From Clostridiales bacterium (GTDB lineage: Bacteria > Bacillota > Clostridia > Caldicoprobacterales > UBA3941): 40,297 bases of DNA. The translations under genes and the position numbers were made by a program. The notes beneath the pieces were generated by a model that worked only from the letters and a program-made list of their open reading frames with translations, did not search any database and had not been told where the DNA came from. Positions 1 through 40,297 of the stretch are shown here, in pieces (positions within the stretch are counted from its first letter, which is position 1; every line of letters starts with the position of its first letter). Location: positions 1-40,297 of the forward strand of contig JAAYRX010000144.1 of assembly GCA_012518535.1 (NCBI GenBank), written 5' to 3'.

Positions 1-749
1 CAGAAAAAATACTAGGGCTTCTCGAAAGTTATGACTTTGGGGATAATGAAATAGTAGAGGAGATCATAAAGAGGAAGGATCACCTTATCAAAAAATCCAT
101 TTGGGCAATAGGCGGTGATGGTTGGGCCTATGATATCGACTATGGAGGACTTGATCATGTTCTTGCCTCAGGGATGGATATAAACATCTTCGTTATGGAT
201 ACAGAGCTCTATTCCAACACCGGCGGTCAGAGTTCCAAGTCGACCCCAGCAGCCTGTGTCGCCAAGTTGGCGGCTTCTGGAAAGAAGACCAGTAAAAAGG
301 ATCTGGGTCTAATGGCCATTACCTATGGTTATGTTTATGTAGCCCAGATAGCCATGGGCGCCGATATGAACCATACCATAAGGGCTATAAATGAAGCGGA
401 AAGGTATAAGGGCCCATCCCTTATTATCGCATATTCGCCATGTATCAGCCATGGCATAAAAACAGGGATGGGGACCAGTATAATGCAGGAAAAGAAAGCC
501 GTAGAGGCGGGGTATTGGCACCTATACAGGTTCAACCCTGATCTTCGAGAAAGAGGAGAAAACCCGTTTATTCTGGACTCGAAAAAACCCACAAGGGATT
601 ATAAGGAGCATATCCATGGGGAAGTACGTTACTCACAATTGATGAATATTTTCCCGGAAATTGCTGATGATATGTTCGAATTTTCAGCACAAAATGCTAC
701 CGAGAGGTATAGAAGATATTCAAGATTGGCAGAGCATGAGATATATTAG
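1..749 (+). CDS. nifJ: Pyruvate:ferredoxin (flavodoxin) oxidoreductase, C-terminal part
   Basis: The gene is cut by the window edge; the frame is open from base 3. The visible 249 residues are the C-terminal thiamine-diphosphate domain of the single-chain enzyme that oxidises pyruvate to acetyl-CoA and CO2 while reducing ferredoxin. Seen directly: the TPP/Mg motif IGGDGWAYDIDYGGLDHVLA, then DTELYSNTGGQSSKSTP, and a conserved Cys in SPCISHGI that probably ligates the proximal Fe-S cluster. The end RYSRLAEHEIY looks natural and complete. A strong hairpin follows at once and separates it from the convergent small gene. This enzyme is central to fermentative anaerobes. The N-terminal domains lie outside the window. 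Confidence 0.95.
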   Translation, partial: EKILGLLESYDFGDNEIVEEIIKRKDHLIKKSIWAIGGDGWAYDIDYGGLDHVLASGMDINIFVMDTELYSNTGGQSSKSTPAACVAKLAASGKKTSKKDLGLMAITYGYVYVAQIAMGADMNHTIRAINEAERYKGPSLIIAYSPCISHGIKTGMGTSIMQEKKAVEAGYWHLYRFNPDLRERGENPFILDSKKPTRDYKEHIHGEVRYSQLMNIFPEIADDMFEFSAQNATERYRRYSRLAEHEIY

Positions 750-770
750 CTAAATCAGGAGAAAGAAGAA

Positions 771-803
771 ACGGGGGCTTCTGCTATTGCCCCCGTCCTA
801 TTT
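771..803. terminator. Bidirectional terminator between nifJ and the DUF3787 gene
   Basis: ACGGGGGC and GCCCCCGT form a perfect 8-bp stem with a 10-nt loop, followed on the plus strand by cctattttt. In the minus direction the hairpin sits just past the TAG of the small gene and is followed by a T-rich TTTCTTCTTT stretch, so it can end both convergent transcripts. Confidence 0.8.
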
Positions 804-977
804 TTGGTTAGTGTCCACATACTCTTTCGCATTTCTTATCTGTGTCTCATTAGGCAGGTTCACCTTTGAATCGGGTTTGATGTTTTCGGCGTCTGCCCAA
901 GCGGCAGTACAATGATTCTCTATTGGTACCAAGGCATTTTTAATCTTATATCTGCCCTTTGGCATATCTTCCTTCAT
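798..977 (-). CDS. Small DUF3787-family (putative spore-surface) protein
   Basis: A 59-residue acidic protein with the segment PIENHCTAAWADAENIKPDSKVNLP followed by ETQIRNAKEYVDTNQK. This matches my memory of the small clostridial DUF3787 family (CDIF630_02480-like spore surface proteins), whose signature is an N-terminal H-x-TAAWA and a C-terminal NAKEWVDxNQK. The track starts at 983, but that ATG touches the GGAGGAGG ribosome binding site. The next in-frame ATG at 977 leaves 7 nt and is preferred. No signal peptide or membrane segment is visible. It is convergent with nifJ and shares its terminator. Spore localisation is family knowledge, not shown here; other sporulation content (sigK) in the window fits. 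Confidence 0.75.
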   Translation of the reverse strand: MKEDMPKGRYKIKNALVPIENHCTAAWADAENIKPDSKVNLPNETQIRNAKEYVDTNQK

Positions 978-1209
978 CTGCATTCCTCCTCCAAGAGAGC
1001 CAACCCTTTATGTCAGCTCATAATCAATTAGTGACCCTATTATCTTTACCTCAAATATGGTTTTTATGTCGTATTCATAATAATGGGATTTTTAAATTGG
1101 GATTCAATAGCTTGTATTGTAAAATTTGCTTCATAATTGTAGGAAGTTTTGATAGAATAATCATAATAAGCATATCTGATGTTTTAAATCATAGCTAGGG
1201 GGTAATTAA

Positions 1210-2007
1210 ATGGATAATCTAAAGCCGGATGTTGTTACTTATCTGCAACGAATTGGATACGATGGACCGTTGGACGGAAGTGCCAAAGCCCTAGCAGGAA
1301 TACAGGAAAGACATCTTCATTCTGTACCTTACGAGAATTTTGATATAATGGCCCGGATACCCTTGTCCTTGGAGATACCCGATTTGTTGGATAAAATTGT
1401 ATGTCAGCGAAGGGGTGGCTACTGCTTTGAATTGAACGCCCTGTATAAATGGCTCCTGGTAGAACTGGGTTATCCTGTAACTAGCTACTTTGCAAGATTT
1501 TGGCGTGATGAACCTAATCCCCCACCCAAGAGGAGGCATCATGTATTAAAGGTCAAGGCAGAAGGGGAATACTATTTATGCGATGTTGGTGTAGGCGGGA
1601 TCATCCCCAGGTGGCCCATAAAGATGGTGGAAGGGCTTGTACACCATCAAGGAGATGAGAGTTACCGATTGGAATGGGATGATTATTATGGATGGGTACT
1701 TTGTGAACTTAAGAATGGTAAATGGGAGTGGTTATATTCCTTTACTGAAGAACAGCAGCTACCAAAGGACTTTGTAATGGCCACCTATTGGTGTGAGAAT
1801 TCGCCTGACTCTATCTTCATTAACGAGGCAATGGTAGCCATACGTACAAGTGAAGGGCGCAATACCATCTCCGGAAAGGAATTTCGTGTTTTCACCGGTG
1901 ATAAGGTGCATACTTTTATCCCTGAAACCAGGGAAGAGTTTTCAAGGGCATTAGTTAAGTACTTTGGACTGGATATATCTTCGATTATCAATAAAGTATT
2001 TCATTGA
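1210..2007 (+). CDS. Arylamine N-acetyltransferase (NAT family)
   Basis: A 265-residue cytosolic enzyme that moves an acetyl group from acetyl-CoA to arylamines or hydrazines through a cysteine intermediate. The catalytic triad can be read directly: Cys72 in RRGGYCFELN, His110 in KRRHHVLKV and Asp125 in LCDVGVGG. The spacings (38 and 15 residues) equal those of classical bacterial NATs. Length is typical. The ATG at 1210 follows a GGGG-containing ribosome binding site. The 226 bases upstream are AT-rich with no clear gene. The gene seems to stand alone; the downstream FNR box and promoter start a separate unit. Its physiological substrate cannot be told from sequence. Confidence 0.93.
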   Translation: MDNLKPDVVTYLQRIGYDGPLDGSAKALAGIQERHLHSVPYENFDIMARIPLSLEIPDLLDKIVCQRRGGYCFELNALYKWLLVELGYPVTSYFARFWRDEPNPPPKRRHHVLKVKAEGEYYLCDVGVGGIIPRWPIKMVEGLVHHQGDESYRLEWDDYYGWVLCELKNGKWEWLYSFTEEQQLPKDFVMATYWCENSPDSIFINEAMVAIRTSEGRNTISGKEFRVFTGDKVHTFIPETREEFSRALVKYFGLDISSIINKVFH

Positions 2008-2042
2008 TCTTTCCACATAAATATCGAAAAACTTTTGAAATT

Positions 2043-2084
2043 TTGATCTAAATCAATGATTTAGCTAAAATATGGGTTTATAAT
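2043..2084 (+). promoter_or_regulatory. FNR-type box and -10 element (class II arrangement)
   Basis: TTGATCTAAATCAA at 2043-2056 is a perfect match to the FNR consensus TTGAT-N4-ATCAA. A perfect -10 TATAAT lies at 2079-2084 and there is no recognisable -35. If transcription starts 7 bases after the -10 (about 2091), the box centre falls at -41.5, the classical class II activator position. An overlapping 8-bp inverted repeat CTAAATCA-a-TGATTTAG covers 2048-2064. The promoter reads into the HMA gene and the FNR-like gene. Confidence 0.8.
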
Positions 2085-2113
2085 AGAACTACAAGAAAAA
2101 GGAGGTAGTAGAA

Positions 2114-2329
2114 ATGACCACAAAGACTTATCAACTGGAGACATTGGTATGCCCCAGCTGCATGGCAAAAATAGAAGGGGCCTTAAAGAGGATAAATGGA
2201 ATAGAAAAATCCAAGGTGTTATTCAATTCCAGTAAAGCCAAAGTGACCTTTGACGAAAGCGTAGTGGACTCTGACACCATTAAAAAGGCTATAGAAAAAG
2301 TAGGTTTCGAGGTACTGGGCGAGAAATAG
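2114..2329 (+). CDS. Heavy-metal-associated (HMA) domain protein, CopZ-like
   Basis: A 71-residue single-domain protein of the HMA/ferredoxin-like fold. The metal-binding motif is LVCPSCMAKIE, with Cys13 and Cys16 as the CxxC pair; the usual methionine before the first Cys is replaced by LV. The rest, including NSSKAKVTFDESVVDSDTIKKAIEKVGFEV, fits the HMA beta-alpha-beta pattern well. Such proteins bind Cu(I) or another soft metal and act as chaperones or small metal sensors. GGAGG lies 9 nt before the ATG. It is the first gene of a pair with the FNR-like regulator 46 nt downstream, behind an FNR box. No P-type ATPase is adjacent, so a copper export role is uncertain. Confidence 0.85.
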   Translation: MTTKTYQLETLVCPSCMAKIEGALKRINGIEKSKVLFNSSKAKVTFDESVVDSDTIKKAIEKVGFEVLGEK

Positions 2330-2375
2330 ACTATTTAGCTGGATTTAGAATCAGTATCGATATGGGGGTTATTGT

Positions 2376-3059
2376 ATGTTATTATGCAATTGCATGAAAA
2401 GGGATGGAAAGAACTGCATTGAGCTTGTACCTATATTCAGTAATCTGAACTACGATGAGATGATGGAGATAGCCAGAATAACAAGGGACAGGACCTATGA
2501 AAAGGGTAGTATGATCTATATGGCGGGGGATAAGGATGAGAGCCTCTATGTCATACATGAAGGAAAGGTCAAGATCTCCAGGTTATCTGATTCTGGCAAG
2601 GAGCAGGTTCTAAGGGTCTTGGGACCCGGTGAGTTTATGGGCGAGCTTACCCTGTTTAGCCATAATCCCCTGACTGATAATGCCGAGGCTTTGGAAAAAA
2701 CAGTAGTATGTGTTATAAATGGCGCAGAATTGAAAAACCTTATGTCCAAGTATCCAGCCATTGCCTTTAAGGTGCTGGAGGAATTAAGCCGAAGGCTGAC
2801 ACGAGCTGAAAACCTAATAGAGAATATTAGCCTTCACAGCGTAGAGCGTAGACTGGCCGACACCCTACTGAGCATGGCTGACGACAAGGGAAAAATTGAA
2901 CTTAAGATGAGCAGAAAGGACCTTGCATCCCACCTGGGTATGAGCAGGGAAACCCTAAGCCGTAAATTGTCATCCTTCCAGGAGGAGGGATACATTGAAC
3001 TTATAGGTCATAGGAAAGTAAAGATCCTGGATGAAGATGCCCTGATGGACATAGAATAA
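2376..3059 (+). CDS. CRP/FNR-family regulator with FNR-type Fe-S cysteines
   Basis: A 227-residue CRP/FNR-family regulator. Residues 15-130 form a cyclic-nucleotide-binding-like beta-roll (GPGEFMGELTL) and 150-222 a winged helix-turn-helix. The recognition helix MSRETLSRKL keeps the E-x-x-S-R pattern that E. coli FNR uses to read TTGAT. Three N-terminal cysteines (Cys4, Cys6, Cys14) plus Cys112 in ALEKTVVCVI are present; Cys112 aligns with the fourth cluster ligand of E. coli FNR (ALETSMVCEI). This suggests an oxygen- or NO-sensitive [4Fe-4S] sensor, though the C-x-C-x7-C spacing is not the E. coli one. GGGGG precedes the ATG. A perfect FNR box ahead of the operon suggests autoregulation. Confidence 0.9.
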   Translation: MLLCNCMKRDGKNCIELVPIFSNLNYDEMMEIARITRDRTYEKGSMIYMAGDKDESLYVIHEGKVKISRLSDSGKEQVLRVLGPGEFMGELTLFSHNPLTDNAEALEKTVVCVINGAELKNLMSKYPAIAFKVLEELSRRLTRAENLIENISLHSVERRLADTLLSMADDKGKIELKMSRKDLASHLGMSRETLSRKLSSFQEEGYIELIGHRKVKILDEDALMDIE

Positions 3060-3100
3060 TATTGTCTGCCTGCATTAAATCGTCTTTTATGCAAACAATA
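3060..3100 (+). other. Interrupted hairpin after the FNR-like gene
   Basis: TATTGT (3060-3065) can pair with ACAATA (3095-3100), and nested inside TGCAT (3071-3075) with ATGCA (3089-3093). No T-tract follows, so it is at best a weak terminator or RNA-stabilising structure. It fills the gap between the HMA-FNR pair and the next small gene. Confidence 0.3.
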
Positions 3101-3138
3101 GAGTAACTACATCTTTATTGAAAGGCAGGTAGTGCTCT

Positions 3139-3453
3139 ATGAATATGATAGATGGTCAGGGTCCATTTTTCCCCTATCCTTTCATTCGGTTTCCTGATCC
3201 AGAGAATATGGATGGAAGCAAGGTAGCAGATGAGAGATATCACGTTTTTGTTAACGGGGATTATGTTGGAGACAGGCTGTCCATAGCCCAGGATGATGGG
3301 GGATGGCAAGCAGTGGAAGATTATCTCAAGAGTAGGGAATTTAGTGGATATCGAGTGACCAAGGACGGAGATCATATATACGTTGATGTGCAGGACGAGG
3401 AAAAGGCAGAGGAAATACGAAACCATCTAAGTGTTTATACACAGATAAGATAG
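3139..3453 (+). CDS. Hypothetical acidic protein (104 aa), unrecognised
   Basis: I do not recognise this protein with certainty. It has a proline/aromatic N-terminus (GPFFPYPFIRFPDPENMDGS), then a compact-looking domain RYHVFVNGDYVGDRL ... GDHIYVDVQDEEKAEEIRNHLS. There is no signal peptide, membrane segment or cysteine. An AGGCAGG-type ribosome binding site precedes the ATG, and a terminator hairpin follows the stop at 3455, which argues for a real expressed gene. The overlapping minus-strand ORF of similar length lacks these signs. Alternating hydrophobic strands and a C-terminal helix suggest a small alpha/beta fold. Function unknown. Confidence 0.7.
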   Translation: MNMIDGQGPFFPYPFIRFPDPENMDGSKVADERYHVFVNGDYVGDRLSIAQDDGGWQAVEDYLKSREFSGYRVTKDGDHIYVDVQDEEKAEEIRNHLSVYTQIR

Positions 3454-3478
3454 TAATAGACATATTAAAATAGAAATA

Positions 3479-3520
3479 GCCTTGATATAAGGGTCAACCC
3501 CCCCTATATCAAGGCCATAT
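3479..3520. terminator. Hairpin terminator between convergent hypothetical and MATE genes
   Basis: GCCTTGATATA (3479-3489) pairs perfectly with TATATCAAGGC (3505-3515), extended by GGG/CCC, and is followed by catattttgtt. The T-tract is imperfect on the plus strand. On the minus strand the hairpin is followed by TATTTCTATTTT, so it may serve both directions. Confidence 0.65.
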
Positions 3521-3551
3521 TTTGTTATTGGTGTAACCTCTTATATTAGTT

Positions 3552-3715
3552 CATTAGCCCATTGTATACGAACCTAATGGCTATTGAACGCTCACTCGAA
3601 GAAGCCTATCGATTCCAATCTCTAATCCGGCGTCCTGCTTAAAGCAGAAACTTTTCCATATTCCAAAAGCCAAGTCTTCTTAACCAAATCAATGTAGTTA
3701 TCCGCTTATCAAAGA
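3552..3715 (-). repeat. Relic copy A of an unrecognised coding-like sequence
   Basis: Read on the minus strand this intergenic stretch aligns with 22919-23022. One frame gives IDLVKKTWLLEYGK against IDLDKKAYLMEYRK in the other copy, and later IAIRFVYNGLMN-stop against IAIIHIIMSNR-stop. This copy carries about 60 extra nt in the middle with an in-frame stop. Many of the differences in the core are at third positions or give similar residues, as expected for decayed coding DNA. It lies downstream of the MATE gene. Origin unknown; possibly a lost mobile gene. Confidence 0.5.
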
Positions 3716-3772
3716 ATTACTTATATTTGGATAATAGAACACGTAAATTTATCCTTTGTAATTACCTTACTG

Positions 3773-5143
3773 TCAGGTGGATGCAGTGGCGGTTTCCCTT
3801 GTTAGATTTTGAATCCACTTAAACCTATTAACCTTGACAACGGCAACCCCACACTTGAGGATCTGGTCACACTTCAGACAGGCAAATACTACTGCGGGAG
3901 GAGCGTTGAAGACGTAATGGGCTATAAGTGCCGATGGAATAACAACAAGCCACACGAAGATCAAATCATTGATGAGGACGAAATAGATAGCCCCCCCTGC
4001 CCTTACAATACCGGTTAGCGATGACATCTGATATGAGGTGCCTATTATAGTAACGGACAGGACAACTATTAGCTGTTTCGTTAGCTCGATGGTCTCATCG
4101 GATATATTATATAACAGCAAAATGTAATCCTTTATGAGATATAGGATAGCCCCCGAGGCAAAACCTATAATTAGAAAGAGTATCTGCAGTTTCTTTGCAT
4201 ATTCCTTAACCCTCTCGTATTGCCCTGCACCAACGGTTTGTCCGATAATAACCGAGGTAGCACCAGCTGTTCCGTAACAACCAACGGATATTAGGGAAAA
4301 TACTATATTGGCGATGCTGACAGAAGCCTGGGCTGTAGCTCCAAGTTTTCCTATGATTATGCCCTGAACCGTGAGATTAAGGCCCCAGAAAATATCTCCT
4401 AAAATGACAGGGAAACCATATTTGAAAAAATCCTTTAATAATACATAGTTCGTTTTTATCAAATCTTTAAGGCGTATTTTCAGTTTTTTATCAACGAACC
4501 TAATATATAAAATCATAAGTGGCAATTCCATAATCCGTGCGATTAAGGTAGCAATGGCAGCTCCTTTTACACCCAGGGCGGGAGCGCCCAGGTTACCGAA
4601 AATGAATACCCAGTTGAAGAAGACGTTAACAAAGAAAGTAACGATGGATAAATACATGGCTACCTTGACAGTCTCTACGCATCGCATAGATGCTATTAAT
4701 ACCTGGGTCACACAGAAAAAAATGTATGTGTAGCGTATAATCTTCAGATAGTCCAGGGCTTCCTTCTTAACGTCAGGCACATCGCTGAAGATCCCAATTA
4801 TTTGGCCAGGGAAAAACAAGGTTGCCAATAAAAACAGGAGGCCTGCTCCTAAACTGAATTTTAATGCAATGCCAATCAGGTCTTTTATGCTTTTTAGGTC
4901 CTTCTTGCCCCAATATTGTATCGCTAATACCGTCAAGGCCGTACTAAGACCTATAACCAGCATATGGAGGAGGTTTTGAAGCTGGTTTGCTGCAAACACC
5001 CCCGATAGGGCATGTTCACCCAAGGATCCAACCATGAGGTTGTCGGCCAATCCCACCGACATAGCTATTATATTCTGTAGCGCAATGGGGGCTGCTAGTT
5101 GCAAAACCCATTTATACAAATTTCTTTTTGGTGACGCCTCCAT
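3773..5143 (-). CDS. MATE family efflux transporter
   Basis: A 456-residue polytopic membrane protein with the twelve hydrophobic segments of the multidrug and toxic compound extrusion family, driven by Na+ or H+. Seen: the N-terminal WVLQLAAPIALQNIIAMSVGLADNLMVG helix pair, the repeated central motif IIGQTVGAGQYERVKEYAKK and the C-terminal LKCDQILKCGVAVVKVNRFKWI ending found in many clostridial MATE proteins. Length is normal. AAGAAGGGA lies upstream of the ATG. It is transcribed alone on the minus strand from a consensus promoter at 5182-5210 that overlaps a palindrome. The substrate cannot be inferred. Confidence 0.93.
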   Translation of the reverse strand: MEASPKRNLYKWVLQLAAPIALQNIIAMSVGLADNLMVGSLGEHALSGVFAANQLQNLLHMLVIGLSTALTVLAIQYWGKKDLKSIKDLIGIALKFSLGAGLLFLLATLFFPGQIIGIFSDVPDVKKEALDYLKIIRYTYIFFCVTQVLIASMRCVETVKVAMYLSIVTFFVNVFFNWVFIFGNLGAPALGVKGAAIATLIARIMELPLMILYIRFVDKKLKIRLKDLIKTNYVLLKDFFKYGFPVILGDIFWGLNLTVQGIIIGKLGATAQASVSIANIVFSLISVGCYGTAGATSVIIGQTVGAGQYERVKEYAKKLQILFLIIGFASGAILYLIKDYILLLYNISDETIELTKQLIVVLSVTIIGTSYQMSSLTGIVRAGGAIYFVLINDLIFVWLVVIPSALIAHYVFNAPPAVVFACLKCDQILKCGVAVVKVNRFKWIQNLTRETATAST

Positions 5144-5181
5144 ATAACTGTCCCTTCTTTCCGTTGATAATATATGAGCCT

Positions 5182-5213
5182 ATGATACATATATAAATGT
5201 ACATTGTCAATGT
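5182..5213 (-). promoter_or_regulatory. SigA-type promoter of the MATE gene with palindromic operator candidate
   Basis: On the minus strand TTGACA (5205-5210) is separated by exactly 17 bp from TATCAT (5182-5187). The palindrome ACATTGTCAATGT (5201-5213) covers the -35 box, a position suited to a repressor. Which regulator would bind is not apparent. Confidence 0.65.
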
Positions 5214-5265
5214 CTTAGGTCTCCATTTGGTACAAGCTATCATTCCAGTGAGTAATTTAAAACCC

Positions 5266-5310
5266 TTGATAATTGTCAAACTGTACACCTTTTATCACCT
5301 GTGGTATAAT
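5266..5310 (+). promoter_or_regulatory. Promoter upstream of the F420-ligase-family gene, with FNR-like half-match
   Basis: TGTACA (5282-5287), 17 bp, then TATAAT (5305-5310) with an extended -10 TG. Just upstream lies TTGATAATTGTCAA (5266-5279), one base off the FNR consensus. Its centre is about 44.5 bp before the expected start site, 3 bp from the ideal class II position, so control by FNR is only a possibility. Confidence 0.5.
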
Positions 5311-5465
5311 GATTTTGCTACAGATTAAGGTAGATTTATTTGGTGAGATTGACCCCCATTCTTCCCTGGGTTGGTCTATAATGTTGATTTTTGGTTAAAC
5401 TCAAATCGAACAGATATTCTTGTATTGTTGGCCTTTTAATAACATTTAGAGAGTGAGGAATACTA

Positions 5466-6653
5466 ATGGCACGAACGGTAGGTACAACAGTAAGGGGTAT
5501 AATAACCCCCATACTCAAAGAGGGTGATGATTTAGTACGTTTTGTAGTTGATTCTGTCCTTAGAGCCATGAAGAGTGAGAATTTTAACCTCAGAGACATG
5601 GATGTACTGGGGATTACCGAATCCCTGGTTGCACGAGCGCAGGGTAACTATATACCTCTTGATGATATTACCGTAGATATTAATAGATTGTTTACCGGAG
5701 ATATTGGCCTCGTATTTCCTATTCTGAGTCGTAATAGATTTCTGCCCATACTCAAAGCTTTAGCTATGACGGAAAAGAAAATCCATGTTTTCCTAAACTA
5801 CCCATCTGATGAGCTGGGAAACCACTTAATGCAGGTAGAAAAGATGTATGAAGTGGGGATTAACCCTTATGCAGATCTGTTGACTGAGAAGCGATACAGG
5901 GAATTGTTTGGAGGTAGGGTGCTACATCCATTTACGGGCATTGATTATGTGGATCTGTACAAGAGCGTTGCTGTCAACGACAATATTGAGATATATCTAA
6001 CCAATGATCCAAGATCGGCCTTGGATTATACCAAGGAAATTTTAGTTGCTAACATACATGACAGGTTTAAGACCAAAGAAATCCTATTGGATGCGGAAGC
6101 TGAAAAGGTATTATGCCTGGATGATATCCTGACCAGGCCTGTCTCAAGCAAGGGATATAATACGGAATACGGGTTACTAGGCTCCAATATGGCTACTGAG
6201 ACCAGTATTAAATTGTTTCCGAGAGATTGCAACAAAATAGTTATGGAGATCCAGAAAGTCCTAAGGGAGGAAACAGGCAAACATATTGAAGTCATGGTAT
6301 ACGGCGATGGCGCTTTTAAGGATCCCAGAGGAAAAATCTGGGAGCTGGCCGATCCCGTAGTATCTCCTGGGTACACTCCCGGTTTGGAAGGGACACCTAA
6401 CGAAATCAAGCTCAAGTATATTGCGGACAGCCATAGTGGAGTCGTTGCTCCTGAAGATATGGCTGACCTGGTGAAAAGTAAGATCAGGTCCAAGGACCAA
6501 AACCTAATTGGCAAGGCTGAATCATCGGGGACGACCCCGAGACAGTTGACTGATTTATTGGGCAGCCTATGTGATCTGACCAGCGGAAGCGGTGACAAGG
6601 GGACCCCCGTAGTGCTAATTCAGGGTTATTTTGATAATTATGCCTCGGAATAG
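5466..6653 (+). CDS. Coenzyme F420:L-glutamate ligase (CofE/PF01996) family protein
   Basis: A 395-residue protein whose N-terminal third (VGTTVRGIITPILKEGDDL, then LRDMDVLGITESLVARAQGN) fits the F420-0:gamma-glutamyl ligase fold. It is longer than archaeal CofE (about 250 aa) and resembles the long variant that I recall being common in Firmicutes. The second half carries DPRGKIWELADPVVSPGYTPG and ADSHSG, perhaps forming the nucleotide/metal site. In CofE the reaction adds glutamate to F420-0 using GTP; here the real substrate is unknown because no other F420 biosynthesis gene is visible. GAGG precedes the ATG. The gene is followed, after 171 nt, by the flavodiiron protein. No membrane segment is seen. 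Confidence 0.8.
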   Translation: MARTVGTTVRGIITPILKEGDDLVRFVVDSVLRAMKSENFNLRDMDVLGITESLVARAQGNYIPLDDITVDINRLFTGDIGLVFPILSRNRFLPILKALAMTEKKIHVFLNYPSDELGNHLMQVEKMYEVGINPYADLLTEKRYRELFGGRVLHPFTGIDYVDLYKSVAVNDNIEIYLTNDPRSALDYTKEILVANIHDRFKTKEILLDAEAEKVLCLDDILTRPVSSKGYNTEYGLLGSNMATETSIKLFPRDCNKIVMEIQKVLREETGKHIEVMVYGDGAFKDPRGKIWELADPVVSPGYTPGLEGTPNEIKLKYIADSHSGVVAPEDMADLVKSKIRSKDQNLIGKAESSGTTPRQLTDLLGSLCDLTSGSGDKGTPVVLIQGYFDNYASE

Positions 6654-6774
6654 TGCTAATTTAATAATGCCCATTTATGTTACTCGGATTTTGGGTATAG
6701 ATTATATATAACATCCAGGGGTATTTCCCAAAAACAAGGGCAGAATGGAATGAAGAAGTATAAACATTATGTCC

Positions 6775-6793
6775 AATAGGGCATAACCCTATT
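6775..6793 (+). other. Inverted repeat in the fprA leader
   Basis: AATAGGG (6775-6781) and CCCTATT (6787-6793) form a perfect 7-bp inverted repeat with a CATAA loop, about 30 bp before the fprA start. It could be an operator or a 5' mRNA hairpin. No T-tract follows, so it is not a terminator. Confidence 0.4.
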
Positions 6794-6824
6794 ATATTAA
6801 TTAACGGATCAAGGAGGTCATATA

Positions 6825-8012
6825 ATGGGCTTTACAATCAACGAAAAGGTCACCTGGGTAGGTAAAATTGACTGGGAGTTAAGGCGTTTTCATGGAGATG
6901 AATACTCTGTGGACAGAGGTTCCAGCTATAATTCCTATCTCATAAGGGATGAGAAAACTGTTCTCGTAGATACTGTGTGGAAACCCTTTGCCAAGGAGTT
7001 TGTAGCGAATTTAAAAAAGGAAGTAGATTTAAATGATATCGACTTTATAGTGATGAACCATGGAGAGATAGACCATAGTGGTGCTCTGCCGGAATTAATG
7101 CGGGAGATCCCCGATACTCCCATATACTGTACTGCCAATGGGATAAAATCCATTAAGGGACACTTTCATGAGAATTGGAATTTTATACCTGTTAAGACCG
7201 GAGATACCTTAAAAATAGGACAAAATGATCTGGTGTTTGTGGAGGCCAGGATGCTTCATTGGCCAGATTCCATGTTTACATATATGACAAATGATAATAT
7301 TTTATTCAGCAACGATGCCTTTGGTCAACACTATGCCTCGGAATACATGTATAACGACCTTGTGAGTCCTGATGAGTTATATAGTGAGGCGATCAAATAC
7401 TACGCAAACATACTAAACCCCTTCAGCAGTCTTGTTAAGAGAAAGATTGAAGAGGTCGTCAAGCTCGATATACCAATAGACATGATATGTCCAAGCCACG
7501 GCATTATATGGAGGAAGGATCCCCTGCAGATAGTGGAGCAATATATGAAATGGGCACAAGATTATCAGGAGGATCAGATAAGTATAATATATGACACCAT
7601 GTGGGAAGGTACCAGACGTATGGCTGAAGCCCTGGCTGAAGGTATAAAAGAGGTTGATGACAAGGTCAATATTAAGCTGTTTAACACATCAAAGACGGAC
7701 AAGAACGATGTCATTACTGAAATTTTTAAATCAAAAGCTGTTTTATTGGGATCCCCGACGGTTAATGGAAGCATTCTTACATCCATGGCGGCTATTGTGG
7801 ACCTTGCCGGTGGTTTAAAGTTTAAGAACAAGAAGGGAGCAGCCTTTGGCACCTATGGTTGGAGCGGGGAATCGGTAAAGATCCTTACCCAACACTTAGA
7901 GAATGCGGGTTTTGAAGTAGTTAATCAGGGTATTCGCGAAATGTGGAATCCTGATGATGCGGGGCTCGATAGATGCAGGGAGTTTGGCAGAGAATTTGCC
8001 CAAGCTCTATAA
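6825..8012 (+). CDS. fprA: FprA-type flavodiiron protein (oxygen/NO reductase)
   Basis: A 395-residue A-type flavoprotein: an N-terminal metallo-beta-lactamase-like diiron domain (1-250) and a C-terminal flavodoxin domain (253-395). All diiron ligands are visible: His79, Glu81, Asp83 and His84 in NHGEIDHSG, His145 in LHWPDS, Asp164 in SNDAFGQ and His225 in CPSHGI. The FMN phosphate loop is DTMWEGT (257-263). Such proteins reduce O2 to water or NO to N2O, protecting anaerobes; in clostridia they usually take electrons from rubredoxin, in methanogens from F420H2. AAGGAGG precedes the ATG. No rubredoxin domain is fused. A terminator follows directly. Confidence 0.95.
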   Translation: MGFTINEKVTWVGKIDWELRRFHGDEYSVDRGSSYNSYLIRDEKTVLVDTVWKPFAKEFVANLKKEVDLNDIDFIVMNHGEIDHSGALPELMREIPDTPIYCTANGIKSIKGHFHENWNFIPVKTGDTLKIGQNDLVFVEARMLHWPDSMFTYMTNDNILFSNDAFGQHYASEYMYNDLVSPDELYSEAIKYYANILNPFSSLVKRKIEEVVKLDIPIDMICPSHGIIWRKDPLQIVEQYMKWAQDYQEDQISIIYDTMWEGTRRMAEALAEGIKEVDDKVNIKLFNTSKTDKNDVITEIFKSKAVLLGSPTVNGSILTSMAAIVDLAGGLKFKNKKGAAFGTYGWSGESVKILTQHLENAGFEVVNQGIREMWNPDDAGLDRCREFGREFAQAL

Positions 8013-8044
8013 GACCTATAGATATAAACTGATTGATATATAAG

Positions 8045-8081
8045 AAAAGCTAGTTCACCATAGAGGTGTGCTAGCTTTTTT
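8045..8081 (+). terminator. Intrinsic terminator of fprA
   Basis: AAAAGCTAG (8045-8053) pairs with CTAGCTTTTTT (8071-8081), with an inner CACC/GGTG extension, giving a long stem and a T-run. Confidence 0.85.
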
Positions 8082-8126
8082 GTTCTGATGTATGGATATA
8101 AGGCAATTCAACTATCATTAATTCAA

Positions 8127-8993
8127 CTATCTTTGGGTGGCCAGGAAGAATAATGCTATGGTTCCGGGACCTGAGTGGGAACCGATAACCGGGCCAATAT
8201 GGCTTATAAGAATATCTTTGACACCAAGCTGATCTCTTATCATATCTGCTAAATAGTTTGCATCCTCGAGGGCATCGCCATGACTGATAAAGACTGTTTG
8301 TTGTTCTGGATTGACTGCAGTCTCTTGCATTTTCTCAAGAAGGCCCTTTAAGGATTTTTTTCTACCCTTAACCTTGGATACGGGTACCAGGCGTCCCTCA
8401 TTATCAACATGAAGGATAGGCTTTATGCTCAATATGCTGCCTATAAAAGCAGCAGCTCCGGATACCCTGCCACCTCTCTTCAAGTGCTCCAAATCGTCTA
8501 CGGTGAACCAATGAGCTAACCTGAGCTTATTATTTTCTATCCATTTAATAATATCCTTATAGCCTAATCCTTGATCCCGCAATTCCAAAGCCAGATGTAC
8601 CAGTAAGCCTTGGCCCATCGAAGCACTACGGGTATCAATGATTGAGATGGATGCTTCCGGATACTCTTCCAATAACATTTGCTTTGCCATTACAGCATTA
8701 TTATAGCTACCGCTTAGGGCAGAAGAGAAGCACATATAAATAATGGGTTTTCCCAGCTCAACATATGGTCTGAAGAAGTCAACATAGGTATGGGAATTAA
8801 CCTGTGAAGTAGTTGACATATGACCCTCCCTAACCCCATTATAGAAATCAGTATAGGATAAGGTCTGTCCCAAGTCATCTTTTCGATCTTCACCCTTATA
8901 ATTGAAGGTAAAACTCAAAATGGGCAGATCGCGTTTTTTTACATATTCCAAGGGGAGATCACTACAGGAATCGGTTATTATGATTGGTTGCAC
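8127..8993 (-). CDS. DegV family fatty-acid-binding protein
   Basis: A 288-residue two-domain protein of the DegV/FakB family, which binds a fatty acid and in Firmicutes presents it to a fatty acid kinase. Motifs seen: ITDSCSDLP at the N-terminus, STTSQVNSHTYVDFF, CFSSALSGSYNNA, DTRSASMGQGLLV, the RGGRVSGAAAFIGSILSIKP segment and a C-terminal GPVIGSHSGPGTIALFF. The start is GTG at 8993, 7-8 nt after AGGAGGT. Upstream on the same strand is lysA, 159 nt away, with a -10 TATAAT in the gap, so degV may have its own promoter. It is convergent with fprA. No partner kinase gene lies in the window. Confidence 0.93.
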   Translation of the reverse strand: MQPIIITDSCSDLPLEYVKKRDLPILSFTFNYKGEDRKDDLGQTLSYTDFYNGVREGHMSTTSQVNSHTYVDFFRPYVELGKPIIYMCFSSALSGSYNNAVMAKQMLLEEYPEASISIIDTRSASMGQGLLVHLALELRDQGLGYKDIIKWIENNKLRLAHWFTVDDLEHLKRGGRVSGAAAFIGSILSIKPILHVDNEGRLVPVSKVKGRKKSLKGLLEKMQETAVNPEQQTVFISHGDALEDANYLADMIRDQLGVKDILISHIGPVIGSHSGPGTIALFFLATQR

Positions 8994-9089
8994 GATTAAC
9001 CTCCTTTATTCAAATATACTCTGAATGGTATGATTCTCAACGGTAGGGCAGCCAGGATATCGAATTAAAGCGCCCTAGGAGTTTTATTT

Positions 9090-9098
9090 ATTATATCA
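9090..9098 (-). promoter_or_regulatory. Extended -10 promoter candidate for degV
   Basis: On the minus strand TGATATAAT reads as an extended -10 (TGn plus TATAAT). No good -35 is present at the right spacing. It lies in the lysA-degV gap, about 100 nt before the degV start. Confidence 0.4.
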
Positions 9099-9152
9099 CA
9101 GTTGATGCTATTTCATAGTCTCAATTTTTAAACTGTGTCACATCGCTTTGAT

Positions 9153-10403
9153 CTATGGTAAGAATCCTCGCATCAGGTCATCCAAGGTATCCCTGCGTCT
9201 TATTAGAACATCCTTACCCTCCGCTGTTATGAGGACTTCGGCAGGTCTAAGCCGGCTGTTGTAGTTGGAGGACATACAATAGCCATATGCACCGGCGTCC
9301 ACTATACCTATAATGTCCCCTTCAGCAATTTCCGGGAGAAGCCTGTCTCGGGCAATTATATCCCCGCTTTCACAGATATTGCCGACTATGGTAACCTTAT
9401 TATAATTTTTTTCAAGACAGTTTTCATTTATTTTATATACTTCAATATCATGATGAGCATCATATAACATAGGACGAGCCAAAACGTTGAAACCAATGTC
9501 TGTTCCAATATAGCTCGTACTATGATTTTCCTTAATGGTGTGTACCTTACCCAAAACCACCCCCGATTCCGCCACAATATAGCGGCCGGGTTCAACTATG
9601 AACTCTACCTGCTTTCCGTATTCCTTAGCCCAATTCTCCAGGATCGGGGAAAGTTTTTTACCGAAATTCCTAAGATCGAGCCGTGGCTCATTCTCCTGTT
9701 TTCGATAAGGTATGCCAAATCCACCGCCTATGTCTATAAAATCCAAATCGGAAAATTCTTTGGCAACAGACAGCAAAAGTTTTGCGCCTTCAATAAAGAC
9801 GTCTCCCTCCATAAACAAGGACCCCAAATGATGGTTAATCCCCACTATTTTTAGTTCGTATTTCCTGGCAATCTCCTTTACCCTGGGGATAAGCTCCAGG
9901 TCTATACCAAACTTGGTATCATCACCAGCGGTTATTACTTTTTTATGATGGCCTACACCAAGACCGGGATTCAATCGAATGGATACGCTGCCGCCAGGGT
10001 TCATTTCACCGTACTGCTCCAATTGGGAAAGTGAATCTATGCTTATTAGAATCCCCTTGTCTATGATAGTTCTCATCTCTTCTTTGGATATGTTATTGCT
10101 TATATAGAAGATTTCCTCGGGCTTATAACCGGCTTCCAGCAGTATATGCACTTCACCTGGGGAAATGGCATCGGCATGGATTCCTTCCTGACGAATTATC
10201 CTTAAAAGTTCCAGATTAGTATTGGCCTTGCAAGAATAATTGACTGAAAAACGGGGATATGAAACCAAGGATACCATCTCCCGGCATCTCTGCCTAAGGA
10301 TAGATTCGTTATAGACATATAGAGGGCTGCCGTATTTTTTGATCAACTCCCTTGGTGATGTATTACCATAAAAACTGATTAGGCTGGTAAAATAATTGTC
10401 CAT
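9153..10403 (-). CDS. lysA: Diaminopimelate decarboxylase
   Basis: A 416-residue PLP enzyme that decarboxylates meso-diaminopimelate to lysine, the last step of lysine synthesis. It has the group IV decarboxylase barrel and beta domain. The PLP lysine is Lys59 in NYSCKANTN; also seen are HHLGS, the phosphate-binding IGGGFGIPY, EPGRYIV, the cross-site GNICESGD and VDAGAYGYCMSSNYNSR. GGAGG lies 9 nt before the ATG. It is divergent from comM and upstream of degV. The 338-nt region before it holds alternative hairpins but no lysine riboswitch that I can recognise. Confidence 0.95.
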   Translation of the reverse strand: MDNYFTSLISFYGNTSPRELIKKYGSPLYVYNESILRQRCREMVSLVSYPRFSVNYSCKANTNLELLRIIRQEGIHADAISPGEVHILLEAGYKPEEIFYISNNISKEEMRTIIDKGILISIDSLSQLEQYGEMNPGGSVSIRLNPGLGVGHHKKVITAGDDTKFGIDLELIPRVKEIARKYELKIVGINHHLGSLFMEGDVFIEGAKLLLSVAKEFSDLDFIDIGGGFGIPYRKQENEPRLDLRNFGKKLSPILENWAKEYGKQVEFIVEPGRYIVAESGVVLGKVHTIKENHSTSYIGTDIGFNVLARPMLYDAHHDIEVYKINENCLEKNYNKVTIVGNICESGDIIARDRLLPEIAEGDIIGIVDAGAYGYCMSSNYNSRLRPAEVLITAEGKDVLIRRRDTLDDLMRGFLP

Positions 10404-10741
10404 AGTAAATGCCTCCGATCTAATAATGGGGATGGAACCGATACCGTAGCAGATCCGTACTTCAAAAACACTTAATCTGCGGTGCTTTTCGCAGTATATA
10501 AATCAGGTAAAGGTTCTAAGACATAATGATCTAGATACTAAAAAATTCGTTATAAATCATATACTAACAACATATCCCGGCTTTAGCTATCCACATAATA
10601 CGGAAAAATGCTTTTGCTGTCAAGAAAAACAGGCTTTTTCATTGCAGGGCAGGATATTTCGAATAATTGTAGAATATGTGATATTGTGGGCTATTACCAA
10701 GGGGATTATAGCTAGAGAGTATACCTTTAGGAGGGGACAGA
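10404..10741. other. Divergent lysA/comM intergenic region with alternative hairpins
   Basis: On the minus (lysA leader) strand CTGCG/CGCAG (plus-strand 10490-10494 and 10477-10481) forms one hairpin. The same CGCAG region can instead pair with a downstream ATCTGC through GCAGAT (10475-10480 with 10449-10454), so the two are mutually exclusive. On the plus strand there is a weak GCTGT/ACAG-GC hairpin followed by TTTTT near 10617-10640. No coding gene and no clear consensus promoter was found. Confidence 0.35.
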
Positions 10742-12271
10742 ATGCTGGCTAAGGTAAAGAGCGCTGGGATATTTGGTGTCGAAGGGTACATGATCGATGT
10801 TGAAGTGGATATATCCAATGGGTTGCCGGTCTTTGACATTGTAGGATTGCCGGATATATCCATTCGCGAATCAAAGGAGAGGGTACGGGCTGCCATTAAG
10901 AACAGTGGATTTGAATTTCCAATTAAGCGAATAACCGTAAATATGGCTCCTGCTGACACCAAAAAGGAAGGCCCAGCATTTGACTTGGCCATAGCAGTGG
11001 GAATTCTTATAGCAACCGGTCAGATTCCTATAATGGATAATCTTGACCCTATTTTTTTGGGAGAATTATCGCTGGATGGTACTCTAAAACCCATAAGTGG
11101 TGTTCTTCCCATGCTCTTATCCATCAGGGATGAAAATAATGCCGTCGTTCTACCCTATGAAAATGCAAAGGAAGCCAGTAACGTATCCGGGGTGACAGTA
11201 TATCCCTGTAGAACATTGGCTGAATTGGTGGAGTCTTTTAAGAATGGTTCGGGTCCCCTTCCATACAAAAGAACAAGTTCTAACAGTGCCGTATTTAAAC
11301 CTTCTTTTGAAGATGATTTTAGCGATGTTAAGGGTCAAAACGGGGCAAAAAGAGCCCTGGAAGTAGCTGCAGCAGGAGGGCATAATATTATTCTGATGGG
11401 GCCGCCGGGTTCCGGTAAAACCATGTTGGCAAAAAGGCTGCCTACTATCCTTCCTGATCTGTCCTACGAAGAAGCCCTGGAGATTACTAAGGTTTATAGC
11501 GTGGCAGGCATGTTAAAGGAGAAGGAAGGAATCGTTGACATCCGACCCTTTATGTCCCCACACCATACGATCTCAAGCTCAGCCCTCGTAGGTGGAGGGA
11601 GAATACCCACACCGGGACAGATTAGCCTTGCCCACCATGGGGTGCTATTCCTGGATGAACTTCTGGAATTTAAAAAGGATGTTCTGGAGGTTCTCAGGCA
11701 ACCCCTTGAGGATGGAGAGATTACAATATCCAGAGCCCAGGGTACTGCAGTTTTTCCCTGTAAATTTATGCTGGTTGCCAGCCTTAACCCCTGTCCATGC
11801 GGTTATTGGGGTGACGCCGACCATGAATGTACCTGCACACCCAATGAGATCCGCAGATATTTAGGTAAGATATCAGGCCCCTTGTTGGACAGATTCGACA
11901 TACATATCGAGGTTCCCAGTTTATCATTTCAGAAGATAAGCGGGAATGAAAAAGCAGAATCATCAGAAAGCATTCGGGAAAGGGTCAACCGGGCAAGGGA
12001 AAGACAGGTCTTACGGTACAAAGAAGAGGGTGTGTTTTACAATGCGCAATTAAGTCCCAAACAGATAAGAAAACACTGCAAAATGGACAATTATGGTAAG
12101 AACTTAATGGAAAATGCTTATACTGCTATGAAATTGAGCGCAAGGGCATATGACAGAATCCTAAAGGTTTCAAGGACCATAGCCGATCTTGAGGGGTCGG
12201 ATAATATAGAGGCAAACCATATAGCGGAAGCCATTCAGTACAGATCCTTGGACAGGCAGTATTGGGGATAA
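10742..12271 (+). CDS. comM: YifB/ComM family Mg-chelatase-like AAA ATPase
   Basis: A 509-residue protein in three parts: an N-terminal Lon-protease-like domain (FDIVGLPDISIRESKERVRAA), a Mg-chelatase-type AAA+ core with Walker A GPPGSGKT (220-227) and Walker B GVLFLDELLEF, and a C-terminal Mg-chelatase domain (RTIADLEGSDNIEANHIAEAIQYR). A cysteine-rich insert NPCPCGYWGDADHECTC is a family hallmark. ComM is a hexameric helicase that promotes branch migration during integration of incoming DNA. AGGAGGGG lies before the ATG. dprA follows 47 nt later, which fits a role in DNA uptake and recombination. Confidence 0.95.
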   Translation: MLAKVKSAGIFGVEGYMIDVEVDISNGLPVFDIVGLPDISIRESKERVRAAIKNSGFEFPIKRITVNMAPADTKKEGPAFDLAIAVGILIATGQIPIMDNLDPIFLGELSLDGTLKPISGVLPMLLSIRDENNAVVLPYENAKEASNVSGVTVYPCRTLAELVESFKNGSGPLPYKRTSSNSAVFKPSFEDDFSDVKGQNGAKRALEVAAAGGHNIILMGPPGSGKTMLAKRLPTILPDLSYEEALEITKVYSVAGMLKEKEGIVDIRPFMSPHHTISSSALVGGGRIPTPGQISLAHHGVLFLDELLEFKKDVLEVLRQPLEDGEITISRAQGTAVFPCKFMLVASLNPCPCGYWGDADHECTCTPNEIRRYLGKISGPLLDRFDIHIEVPSLSFQKISGNEKAESSESIRERVNRARERQVLRYKEEGVFYNAQLSPKQIRKHCKMDNYGKNLMENAYTAMKLSARAYDRILKVSRTIADLEGSDNIEANHIAEAIQYRSLDRQYWG

Positions 12272-12318
12272 ATGCTATATTGACATAGTATAAACGCTTT
12301 AGAATAGGGGGGCTATAG

Positions 12319-13419
12319 TTGGAGAAGTTTGAAGAAAGGATATATTGGATATGGTTATCCCAGATCCCCGGCATTGGTGCTAAACGGTTTCATCTATTAG
12401 TAAAGCAATTTGCCGGAGCTTATGGTGTGTGGTTGGCACCGAAAGGAGAGTTATTAAAGCTAGCCCCGCAACTAAGCGTTAATGTAGTAAACGAGATAAT
12501 AAACCATAGGAAAAACGAGGTATTGGATAGAATTTTTCAGAGTTTAAATTCTGAACATTATAGGATTGTCACTCTCCTGGACCAGGAATATCCCGTTCTA
12601 TTGAAACACATATTTGATCCACCCCCGGTTCTTTATTGCAAGGGTATGTCCATCAAAGATATTAATCCTTCAATCGCAATTGTCGGTTCCAGAAGGTCTA
12701 CTGGTTATGGAAGGCAGATGGCTGAAAGGTTTGGGTTCCAGCTGGCTGAAGCAGGTGTCACTGTAGTAAGCGGTCTGGCCAGGGGGATAGATGCCATGTC
12801 CCATTACGGCGCACTAAAGGCTGGAGGGAAGACCGTGGGGGTGCTTGGTTGCGGTATAGACAGGGTATACCCACCGGAAAACCGAAAATTATTTAGTACC
12901 ATGGAAGAAGAGGGGGCAATAGTATCTGAGTATCCACCCGGGACATCTCCCTTAGCAGGGAATTTCCCTGCCAGAAATCGTGTCATCAGTGGATTGGCAA
13001 ATGGGGTATTGGTGATAGAAGCGGGTTTGAAGAGTGGAGCTCTGATTACTGTTGATTTTGCATTGGAACAGGGTAGGGATGTCTATGCCCTTCCGGGCAA
13101 CATCAATGTGCATCAGAGTGCAGGTACGAATAAAATATTAAAGGAAGGGGCAAAACTGGTAACCGATGTCCAGGATATTCTTGAGGATTTGGGGATAAGC
13201 CAGGAAGATTCTGGAGATGCGTCGGAGCCCCTGCAGCTTGATTTTTTTGAAACCCAGGTGTATAATGCACTCCAAGAAGGGGAGAGGCATTTGGAAGAGC
13301 TAGCAAAAGATACAAAAATCGAGCTACATAAACTAAATGCAGTTCTGACTATGCTTGAAGTTAAGGGGATAGTAAAACAAATGCCAGGCAAAATATTTAT
13401 TAGGAACTGGGATGCTTAA
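12319..13419 (+). CDS. dprA: DNA-processing protein DprA (Smf)
   Basis: A 366-residue protein that binds incoming single-stranded DNA and loads RecA. Seen: an N-terminal helix-hairpin-helix-like segment (LSQIPGIGAKRFHLLVKQF), the Rossmann-like core with VGSRRSTGYGR, SGLARGIDAMSHYGAL, GVLGCGIDRVYPPEN and FPARNRVISGL, and a C-terminal winged-helix domain (ALQEGERHLEELAKDTKIELHKL region). The start is TTG at 12319, behind GGGGGG at about 7 nt; no better ATG exists. The end overlaps the track start of topA, but the likely topA start at 13439 removes the overlap. It follows comM in the same direction. Confidence 0.95.
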   Translation: MEKFEERIYWIWLSQIPGIGAKRFHLLVKQFAGAYGVWLAPKGELLKLAPQLSVNVVNEIINHRKNEVLDRIFQSLNSEHYRIVTLLDQEYPVLLKHIFDPPPVLYCKGMSIKDINPSIAIVGSRRSTGYGRQMAERFGFQLAEAGVTVVSGLARGIDAMSHYGALKAGGKTVGVLGCGIDRVYPPENRKLFSTMEEEGAIVSEYPPGTSPLAGNFPARNRVISGLANGVLVIEAGLKSGALITVDFALEQGRDVYALPGNINVHQSAGTNKILKEGAKLVTDVQDILEDLGISQEDSGDASEPLQLDFFETQVYNALQEGERHLEELAKDTKIELHKLNAVLTMLEVKGIVKQMPGKIFIRNWDA

Positions 13420-13438
13420 TACCAATGGAGGTTATAGA

Positions 13439-15526
13439 ATGGCACAAAATCTGGTAATCGTTGAATCACCAGCAAAGGCAAAAACCATTAAAAAGTTTTT
13501 AGGAAGAAATTATAAGGTTGAAGCGTCTATGGGACATGTTAGAGACCTGCCCAAGAGTCAACTAGGTGTGGATGTGGAGAATGACTTTGAACCAAAATAT
13601 ATTACGATAAGAGGAAAGGGAGAAATCCTCAGCAAGTTGAGGAAGGAAGCGAAGACGGCGAAAAGAGTATTTCTTGCAACAGACCCGGACAGGGAAGGCG
13701 AAGCAATATCATGGCATCTGGCTCAAATTCTTAAGATAGAAACCGATAGTCCTTGCAGGATAGAGTTCAATGAGATTACAGGCACCGCTGTTAAGGAAGC
13801 TGTTAAGAAGCCCAGGCCTATAGATAAAGATCTGGTCGATGCCCAACAGGCGCGTAGGGTTTTGGATCGTTTAGTGGGATATCAAATTAGTCCACTGTTA
13901 TGGAGGAAGATACGTAAGGGTTTAAGTGCCGGTAGGGTACAATCCGTGGCAACAAGGTTAATCTGTGATAGGGAAAGGGAGATCCAAAGCTTTGTTCCCG
14001 AAGAGTATTGGTCGCTGATAGGTAATTTTTGCAAAGATGGTGATAAGCAGGTCTTCGAGGCCGCTTTTTATGGTATAAATGGCAAGAAATTAGAACTGAA
14101 AGAAGAGAAACAGGTCCAAGAAATAATGAAAGACCTAAAAGGTGCTGATTATATCGTGGACGAGGTTAAGAGGGGCAACAAAAAGCGAAATCCCTCCCCG
14201 CCCTTTACCACCAGCACCCTCCAACAGGAAGCATCCAGGAAGTTGGGGTTTACAGCCCAAAAAACAATGTTGTTGGCTCAACAGCTCTATGAGGGAATTG
14301 ATATTAAAGGAGAAGGGTCTGTAGGTCTTCTTACCTATATAAGGACAGATTCTACAAGAATATCGGAAGGTGCTCAAAAGGAGGCGCTGGAATATATACT
14401 ATCCAAGTATGGAAAGGAATTCAGGCCAAATAAACCCAATCAATACAGGGGCAGAAAAGGAGCCCAGGATGCCCACGAGGCCATAAGACCTACAAGTGCT
14501 TTAAGAGACCCTGAATCTATAAAGGATTCCCTGAAAAGGGATCAATACCGGCTATATAGACTGATCTACCAAAGATTTCTTGCCAGTCAAATGACACCGG
14601 CACTATATGAAACTATGACCATCAGTATCAAGGGTAAGGACTATATATTTAGGGCGAATGGATCACGGAAGGTCTTTCCGGGTTATTCCATTATCTATGA
14701 AGAGGGTCGTGATGACGGTAAGGAAGAGAAGGAAATTGATTTGCCCATCTTGAAAGCCGGTGACAAAGTGCTCTTGGATAAATGGACACCAAATCAACAT
14801 TTCACTCAACCACCCCCGCGCTTTACAGAGGCCACCCTGGTACGCGCTTTGGAGGATATGGGGATAGGCAGGCCCAGCACTTATGCGCCTACCATCTATA
14901 CCATCACATCCCGAGGGTATGTTGAAAGGGAAAAAAGAACATTGATACCCACAGAATTGGGTTTTATAGTAAATGATTTGATGATGGATTATTTTGCCGA
15001 TATAGTGGATTATCAATTTACTGCGGATATGGAGGAACGCCTTGACAGTGTTGAAGAAGGGGAAAGAGCTTGGAAGGATATAATTAGGGATTTTTATCCT
15101 TCCTTTAAGACCCTATTGGATCATGCAGATGGAGATATACCCAAGATTGAAATAGAGGATGAGGTTTCCGATGTCATCTGCGAGAAATGCGGTTCAAATA
15201 TGGTCATAAAGACAGGGCGGTATGGTAAATTTCTGGCTTGTCCCAACTTCCCGGAATGTAGAAATACTAAACCTATAGTGGAGGAAATAGACGTCCCGTG
15301 CCCTAAATGCAGTGGTAAGGTAGTAGTTAGGAAGACCAAGAGAGGGCGTAAATTTTACGGATGCAGCAACTATCCAGAGTGCGACTTTGTTTCCTGGGAT
15401 CTGCCGGTAAAAGAACCCTGTCCGGAATGTGGGTCCTACATGGTTGAAAAAGCACAAAGGGGCGGGATAAAAACCCTTGTTTGCTCCAATGATCAGTGCA
15501 AATATAAAGAGGAAAAGAGAGAATGA
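13439..15526 (+). CDS. topA: DNA topoisomerase I (type IA)
   Basis: A 695-residue enzyme that relaxes negative supercoils. Seen: TOPRIM motifs [17 protein letters not shown] and [13 protein letters not shown], the active-site Tyr300 in [13 protein letters not shown], and three C-terminal zinc ribbons, each with a CxxC start ([24 protein letters not shown]). The track starts at 13412, but the ATG at 13439 lies 7 nt after GGAGG and gives the standard N-terminus [13 protein letters not shown]. The last four bases (ATGA) overlap trmFO, so the two are translationally coupled. The order dprA-topA-trmFO is conserved in Firmicutes. Confidence 0.97.
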
Positions 15527-16827
15527 AGGAACTAAAAGTTAGAGTAATAGGCGGTGGTTTAGCCGGATGTGAAGCCGCATGGCAGCTGGCTAACAGGGGT
15601 ATAAAGGTGGATCTTTATGAGATGAGACCACAGGTGATGACCCCTGCTCATACCACTTCAAACCTTGCGGAGTTGGTTTGTAGCAATTCTTTGAGATCTG
15701 ACAGATTGGAAAATGCAGTGGGTTTGCTCAAGGAGGAGATGCGAAGGCTCAACTCCCTAATCATAAAAGCAGCAGACCTCAATCGCGTACCTGCAGGAGG
15801 GGCGCTGGCAGTGGATAGGGATTCGTTTTCAAGGTATATAACGGATACCGTGGGAAACCATCCGAATATCCAAGTCCATTATCAGGAAATCAAGGAGATA
15901 CCCGATTCAGGATATACCATTGTTGCGACAGGTCCCCTATCGTCATCCGGTATTTCAGGGGCTATTGCGCAGCTTATGAAGGAGGAGTATCTCTATTTCT
16001 ATGATGCGGCTGCCCCTATTGTAACCCTGGAATCCCTGGATAAAGGCAAGGTGTTTAAGGCCTCCCGATACGGTCGCGGTGACGACTATCTCAACTGTCC
16101 TATGAACAAGGAAGAGTATGCAAGATTTTGGAACGAGCTTGTTAATGCTGAAGTTGTAACCTTAAGGGATTTTGAAAATCGGGTATTCGAAGGGTGTATG
16201 CCTGTGGAAGTGATGGCTAAAAGGGGTATGGATACCCTCAGGTTTGGTCCCATGAAGCCTGTAGGCCTGGTAGACCCCCGTACCGGAGAGGAACCCTATG
16301 CCGTGGTACAGTTGAGACAGGACAATCATGAAGCGACATTATACAATTTGGTTGGCTTTCAAACGAATCTGAAGTTTGGTGAGCAGAGGCGGGTCTTCTC
16401 CTTGATTCCGGGACTTGAAAATGCAGATTTTATTCGTTATGGGGTTATGCATAGGAATACCTTTATAAACTCCCCCAGGCTTCTTGACTCCTTTTATCGG
16501 ATGAGAGAGAACAACAGAATATACTTTGCCGGCCAAATAACCGGTGTTGAGGGGTATGTTGAATCGGCATCAAGCGGTCTTGTAGCCGGTTATCATCTGG
16601 CAGGAACCCTGCATGGTGAGCAAATTGCCCAGTTTCCCAGTACTACCGCCATTGGAGCACTGGCCCGCTATATTTCCAACCCGACTATTGGAGACTTCCA
16701 ACCTATGAACGTCAATTTTGGGATTATGGAACCTCTGGGAAAAAGAGTACGCAACAAACAACAGAGAAACAGATCCATAGCCGAAAGGGCACTTAAGGAT
16801 ATAGAGAACTTTATCCACCCTGAATAA
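15523..16827 (+). CDS. trmFO: tRNA (uracil-54-C5)-methyltransferase, folate/FAD dependent
   Basis: A 434-residue flavoprotein that makes the T54 methyl group in the tRNA T-loop using methylene-tetrahydrofolate and FADH2. Seen: the FAD-binding [65 protein letters not shown], and [22 protein letters not shown] near the C-terminus. Length is typical. The ATG overlaps the topA stop by 4 nt. In Bacillus the next gene is xerC/codV; here it is absent and hslV follows after 84 nt with a possible promoter. Confidence 0.97.
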
Positions 16828-16840
16828 AAGGGGCAAAAGG

Positions 16841-16869
16841 TTGAATTTTGTAGTATTGTATGATAATAT
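16841..16869 (+). promoter_or_regulatory. Promoter candidate for hslVU-codY
   Basis: TTGAAT (16841-16846), 17 bp, TAATAT (16864-16869), with an extended TG before the -10. It sits in the only sizeable gap of the topA-codY run and could give hslVU-codY its own transcription. Confidence 0.45.
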
Positions 16870-16911
16870 TTGAATGTTTAGTCAATTAGTACACTAGGGG
16901 GTTAGACTGCT

Positions 16912-17442
16912 ATGTTGAAAGGGACCACCATAGTGGCCGTAAGGAAGAACGGCCGGGCAGCAATTGGCGGTGATGGCCAGGTTACTTTCGGCCAAAACAC
17001 CATTATGAAGCACAGCGCCAGAAAGGTACGGCGGCTTTACCAAGATAGGGTATTGGTTGGGTTTGCCGGAAGCGTGGCCGACGCATTTAGTCTCAGCGAG
17101 CGTTTTGAGGCTAAACTGGAACAATATGCTGGCAACTTAGAGCGAGCAGCGGTGGAATTGGCCAAGGAGTGGCGTGCAGACAAGCTTTTACGAAAATTGG
17201 AGGCTATGCTAATAGCCATTGATGATAAAACACTTCTAATTATATCCGGAACAGGCGAAGTAATCGAACCCGATGATCAAATTGCGGCAATTGGTTCAGG
17301 TGGAGCCTTTGCCATGGCAGCGGCTAAAGCGCTCATGGAGAATACTCAGCTGGAGCCCAAGGAAATTGTAAGGAAATCTTTAGAGATTGCCTCATCCATT
17401 TGCGTTTATACAAACGATAACATCTATATTGAAGAGATTTAG
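16912..17442 (+). CDS. hslV: ATP-dependent protease peptidase subunit HslV
   Basis: A 176-residue N-terminal-nucleophile hydrolase that forms the double-ring protease core working with HslU. The N-terminus [27 protein letters not shown] contains the expected TT; a threonine there would be exposed after removal of [14 protein letters not shown] and [11 protein letters not shown] are also typical. Bacillus ClpQ uses serine instead, so this copy follows the classical threonine type. The ATG is preceded by GGGGG. The stop overlaps the AGGAGGT ribosome binding site of hslU, consistent with coupled expression. Confidence 0.96.
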
Positions 17443-17454
17443 GAGGTGCCGCTG

Positions 17455-18852
17455 TTGGTTAACTTGACTCCCAAGCAGATAGTTACAGAATTGGACAGGT
17501 ATATAATAGGACAATACGAGGCAAAAAAGTCGGTAGCTGTCGCACTGCGAAATCGCTACAGGCGCAGTCTGATAGATGAGAACCTGAGGGAGGACATCAC
17601 TCCAAAGAATATAATAATGATGGGGCCTACAGGTGTAGGCAAGACCGAAATTGCCAGACGTCTGGCTAAATTAGTTGAAGCACCCTTAGTAAAGGTGGAA
17701 GCTACAAAATTTACCGAGGTAGGTTATGTTGGACGGGATGTAGAATCCATGGTCAGAGATCTGGTGGAAGCGGCTATTCGCATGGTCAAGAATAAGAAAA
17801 CGGAAACCATTAAGGAAAAAGCCGAGCTGGCTGCTGAAAACAGGTTATTGGATATTTTGCTGCCCACAAAAAAGCGAAAACAACCAACAAATCCCCTGGG
17901 CATTTTATTCCAACAGGATGAAAACGATGATGAAAACAATGAGATATCCGATGACACATCCAATCAATCTATGGCCGGAACTCGGGAAAAGCTCCGCCAG
18001 AGATTAAGACTAGGACTCATGGAGGATGTACAGATAGAAATTGAGATTGAGGACTCAAAATATTCCGGTATAGGATTTATTCCGGGTATGGGAAATGAGG
18101 ATATGCTTATACAGATCCAGGATGTATTCGGAAGCATAATGCCTCGGAAAACGAAGAAAAGAAAGACTACTATCCGTGAAGCAAGAAGAATCTTAGAACA
18201 GGAAGAGGCTCAAAAACTTGTGGATATGGATGAAGTCATAGAAGAGGGCATAGAAGCGGCAGAACAACGTGGAATAATCTTCATAGATGAGATTGATAAG
18301 ATTGTAGGGAAGGAGATGAGTGGAGGTCCCGATGTTTCCAGGGAAGGGGTACAGAGGGATATTTTACCCATAGTCGAAGGTACCACCGTTATGACGAAAT
18401 ATGGCCCAATTAAGACGGATCATATATTATTTATTGCTGCTGGGGCCTTTCATGTTTCCAAGGTGTCGGATTTGATACCGGAACTTCAGGGTAGATTTCC
18501 CATAAGGGTGGATTTGGAGAGTTTAACTCAAGACGATTTTGAACAGATACTGATACAACCGGAAAATGCACTATTAAAGCAACATAGGGAGTTAATGAAG
18601 ATAGAAGACATAAATCTGGAGTTTTCTGATGAGGCTATTAAAGAGATAGCAAGGATTTCATATATTTTAAACCAAAGCAGCGAGAACATAGGCGCGCGCA
18701 GACTGCATACCGTTATGGAAAAGCTAATGGAGGATATATCCTTTAATGCCGAGGATCTATCAGGACAGGATATTACAATTGATGCCGAATATGTCCATAA
18801 AGCCCTAAAAGACCTTGTTAAAGAGGAGAACCTTCATAAATTTATTCTCTAA
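17455..18852 (+). CDS. hslU: HslU, ATPase/unfoldase of the HslVU protease
   Basis: A 465-residue AAA+ (Clp/HSP100) ATPase that unfolds substrates for HslV. Seen: MTPKQIV-like N-terminus ([19 protein letters not shown]), Walker A GPTGVGKT (57-64), the pore segment GYVGRD, the intermediate domain (about 110-240), Walker [12 protein letters not shown], and a C-terminal LHKFIL tail that would dock into HslV. The track uses a GTG at 17446 that lies inside the AGGAGGTG ribosome binding site; TTG at 17455 leaves 7 nt and gives the family N-terminus. Gap to codY is 51 nt. Confidence 0.96.
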
Positions 18853-18903
18853 ATCGGTACCAATATAGAACGACATAAGGAACAAATCAAGGAGTGAATT
18901 GAA

Positions 18904-19683
18904 TTGTCAGAAAGCCTGTTGAAAAAAACCAGAAGATTAAACAAGATTATACAAAGATCGGGTTCAGATCCCGTTCGCTTTTCCGATCTTGCGAGGGTAC
19001 TAGGTGAAATTCTATATAGCAATATATTTATTGCCAGTCGTAGAGGGAAAATACTGGGGTATGCGCTGGAGGATGAAAGTTGGCTTAAAAACTGGGAAAT
19101 GGATGCCAAAGGACTATCCAGTTTTACCGAGCAATGCAACAGTCAATTCCTCAAGATTAGCGAAACCCTGGCCAATGTCAGCTTTGTAAGAGGCTGTCAA
19201 ATTGAAGAACATGATAGGGATGAAGGTCCCCATAAGTTTACATCCATCATACCCATTAGTTGTGGGGGAGATCGTCTGGGAACTTTGATAATCGAAAGAA
19301 TGGAAGAGGCATATTGTGATGATGACCTGGTCCTGGCTGAATATAGCGCTACCATTATAGGTATGGAAATTATCAATGCCAAGGCTGAGGAGATAGAGAA
19401 AGAGGCACGGGATAAAGCTGTGGTACAGATGGCAGTTAGAACGCTGTCATATTCCGAATTAGAGGCAATTGAACATATCCTCAACGAGCTTGATGGTAAT
19501 GAGGGTTTGTTAGTTGCAAGTAAAATAGCGGACAGGGTCGGAATAACTCGTTCAGTGATAGTAAATGCCCTGAGAAAGTTGGAAAGTGCGAGCGTTATCG
19601 AATCCCGTTCCCTTGGCATGAAGGGTACTCATATAAAGGTGCTCAACGATAAATTGTTGGATGAGATAGAAAGGAACCGATAA
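18904..19683 (+). CDS. codY: GTP-sensing global repressor CodY
   Basis: A 259-residue transcription factor with an N-terminal GAF domain that binds branched-chain amino acids (LLKKTRRLNKIIQRSGSDPV, then IFIASRRGKILGYAL) and a C-terminal winged helix. The DNA-binding motif ASKIADRVGITRSVIVNALRKLESA and the following GMKGTHIKVLND are nearly invariant in the family. The start is TTG at 18904, 7 nt after GGAGTG. It follows hslVU as in Bacillus and precedes a Fur-family gene by 21 nt, so these probably share a transcript. CodY responds to GTP and isoleucine/valine/leucine and represses nutrient-acquisition genes. Confidence 0.96.
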   Translation: MSESLLKKTRRLNKIIQRSGSDPVRFSDLARVLGEILYSNIFIASRRGKILGYALEDESWLKNWEMDAKGLSSFTEQCNSQFLKISETLANVSFVRGCQIEEHDRDEGPHKFTSIIPISCGGDRLGTLIIERMEEAYCDDDLVLAEYSATIIGMEIINAKAEEIEKEARDKAVVQMAVRTLSYSELEAIEHILNELDGNEGLLVASKIADRVGITRSVIVNALRKLESASVIESRSLGMKGTHIKVLNDKLLDEIERNR

Positions 19684-19704
19684 AACAGTAAAAGAAGTGA
19701 TTAT

Positions 19705-20139
19705 ATGAATGATGGAATGATCTCATTGAAGATGGCTTTGAAGAAAAATGGTTATAAACTCACCTCTCAAAGAAAGGCTACTTTGAAAACTATTTTAGAG
19801 AATCAGGGTAAGCATTTGAGCACCGAAGAGATATTTGTCAAGGTTAAGGAATCCAATCCCCGAATCGGATTGGCCACCGTCTATAGAACTCTGCTTTTAC
19901 TGGAAGAATTGGGAATTCTAATAAAGCACAACTTTGAGGATGGTCGATACCGTTACGAGCTGAGCCATCCGGATCAAGATCATGACCATCATCATTTAAT
20001 ATGTCTTAAGTGCGGTGAAGTGAGTGAAGTAAAAGAGGATCTATTAGACTCCCTGGAGGACATTATAGTTAAGAATTACGGTTTTAAAGTTGCAAATCAT
20101 AAAGTAAAGTTCTACGGCTATTGTAAGAGATGCAATTGA
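19705..20139 (+). CDS. Fur family metal/peroxide-responsive regulator
   Basis: A 144-residue regulator with the N-terminal winged helix (YKLTSQRKATLKTILENQGKHLSTEEIF and ATVYRTLLLLEELGI) and a C-terminal dimerisation domain. Metal sites: the histidine-rich DHDHHHLIC, and two CxxC pairs (CLKCGEV and CKRC at the C-terminus) that form the structural zinc site. Whether it is Fur, PerR or Zur cannot be decided by eye. The ATG has a weak AGAAGTGA ribosome binding site. It lies 21 nt after codY and ends with a strong terminator. Confidence 0.92.
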   Translation: MNDGMISLKMALKKNGYKLTSQRKATLKTILENQGKHLSTEEIFVKVKESNPRIGLATVYRTLLLLEELGILIKHNFEDGRYRYELSHPDQDHDHHHLICLKCGEVSEVKEDLLDSLEDIIVKNYGFKVANHKVKFYGYCKRCN

Positions 20140-20141
20140 GG

Positions 20142-20170
20142 CCCTGCCCTTATAAACAGCAGGGTTTTTT
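20142..20170 (+). terminator. Intrinsic terminator after the Fur-family gene
   Basis: CCCTGC (20142-20147) and GCAGGG (20159-20164) with six T residues directly after. This closes the hslV-hslU-codY-fur run. Confidence 0.85.
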
Positions 20171-20180
20171 CTTGGGCTAA

Positions 20181-20214
20181 GCCCGTGGTGGTATTATGCT
20201 GGAATGACACGGGC
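20181..20214. other. Inverted repeat in the leader of the sugar nucleotidyltransferase gene
   Basis: GCCCGTG (20181-20187) and CACGGGC (20208-20214) are perfect inverted repeats 20 nt apart. No T-tract follows. The 213-nt gap up to the next gene otherwise shows no confident promoter or gene. Confidence 0.3.
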
Positions 20215-20382
20215 ACGATGGGTTTATTTACCTCGTAACGAACTAATCTATTAACTGATATCCACATCCCTTGAACAATGAATTTATTGAAATGCTCGTA
20301 TTGGTATAAGTTAGGATAAGGATACACATAATAAGTTGGCAATGATCAGATTGCAAAAATACGAGCAAAAGGGAAGATAAAA

Positions 20383-22812
20383 ATGAAAGGTATTATTATG
20401 GCGGGTGGAGCTGGGTCTAGACTTCGGCCGCTTACTTGTGATTTGCCAAAACCCATGGTGCCGGTGATGAACAGGCCGGTTATGCAATATAGCATCGACC
20501 TTTTCAGGAAGTACGGGATAAATGTTATTGGGGCCACCCTCCAATACCTCCCAGGGATGATTCAGGAATATTTTGGAGGCGGGGAACAGGATTCAATAAG
20601 TCTGCATTATTTTATAGAGGATAGGCCTTTGGGAACGGCAGGTAGTGTGAAAAATGCACAAGAGATTTTAGATGATACCTTTATAGTATTAAGCGGTGAT
20701 GCACTAACCAATATTGACTTGGAGAAGGCTGTAGAGTTTCACAGAAAAAACCAATCCATAGCCACCCTGGTACTCAAGAAAGTCGAAATACCCTTAGAAT
20801 ATGGGGTAGTGATGACCCAGGAGGATGGGAGAATAGTCAGATTCCTCGAAAAGCCTGGTTGGGGGGAGGTCTTTAGTGATACAGTGAACACCGGGATTTA
20901 TATATTGGAGCCCCAGGTACTGGAATATTTTGAACCAGGTGTAAAGTTTGATTTTAGCAGGGATCTTTTTCCCAGATTACTTGAGGATAAGCAGCCCATG
21001 TTTGGCTACGTAACCGAGGAATACTGGTGCGATGTGGGGGATACCAACTCATATCTGCAGGCCCACTTTGATATAATGGATGGAAGCGTAGGGTTCAAGC
21101 CTGATGCCAAGGAGATCGAAGACGGTATATGGGTGGAGGAAGGGGTTTATATACACCCAAGCGCTAAACTTGAAGCGCCTTGCTACATAGGCAGAAACAC
21201 GAGGATAGAGGAAGGGGTCAATCTACATCCATTTACGGTTATTGGTGAAAATAATTGTATTGGAAAATACTCCAGCATTAAGAGAAGTGTATTGTGGAAC
21301 CACAATAATATAGGTAGGAACGTGGAGATCAGAGGCACTATCCTCTGTGATAATACACGTATTGGCAACGATTGTAGTATTTTTGAGGGCTGCGCTGTAG
21401 GGAAGAATACCTATTTGCAGGAAAGAGTCGTCCTGAGACCGGACATAAAGATATGGCCCTGTAAAACAATAGAACAGGGCATGGTGATAGATGAGAACAT
21501 AATATGGGGAACCCGGTTTAGAAGAACCTTCTTTGGGAAGGATGGTATCAGGGGTTGTTTTAATACTGAAATAGATGCCAGGTTTGTAAATCGCTTGGGG
21601 ATAGCCTATGGAACAGAGCTGCAAGGAGGTAGCAGGGTATGTATCAGCTCCAACAGGCATAATGCGGCCATAATGTTAAAGCATGGATTGATGGCGGGTA
21701 TGCTTGCCTCCGGGTTGAAGATCTTTGATATAGGCAGTACAATAACACCTGTGGCCAGGTATGCCGTTAGATATCTGGGCTTGGATGGTGGGATTCATAT
21801 TCGATGTGAGGATGATGAACCGGATAGGGTCCATCTTAGTCTGATTGATAAGAATGGTGCAAATCTGCCCGATTCTATGGAACGAAAGATCGAGAACATG
21901 TTTCTTAGCGGAGATTTCTCCATAAAGCCTCCAAGCGGTATAGAGAAGGTTAGTAGGATAAACGATATACCCATGTTTTACATCAGACATCTGATCAATT
22001 TCATTGATGCCGAAGCAATAAAGCAGAGAAATTACAGGATCTTAGTGGATACACAAAGTAAATACCTGGCTTCGATGTTTAGGGATATAACCAGGGATCT
22101 GGACTGTCTGGTGGACATTAAAAAGGAACAGATAAAGGATGATGAATCGATCCAGGGATATGACCTGACTATCCGATTCGACGACGATGGAGAGAGACTA
22201 CAGATCTTTGACGAAAGGGGAGAACCCATAAAAGAGGGGACTATGGCAGCCTTAATCAGCTTGGTATGTTTTAAGCAGGATAAGGATGTAGAGGTTGTAA
22301 TCCCCTATACAGCCCCAAATGCCATAGAAAAAATGGCGGAGTTCTATCAAAGCAGCGTTATAAGAACTAAAACCAAAAAACGCGCCATGATGGAAGAAGT
22401 TATTAGGATTGGGGATAGTAACAAGCGAAAGGCCATGGAACGCTTTATCCTATATTTTGACGGATTAGCCACCGTAATGGGTATAATGGATTTGATGGCT
22501 AGGGAAGATAAGGGGCTTTCCCACCTGGTTAAGGATCTACCTGAGATTCACATGTCCATAAGGGACATTAAATGCCCTTGGTCGGCAAAGGGTAAAGTAA
22601 TGAGGGGTTTGATCGACGAAGCAAACAGAAAAGATTCTGACATAGAGTTGTTTGAAGGAATTAAAATTAATAACGAAAAGGGATGGGCCTTAATATTGCC
22701 GGATCCCGATGAACCTTTGGTTAAGGTATACAGCGAAGGATTTTCAGAGGAATATGCAGAGGAACTAAGCGATTTTTATGAGAAGCGAATTAACGGGATA
22801 AAGGAAGAATAA
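20383..22812 (+). CDS. Sugar-1-phosphate nucleotidyltransferase fused to a degenerate phosphomutase domain
   Basis: An 809-residue three-domain protein. Residues 1-235 are a nucleotidyltransferase with AGGAGSRLRPLTCDLPKPMVPV and the metal-binding LSGDALTNID. Residues 250-370 are left-handed beta-helix hexapeptide repeats. Residues 380-805 resemble alpha-D-phosphohexomutases (GKDGIRGCFN, then DGGIHIRCEDDEPDRVHLSLID). The catalytic TASHNP serine loop is replaced by IRCEDDEPD (473-481), and the DGDGDR metal loop reads DDDGER (600-605), so mutase activity is doubtful. Similar fusions are known in Firmicutes and cyanobacteria. The sugar (glucose or mannose) cannot be told. GGGA precedes the ATG. 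A strong terminator follows. Confidence 0.88.
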   Translation: MKGIIMAGGAGSRLRPLTCDLPKPMVPVMNRPVMQYSIDLFRKYGINVIGATLQYLPGMIQEYFGGGEQDSISLHYFIEDRPLGTAGSVKNAQEILDDTFIVLSGDALTNIDLEKAVEFHRKNQSIATLVLKKVEIPLEYGVVMTQEDGRIVRFLEKPGWGEVFSDTVNTGIYILEPQVLEYFEPGVKFDFSRDLFPRLLEDKQPMFGYVTEEYWCDVGDTNSYLQAHFDIMDGSVGFKPDAKEIEDGIWVEEGVYIHPSAKLEAPCYIGRNTRIEEGVNLHPFTVIGENNCIGKYSSIKRSVLWNHNNIGRNVEIRGTILCDNTRIGNDCSIFEGCAVGKNTYLQERVVLRPDIKIWPCKTIEQGMVIDENIIWGTRFRRTFFGKDGIRGCFNTEIDARFVNRLGIAYGTELQGGSRVCISSNRHNAAIMLKHGLMAGMLASGLKIFDIGSTITPVARYAVRYLGLDGGIHIRCEDDEPDRVHLSLIDKNGANLPDSMERKIENMFLSGDFSIKPPSGIEKVSRINDIPMFYIRHLINFIDAEAIKQRNYRILVDTQSKYLASMFRDITRDLDCLVDIKKEQIKDDESIQGYDLTIRFDDDGERLQIFDERGEPIKEGTMAALISLVCFKQDKDVEVVIPYTAPNAIEKMAEFYQSSVIRTKTKKRAMMEEVIRIGDSNKRKAMERFILYFDGLATVMGIMDLMAREDKGLSHLVKDLPEIHMSIRDIKCPWSAKGKVMRGLIDEANRKDSDIELFEGIKINNEKGWALILPDPDEPLVKVYSEGFSEEYAEELSDFYEKRINGIKEE

Positions 22813-22829
22813 GGTTGTATCGTTATCGC

Positions 22830-22859
22830 GCTAATCCTTCTTTGGGGTTAGCTTTTTTT
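22830..22859 (+). terminator. Intrinsic terminator after the nucleotidyltransferase fusion gene
   Basis: GCTAATCC (22830-22837) pairs with GGGTTAGC (22845-22852; one G-U pair) and is followed by seven T residues. Confidence 0.85.
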
Positions 22860-22918
22860 AAGAGCTTATTTAGAAACTATCTCTGGAGTTGGATTTCTAC
22901 TGTCTAAATTGAGACTAT

Positions 22919-23022
22919 CTGTTACTCATAATAATGTGGATAATGGCTATGGGAGGATCAGTAAAATCTTTCCTATATTCCATAAGATAAGCTTTCTTAT
23001 CCAAATCGATGGGGTCATCCGT
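22919..23022 (-). repeat. Relic copy B of an unrecognised coding-like sequence
   Basis: On the minus strand one frame reads DDPIDLDKKAYLMEYRKDFT, DPPIAIIHIIMSNR and then stop, without interruption over 34 codons. Several stop codons lie just upstream in the same frame, and no ribosome binding site or start is evident. It aligns with the copy at 3552-3715 (same stop position, similar residues). It lies in the 394-nt gap between the fusion gene terminator and rnj. Probably the 3' remnant of a lost gene; identity unknown. Confidence 0.5.
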
Positions 23023-23125
23023 TTATCATTAGCTAATTATCCAGGATGATATACCGGAACAATGGACCAAGTTAAACTATTAAGTTAAGGTTGGTTCAAA
23101 TAAATCTTCGGATTTGCTTTAATGG

Positions 23126-23154
23126 TTGCACTGTTAATATTTATCAAGTATAAT
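23126..23154 (+). promoter_or_regulatory. SigA-type promoter of rnj
   Basis: TTGCAC (23126-23131), exactly 17 bp, TATAAT (23149-23154). The expected start site is about 45 nt before the GTG start. Confidence 0.75.
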
Positions 23155-23206
23155 AGGAATATTGGATTTGTGCGGAAATCTAATAGAAGGAGGAGGAAAT
23201 TTTTTA

Positions 23207-24874
23207 GTGACATCAAAAAATAATAAGACATTAAAACTAATTCCCTTGGGGGGTGTCAATGAGATCGGGAAAAATATGACACTCCTGGAATATGGAGACG
23301 AGATCATTGTTATCGATTGTGGTCTGGGTTTCCCCGAAGAGGAAATGTTGGGAATTGATTTGGTTATTCCAGACATAACCTATTTGCAGAAGAACAAGGA
23401 GAAGGTTAGGGCAATTATCGTGACCCATGGTCATGAAGATCATATTGGGGCACTTCCATATGTCCTTAAGGAGATCAACGTACCCATATACGGAACCAGG
23501 TTGACCTTGGGCCTGATTGAAAATAAATTAAAAGAGCATTTCCTGGACAAAGTAAAACTAAAATGCGTAAAAGCAGGAGATAGAATTAAACTTGGAAGCT
23601 TCACGGTTGATATAATCAGAACCAGCCACAGTATTGCAGATGCTGTCGCTTTGGCTTTTCATACACCAGTTGGAGTTATAGTTCATACAGGAGATTTTAA
23701 GATAGATTACACTCCTATAGACGGGCAGGTTGTAGATTTTGCAAAATTTGCCAAATTGGGAGAGAAGGGTGTGCTTGCCTTATTGGCGGATAGTACCAAC
23801 GTTGAACGACCGGGATATACCCTGTCCGAAAGAGTAGTAGGGGCTACATTCCAAAACATCTTCGGTACTGCCAAAGGAAGAATTATCGTGGCTACCTTCG
23901 CTTCAAATATACACAGAATCCAACAGATAATCGATGCCGCTGTAAAGTACAGGAGGAAGGTATGTGTTTCAGGAAGAAGCATGGAAAATGTAATGTCAGT
24001 GGCAGTGGATCTTGGTTATATTAAGATTCCAGATGGAATATTGATTGGGATTGATGAGATTCAAAACTATCCCCATGAAAATTTAGTAATAATAACAACC
24101 GGCAGCCAGGGAGAACCCATGTCTGCCTTGTCTCGTATGGCTTCGGCGGACCATAGAAAAATAGAAATTATTCCCGGGGATATGGTAATCATTTCCGCAA
24201 ATCCAATACCCGGTAATGAAAAACTTATTTCTAAGGTAATCAACCAGCTATTCTTGAGGGGAGCAGAGGTTATTTATGAGTCTTTAGCCGACATTCATGT
24301 TTCCGGTCATGCCTGTCAGGAGGAGTTGAAGCTGATTCATACCCTGGTAAAACCGAAATTTTTCATTCCCGTTCATGGGGAATATCGACATTTAAAACAG
24401 CATGCTAACCTGGCCGAATCCTTGGGGATGCCAAGAGGAAACATAAAGATTTTAGATATTGGAGATGTAGTCGAATTCACCCCGGATTCATGCAATATAA
24501 CCGGCTCGGTGTCCGCTGGTGGAGTTTTAGTCGATGGCTTGGGAATAGGGGATGTAGGCAATATTGTTTTACGCGATAGAAGACACCTCTCCCAGGACGG
24601 CTTGATGGTGGTAGTAGTAACCTTATCCAAGGTTACGGGTGTATCCGTAGCAGGACCTGATATTATATCCAGGGGTTTCGTATATGTAAGGGAATCAGAA
24701 CAACTTATGGAGGATGCCAGAGAAGTAGTTCGTGAAATATTGGAAGAATGTGAAGAGAATCAAGTTACGGATTGGGGAACTTTGAAGTACAAGATTAAGG
24801 CCGGCCTAAGATCATTCCTCTATGAGAGAACAAAACGTAACCCCATGATACTTCCCATCATAATGGAAATATAG
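23207..24874 (+). CDS. rnj: Ribonuclease J
   Basis: A 555-residue metallo-beta-lactamase/beta-CASP ribonuclease with 5'-3' exo- and endonuclease activity in mRNA decay and rRNA maturation. Seen: LIPLGGVNEIGKNMTLLEY, the zinc motif THGHEDHIGALPY, HTGDFKID, the beta-CASP segment (ADSTNVERPGYT, TFASNIHRIQQI) and the late VSGHACQEELKL and PVHGEYRHL motifs, then a C-terminal domain. The track start at 23162 translates through the ribosome binding site GGAGGAGG; GTG at 23207 gives the standard length. Transcribed from its own promoter; only one RNase J is visible in this window. Confidence 0.95.
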   Translation: MTSKNNKTLKLIPLGGVNEIGKNMTLLEYGDEIIVIDCGLGFPEEEMLGIDLVIPDITYLQKNKEKVRAIIVTHGHEDHIGALPYVLKEINVPIYGTRLTLGLIENKLKEHFLDKVKLKCVKAGDRIKLGSFTVDIIRTSHSIADAVALAFHTPVGVIVHTGDFKIDYTPIDGQVVDFAKFAKLGEKGVLALLADSTNVERPGYTLSERVVGATFQNIFGTAKGRIIVATFASNIHRIQQIIDAAVKYRRKVCVSGRSMENVMSVAVDLGYIKIPDGILIGIDEIQNYPHENLVIITTGSQGEPMSALSRMASADHRKIEIIPGDMVIISANPIPGNEKLISKVINQLFLRGAEVIYESLADIHVSGHACQEELKLIHTLVKPKFFIPVHGEYRHLKQHANLAESLGMPRGNIKILDIGDVVEFTPDSCNITGSVSAGGVLVDGLGIGDVGNIVLRDRRHLSQDGLMVVVVTLSKVTGVSVAGPDIISRGFVYVRESEQLMEDAREVVREILEECEENQVTDWGTLKYKIKAGLRSFLYERTKRNPMILPIIMEI

Positions 24875-24918
24875 GTAATATATTCCAGCTACTATGACTG
24901 TTATACAATGATATAGGC

Positions 24919-24947
24919 TTGTCAAACCCGGGATACCCATATATAAT
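24919..24947 (+). promoter_or_regulatory. SigA-type promoter of mltG
   Basis: TTGTCA (24919-24924), exactly 17 bp, TATAAT (24942-24947), about 55 nt before the mltG start. Confidence 0.75.
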
Positions 24948-25002
24948 AAAAACAAGTTTTTACTAGCCGGTTAAAGCGTAAGCCGATAGGTGGAGGATGG
25001 AT

Positions 25003-26139
25003 ATGTCGCAAAAAGGGGCAGTGTTCTTGAAGTGGGTCTTGAGACAGGTGCTGGTATTTCTTCTTAGTATCATAATAGTTGCTTCTACCGTATATTATGG
25101 AGCAAATTTTGCCTATAGCAAATATATCAAACCAGTGGATGCCAGCAACTCAGAACTTATGGATATAGAGATTCCAAGGGGATCTTCAGTCAGTAAAATT
25201 TCAGAGATTCTTTATGAAAACAACCTTATCCGCAACAAGATGGTCTTTAAGCTTTACGTGGATTTTTCCAACAAGACTTCAAAGCTCAAGGCAGGCAAGT
25301 ATAAGCTTTCCAGGGATATGGAATTAAGTCAGATAATGGATGAGCTGGTTTCCGGGAATGCAGCCATAGATACGGTTAAGATTACCATAATTGAGGGTTG
25401 GGATATCCGCAAGATGGCCAGGTATCTGGTACAAGAGAAAGGATTTCAATTCTCCGAGGAAGATTTTATTGATGCGGCCAAGGTAGAGAACTTTACCGAG
25501 TATATCTTCCTTCAGGATATACCTGATGAAAGGAAGAAGGGTGAGATAGGAATATCTCCCTTGGAGGGTTATCTTTTTCCAGATACATATCTGGTATATG
25601 AAGATGCCAGCCCACAGGATATAATGAAGAAGATGCTGGACCAGTTTGAAAAGGTTTATGACGAAATAGTCATGGACAGGGCCCAGGAACTTGATATGAC
25701 TATGGATGAGGTAGTAACCCTGGCTTCCGTTATACAGCGGGAGGCTCGTATAACCGAGGAGTTTTCAATGATATCAGCCGTATTCCATAACAGGTTGAAG
25801 AAGGATATGCCCTTGGGTGCGGACTCAACCATCCAATTCCTCGTCAATGAGGATCGCTGGGCTTTCAGCAGTGAGGAATTAAAGATTGACTCACCGTATA
25901 ACACCTATGAAAATACAGGACTACCCATAGGGCCAATATCATCACCGGGACGTTTGGCCTTAACATCGGCTTTGTATCCCTATGAGGACTTTATGAACTC
26001 GAAAAAGCCGTATCTGTATTTTGTATTAAAGGATCCCAAGACAGGTGAGCACGTATTCAATACCGATTACGATCAGCATCTGAAGGATAAGAAGAAATAC
26101 GAGTCCAGTTGGAAGGATATTGAAAACCAAGATGAATAA
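25003..26139 (+). CDS. mltG: Endolytic transglycosylase MltG (YceG family)
   Basis: A 378-residue membrane-anchored lytic transglycosylase thought to end or release nascent glycan strands. One N-terminal membrane helix (VFLLSIIIVASTVYYGANFAY) is followed by a LysM-like region (IPRGSSVSKISEILYENNLI) and the YceG catalytic domain: GYLFPDTY, ASVIQREA with the probable catalytic Glu247, the NTYENTGLPIGPISSPG motif and YFVLKD near the end. The ATG in the track at 24997 abuts GGTGGAGG, so the ATG at 25003 (6-nt spacing) is preferred. The U32 gene follows 68 nt later, as in many Firmicutes. Confidence 0.93.
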   Translation: MSQKGAVFLKWVLRQVLVFLLSIIIVASTVYYGANFAYSKYIKPVDASNSELMDIEIPRGSSVSKISEILYENNLIRNKMVFKLYVDFSNKTSKLKAGKYKLSRDMELSQIMDELVSGNAAIDTVKITIIEGWDIRKMARYLVQEKGFQFSEEDFIDAAKVENFTEYIFLQDIPDERKKGEIGISPLEGYLFPDTYLVYEDASPQDIMKKMLDQFEKVYDEIVMDRAQELDMTMDEVVTLASVIQREARITEEFSMISAVFHNRLKKDMPLGADSTIQFLVNEDRWAFSSEELKIDSPYNTYENTGLPIGPISSPGRLALTSALYPYEDFMNSKKPYLYFVLKDPKTGEHVFNTDYDQHLKDKKKYESSWKDIENQDE

Positions 26140-26153
26140 GTAGGATATAAAAT

Positions 26154-26185
26154 ATAAGGGGCTCACGTCATATGTGGCCTCTTAT
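26154..26185 (+). other. Hairpin between mltG and the U32 gene
   Basis: TAAGGGGC can pair with GCCTCTTA (one G-U) around a short loop, followed by the loosely T-rich tcttgtta. It is a weak terminator or processing hairpin, so some read-through into the next gene is likely. Confidence 0.4.
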
Positions 26186-26207
26186 CTTGTTATAGAGGGG
26201 GAAGAAT

Positions 26208-27443
26208 ATGTCGATTAGAAAACCGGAATTGTTGGCACCTGCAGGCAACCTGGAGAAACTAAAAGTAGCCTTTGCTTATGGGGCTGATGCAGTATATATG
26301 GCGGGAAAACGCTTTGGTCTCCGTGCCTTTGCAGGGAACTTTCAGAAGGATGAAATTCAGGAAGCAGTAGAATATGCCCATTCCATAAACAAAAAAGTAT
26401 ATGTCACAATGAATATCTTCGCTCATAACGAGGATTTTAAGGATATGGACAAATATATGAGATATCTGGCGGATATAGAAGTAGACGCAGTCATAATCTC
26501 GGATCCGGGGATCTTATCCCTGGCCCGTGAAATAATGCCCAACATACCAATCCACATGAGCACACAAGCAAATAATACTAATTGGCGTAGCGCTAATTTT
26601 TGGCATCAGCAAGGGGTCAGCCGAATTATCCTGGCAAGGGAGCTATCCTTAAAGGAGATATCCGAGATTAGGGCCAAGACACCGGATACCTTGGAACTGG
26701 AAGCTTTTGTCCATGGTGCCATGTGCATATCCTATTCCGGCAGGTGTCTTTTAAGCAATGTCTTTACCGGTCGTGATGCTAACAGAGGGCAATGCGCTCA
26801 TCCCTGCCGTTGGAAATACTCAATCGTGGAAGAAAAAAGGCCTGGTGAATATTATCCCGTTCTTGAAGATGACCGGGGAACATATATAATGAACTCCAAG
26901 GATCTTTGTATGCTGGAGCATATCCCAGAGCTTTTAAATGCGGGAATTGATGGATATAAGATTGAAGGCAGGATGAAATCCAGCTATTATGTGGCAACGG
27001 TAGTACAAGCATACCGCAGGGAAATTGATGATTACTTAAAGGATCAGGAAACTTATATGTGGGACCCTGAAAGAATGGATGAGATAAAGAAGGTCAGTCA
27101 CAGGGCTTTTACAACTGGGTTCTATTTCAGGAAACCGGCAGGTGAAGATCATCAATACTCAGATAGCAGTTATATCCGGAACTATGATTTTGTGGGGATG
27201 GTATTGGGGTATGATGAGGGTCGCGGACTGATAGAGGTAGAGCAGCGGAATGCTTTTGGGATAGGGGATTCCCTTGAGATAATGGTGCCTGGTGAAGACT
27301 ACCTTGATTATACGGTTACTACTATATTGGATGAGGAAGGAAGATTAATTGATCGAGCCCCTCATCCCCAACAGAAGATATTTTTGCCTCTTGATAGAAA
27401 TGTTGGGAAATACTCCATCCTGAGAAGGAAACAAGGTATATAG
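26208..27443 (+). CDS. trhP: U32 peptidase family protein (TrhP-like, tRNA uridine hydroxylation)
   Basis: A 411-residue protein annotated historically as a U32 peptidase. Members of this subgroup (B. subtilis YrrO, E. coli YegQ) are needed for 5-hydroxyuridine at tRNA position 34. Seen: ELLAPAGNLEKLKVAFAYGADAVYMAG at the N-terminus, and the U32 signature EAFVHGAMCISYSGRCLLSN, then GRDANRGQCAHPCRW, with four cysteines likely to bind an Fe-S cluster. GYKIEGRMKSSYYVA is also typical. GGGGG lies before the ATG. It follows mltG, a known neighbour. No clear terminator separates it from sigK. Confidence 0.88.
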   Translation: MSIRKPELLAPAGNLEKLKVAFAYGADAVYMAGKRFGLRAFAGNFQKDEIQEAVEYAHSINKKVYVTMNIFAHNEDFKDMDKYMRYLADIEVDAVIISDPGILSLAREIMPNIPIHMSTQANNTNWRSANFWHQQGVSRIILARELSLKEISEIRAKTPDTLELEAFVHGAMCISYSGRCLLSNVFTGRDANRGQCAHPCRWKYSIVEEKRPGEYYPVLEDDRGTYIMNSKDLCMLEHIPELLNAGIDGYKIEGRMKSSYYVATVVQAYRREIDDYLKDQETYMWDPERMDEIKKVSHRAFTTGFYFRKPAGEDHQYSDSSYIRNYDFVGMVLGYDEGRGLIEVEQRNAFGIGDSLEIMVPGEDYLDYTVTTILDEEGRLIDRAPHPQQKIFLPLDRNVGKYSILRRKQGI

Positions 27444-27517
27444 AAGATATCTTTGGCCCCACTGTCAAAGGCGGTAATATTTTACTGGGTTTTATCCACT
27501 AAGAAATTAGGCCATGC

Positions 27518-27545
27518 ACTTTTTCAGCACCTCCATCATAGGATA
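27518..27545 (+). promoter_or_regulatory. Possible SigK-type promoter of sigK
   Basis: AC at 27518-27519, 17 bp, then CATAGGATA (27537-27545), which fits the SigK -10 pattern CATA-N3-TA. These short degenerate motifs are weak evidence. If real, the transcript would begin inside the loop of the inverted repeat at 27525-27575. Confidence 0.35.
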
Positions 27546-27575
27546 TAAGACCATCATCTTTATTTGGAGGTGCTG
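27525..27575 (+). promoter_or_regulatory. Inverted repeat that can sequester the sigK ribosome binding site
   Basis: CAGCACCTCCA (27525-27535) and TGGAGGTGCTG (27565-27575) are perfect 11-bp reverse complements separated by a 29-nt loop. The right arm contains the whole GGAGGT Shine-Dalgarno of sigK, which ends 8 nt before its ATG. No T-tract follows, so this is not a terminator. Confidence 0.7.
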
Positions 27576-27579
27576 TCTT

Positions 27580-28293
27580 ATGCTTATCGCTGCCGGTGGT
27601 ATAGTTTCATTTCTAAAGTGCATCTATTTCTTGGCTTCTCATGTATTGGGCACCCATTCATTTCCTCAACCTCTTACACCGGAAGAGGAAGCCTATCATA
27701 TTGAACTCTGTACTCAGGGGTCGGAGGAATCAAAGAACATCCTAATAGAACACAATTTAAGACTGGTTGCCCACATAGTTAAAAAATATGCCAACACCGG
27801 CAAGGAAGTGGATGACCTTATATCTATTGGCACCATTGGACTTATAAAGGCAATATCAACCTTTAAACCCGAAAAAAAAACCAGGCTGGCTACCTATGCG
27901 GCCAGGTGTATTGAAAATGAAATACTCATGACCATACGGGCAGACAAAAAAACAAGGGGAGAAATCTCATTGCAAGATCCAATAGGCATAGACAAAGAGG
28001 GAAATGAAATATCCCTACTTGATGTGTTGGGAAGTGAAACCGATAGTGTTTTGGATGAGGTAGAATTAAAGCTTCAAATACGGAAGCTATACGAAAAAAT
28101 GCAATCAGTTTTGAAGCAACGGGAGAAAATGGTTCTCGAAATGCGTTATGGGCTCATTAACGGAAAGAACAAGACCCAAAGGGAAATCGCTCAGATATTG
28201 GGAATTTCCAGGTCCTATGTCTCCAGGATTGAAAAGAAGGCCATAATGAAATTGGGTAAGGAATTCAATAGCGATGGCTTTGGAATTAGTTGA
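27580..28293 (+). CDS. sigK: RNA polymerase sporulation sigma factor SigK
   Basis: A 237-residue sigma-70 family factor that drives late mother-cell gene expression. Seen: region 2 (NLRLVAHIVKKYANTGKEVDDLISIGTIGLIKAI, ATYAARCIENEILM), the family-specific LQDPIGIDKEGNEISLLDVL, and region 4 (TQREIAQILGISRSYVSRIEKKA). The hydrophobic N-terminus MLIAAGGIVSFLKCIYFLASHVLG resembles the pro-sequence removed by SpoIVFB, so it is probably made as pro-SigK. The track start at 27514 is replaced by ATG 27580, 8 nt after GGAGGT. The gene is intact, without a skin-like insertion. An inverted repeat covers its ribosome binding site. Confidence 0.95.
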   Translation: MLIAAGGIVSFLKCIYFLASHVLGTHSFPQPLTPEEEAYHIELCTQGSEESKNILIEHNLRLVAHIVKKYANTGKEVDDLISIGTIGLIKAISTFKPEKKTRLATYAARCIENEILMTIRADKKTRGEISLQDPIGIDKEGNEISLLDVLGSETDSVLDEVELKLQIRKLYEKMQSVLKQREKMVLEMRYGLINGKNKTQREIAQILGISRSYVSRIEKKAIMKLGKEFNSDGFGIS

Positions 28294-28318
28294 CAGCTTT
28301 TTTATATTTGGATAATAT
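28290..28318 (+). promoter_or_regulatory. SigA-type promoter for yqeG-aroE
   Basis: TTGACA (28290-28295, overlapping the sigK stop codon), exactly 17 bp, TAATAT (28313-28318). It would give a leader of about 120 nt. Confidence 0.6.
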
Positions 28319-28446
28319 ATTTGTAGCCAGGCTTGCTATCCATTAGGGTTTCTGCCAGTTGTACAGGTATATATTTTATATGATTGGAATTATAGGTTAA
28401 TTATAGACTGGTCTATGTATGTGTGCATGAAAAGAAAGGGGAAAAG

Positions 28447-28941
28447 ATGAGAAGAGCATTATCACCCAATGAAAGCCATGACAGCATTTTTAACATAGAG
28501 CTGGACAAGCTCTATAGGAAGGGGTATAGAAACATACTTATCGATGTAGATAATACTATAATACCTTGGAATGCTGACAGCGTAAGTGTGAGATTAAGGG
28601 AATGGCTGGGAAAGTGCCGCAATTTGGGTTTTACAATATGCTTGTTTTCCAATAATAAATCATCCAGGATAAACAGGCTGGCGACAGAGCTTAAGGTATT
28701 GGCAGTCCCAAAAGGCGGTAAGCCCCTGAAAGCTGCTTTCAGACGAGCCCTCAGGCATATTAATGGCAATCCTCAAAATACCATAATGATAGGAGATCAG
28801 ATATTCACCGACATCTGGGGTGGAAATATCATGGGCTTGTACACAATCCTGGTAAATCCTATATCCACAAGGGAATTTTGGGGTACAAAGCTTAATCGTT
28901 TTTTGGAAAAGAAGCTGGCGGGAAGGGGGGAACCGGGGTGA
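28447..28941 (+). CDS. yqeG: YqeG family HAD-type phosphatase
   Basis: A 164-residue HAD-superfamily (IIIA) protein. The nucleophile motif is LIDVDNTIIPW, motif II is FSNNKSSR, the lysine motif lies in PKGGKPLKAAFRRAL, and motif IV is MIGDQIFTDIWGGN. The physiological substrate is unknown; phosphoglycolate-like roles have been proposed for relatives. The track starts at 28423; ATG 28447 lies about 6 nt after AAAGGGG and gives the usual N-terminus (LSPNESHDSIFNIELDKLYRKG). The stop overlaps the aroE GTG by 4 nt. In Bacillus yqeG-yqeH-aroE are adjacent; yqeH is missing here. Confidence 0.92.
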   Translation: MRRALSPNESHDSIFNIELDKLYRKGYRNILIDVDNTIIPWNADSVSVRLREWLGKCRNLGFTICLFSNNKSSRINRLATELKVLAVPKGGKPLKAAFRRALRHINGNPQNTIMIGDQIFTDIWGGNIMGLYTILVNPISTREFWGTKLNRFLEKKLAGRGEPG

Positions 28942-29795
28942 TTATTACACCTAATACGTCCTATGCTGCCGTTATTGGCCACCCGATAGGCCATAGCCTA
29001 TCTCCCCAGCTTCACAACAGCATATATGATAAGATTGGGATTGACATGATTTACCTGGCTTTTGATATACCCAGCGGGAACTTAGAAAGTGCGGTAGAGG
29101 GGTTATGCGCCCTTAACTTCTCCGGGTTTAATGTAACGATACCCCACAAAGAAGAGGTCATAGCCTTTCTGGATAAAATAGATCCTATGGCTGCTGCTAT
29201 TGGTGCCGTGAACACGGTTAAGATAGAAGGCAGAAGGATGACAGGTTATAATACCGATGGGCTTGGATTTCTGCACTCCTTGAAAGGCCAATGTGTTGAA
29301 TGCAAAGGCCGGAATATACTGATCCTTGGTGCCGGTGGTTCCGCCAGGGCGATAGGTATCACCTTGGCTGACCAAACTCCCGGGGAAATCCTCATACTTA
29401 ACCGAAATAGGGATAGGGGGGAGAGGCTGGCCATGGATATCAACGAATATGCGGGATACGGACTTTCAAGAGCTGTTGGAGATGTCCCGGATAGAATAGA
29501 CATTATAATAAACACGACACCCTTGGGTATGTGGCCCAAGGTACTGGACAGCCCACTAGCAGGCTATACCTTTAATCCAGAAACCATCGTATGCGATATA
29601 GTGTATAACCCATTGGAGACAGCTCTATTGGGAGAGGCAAAAAGATCCGGTTGTAAAACAGTTGGCGGATTAGGAATGTTGGTTGGACAAGGCATCAAAG
29701 CCGTTGAAATATGGACGGACAAGGGGATTGACGACTCCACAGCCAGGTTGGTTTATGATGGATTGTACAATACCCTTAAGAAACGCTCCCAGTAA
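28938..29795 (+). CDS. aroE: Shikimate dehydrogenase
   Basis: A 285-residue NADP-dependent enzyme that reduces 3-dehydroshikimate to shikimate in aromatic amino acid synthesis. Seen: the substrate-binding IGHPIGHSLSPQLHN, NVTIPHKEEV with the catalytic lysine, GAVNTV, NTDGLGF, the NADP motif GAGGSARAIG and NTTPLGMWP. Length is typical. The start is GTG at 28938, overlapping the yqeG stop (GTGA), behind GGAAGGGGGG, so expression is coupled to yqeG. No obvious terminator follows before the thrS promoter. No other shikimate pathway gene is in the window. Confidence 0.96.
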   Translation: MIITPNTSYAAVIGHPIGHSLSPQLHNSIYDKIGIDMIYLAFDIPSGNLESAVEGLCALNFSGFNVTIPHKEEVIAFLDKIDPMAAAIGAVNTVKIEGRRMTGYNTDGLGFLHSLKGQCVECKGRNILILGAGGSARAIGITLADQTPGEILILNRNRDRGERLAMDINEYAGYGLSRAVGDVPDRIDIIINTTPLGMWPKVLDSPLAGYTFNPETIVCDIVYNPLETALLGEAKRSGCKTVGGLGMLVGQGIKAVEIWTDKGIDDSTARLVYDGLYNTLKKRSQ

Positions 29796-29832
29796 TCGTG
29801 GTTGGATTTTTTTATTTTTGGATACAACCTTA

Positions 29833-29861
29833 TTGACTTTTTATCATAGCATAACTATAAT
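29833..29861 (+). promoter_or_regulatory. SigA-type promoter of the thrS T-box transcript
   Basis: TTGACT (29833-29838), exactly 17 bp, TATAAT (29856-29861), about 25 nt before the first T-box stem. Confidence 0.8.
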
Positions 29862-29884
29862 TATTAATTAAATAAAGAAGTAAT

Positions 29885-30162
29885 GTGCGATGAAGGAGAC
29901 CAGTAGATCGAAAACCAGTGTAAAGAGAGGGTAGGCCGTAGGCTGAAAGCCTTCCCCAACAGGTTCGATTGAATACCAACTCCGAAGCTAATGGCTAGTC
30001 CCCTTACAGACTATTAAGCTGGATTTCGAGAAATTCTGTATACGGCTATTGCCAACAGAGTATGCTTTATAAGAATACTCTTTGGATAAACCGTTGCAAG
30101 GATAGAAATCAACAAGGGTGGAACCGCGGGTCATCCCCGTCCTTTGGAGGACGGGGATTTTT
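29885..30162 (+). ncRNA. T-box riboswitch (threonine) upstream of thrS
   Basis: A transcription-attenuation leader that senses uncharged tRNA-Thr. Stem I is closed by GGAG (29895-29898) and CTCC (29980-29983); the specifier in GAATACCAACTCC is ACC (29975-29977), a threonine codon. The T-box sequence AGGGTGGAACCGCGGG lies at about 30114-30129. The terminator is CCCCGTCCT/AGGACGGGG (30135-30156) followed by ATTTTT. Uncharged tRNA-Thr would pair with the UGGA bulge and favour the antiterminator, raising thrS expression. Confidence 0.93.
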
Positions 30163-30250
30163 GTATATATTGAATTATCGATTGTGTAGATCGAACTATA
30201 AGCATGAGATCTGATTGGTAAAAAAGAGTATAATAAGGAGATGGATAAAT

Positions 30251-32155
30251 ATGGTTAGAATAACTCTAAAGGACGGATCATCCAAGGAATATAGAAAAGG
30301 GATAACCGTTGGTGAAGTAGCCTCGGATATCAGCAAGGGCCTTGCCAGAGCAGCCGTTGCCGGTCAACTGGATGGGCAAACAGTGGACCTGATGCAACCT
30401 ATATGTGAGGATGCCTCCCTTAACATCCTTACCTTTGAGGATATTGAAGGTAAGAAGGCTTTTTGGCATACTTCCTCTCATATAATGGCCCAGGCGGTTA
30501 AGAGATTGTTTCCAAACATAAAGTTGGCCATAGGTCCTTCCATAGACAATGGATTCTATTATGACTTTGATACGGAGAGACCTTTCACGCCTGAAGATTT
30601 AGAGGCCATCGAGAGGGAGATGGAAAAAATAATCAAGGAAGACCTGGGGCTGGAGAGGTTTGAACTCCCAAGGGAGGAGGCTATAAGTTTTGTTGCAGAA
30701 AAGGATGAATCCTACAAGGTGGAACTCATTGAAGATCTGCCGGAGGATTCTGTCATATCCTTTTACAAACAAGGCGAATTTGTAGATCTATGTGCGGGGC
30801 CCCATGTGCCCAGCACTGGCAAAGTCAAGGCCTTTAAACTCCTGAGTCTGGCAGGTGCTTACTGGAGGGGTGATGAGAACAATAAGATGCTACAACGCAT
30901 ATACGGCATTTCATACCCCAAGAAAAGTCAGCTTGACGAATACCTAAAGCGCTTGGAAGAAGCCAAAAAGAGAGATCACAGAAGGTTGGGTCGTGAATTG
31001 GACCTTTTTAGTATCCTTGAGGAAGGACCTGGTTTTCCTTTCTTCCACCCCAAGGGGATGGTGCTCCGCAATATATTGGAGAGTTTTTGGCGTAGTGAGC
31101 ACACCAAAAGGGGATACGAGGAGATTAGAACACCCATTATCCTGAATCGGGATCTGTGGATACGCTCCGGACATTGGGATCATTACCAGGAGAATATGTA
31201 TTTTACCAATATCGACGATGGAGACTATGCTATTAAGCCAATGAACTGCCCCGGTAGTATGCTTTTATACAAGAGGCGGATGTACAGCTATAGGGATTTA
31301 CCCTTAAGGATGGGAGAACTGGGGCTTGTCCATAGACATGAGCTATCCGGTGCCCTCCACGGTTTGATGAGGGTTCGTTGTTTTACCCAGGATGATGCCC
31401 ATATCTTTATGCTGCCCGAACAGGTGAAGGACGAGATAGTGGGCGTAATTGACCTTGTGGATTATTTTTATAAACAATTTGGATTTAATTACCATGTTGA
31501 ATTATCCACGAAGCCGGAGAAAGCCATGGGTTCAGACGAAGAATGGGATATGGCAATAAGCGCACTTAAGGAAGCTCTGGAAGAGAAAGGCATGGATTAC
31601 GTAATTAACGAGGGTGACGGTGCCTTCTACGGACCAAAGATTGATTTTCACCTTGAAGACAGCATAGGCAGAACTTGGCAATGCGGAACCATTCAATTGG
31701 ATTTTCAGATGCCCGAGCGATTTGATCTCACCTATATAGGTGCTGACGGAGAAAAGCACCGTCCGGTTATGATCCATAGAGTGGTATTTGGAAGCATAGA
31801 GAGGTTTATAGGTATCCTGATTGAGCACTATGCAGGTGCTTTCCCAACCTGGCTCGCTCCTGTACAGGTAAGACTGCTATCCATTACAGATCGTTCTGCC
31901 GAATATATTAAGGAACTGGCAAGTGATCTGGAGAATGCGGGTATTCGGGTAGAGACAGATCTGAGAAATGAGAAGATAGGATATAAGATTCGTGAGGCCA
32001 GGCTTCAAAGGATCCCCTACATGTTGGTGGTGGGAGACAAGGAGGTCGAAAGTCGTCAGGTTGCTGTTAGGTCCAGGGATGAAGGGGATTTAGGGCTAAT
32101 GAACGTAAAGAATTTCATCGGTAGAATTCAAAAGGAAATGTCTGAAAGAACTTGA
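30251..32155 (+). CDS. thrS: Threonyl-tRNA synthetase
   Basis: A 634-residue class II synthetase. Domains in order: TGS (1-65, ITLKDGSSKEYRKGITVGEVA), the editing domain with HTSSHIMAQAVKRLFP and CAGPHVPSTG, the catalytic core (MNCPGSML and VHRHELSGALHG, with motif 3 MIHRVVFGSIERFIG), and the anticodon-binding domain (PVQVRLLSI onward). Zinc-site residues are the Cys of MNCPGS and histidines downstream. The track starts at 30215 with an alternative codon; ATG 30251 after AAGGAG gives the normal N-terminus MVRITLKDG. Controlled by the T-box directly upstream. Confidence 0.97.
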   Translation: MVRITLKDGSSKEYRKGITVGEVASDISKGLARAAVAGQLDGQTVDLMQPICEDASLNILTFEDIEGKKAFWHTSSHIMAQAVKRLFPNIKLAIGPSIDNGFYYDFDTERPFTPEDLEAIEREMEKIIKEDLGLERFELPREEAISFVAEKDESYKVELIEDLPEDSVISFYKQGEFVDLCAGPHVPSTGKVKAFKLLSLAGAYWRGDENNKMLQRIYGISYPKKSQLDEYLKRLEEAKKRDHRRLGRELDLFSILEEGPGFPFFHPKGMVLRNILESFWRSEHTKRGYEEIRTPIILNRDLWIRSGHWDHYQENMYFTNIDDGDYAIKPMNCPGSMLLYKRRMYSYRDLPLRMGELGLVHRHELSGALHGLMRVRCFTQDDAHIFMLPEQVKDEIVGVIDLVDYFYKQFGFNYHVELSTKPEKAMGSDEEWDMAISALKEALEEKGMDYVINEGDGAFYGPKIDFHLEDSIGRTWQCGTIQLDFQMPERFDLTYIGADGEKHRPVMIHRVVFGSIERFIGILIEHYAGAFPTWLAPVQVRLLSITDRSAEYIKELASDLENAGIRVETDLRNEKIGYKIREARLQRIPYMLVVGDKEVESRQVAVRSRDEGDLGLMNVKNFIGRIQKEMSERT

Positions 32156-32207
32156 ACAGTGGCATGACATATGTATGCCAAGATAATGAATTTGTGAAAA
32201 AATATAT

Positions 32208-32236
32208 TTGACATGGGAGCTGCGATATGATAATCT
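32208..32236 (+). promoter_or_regulatory. Promoter of the infC operon leader
   Basis: TTGACA (32208-32213), 17 bp, TAATCT (32231-32236) with an extended TG just before the -10. It lies just before the structured infC leader. Confidence 0.55.
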
Positions 32237-32244
32237 ATATCTGG

Positions 32245-32362
32245 CTAAAGAAGAAGTTATCCACTTCTCACCTTTCGGCATTGCCAGGAAGGTTAACACC
32301 ATTTAATCTATGCTAGATTTAAATGAGTTATTTAGAGTGGGTGGAAACTGCCCACTTTTTTT
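32245..32362 (+). ncRNA. infC-rpmI-rplT leader (L20-leader-like) with attenuator
   Basis: The leader starts with a hairpin AGAAGT/ACTTCT (32252-32268), then ACCTT...AAGGT enclosing GGC/GCC, then a TTTAATCTA/TAGATTTAAA stem, and ends in a terminator AGTGGG/CCCACT with a T-run (32336-32362). It resembles in layout, and in its CCACTTCTCACCTTTCGGCA segment, the Bacillus infC leader bound by ribosomal protein L20, which represses the operon by premature termination. Assignment rests on position and appearance only. Confidence 0.65.
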
Positions 32363-32491
32363 GTTGTTTGGATTTATTAAAGGTTGAGATCTTTAGATCC
32401 ATCGTCGTAAAATCAGAGCATTTTTCTTGTACGTAATCAAGGTGGGTAAGAAATAATATAAACGTTAAAAAAATAGCGGAGGTGAATGAAT

Positions 32492-33004
32492 ATTAATAAA
32501 AGGGAACTCTCAGTAAACGAGGGAATCCGAGAGAGGGAAGTTCGGGTAATAGACGCCAACGGGGACCAGTTGGGTATAATGGCTCCAAGGAAAGCAATGG
32601 AGATTGCCGAGCAAAGGCAGTTGGATTTGGTGATGGTCGCACCTCAAGCAAAGCCGCCTGTATGCAGAATTATGGATTATGGTAAGTATCGCTTCGAGAT
32701 GGCAAAAAGGGAAAGAGAAGCCCGTAAGAACCAGCGTACCATAAGTGTCAAAGAGGTCAGGCTTTCTGCCAGTATTGAGGAGCATGATATGGCTGTTAAG
32801 GCTAAACATGCCGATAAGTTTTTGAAGGCTGGCGATAAGGTAAAGGTGACTATCCGTTTCAGAGGACGTGAAATGGCTCATACGTCAATCGGCTATGATG
32901 TGATGAATAAGTTCACTAAAATGGTTACCCAGGAAAATGTTATTGAACGCAGACCCAGACTTGAAGGCAGAAGCATGATCATGATTTTAGCTCCAAAGGA
33001 ATAA
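32492..33004 (+). CDS. infC: Translation initiation factor IF-3, probable ATT start
   Basis: The factor prevents 50S joining and checks start codons. Seen: [52 protein letters not shown] and the C-terminal [12 protein letters not shown]. The ATG at 32486 sits only 1 nt after GGAGGTG. The in-frame ATT at 32492 lies 7 nt after it and puts the N-terminus ([11 protein letters not shown]) in exact register with Bacillus IF-3 (MISKDFIINEG). Initiation at ATT is the rule for infC in other bacteria and lets IF-3 repress its own translation. That gives 170 residues. rpmI follows 22 nt later. Confidence 0.95.
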
Positions 33005-33026
33005 TAGCAAGAGAGGAGGAAACCCT

Positions 33027-33224
33027 ATGCCAAAGATTAAAACACATAGAGGGGCAGCCAAGAGGTTTTCGTTAACTAAATCTGGAAAAGTAAAGAGAGC
33101 AAAAGCTTACAAGAGTCATAGATTGACCAAGAAGACTACGAAAAGGAAGAGGAATCTAAGAAAGGGTTCCTATATTGCTGCTGCTGAAGAAAAGAACATC
33201 AGGAGATTGATTCCTTATAAATAA
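33027..33224 (+). CDS. rpmI: Ribosomal protein bL35
   Basis: A 65-residue, strongly basic 50S subunit protein. The N-terminus [26 protein letters not shown] and the end IRRLIPYK are near consensus, with the normal length. AGAGGAGG lies before the ATG. It is the second gene of the infC-rpmI-rplT operon, 22 nt after infC and 20 nt before rplT. Confidence 0.98.
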
Positions 33225-33244
33225 CTTGTGAAGGAGGTAGTGAC

Positions 33245-33604
33245 ATGGCGAGAGTAAAAGGGGCAGTGAATGCCAGGAAAAAGCATAAAAAGGTATTAAA
33301 ATTAGCCAAGGGATATTTTGGCGCAAGTAGCAAGCAATTTAGGGCAGCAAATCAGGCAGTTATGAGGTCCCTGTCCTATTCATATACAGGTAGAAAGCTA
33401 CGCAAAAGGGATTTTAGAAAACTATGGATTACCAGAATTAATGCTGCTGCAAGGCTTAATGGGCTGAGCTATAGCAGATTTATCAATGGATTAAAACTGG
33501 CCAATGTACAGATTGATCGCAAGGTACTGGCGGATATGGCAGTAAATGATGCGGATGGATTTGCACAATTGGTTAGCTTGGCAAAAGAAAAGTTAGAAGC
33601 TTAA
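33245..33604 (+). CDS. rplT: Ribosomal protein bL20
   Basis: A 119-residue basic protein needed for early assembly of the 50S subunit. Seen: [35 protein letters not shown]-like N-terminus and [30 protein letters not shown]. The length is typical. GGAGG precedes the ATG. In Firmicutes and enterobacteria L20 represses its own operon by binding the infC leader; a suitable leader is present at 32245-32362. A terminator follows directly. Confidence 0.98.
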
Positions 33605-33628
33605 AAAACCCCCTGAATAGGGGTTTTT
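33604..33628 (+). terminator. Intrinsic terminator of the infC-rpmI-rplT operon
   Basis: AAAAACCCC pairs with GGGGTTTTT around a 7-nt loop, immediately after the rplT stop codon. Confidence 0.9.
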
Positions 33629-33671
33629 GCTTCTACGGGTGTGGAATTGATCAAGAGGGAGGAGACTAATA

Positions 33672-34475
33672 GTGGAGGAGATTATTACGAGTTTCAATAA
33701 TCCTACTATAAAGCTGCTAAGATCCCTACATATAAAGAAATATCGGGACATGTACGGTCTTTATTTTGCAGAAGGTCCAAAACTTGTAAAAGAAGCCCTG
33801 GACACGGATTATCCTATCCACACCCTGATATACTCCAGGAACTTTCCAATTAAAGAGCTGAACCTTGAGCTCAAAAAAAGATCTACACCAACCATATGCG
33901 TAGAAGACAATGTTTATAAGCAATTAAGCGATGTAGAAACGCCCCAGGGTGTAATGGTTATCCTTAGAAAAAAGATAAATAGTCCAAATGCTATTTTGCA
34001 ACAAGACAAAGGTTTTTGGGTGGTATTGGATAGAATTCAGGACCCGGGAAATATGGGAACAATAATAAGAACCATAGACGCCGTCGGAGGGAATGGGGTC
34101 GTACTACTGAAAGGATGTGTAGATCCCTATAATCCAAAGACCGTCAGGGCAACCATGGGATCGATCTTGAGGGTTCCTATAGTGGAGATTAAGAATAACA
34201 GTGATTTCTTAAGACAGCTAACTGCAAAACAAGCAGATATCTTAATAAGTTCTATGGAGGGTACGAGTGTATTTAATTGGCAGAGTGGTAAAGGCGATGC
34301 CATTAAAGCCTTGGTGATTGGGAATGAATCCCAGGGAATAGACTCCGAGATACGAGAATTTGCCACCGACACCATATCAGTTCCTATTGTAGGCGGTGCT
34401 GAATCGTTAAACGCTTCAGTTGCGGCAGGCATTATGATATATGAAATGATGAGAAAAGAGGGAAATCTAGGGTAG
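33672..34475 (+). CDS. TrmH/SpoU family RNA 2'-O-ribose methyltransferase
   Basis: A 267-residue knotted (SPOUT) methyltransferase that probably modifies rRNA. An N-terminal substrate-binding domain (1-95, KYRDMYGLYFAEGPKLVKEAL) is followed by the SpoU domain: motif 1 DRIQDPGNMGTIIRT, motif 2 ALVIGNESQGI and motif 3 ISVPIVGGAESLNASVAAGIMIYE. The start is GTG at 33672, about 8 nt after GGGAGGAG; there is no suitable ATG. It lies between rplT and pheS, as does B. subtilis ysgA. The exact nucleotide modified is unknown. Confidence 0.92.
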   Translation: MEEIITSFNNPTIKLLRSLHIKKYRDMYGLYFAEGPKLVKEALDTDYPIHTLIYSRNFPIKELNLELKKRSTPTICVEDNVYKQLSDVETPQGVMVILRKKINSPNAILQQDKGFWVVLDRIQDPGNMGTIIRTIDAVGGNGVVLLKGCVDPYNPKTVRATMGSILRVPIVEIKNNSDFLRQLTAKQADILISSMEGTSVFNWQSGKGDAIKALVIGNESQGIDSEIREFATDTISVPIVGGAESLNASVAAGIMIYEMMRKEGNLG

Positions 34476-34482
34476 GTATTTC

Positions 34483-34511
34483 TTGTATCCGTCAATAAGA
34501 TGTGCTATAAT
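34483..34511 (+). promoter_or_regulatory. SigA-type promoter for yqzL-T-box-pheST
   Basis: TTGTAT (34483-34488), exactly 17 bp, TATAAT (34506-34511), starting just after the methyltransferase stop codon. Confidence 0.7.
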
Positions 34512-34653
34512 ATGAAAAAAAGAACGGATGCAAGGCAATTCAGAATTTTATACAAACTTATACATAGTGTTATGACTTTCATATTGAGAGTTTTAGTCTA
34601 TAGGTATAGCGTTGCAATACGTTAAAATGCGGTTATAAAGGAGATGGTTCCCT

Positions 34654-34743
34654 GTGTTGGCTGATGCTATATGGAAGATATTCGAAGCTACGGGTTCCGT
34701 TTCTGCCTATATGCTTTACAAAAAATTAATAACCCTGGAATAA
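34654..34743 (+). CDS. yqzL: YqzL-family small protein, 29 residues
   Basis: A short gene absent from the ORF track. Translation from GTG 34654 gives MLADAIWKIFEATGSVSAYMLYKKLITLE and stop (shown here as one short protein in two parts: MLADAIWKIFEATGS and VSAYMLYKKLITLE). The W-K-x-F-x-x-T-G-S-x-x-A-Y-x-L-Y-K pattern matches small YqzL-like proteins as I recall them from Firmicutes. AAAGGAG lies 10 nt upstream. It sits downstream of the promoter at 34483 and ends 10 nt before the first T-box stem, so it should be transcribed regardless of tRNA-Phe charging. Function unknown. Confidence 0.7.
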   Translation: MLADAIWKIFEATGSVSAYMLYKKLITLE

Positions 34744-34744
34744 A

Positions 34745-34979
34745 GGCAATGATGGAGAAGAGTACATTCTACCTTGTTATTCAGAGAGGGGATGTCATGG
34801 GCTGGAAGCATCCCTATAATCGGAGATTGGAAGTTCGCTCCTGAGCTGTAGGCTGAAGTGGTAGTAGGTCTGACCGGTGTAGCCGTTATAGTTATACGAG
34901 GTTTGGTTTACACAAACAAACTTGGGTGGTACCACGGAAAAGTTACCTCCGTCCCATGATTAGGGATGGAGGTTTTATT
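34745..34979 (+). ncRNA. T-box riboswitch (phenylalanine) upstream of pheST
   Basis: Stem I is closed by GGAG (34754-34757) and CTCC (34838-34841); the specifier in GGAAGTTCGCTCC is TTC (34834-34836), a phenylalanine codon. The T-box sequence GGGTGGTACCACGG lies at 34924-34937. The terminator is ACCTCCGTCCC (34945-34955) with GGGATGGAGGT (34963-34973) followed by TTTATTT. Uncharged tRNA-Phe should relieve termination and raise pheST expression. Confidence 0.92.
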
Positions 34980-35032
34980 TATAATATGGATAGATTTCAG
35001 AGAAACAGTGATATTGAAAGGAGAAATGGATT

Positions 35033-36052
35033 GTGCGAGAGATGTTAGAGAAGATACGCAACCAGGCGTTGGATAGCATAAGAGATGCAAAGCAATCAGA
35101 TGATTTAGAAGCAATCAGGGTTAAATACCTGGGTAAGAAAGGTGAATTAACTCAGATTTTGAGGGGGATGGGAAAGCTATCCCCGGAAGAAAGACCAGTA
35201 ATGGGCCAGTTAGCCAATAAAGTCAGGGGAGATATTGAATCAGAATTATCTTCCAAGGTAAGGGAGATAGAGGAAATGGCTCTGGCAAAGAGATTAAGGG
35301 AGGAATCCATTGATGTAACCCTGCCCGGGAAAAGACCATCCTTAGGTGGGTTGCATCCCCTTACAACTGTATTAAACCTAATAACTGATGTTTTTTTGGG
35401 AATGGGTTTTAATGTAGCTGAGGGTCCGGAAGTAGAACTGGATTATTATAACTTCGAAGCCCTAAACATACCGAGGAATCACCCTGCCAGAGATACCCAG
35501 GATACCTTCTATATAAATCAAAATATCCTGTTGCGCACTCATACTTCCCCCACCCAAATCCGGGTCATGGAAAAACAGAGCCCCCCAATAAAGATAATTG
35601 TACCGGGAAGAGTATACAGGTCTGATGCCGTTGATGCCACCCATTCACCGATATTCCATCAGATAGAGGGGTTAGTGGTGGATGAAAACATTACTATGGG
35701 GGACTTAAAAGGCGTATTGGATGTCTTTGCCAAGAGAATGTTTGGAGAAAAAACCCGAACCCGATTCAGGCCTCACCATTTTCCTTTCACCGAACCCAGT
35801 GCCGAAATGGATGTTAGCTGTGTAACCTGTGAGGGTACTGGTTGCAGGATTTGCTCAAATACCGGTTGGATTGAAATCCTGGGAGCGGGTATGGTGCATC
35901 CCAAAGTGTTGGAGTATGGGAAAATAGATCCAAACAGATACTCTGGATTTGCATTTGGTATGGGACTGGATCGTATCGCCAACCAGATATATGGCATAGA
36001 TGATATACGGCTATTATATGAGAATGATATAAGGTTTTTGAGCCAGTTTTAA
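35033..36052 (+). CDS. pheS: Phenylalanyl-tRNA synthetase alpha subunit
   Basis: A 339-residue class II synthetase subunit that carries the catalytic site of the alpha2beta2 enzyme. Seen: the N-terminal coiled coil ([29 protein letters not shown]), motif 1 region [10 protein letters not shown], motif 2 [41 protein letters not shown] and motif 3 [18 protein letters not shown]. Start GTG 35033 lies 9 nt after AAAGGAG; the ATG at 35042 is too far away. pheT follows 56 nt later. Controlled by the phenylalanine T-box. Confidence 0.97.
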
Positions 36053-36108
36053 TGGACAAAGCTTTCATATAAACAAATACAGATATCAGGTTGGAGAGGA
36101 GAAGAGAG

Positions 36109-38502
36109 ATGTTAGTACCAATAAAATGGTTAAAAGAATATATTAAACTGGATGTCTCCGCGCAGGAGTTGGCCGATGCTATGACCCTAACCGGTACGAA
36201 TGCAGAGGGCGTCACACAAATAGCTGATGATATAAAAGATGTAGTAGTAGGAAGAATTATAGAAATTAAACAGCATCCCAATGCAGATAAACTCTTGACA
36301 TGTAACGTGGATATTGGAAAGGAAACCCTACAGATTGTCACAGGGGCCCCAAATGTGGCATCAGGTCAATATGTCCCGGTGGCTGTTAATGGTGCATTGC
36401 TTCCCGGTGGGATAAGAATCAAAACCGGGAAGTTGAGGGGGGAACTTTCCCAGGGTATGTTGTGTTCTGCCGAGGAGTTGGGGCTGGAACGAATGGGATA
36501 TATGGACGATGGTGTGGATGGAATTCTTGTCTTCGACAGAGAATACCCATTAGGAATGGATATAATTGATGCCCTGGAGCTGGAGGATGAGGTAATTGAT
36601 TTTGAAGTGACCTCCAATAGGCCTGATTGCTTAAGCATAGTAGGCATAGCCCGTGAAGCTGCCGTTACCTTAGGGACTATCTATAGGGAGCCCCAAATTG
36701 CATTGGATAAGGGTATAGGTAATGTAGAGGATGAGGCCAGGGTTATTGTGGAGGATCCCCATCTTTGTAGCCGGTACTGCGCCAGAGTGGTTAAGAATGT
36801 GAAGATTGCTCCATCTCCCCGCTGGATGAGAAGAAGGCTGGCAGCCGCAGGGGTGAGGCCAATTAACAACATTGTTGATATAACCAACTATGTTATGCTG
36901 GAAATGGGCCAGCCCATGCATGCCTTTGATATTGATAAGGTAGCCAACAATACTATAATGGTAAGAAAGGCCAGGAAGGAAGAAAAATTGATTACCCTTG
37001 ACGGTCAGGAAAGGAATCTTACAGAGGATATGCTAATTATTGCAGATCCGGAAAAAGCCATAGGTATTGCTGGGGTAATGGGAGGACTTAACACAGAGAT
37101 AACATCAGAGACTACTAATATCATTTTGGAAAGTGCCAAATTTGATGCCGGGAGCGTAAGGCTGACCTCAAAGGCCCTTGGCCTCAGAAGCGAAGCATCC
37201 AGCCGTTTTGAGAAAGATATTGATATAGTAAACGTAGAAAGGGCAATCGACAGGGCTGCTCAGCTTATTCAACTACTTGATGCAGGTACGGTAGTAGAGG
37301 GTAAGCTTGACGTATGTAGCGGTGATTTGGAACCCCGGATTATCGAAACCAAATGGGAAAGAATAAATCAATTGCTGGGTGTGGAATTAACGGCAGACAT
37401 CATAAGTGATATTCTGGAATCCCTATCCTTTAAAGCAGAAGTCAAGGGAGATTTACTAAAGGTGACAGTTCCTTCCTATAGGCAGGATGTAATTGGAATG
37501 GCGGATCTGGCTGAAGAAGTAGCCAGAATTTATGGATATGATAAGATACCCATGACTCTTATGAAAAACACCATTGCCTTAGGCTCCAGAACGAGGGAGC
37601 AAACATTAACAAATAGAGCTAAGGATGTACTTGCTGGTATGGGCCTATACGAAGCCATTACATATTCATTTGTGAGCCCAAGAATATATGGAAAAATTGG
37701 TTTCAAACCTCAGGAATATCCCGAGTCTGTAATAATAGAAAACCCCTTAGGCGAAGACCAGAGCTCTATGCGGACCACATTGATTCCCAGCATACTGGAG
37801 GTATTGTCCAGGAATCACAGCCATAGAATCCATGAATGCAAGATATTTGAGATAAGCAATATTTTCATACCCAAATCCAAGCCCATGACGGATCTGCCTA
37901 TAGAGAGACTTACCCTGTGTATTGGGGAATATGGTTCAGACCTTGATTTCTATAGCCTTAAAGGGCAGCTGGAAGCTTTGTTCCATGTATTTGGATTTTC
38001 TGAAGAAATTGAGTTTGAGCCTCAGTTGCATCCTACTTTCCATCCAGGGAGGACAGCTGGGGTCATGCTTGCAGGACAGAGACTTGGCATATTGGGGCAA
38101 GTACACCCCAACATATGCCAAACCTATAACCTTGGCGATAAGGTCTTGTTGGCAGAGCTGGATTTTGGCTTAATGTTGAAAAAAGCGAAGACAGAAAAAC
38201 AATACACAAAGTTACCCAAGTATCCGGCGGTTACCAGGGATCTGGCAATAGTTGTGGCTAAAAATGTGTTGGCAGGTAAGATTGAAAAAACCATCAGGGC
38301 TACAGGGGGACAACTGCTGGAAAAGGTCGAGCTCTTTGACATTTATGAAGGGGATCAGATACCTGAAGGGCATAGGAACTTGGCTTATTCCTTAAGCTAC
38401 AGAGCACTGGACAGAACTCTGAAGGACTCCGACATTAATCATATTCACGATGGGATTATTCAAGCTCTTGAGACTAAATTCGGGGCTCAATTGAGAAAGT
38501 AA
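36109..38502 (+). CDS. pheT: Phenylalanyl-tRNA synthetase beta subunit
   Basis: A 797-residue subunit. Domains in order: N-terminal MLVPIKWLKEYI, EMAP-like tRNA-binding domain (about 39-150, IKQHPNADKLLTCNVDIG), B3/B4 editing domain (RPINNIVDITNYVMLEMGQPMHAFD), B5 domain, the catalytic-like core (SFVSPRIYGKIGF) and a C-terminal ferredoxin-fold anticodon-binding domain (KYPAVTRDLAIVV). The track start TTG 36091 lies inside the ribosome binding site; ATG 36109, 7 nt after GGAGAGGAG, is preferred. It pairs with pheS, and a hairpin follows the stop. Confidence 0.97.
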   Translation: MLVPIKWLKEYIKLDVSAQELADAMTLTGTNAEGVTQIADDIKDVVVGRIIEIKQHPNADKLLTCNVDIGKETLQIVTGAPNVASGQYVPVAVNGALLPGGIRIKTGKLRGELSQGMLCSAEELGLERMGYMDDGVDGILVFDREYPLGMDIIDALELEDEVIDFEVTSNRPDCLSIVGIAREAAVTLGTIYREPQIALDKGIGNVEDEARVIVEDPHLCSRYCARVVKNVKIAPSPRWMRRRLAAAGVRPINNIVDITNYVMLEMGQPMHAFDIDKVANNTIMVRKARKEEKLITLDGQERNLTEDMLIIADPEKAIGIAGVMGGLNTEITSETTNIILESAKFDAGSVRLTSKALGLRSEASSRFEKDIDIVNVERAIDRAAQLIQLLDAGTVVEGKLDVCSGDLEPRIIETKWERINQLLGVELTADIISDILESLSFKAEVKGDLLKVTVPSYRQDVIGMADLAEEVARIYGYDKIPMTLMKNTIALGSRTREQTLTNRAKDVLAGMGLYEAITYSFVSPRIYGKIGFKPQEYPESVIIENPLGEDQSSMRTTLIPSILEVLSRNHSHRIHECKIFEISNIFIPKSKPMTDLPIERLTLCIGEYGSDLDFYSLKGQLEALFHVFGFSEEIEFEPQLHPTFHPGRTAGVMLAGQRLGILGQVHPNICQTYNLGDKVLLAELDFGLMLKKAKTEKQYTKLPKYPAVTRDLAIVVAKNVLAGKIEKTIRATGGQLLEKVELFDIYEGDQIPEGHRNLAYSLSYRALDRTLKDSDINHIHDGIIQALETKFGAQLRK

Positions 38503-38509
38503 GCAAATC

Positions 38510-38531
38510 GGGCAGACGGTTACGTCTGCCC
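38510..38531 (+). terminator. Hairpin after pheT
   Basis: GGGCAGACG (38510-38518) and CGTCTGCCC (38523-38531) form a perfect 9-bp stem with a GTTA loop. It is followed only by ttactatt, so termination may be incomplete. Confidence 0.6.
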
Positions 38532-38632
38532 TTACTATTCCAGAGTTTGCTTAATTTATATCGGGTTTCCCACAAGGATGTAAGTTTAATATTATTTAGT
38601 GTAAGATAGTATTGTTTTTTTCGACAATATGC

Positions 38633-38661
38633 TTGTATAAAAATGTCAAGTAATATATAAT
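38633..38661 (+). promoter_or_regulatory. SigA-type promoter of zapA
   Basis: TTGTAT (38633-38638), exactly 17 bp, TATAAT (38656-38661), giving a leader of about 70 nt before zapA. Confidence 0.7.
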
Positions 38662-38737
38662 ATATCCAAGTTATCCAACATCCTACTTCTTTTTTGACAA
38701 AGTATGTGATGAATATTATAGAAGGGGGACGTCGGTA

Positions 38738-39055
38738 TTGGGCAAAAAAAGCAAGGTTATTGTTAGGATTGGTGGAAGAGAATATGCTGTGAGGGGAACT
38801 GAGTCCGAGGAGTATATTCATAAAGTGGCTATTTATGTGGATAAAAAAATGAATGAGATATCTGCAAACCAACCACCCCTTAGTACTTCCATGCTAGCCA
38901 TATTAACAGCTATTAATCTCGGAGATGAGGTAATAAAGCAGAAGGACCAAATACAAAACCTTAAAAATGAATTGAATGAGGCCAGGGAAATGATTAAAAT
39001 GCTTGAAGGCGATAAGCAAAATATCTACGACATGACAAAAAAAATACGTGGCTGA
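38738..39055 (+). CDS. zapA: Cell division protein ZapA
   Basis: A 105-residue FtsZ-associated protein that bundles FtsZ filaments. The N-terminal domain has KSKVIVRIGGREYAVRGTESEEYIHKVA followed by MAILTAINL-like ALNLADE residues (LAILTAINLGDEVIK), then a long C-terminal coiled coil (about 63-100). The start is TTG at 38738, about 8 nt after GAAGGGGG. Length fits ZapA of Firmicutes. It lies between pheT and mutS2, an order that is common in this group. Confidence 0.88.
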   Translation: MGKKSKVIVRIGGREYAVRGTESEEYIHKVAIYVDKKMNEISANQPPLSTSMLAILTAINLGDEVIKQKDQIQNLKNELNEAREMIKMLEGDKQNIYDMTKKIRG

Positions 39056-39449
39056 TGGTGGTATTTTGAGGTATTATGGTACCCTAATGCTTGTATATGT
39101 CTATTTTCAATCGCACACCGTCCAATAAAGCAAAAGTACCTCTTCTAATTCACTTTATTGAATTTAAAGGAATTCCTGCGAAGAATTTGTTGTATTTAGT
39201 TAGAAGAATGTATTATTGGGAAAAATATGCATATACTATGAGCATGTGGACGGTACAGGCGAAATTTAAAGGGAAATATTAGGGAAATAAAGGATTTATA
39301 TCATAAACGCTGAATCTTATAATAAATGACAACTGAAGATCGCCTATTTGGCTTGTACTTTACGGATTTCATCACTGATCATATCCACTGACCACATTCA
39401 TGGTAGGGAGAATTAAATAGATGGGGGATTTCTTGTGGAGGATAGACAA
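39056..39449 (+). other. Non-coding gap between zapA and the small gene
   Basis: This stretch contains only a 63-codon ORF (39091-39282) without ribosome binding site or recognised similarity. A possible promoter TTTATA (39295-39300), 17 bp, TATAAT (39318-39323) could serve the next gene and mutS2. I see no RNA gene or repeat in it. Confidence 0.4.
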
Positions 39450-39662
39450 ATGGACCAGGTGATTAGCAGTATAGAGAAAAATATTAAGAAGTGTGATATT
39501 CTAAACAATGTATTAAGAACTAAAATGGCAGGAGAAGCTATTGATTTCAATTGGTATTATAAGAGGGGTTACAGTGAAAAAGAGGTTTTAGTTGGTGTTG
39601 AATTAATTGATTTATACCTTAAATTGAGAAATTATTTAAGTAAAACCAATGATACCAGATAG
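39450..39662 (+). CDS. Hypothetical small protein (70 aa) before mutS2
   Basis: I do not recognise this protein. It is charged and mostly helical in appearance (MDQVISSIEKNIKKCDILNN, then YYKRGYSEKEVLVGVELIDLYLKLRNYL), soluble, with one cysteine. The track starts at GTG 39435, but ATG 39450 lies 8 nt after GGAGG and is the better start. A terminator-like hairpin follows at 39686. Its own ribosome binding site and terminator support a real gene. It sits between zapA and mutS2, where other Firmicutes carry different small genes. Function unknown. Confidence 0.65.
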   Translation: MDQVISSIEKNIKKCDILNNVLRTKMAGEAIDFNWYYKRGYSEKEVLVGVELIDLYLKLRNYLSKTNDTR

Positions 39663-39685
39663 TTTATAAACCTGTATAAATTCGC

Positions 39686-39708
39686 GGTGCATTTGTGCGC
39701 CTTTTTTT
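39686..39708 (+). terminator. Terminator after the small gene
   Basis: GGTGCA (39686-39691) and TGCGCC (39696-39701) pair with one G-U around TTTG and are followed by seven T residues. Confidence 0.7.
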
Positions 39709-39794
39709 ATGCAATATTTCAAGAGTTTCTGTTCTTGTTTTATGAAATGGGTTATATTGTTGAGAATAGGGGTAGATTTTAGGAGGGAATCAGT

Positions 39795-40297
39795 TTGGAT
39801 CAAAGGACTCTTAGAGTATTGGAATATCATAAAATAATTTCATTATTGGAAGAATTTGTTCTATCGGACTTAGGTAAGGATTTGTTAAAAAATGTTACAC
39901 CTTCATCCGACATTACCAAGATAAAGAATATGTTGGATGAGACAAGCCAAGCTTGTAGTGTAGTAAATTATAGTGGTTATTCGCCAATGGATATTTTCCC
40001 TGATATTCGGGATATCCTCCGAAAAGCAAAGGTGGGATCAATACTATCGGCAGGGGAACTCTTAAAAGTCGGGTCAGTATTAAAAGTATCCGGACGAGTG
40101 AAGGCTGATATAGGGAAATACCCAAAATCAGAGGATATACCACTTATAATTCAAAAGGTTAAGACCTTAATATTGAATAAGGATCTAATGGATGAGATTT
40201 TTCGATGTATCGAAGGCGAGGAAAGAGTTTCAGACTATGCAAGCAGGCAATTGGCCAATATCAGAAGGCGTATCACTAGAACCAATGAAAGAATCCG
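39795..40297 (+). CDS. mutS2: Endonuclease MutS2, N-terminal part (cut by window end)
   Basis: Not in the ORF track because it runs off the window. From TTG 39795, behind AGGAGGGA, the frame is open to the end (167 codons): DQRTLRVLEYHKIISLLEEF, SDLGKDLL, IKNMLDETSQACSV, then DIRDILRKAKVGSILSAGELLKVG and ASRQLANIRRRI. This is the N-terminal domain typical of MutS2, a dimeric ATPase with a C-terminal Smr domain that acts on recombination intermediates or collided ribosomes. The ATPase and Smr domains lie outside the window. It follows zapA and a small gene, matching the usual zapA-mutS2 neighbourhood. Confidence 0.9.
   Translation, partial: MDQRTLRVLEYHKIISLLEEFVLSDLGKDLLKNVTPSSDITKIKNMLDETSQACSVVNYSGYSPMDIFPDIRDILRKAKVGSILSAGELLKVGSVLKVSGRVKADIGKYPKSEDIPLIIQKVKTLILNKDLMDEIFRCIEGEERVSDYASRQLANIRRRITRTNERI

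Follow-up and report, generated by a model that had tools for sequence, protein, structure and literature searches.

Our data point to an FLP regulator with a local role, activating the metal-handling operon in which its own gene lies; it would sense metal and/or redox via two of its cysteines, Cys14 and Cys112, together with ligands in its N-terminal leader; we put the probability of this reading at roughly 0.6. The regulator, encoded near one end of the window (the whole 40,297-nucleotide stretch of DNA analyzed), is a clostridial, four-cysteine variant of the known FLP (FlpA-like) branch of the CRP/FNR family. It probably switches on its own operon via the conserved cysteine pair and a variable Cys/His-rich tail. 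The cysteine feature from which the analysis started is real, conserved and was correctly observed. The elements concerned are:

2043..2056, + strand: putative FNR/FLP box TTGATCTAAATCAA, an exact match to the FNR box, centred at 2049.5, about -41.5 from the inferred start
2079..2084, + strand: -10 element TATAAT, 22 nt past the box, recognized from its sequence
2114..2329, + strand: HMA-domain protein of 71 aa with the metal-binding CPSC motif (LETLVCPSCMAKIE); PF00403, 2.8e-12
2376..3059, + strand: FLP-type CRP/FNR transcription regulator of 227 aa (PF00027, PF13545, PF00325; tree; CRP/FNR fold match)
2385-2387 and 2391-2393, + strand: codons of Cys4-x-Cys6 of the leader, variable Cys/His ligand candidates; C-x-[CH] in 60/79 and C-x-C in 25/79 orthologues
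2415..2417, + strand: codon of Cys14, the invariant cysteine of the C-x3-V-P-I-F segment; 79/79
2709..2711, + strand: codon of Cys112, invariant, at the position of E. coli FNR Cys122; 79/79
2949..2963, + strand: recognition-helix residues E192-T-L-S195-R196, predicted FNR-type DNA specificity (FNR E209/S212/R213); E 78/79, S 79/79, R 79/79
6825..8012, + strand: flavodiiron-type protein (ODP/metallo-beta-lactamase plus flavodoxin); PF19583 8.1e-19, PF00258 3.5e-12

The translation of the open reading frame at 2376-3059 on the + strand (MLLCNCMKRDGKNCIELVPIF...ALEKTVVCVING...) belongs to the CRP/FNR superfamily, with a cNMP-binding beta-roll and a Crp-type helix-turn-helix. All its Pfam matches were over cut-off (cNMP_binding PF00027, 3.8e-25; HTH_Crp_2 PF13545, 2.1e-21; PF00325, 1.1e-8). 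An AlphaFold model (pLDDT 84.8) confirmed the fold, which matched CRP/FNR structures; the leader was not confirmed, and since confidence is low there (mean pLDDT 47 over residues 1-10), the model does not reveal its ligand geometry. The first-pass annotation had placed cysteines at residues 4, 6, 14 and 112, and these are indeed all the cysteines of the 227-residue protein; the interval that it marked, 2385-2711, runs exactly from Cys4 to Cys112.

To follow these cysteines through the family, we assembled a graded series of relatives from a search of related genomes, and then a scan at one genome per species that gave 80 named loci spanning Clostridia, Tissierellia, Bacilli, Spirochaetes and Acholeplasma relatives. 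Cysteines were counted in the 79 of the 80 named orthologues with an intact N-terminus, start codons being picked by Shine-Dalgarno context. Cys14 and Cys112 were each kept in 79/79 orthologues, at 42-95% identity, and both were absent from the unrelated clostridial CRP/FNR paralogues at loci L027, L028 and L031. At least one further leader cysteine was present in 73/79, and the few leaders that lack one may be mis-started, their start codons having been set by Shine-Dalgarno context. With two positions each at 79/79 and a further leader cysteine in 73/79, the pattern is beyond chance.

The spacing of the leader is another matter. The exact C-x-C-x7-C leader was found in 15/79 orthologues. Of the 18 with at least 60% identity, 12 have a C-x-C separated from Cys14 by 6-8 residues. 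In remoter orthologues the leader takes the form C-C-H-H, C-x2-C, C-x-H or other spacings, poly-His, or long His/Cys-rich tails. Thus, conservation of all four cysteines, which had been proposed as a check, held for Cys14 and Cys112 throughout, but Cys4 and Cys6 persist chiefly in the closest relatives. Because the leader spacing drifts while only Cys14 and Cys112 stay fixed, C-x-C-x7-C does not define a class; on the alignment, the known FLP family has a variable Cys/His tail, of which this spacing is one form among others. The leaders of three FLP proteins (loci L022, L023 and L071) are long Cys/His-rich tails, with tens of residues ahead of the Cys14 equivalent, and look like a metal-binding sponge on a transcription factor.

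We aligned the regulator and its orthologues with the E. coli FNR protein (locus L134). FNR Cys122 fell on Cys112 of the regulator, bearing out the proposal that this residue, invariant in 79/79, is the counterpart of the fourth FNR ligand. The alignment also put FNR Cys23 on Asn13, FNR Cys29 on Pro19 and FNR Ser24 on Cys14, such that the FNR arrangement C-x2-C-x5-C (Cys20/23/29) is not found in the regulator, whose C-x-C-x7-C leader leaves Cys23 and Cys29 without counterparts. In FNR, Asp154 blocks dimerization of the cluster-free protein; this column held Asp in 0/79 orthologues (A45 T17 S9 V6 M1 I1), the regulator having Ala144. The NCBIfam Fnr model, PRK11161, scored 81 bits on the regulator, below its cut-off of 228. 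The unmatched Cys23 and Cys29, Ala144 in place of Asp154 and the sub-cut-off Fnr score indicate that the protein, as far as its sequence tells, reads DNA as FNR does, yet misses the defining sensor features of FNR. The label FNR-type is therefore apt for DNA recognition (E192, S195 and R196 matching FNR E209, S212 and R213), but not for leader spacing or Asp154, and the monomer-dimer switch of FNR based on [4Fe-4S] and Asp154 is probably not the mode of this regulator. The two proteins share the CRP fold, the Cys122 and E209/S212/R213 equivalents and a TTGAT-N4-ATCAA site at -41.5; they differ in that FNR uses this box globally, whereas its use by the regulator would be operon-local.

Where the regulator does belong is suggested by a maximum-likelihood tree, built by a quick search with the leader removed, with a long outgroup branch and with FLP represented by proteins other than the L. 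casei and S. suis references, in which a 47-row clade (SH-aLRT 99) joined it with FLP-like proteins of Enterococcus and Lactococcus. E. coli FNR and the remaining CRP/FNR proteins of clostridia fell outside this clade. Homologues were also found on plasmids of Enterococcus, Aerococcus, Ligilactobacillus and Lactococcus, adjoining genes for a heavy-metal P-type ATPase, an HMA protein and, in several cases, Dps. Most of these lactic-acid-bacterial homologues have exactly two cysteines, which occupy the Cys14 and Cys112 positions, and their leader is rich in His. The regulator carries the FLP marks of an N-terminal cysteine before V-P-I-F and a cysteine at FNR position 122 (its Cys14 and Cys112), and its operon has an FNR-like DNA site at the promoter. 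With FLP, FlpA and FlpS (of Lactobacillus casei, Lactococcus lactis and Streptococcus suis) it has in common the invariant Cys14/Cys112 pair, C-x3-V-P-[IL]-F, the E-x-x-S-R helix, HMA and heavy-metal P-type ATPase genes in the vicinity, and TTGA-N6-TCAA boxes. It differs from them in having two extra leader cysteines (C-x-C) where those proteins have a His-rich leader, and in an operon without ATPase or Dps gene. FlpA is among the metal-homeostasis regulons of Lactobacillales (PMC3616900); the signal of FLP is called controversial in a second paper (PMC5039431).

The box at 2043-2056 and the TATAAT element would form a class II promoter ahead of the HMA-regulator pair, which is described here for the first time. 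Its centre comes to lie at -41.5, the position of a class II activator, because the transcription start is inferred to be about 7 nt beyond the -10 element. This layout recurs among relatives: TTGA-N6-TCAA was found within 250 bp upstream in 20/22 HMA-ATPase-regulator operons, with about 0.025 occurrences expected per 250 bp, as against only 2/40 loci with a lone regulator. The 20/22 figure comes from the relaxed motif; a search by exact consensus with one mismatch allowed gave 12/22, an undercount. At the 22-nt spacing, the hexamer agreed with TATAAT in at least 4 of 6 positions in 24/26 promoters, that of the window included.

TTGAY-N4-RTCAA sites number 13 in the window genome, 10 of them within open reading frames and one a stem-loop. 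The site at 2043-2056 is the sole one that is both intergenic and followed by a 6/6 TATAAT at 22 nt, and since no other consensus site in the genome has this combination, the likely target of the regulator is its own operon. We also considered that the genome might have a global regulon of the FNR kind; this is unsupported, as only 2043-2056 among the 13 sites has the full promoter layout. A second box-like site, TTGATAATTGTCAA at 5266-5279, is intergenic between divergent genes for a MATE transporter and an F420-ligase-family protein, 200 bp before the latter, and has a poor -10, which matches at no more than 3/6 positions when spaced by 22 nt. The genome also contains a second, weak CRP/FNR match, which could likewise use the 2043-2056 box.

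The HMA gene lies 5' of the regulator gene, 46 bases away. The adjacent HMA protein of the first-pass annotation is real, by its PF00403 match, and its link with the regulator is conserved. A LETxxCPxC HMA protein lies beside the regulator in 42/80 loci and a P-type ATPase of the heavy-metal type (TIGR01525) in 50/80. The operon and its promoter together suggest that the HMA gene is under the control of the regulator, instead of the HMA protein supplying the regulator with metal as the first-pass annotation had considered, and we regard an autoregulated metal operon as well supported by the sequence evidence. In the window, however, the operon has no ATPase gene, which shrinks the 'metal operon' to one HMA protein. 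Wherever the transmembrane motif of the relatives' ATPases was recognized (loci L033-L111; e.g. L039:3092-4990), it was CPG and not the usual CPC/SPC, whereas the motif of P1B-type ATPases is given as (C/S/T)P(C/H/P) (PMC9387928); a literature search for a CPG-type P1B ATPase found no paper. Compared with known HMA/P1B-type ATPase operons (CopZ-CopA, ZntA type), the window HMA protein is related to CopZ models and the relatives' ATPases score as heavy-metal ATPases, but the FLP-linked pumps have the CPG motif and the controller is of the CRP/FNR rather than the CsoR, CopY or ArsR/SmtB type. Two pieces of a CPG-type ATPase are found at contig ends of the window genome, outside the regulator operon (C38:18-1001 and C210:6-962; loci L124 and L125), and may be halves of one gene. 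Upstream of these pieces is a small ORF resembling a recurrent family (L109_12) without Pfam match, which several relatives likewise have together with an ATPase of this subtype.

The fixed cysteine pair, the exchangeable Cys/His leader, the putative class II self-activation and the CPG ATPase/HMA operon argue for metal and/or thiol redox as the signal. We propose that a dimer of the regulator binds the 2043-2056 box and activates its own operon, which would adjust transition-metal handling under oxidative or metal stress. The most likely sensor chemistry would be a thiol switch or metal site built around Cys14 and Cys112, to which the Cys/His residues of the leader (Cys4 and Cys6 in the window protein) might add ligands, or which they might tune. 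Metal binding or thiol oxidation would then move the N-terminal segment relative to the beta-roll, and thereby alter DNA binding. We favor such a thiol/metal switch because mononuclear metal sites tolerate Cys/His exchange and because the operon handles metal. Natural FLP variants, whose leaders hold from zero to four cysteines and whose hosts are mostly harmless anaerobes, could be used for testing the signal.

A real possibility, if not our expectation, is that Cys4, Cys6, Cys14 and Cys112 hold an oxygen- or NO-labile [4Fe-4S] cluster, the protein then reporting anoxia, oxygen or NO. The presence of exactly four cysteines, with Cys112 at FNR Cys122, is consistent with this, as is the C-x-C at 6-8 residues from Cys14 in most of the nearest orthologues. 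At least two leader cysteines occur in 31/37 Clostridia and Tissierellia vs. 4/22 Bacilli, with means of about 2 and about 1, respectively (raw figures, shared ancestry being ignored), and flavodiiron and hemerythrin genes recur nearby. An oxygen-labile Fe-S cluster with non-cysteinyl ligands is described for L. lactis FlpA in PMC5039431, where the L. casei protein is said to be possibly active without an iron-sulphur cluster. Many strict-anaerobe relatives keep four cysteines, which a [4Fe-4S] site would explain equally well. Such a cluster sits poorly with the unconserved spacing, with a Cys6 that is often His, with family members that have two cysteines, and with the unmatched FNR Cys23, Cys29 and Asp154 positions. 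Hence, a distinct [4Fe-4S] subclass, as first suggested, keeps the match of Cys112 to FNR Cys122 but is not established, its spacing occurring in 15/79 orthologues only. It is doubtful, though conceivable, that the four-cysteine FLPs of strict anaerobes coordinate a [4Fe-4S] cluster, or another metal centre, through C-x-C-x7-C...C, one ligand being exchangeable for His across the family. If so, FLP and FNR would have evolved separately on one scaffold, FLP into a tunable sensor of metal or Fe-S, and the metal pump that FLP drives would be one with a CPG motif outside the canonical set.

The L. casei FLP reportedly switches via a Cys5-Cys112 disulphide. A pure thiol switch, in which a reversible intramolecular Cys14-Cys112 disulphide would act metal-free and the leader Cys/His would be incidental, fits with these being the sole invariant cysteines, and the sole cysteines in several lactic-acid-bacterial homologues. 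We consider it improbable, as it leaves unexplained the extra leader cysteine of 73/79 orthologues, the C-x-[CH] of 60/79 and the link to metal genes. By fold and sequence, the regulator best matches CRP proteins that bind cAMP, GlxR among them, as would be expected of an ordinary CRP-type regulator with a small ligand in its beta-roll pocket and non-functional cysteines; the retention of Cys14 and Cys112 across the whole identity range, and their joint absence from the three paralogues, make this highly improbable.

Flavodiiron and hemerythrin genes are typical of oxygen/NO defence. The window flavodiiron gene is 3.8 kb downstream of the regulator, and in 13 loci of relatives a close homologue was found no more than 5 kb from the regulator, in several cases directly downstream. 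Hemerythrin-domain and DUF438-PAS-hemerythrin proteins adjoin the FLP regulator at loci L032, L034, L038, L039, L042, L046, L103, L069, L079 and L033, which suggests a connection with stress from oxygen or NO. Immediately 5' of the flavodiiron gene, 5466-6653 encodes a 395-aa protein of the F420-0:gamma-glutamyl ligase family (PF01996, 2.5e-53). At the other end of the neighborhood, 174-749 encodes the C-terminus of a pyruvate:ferredoxin oxidoreductase (TIGR02176 positions 981-1167), whose gene is apparently truncated where the contig starts.

Follow-up and report, generated by a model that had tools for sequence, protein, structure and literature searches.

The question raised by this locus is how sigK, the autoregulated gene of a late, mother-cell sigma factor, can lie beside a vegetative gene without being fired from there. 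In the window, by which we mean the whole analysed stretch of 40,297 nucleotides, a co-directional gene of the U32/TrhP family ends 72 nt ahead of the -35 element of the sigK promoter, and the preliminary description had stated that no terminator separates the two genes. A scan for terminator-like sites agrees, as nothing convincing was found in the gap between them; it holds a single weak site (27461-27475), and the region as a whole has three such sites versus 2.6 expected. The features of the locus are as follows.

26208 to 27443, + strand: co-directional gene of the U32/TrhP family (433 bits, under the curated cut-off of 534), a possible source of read-through RNA
27516 to 27519, + strand: -35 element GCAC (AC at 27518-27519) of a SigK-type promoter, assigned by sequence and by GCAC-17-CATA being present in most of 182 sigK loci
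27525 to 27535, + strand: left arm CAGCACCTCCA, an anti-Shine-Dalgarno sequence within the -35/-10 spacer, where complementarity to the own leader is kept while the sequence changes
27536 to 27564, + strand: 29-nt loop with a predicted transcription start at about 27552, placed from the position of the -10 element; the P2 start of Clostridioides difficile sigK is at -26 (PMC3789822)
27537 to 27545, + strand: -10 element CATAGGATA, assigned by sequence and conservation in sigK loci
27565 to 27575, + strand: right arm TGGAGGTGCTG, which includes the Shine-Dalgarno (SD) sequence GGAGG (27566-27570), assigned by sequence and by the cost of opening SD to start codon
27580 to 28293, + strand: sigK, 237 amino acids with a pro-sequence-like N-terminus (TIGR02846, 356 bits, cut-off 299)

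The inverted repeat, described beforehand as two perfect 11-bp arms around a 29-nt loop with the sigK SD in the right arm, is confirmed to the base; the arms pair without mismatch and the GGAGG, wholly contained in the right arm, stands 9 nt ahead of the ATG at 27580. The consensus of SigK promoters is AC-N16/17-CATANNNTA, and the earlier reading of AC-17-CATAGGATA as a SigK-type promoter with a start in the loop holds up likewise, with GCAC-17-CATAGGATA being a full match to this consensus and the start placed in the loop by its sequence. A 201-nt RNA around the hairpin (from 27440) folds with z = -4.6, and an RNA begun at 27552 in the loop folds no better than its shuffles (z = -0.3). No Rfam leader or riboswitch matches above gathering score between 26000 and 29000. 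In a separate observation, the stretch ahead of the sigK promoter is bracketed by TTGGCC (27453-27458) and GGCCA (27510-27514), a pair that is eroded in the window and the counterpart of which in a congener is a 10-bp perfect repeat, TTGGCCTATT/AATAGGCCAA.

We propose that sigK probably possesses a translation lock dependent on the origin of the transcript. An RNA begun 5' of the SigK-type promoter, be it by read-through from the neighbour, by stray transcription or at an early SigE promoter, would contain the anti-SD arm encoded in the -35/-10 spacer, and this arm would pair with the ribosome-binding site and prevent translation. RNA from the sigK promoter would start in the loop, lack the left arm and hence be translatable; SigK production would be limited to the firing of its own mother-cell promoter, and the autoregulatory loop of SigK would be protected from leaky transcription. 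We infer the start in this organism, the existence of the long RNA and the translational block. A hairpin that instead halts upstream RNA polymerase ahead of sigK would also shield the gene from upstream transcription, but the right arm is followed by TCTTATG and not by the U-run that completes, after a G+C-rich stem, an intrinsic terminator, nor is a terminator-like site called there, which makes such an insulator very unlikely.

The repeat could also reflect chance, with pyrimidine-rich spacers happening to pair with purine-rich SDs. Four perfect inverted repeats with arms of 11 bp or longer and a loop of up to 60 nt occur in the window, versus 0.57 expected, and the sigK site is thus not unique, although it is the only one of the four to cover an SD at proper distance from a gene start; because of this surplus, a chance argument from the single genome is marginal. 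Elsewhere in the window, a perfect 11-bp repeat (30133-30158) that has a short loop and a T-run lies shortly before a thrS-like gene and is apparently a terminator or attenuator, with no T-box match at gathering score at that position. Rfam matches over gathering score identify a T-box leader before pheS (34740-34959) and an L20 leader before infC (32242-32369), and a long-looped, perfect 10-bp inverted repeat (20293-20367) ends just 5' of the start, at 20383, of a nucleotidyltransferase/phosphomannomutase-like gene.

Comparison among relatives makes the case convincing. The genome of the window, a 2.1-Mb draft, belongs to a family represented here by six genomes and an order represented by 30. 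In all, 182 sigK loci were gathered, most of which have a GCAC-17-CATANNNTA-like promoter shortly 5' of sigK; 92 representatives were taken, with protein identity kept below 85%, and among these the promoter is strikingly conserved. The duplex between promoter spacer and leader has a mean of -11.6 kcal/mol for the own pairs of the 92 representatives versus -8.55 (sd 0.25) with leaders of other species (z = -12.4), the minimum of 20,000 partner-swapping permutations being -9.69 kcal/mol. Against swapped partners, z becomes -13.8 once the -35 element is included and -15.8 (n = 104) once the segments are widened by 16 nt on the upstream side and 40 nt into the coding sequence; because the species are related, permutation z-scores such as these overstate independence somewhat. 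In a test that shuffles only the spacer, p<=0.05 is attained at 32% of the loci and p<=0.01 at 14%; the controls attain p<=0.05 in 7% (stretch before the -35 element versus leader), 5% (stretch further upstream) and 8% (spacer versus first codons). Stems scoring at least 6 are found in 51 loci versus 22.4 +/- 3.8 under partner swapping. Examples, in all of which the left arm falls within the promoter spacer or next to it, are:

L118: AGAAATAGTGTTTC/GAAACACTATTTCT
L130: CCCATATTATGT/ACATAATATGGG
L018: TTTCCTTCAAA/TTTGAAGGGGA
L164: CCGAACTCTTTTT/AAAAAGAGTTCGG
L076 (Terrisporobacter): TAGAATAGTCAAC/GTTGACTATTCTA, the right arm including the TTG start codon

In 23 of 28 strong stems the right arm is at or beside the SD, and in some loci it lies in codons. 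The earlier claim that the hairpin hides the SD applies to the window and to most strong stems, but a minority abut the SD without covering it, as in L118 and L164, where the stem goes no further than the SD, which stays open. Conservation extends unevenly over the relatives, some clades lacking the stem: it is significant in 60% of loci of the own order, 32% of other Clostridia and the rest, 10% of Clostridium sensu stricto-like loci and 10% of Bacilli, and within the own family one genome (G005, locus L010) has no significant stem. In the sigK locus of a Thermosediminibacteraceae MAG (L042), a 14-bp perfect repeat, AGCCCAAAGTCATA/TATGACTTTGGGCT, has its right arm in the early codons, and SD and start codon lie in the loop. 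Hairpin-less Clostridium-like loci (L043, L044, L046, L155-L174) carry a strongly conserved leader motif, AATAAGCACT, just 5' of the SD, which may be another control element.

That the two arms should co-vary among relatives if the structure is functional had been put forward as a check, and the alignments of close relatives bear it out alongside the swapped partners. Between the window genome and its congener, 19 of 70 intergenic positions ahead of the promoter and 29% of the third codon positions of sigK differ, versus one of 22 arm positions, a C to T change that turns the outermost pair into G-U; another change, adjoining the arm, adds an A-U pair. In the gapless alignment of a sister family (L024, L026, L031, L028, L029), a 10-bp stem with CCCC/GGGG pairing to the SD has 95.7% of cells paired versus 30-51% in slid controls, and four pairs changed on both sides versus zero or one. 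The six genomes of the own family have 80.3% of cells paired versus 38-63% and a covariation score of 0.37 versus at most 0.23 in slid controls; both sets are small, and the permutation test is the stronger statistic. On this sequence evidence, the sigK hairpin is a real, conserved element.

Its predicted effect on the ribosome-binding site points in the same direction. In the window, opening the RNA from SD to start codon is predicted to cost 20.7 kcal/mol in the long RNA, 14.6 with the spacer shuffled and 7.6 in the promoter-started RNA; the predicted means of the 92 loci are 12.1, 10.2 and 6.7 kcal/mol (long versus shuffled, p = 3e-9). The probability of an unpaired SD follows with 0.22 (long), 0.26 (spacer shuffled) and 0.32 (promoter-started), a real but noisy difference of which the opening energy is the clearer measure. 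Within the order, the mother-cell genes spoIIID (6.7 vs 6.9) and spoIVA (7.6 vs 7.0), which served as negative controls, have no excess over shuffled upstream sequence, whereas sigK has 13.0 vs 7.9 in the same comparison (p = 1.3e-5). Partner swapping, which preserves the bias in composition and is far exceeded by the own pairs, the covariation and these negative control genes refute chance as a general explanation; it is hardly credible for the family of loci, though it could hold for single ones. A match to spoIIID, present without exception in the order's remaining 28 genomes, is absent from the window genome and its congener, which may be a gap because both drafts are just 83-86% complete.

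Which long RNA the lock would act on is a further question. The preliminary description had proposed a promoter-selective lock against vegetative read-through from the U32 gene; its promoter-selective part is sustained by the conserved internal promoter, the covariation and a ribosome-binding site predicted to be costly to open in the long RNA alone, but its target is not. Hairpins are found at 30% of loci with a divergent upstream gene (n = 23; thymidine kinase, YqeG, SpoVAC and RadC homologues among them, as named from translations) versus 32% with a near co-directional one (n = 57). As hairpins occur beside divergent genes, the target cannot consist only of read-through from co-directional neighbours, and as the direction of the upstream gene makes no difference, the specific vegetative version is unsupported by this test. 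Two starts have been mapped for sigK of C. difficile, at -67 (P1, SigE-like) and at -26 (P2, SigK-like) (PMC3789822; PMC5025042), the latter of which supports a start in the loop because its promoter resembles the conserved one in motif and position. By analogy, long RNA would be as likely to come from an upstream SigE promoter as from read-through of the neighbour. The lock may then mainly target an early SigE transcript from P1, translation waiting for P2 as used by SigE with SpoIIID and later by SigK, a relay to which we give somewhat less than even weight. It fits with the hairpins beside divergent genes and with Terrisporobacter, where the arm starts 69 nt ahead of the start codon and pairs over both SD and start codon; on the other hand, the sequence 5' of the conserved promoter has no enrichment in CATANNNT elements (15 observed, 20.5 expected), and the 72-nt intergenic stretch of the window shows none.

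The location of the repeat around the -10 element, which it straddles in most loci, would also suit a function at the level of DNA, as a protein-binding site or an extruded hairpin that controls the promoter, with the RNA fold a by-product. The wobble counts outside the SD, six G-U and six A-C, favour neither RNA nor DNA; an excess of G-U pairs is confined to the SD, which by itself skews the count. However, the arms are wholly different between families while their pairing is kept, unlike a sequence-specific site, and the right arm tends to the SD and sometimes to codons, as described above. A loop of 29 nt also disfavours hairpin extrusion, and we consider a DNA-level function improbable.

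The sigG gene of the same genomes has an excess in predicted opening cost like that of sigK (12.5 vs 6.3), a figure that comes from a separate analysis, as a fixed offset placed just four sigG starts in the comparison with spoIIID and spoIVA. Its promoter of the sigma-F/G type (GAATA ... GGNAATACTT) carries in the spacer a CCTCYGTCC opposite a GGAYGGAGG at the SD, and the anti-SD thereby has the same topology as in sigK. The element in the genome of the window is:

G000:C21, upstream of sigG at 10100 (L190/L002), - strand: anti-SD ACCTTGGTCCG in the promoter spacer, with relatives in L198-L221

The sigE-sigG stretch of this genome as a whole has no significant global fold (z = -1.6). For Bacillus subtilis sigG (spoIIIG), a hairpin of 20 or more bp has been proposed to keep read-through RNA from spoIIG-sigE untranslated and to be unable to form in the RNA of the own promoter (PMC5942855, which cites Masuda 1988 and Sun 1991), and the clostridial sigG design is its counterpart. 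A small 5-bp hairpin at the B. subtilis sigG ribosome-binding site, described in the same paper, works on RNA made from the sigG promoter itself and is a separate matter (PMC5942855). Like sigK, B. subtilis sigG is a sporulation sigma gene with a proposed hairpin in read-through RNA, but it lies behind sigE and encodes a forespore factor, whereas sigK encodes the mother-cell factor and differs in promoter type and neighbours. Tentatively, and with a little less than an even chance in our view, a translational checkpoint may be shared among many Clostridia, in which sigK RNA made early from a SigE promoter or by read-through would be locked and translatable RNA would come only from the SpoIIID/SigK-dependent promoter with the anti-SD in its spacer; with sigG likewise in the forespore, a lock built into the promoter would guard both late sigma factors against premature autoregulation.

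The kind of control is already known, while sigK is a new gene for it. In phage T4, the early long RNA of gene e (lysozyme) folds over SD or start and is translated about 100-fold less, and the late promoters are embedded in the DNA coding for the 5' strand, so that late RNA is made without this strand and is translated (PMC3014915). The architecture equals that of sigK and is a direct precedent, but gene e is a phage lysis gene served by a phage sigma factor with a measured effect, whereas sigK is a chromosomal, autoregulated developmental sigma gene with a predicted one. In IS10/IS50, read-through RNA folds over the transposase start and own-promoter RNA does not, which resembles sigK in the dependence on RNA origin, but these are mobile elements without a developmental switch. 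The control of SigK itself is a textbook subject: skin excision, transcription, cleavage of the pro-sequence and KapD mRNA decay, the last ranked as the fourth level in a 2025 paper, are described as levels of control; the accessible part of that paper names no hairpin at the ribosome-binding site among them (PMC11736430). All of these controls confine SigK to the mother cell and to a late stage, as the proposed lock would, but none of them blocks translation according to where the RNA starts. A search confined to the open literature found no mention of a sigK leader hairpin and no report of a translational level of SigK control set by the RNA start.

If true, the lock would explain how the gene of an autoregulated late sigma factor can stand beside vegetative genes without firing, and would provide one design common to sigK and sigG and a readily tested switch. 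It would also mean that a conserved RNA function can reside in the spacer between promoter elements, a stretch usually regarded as filler.
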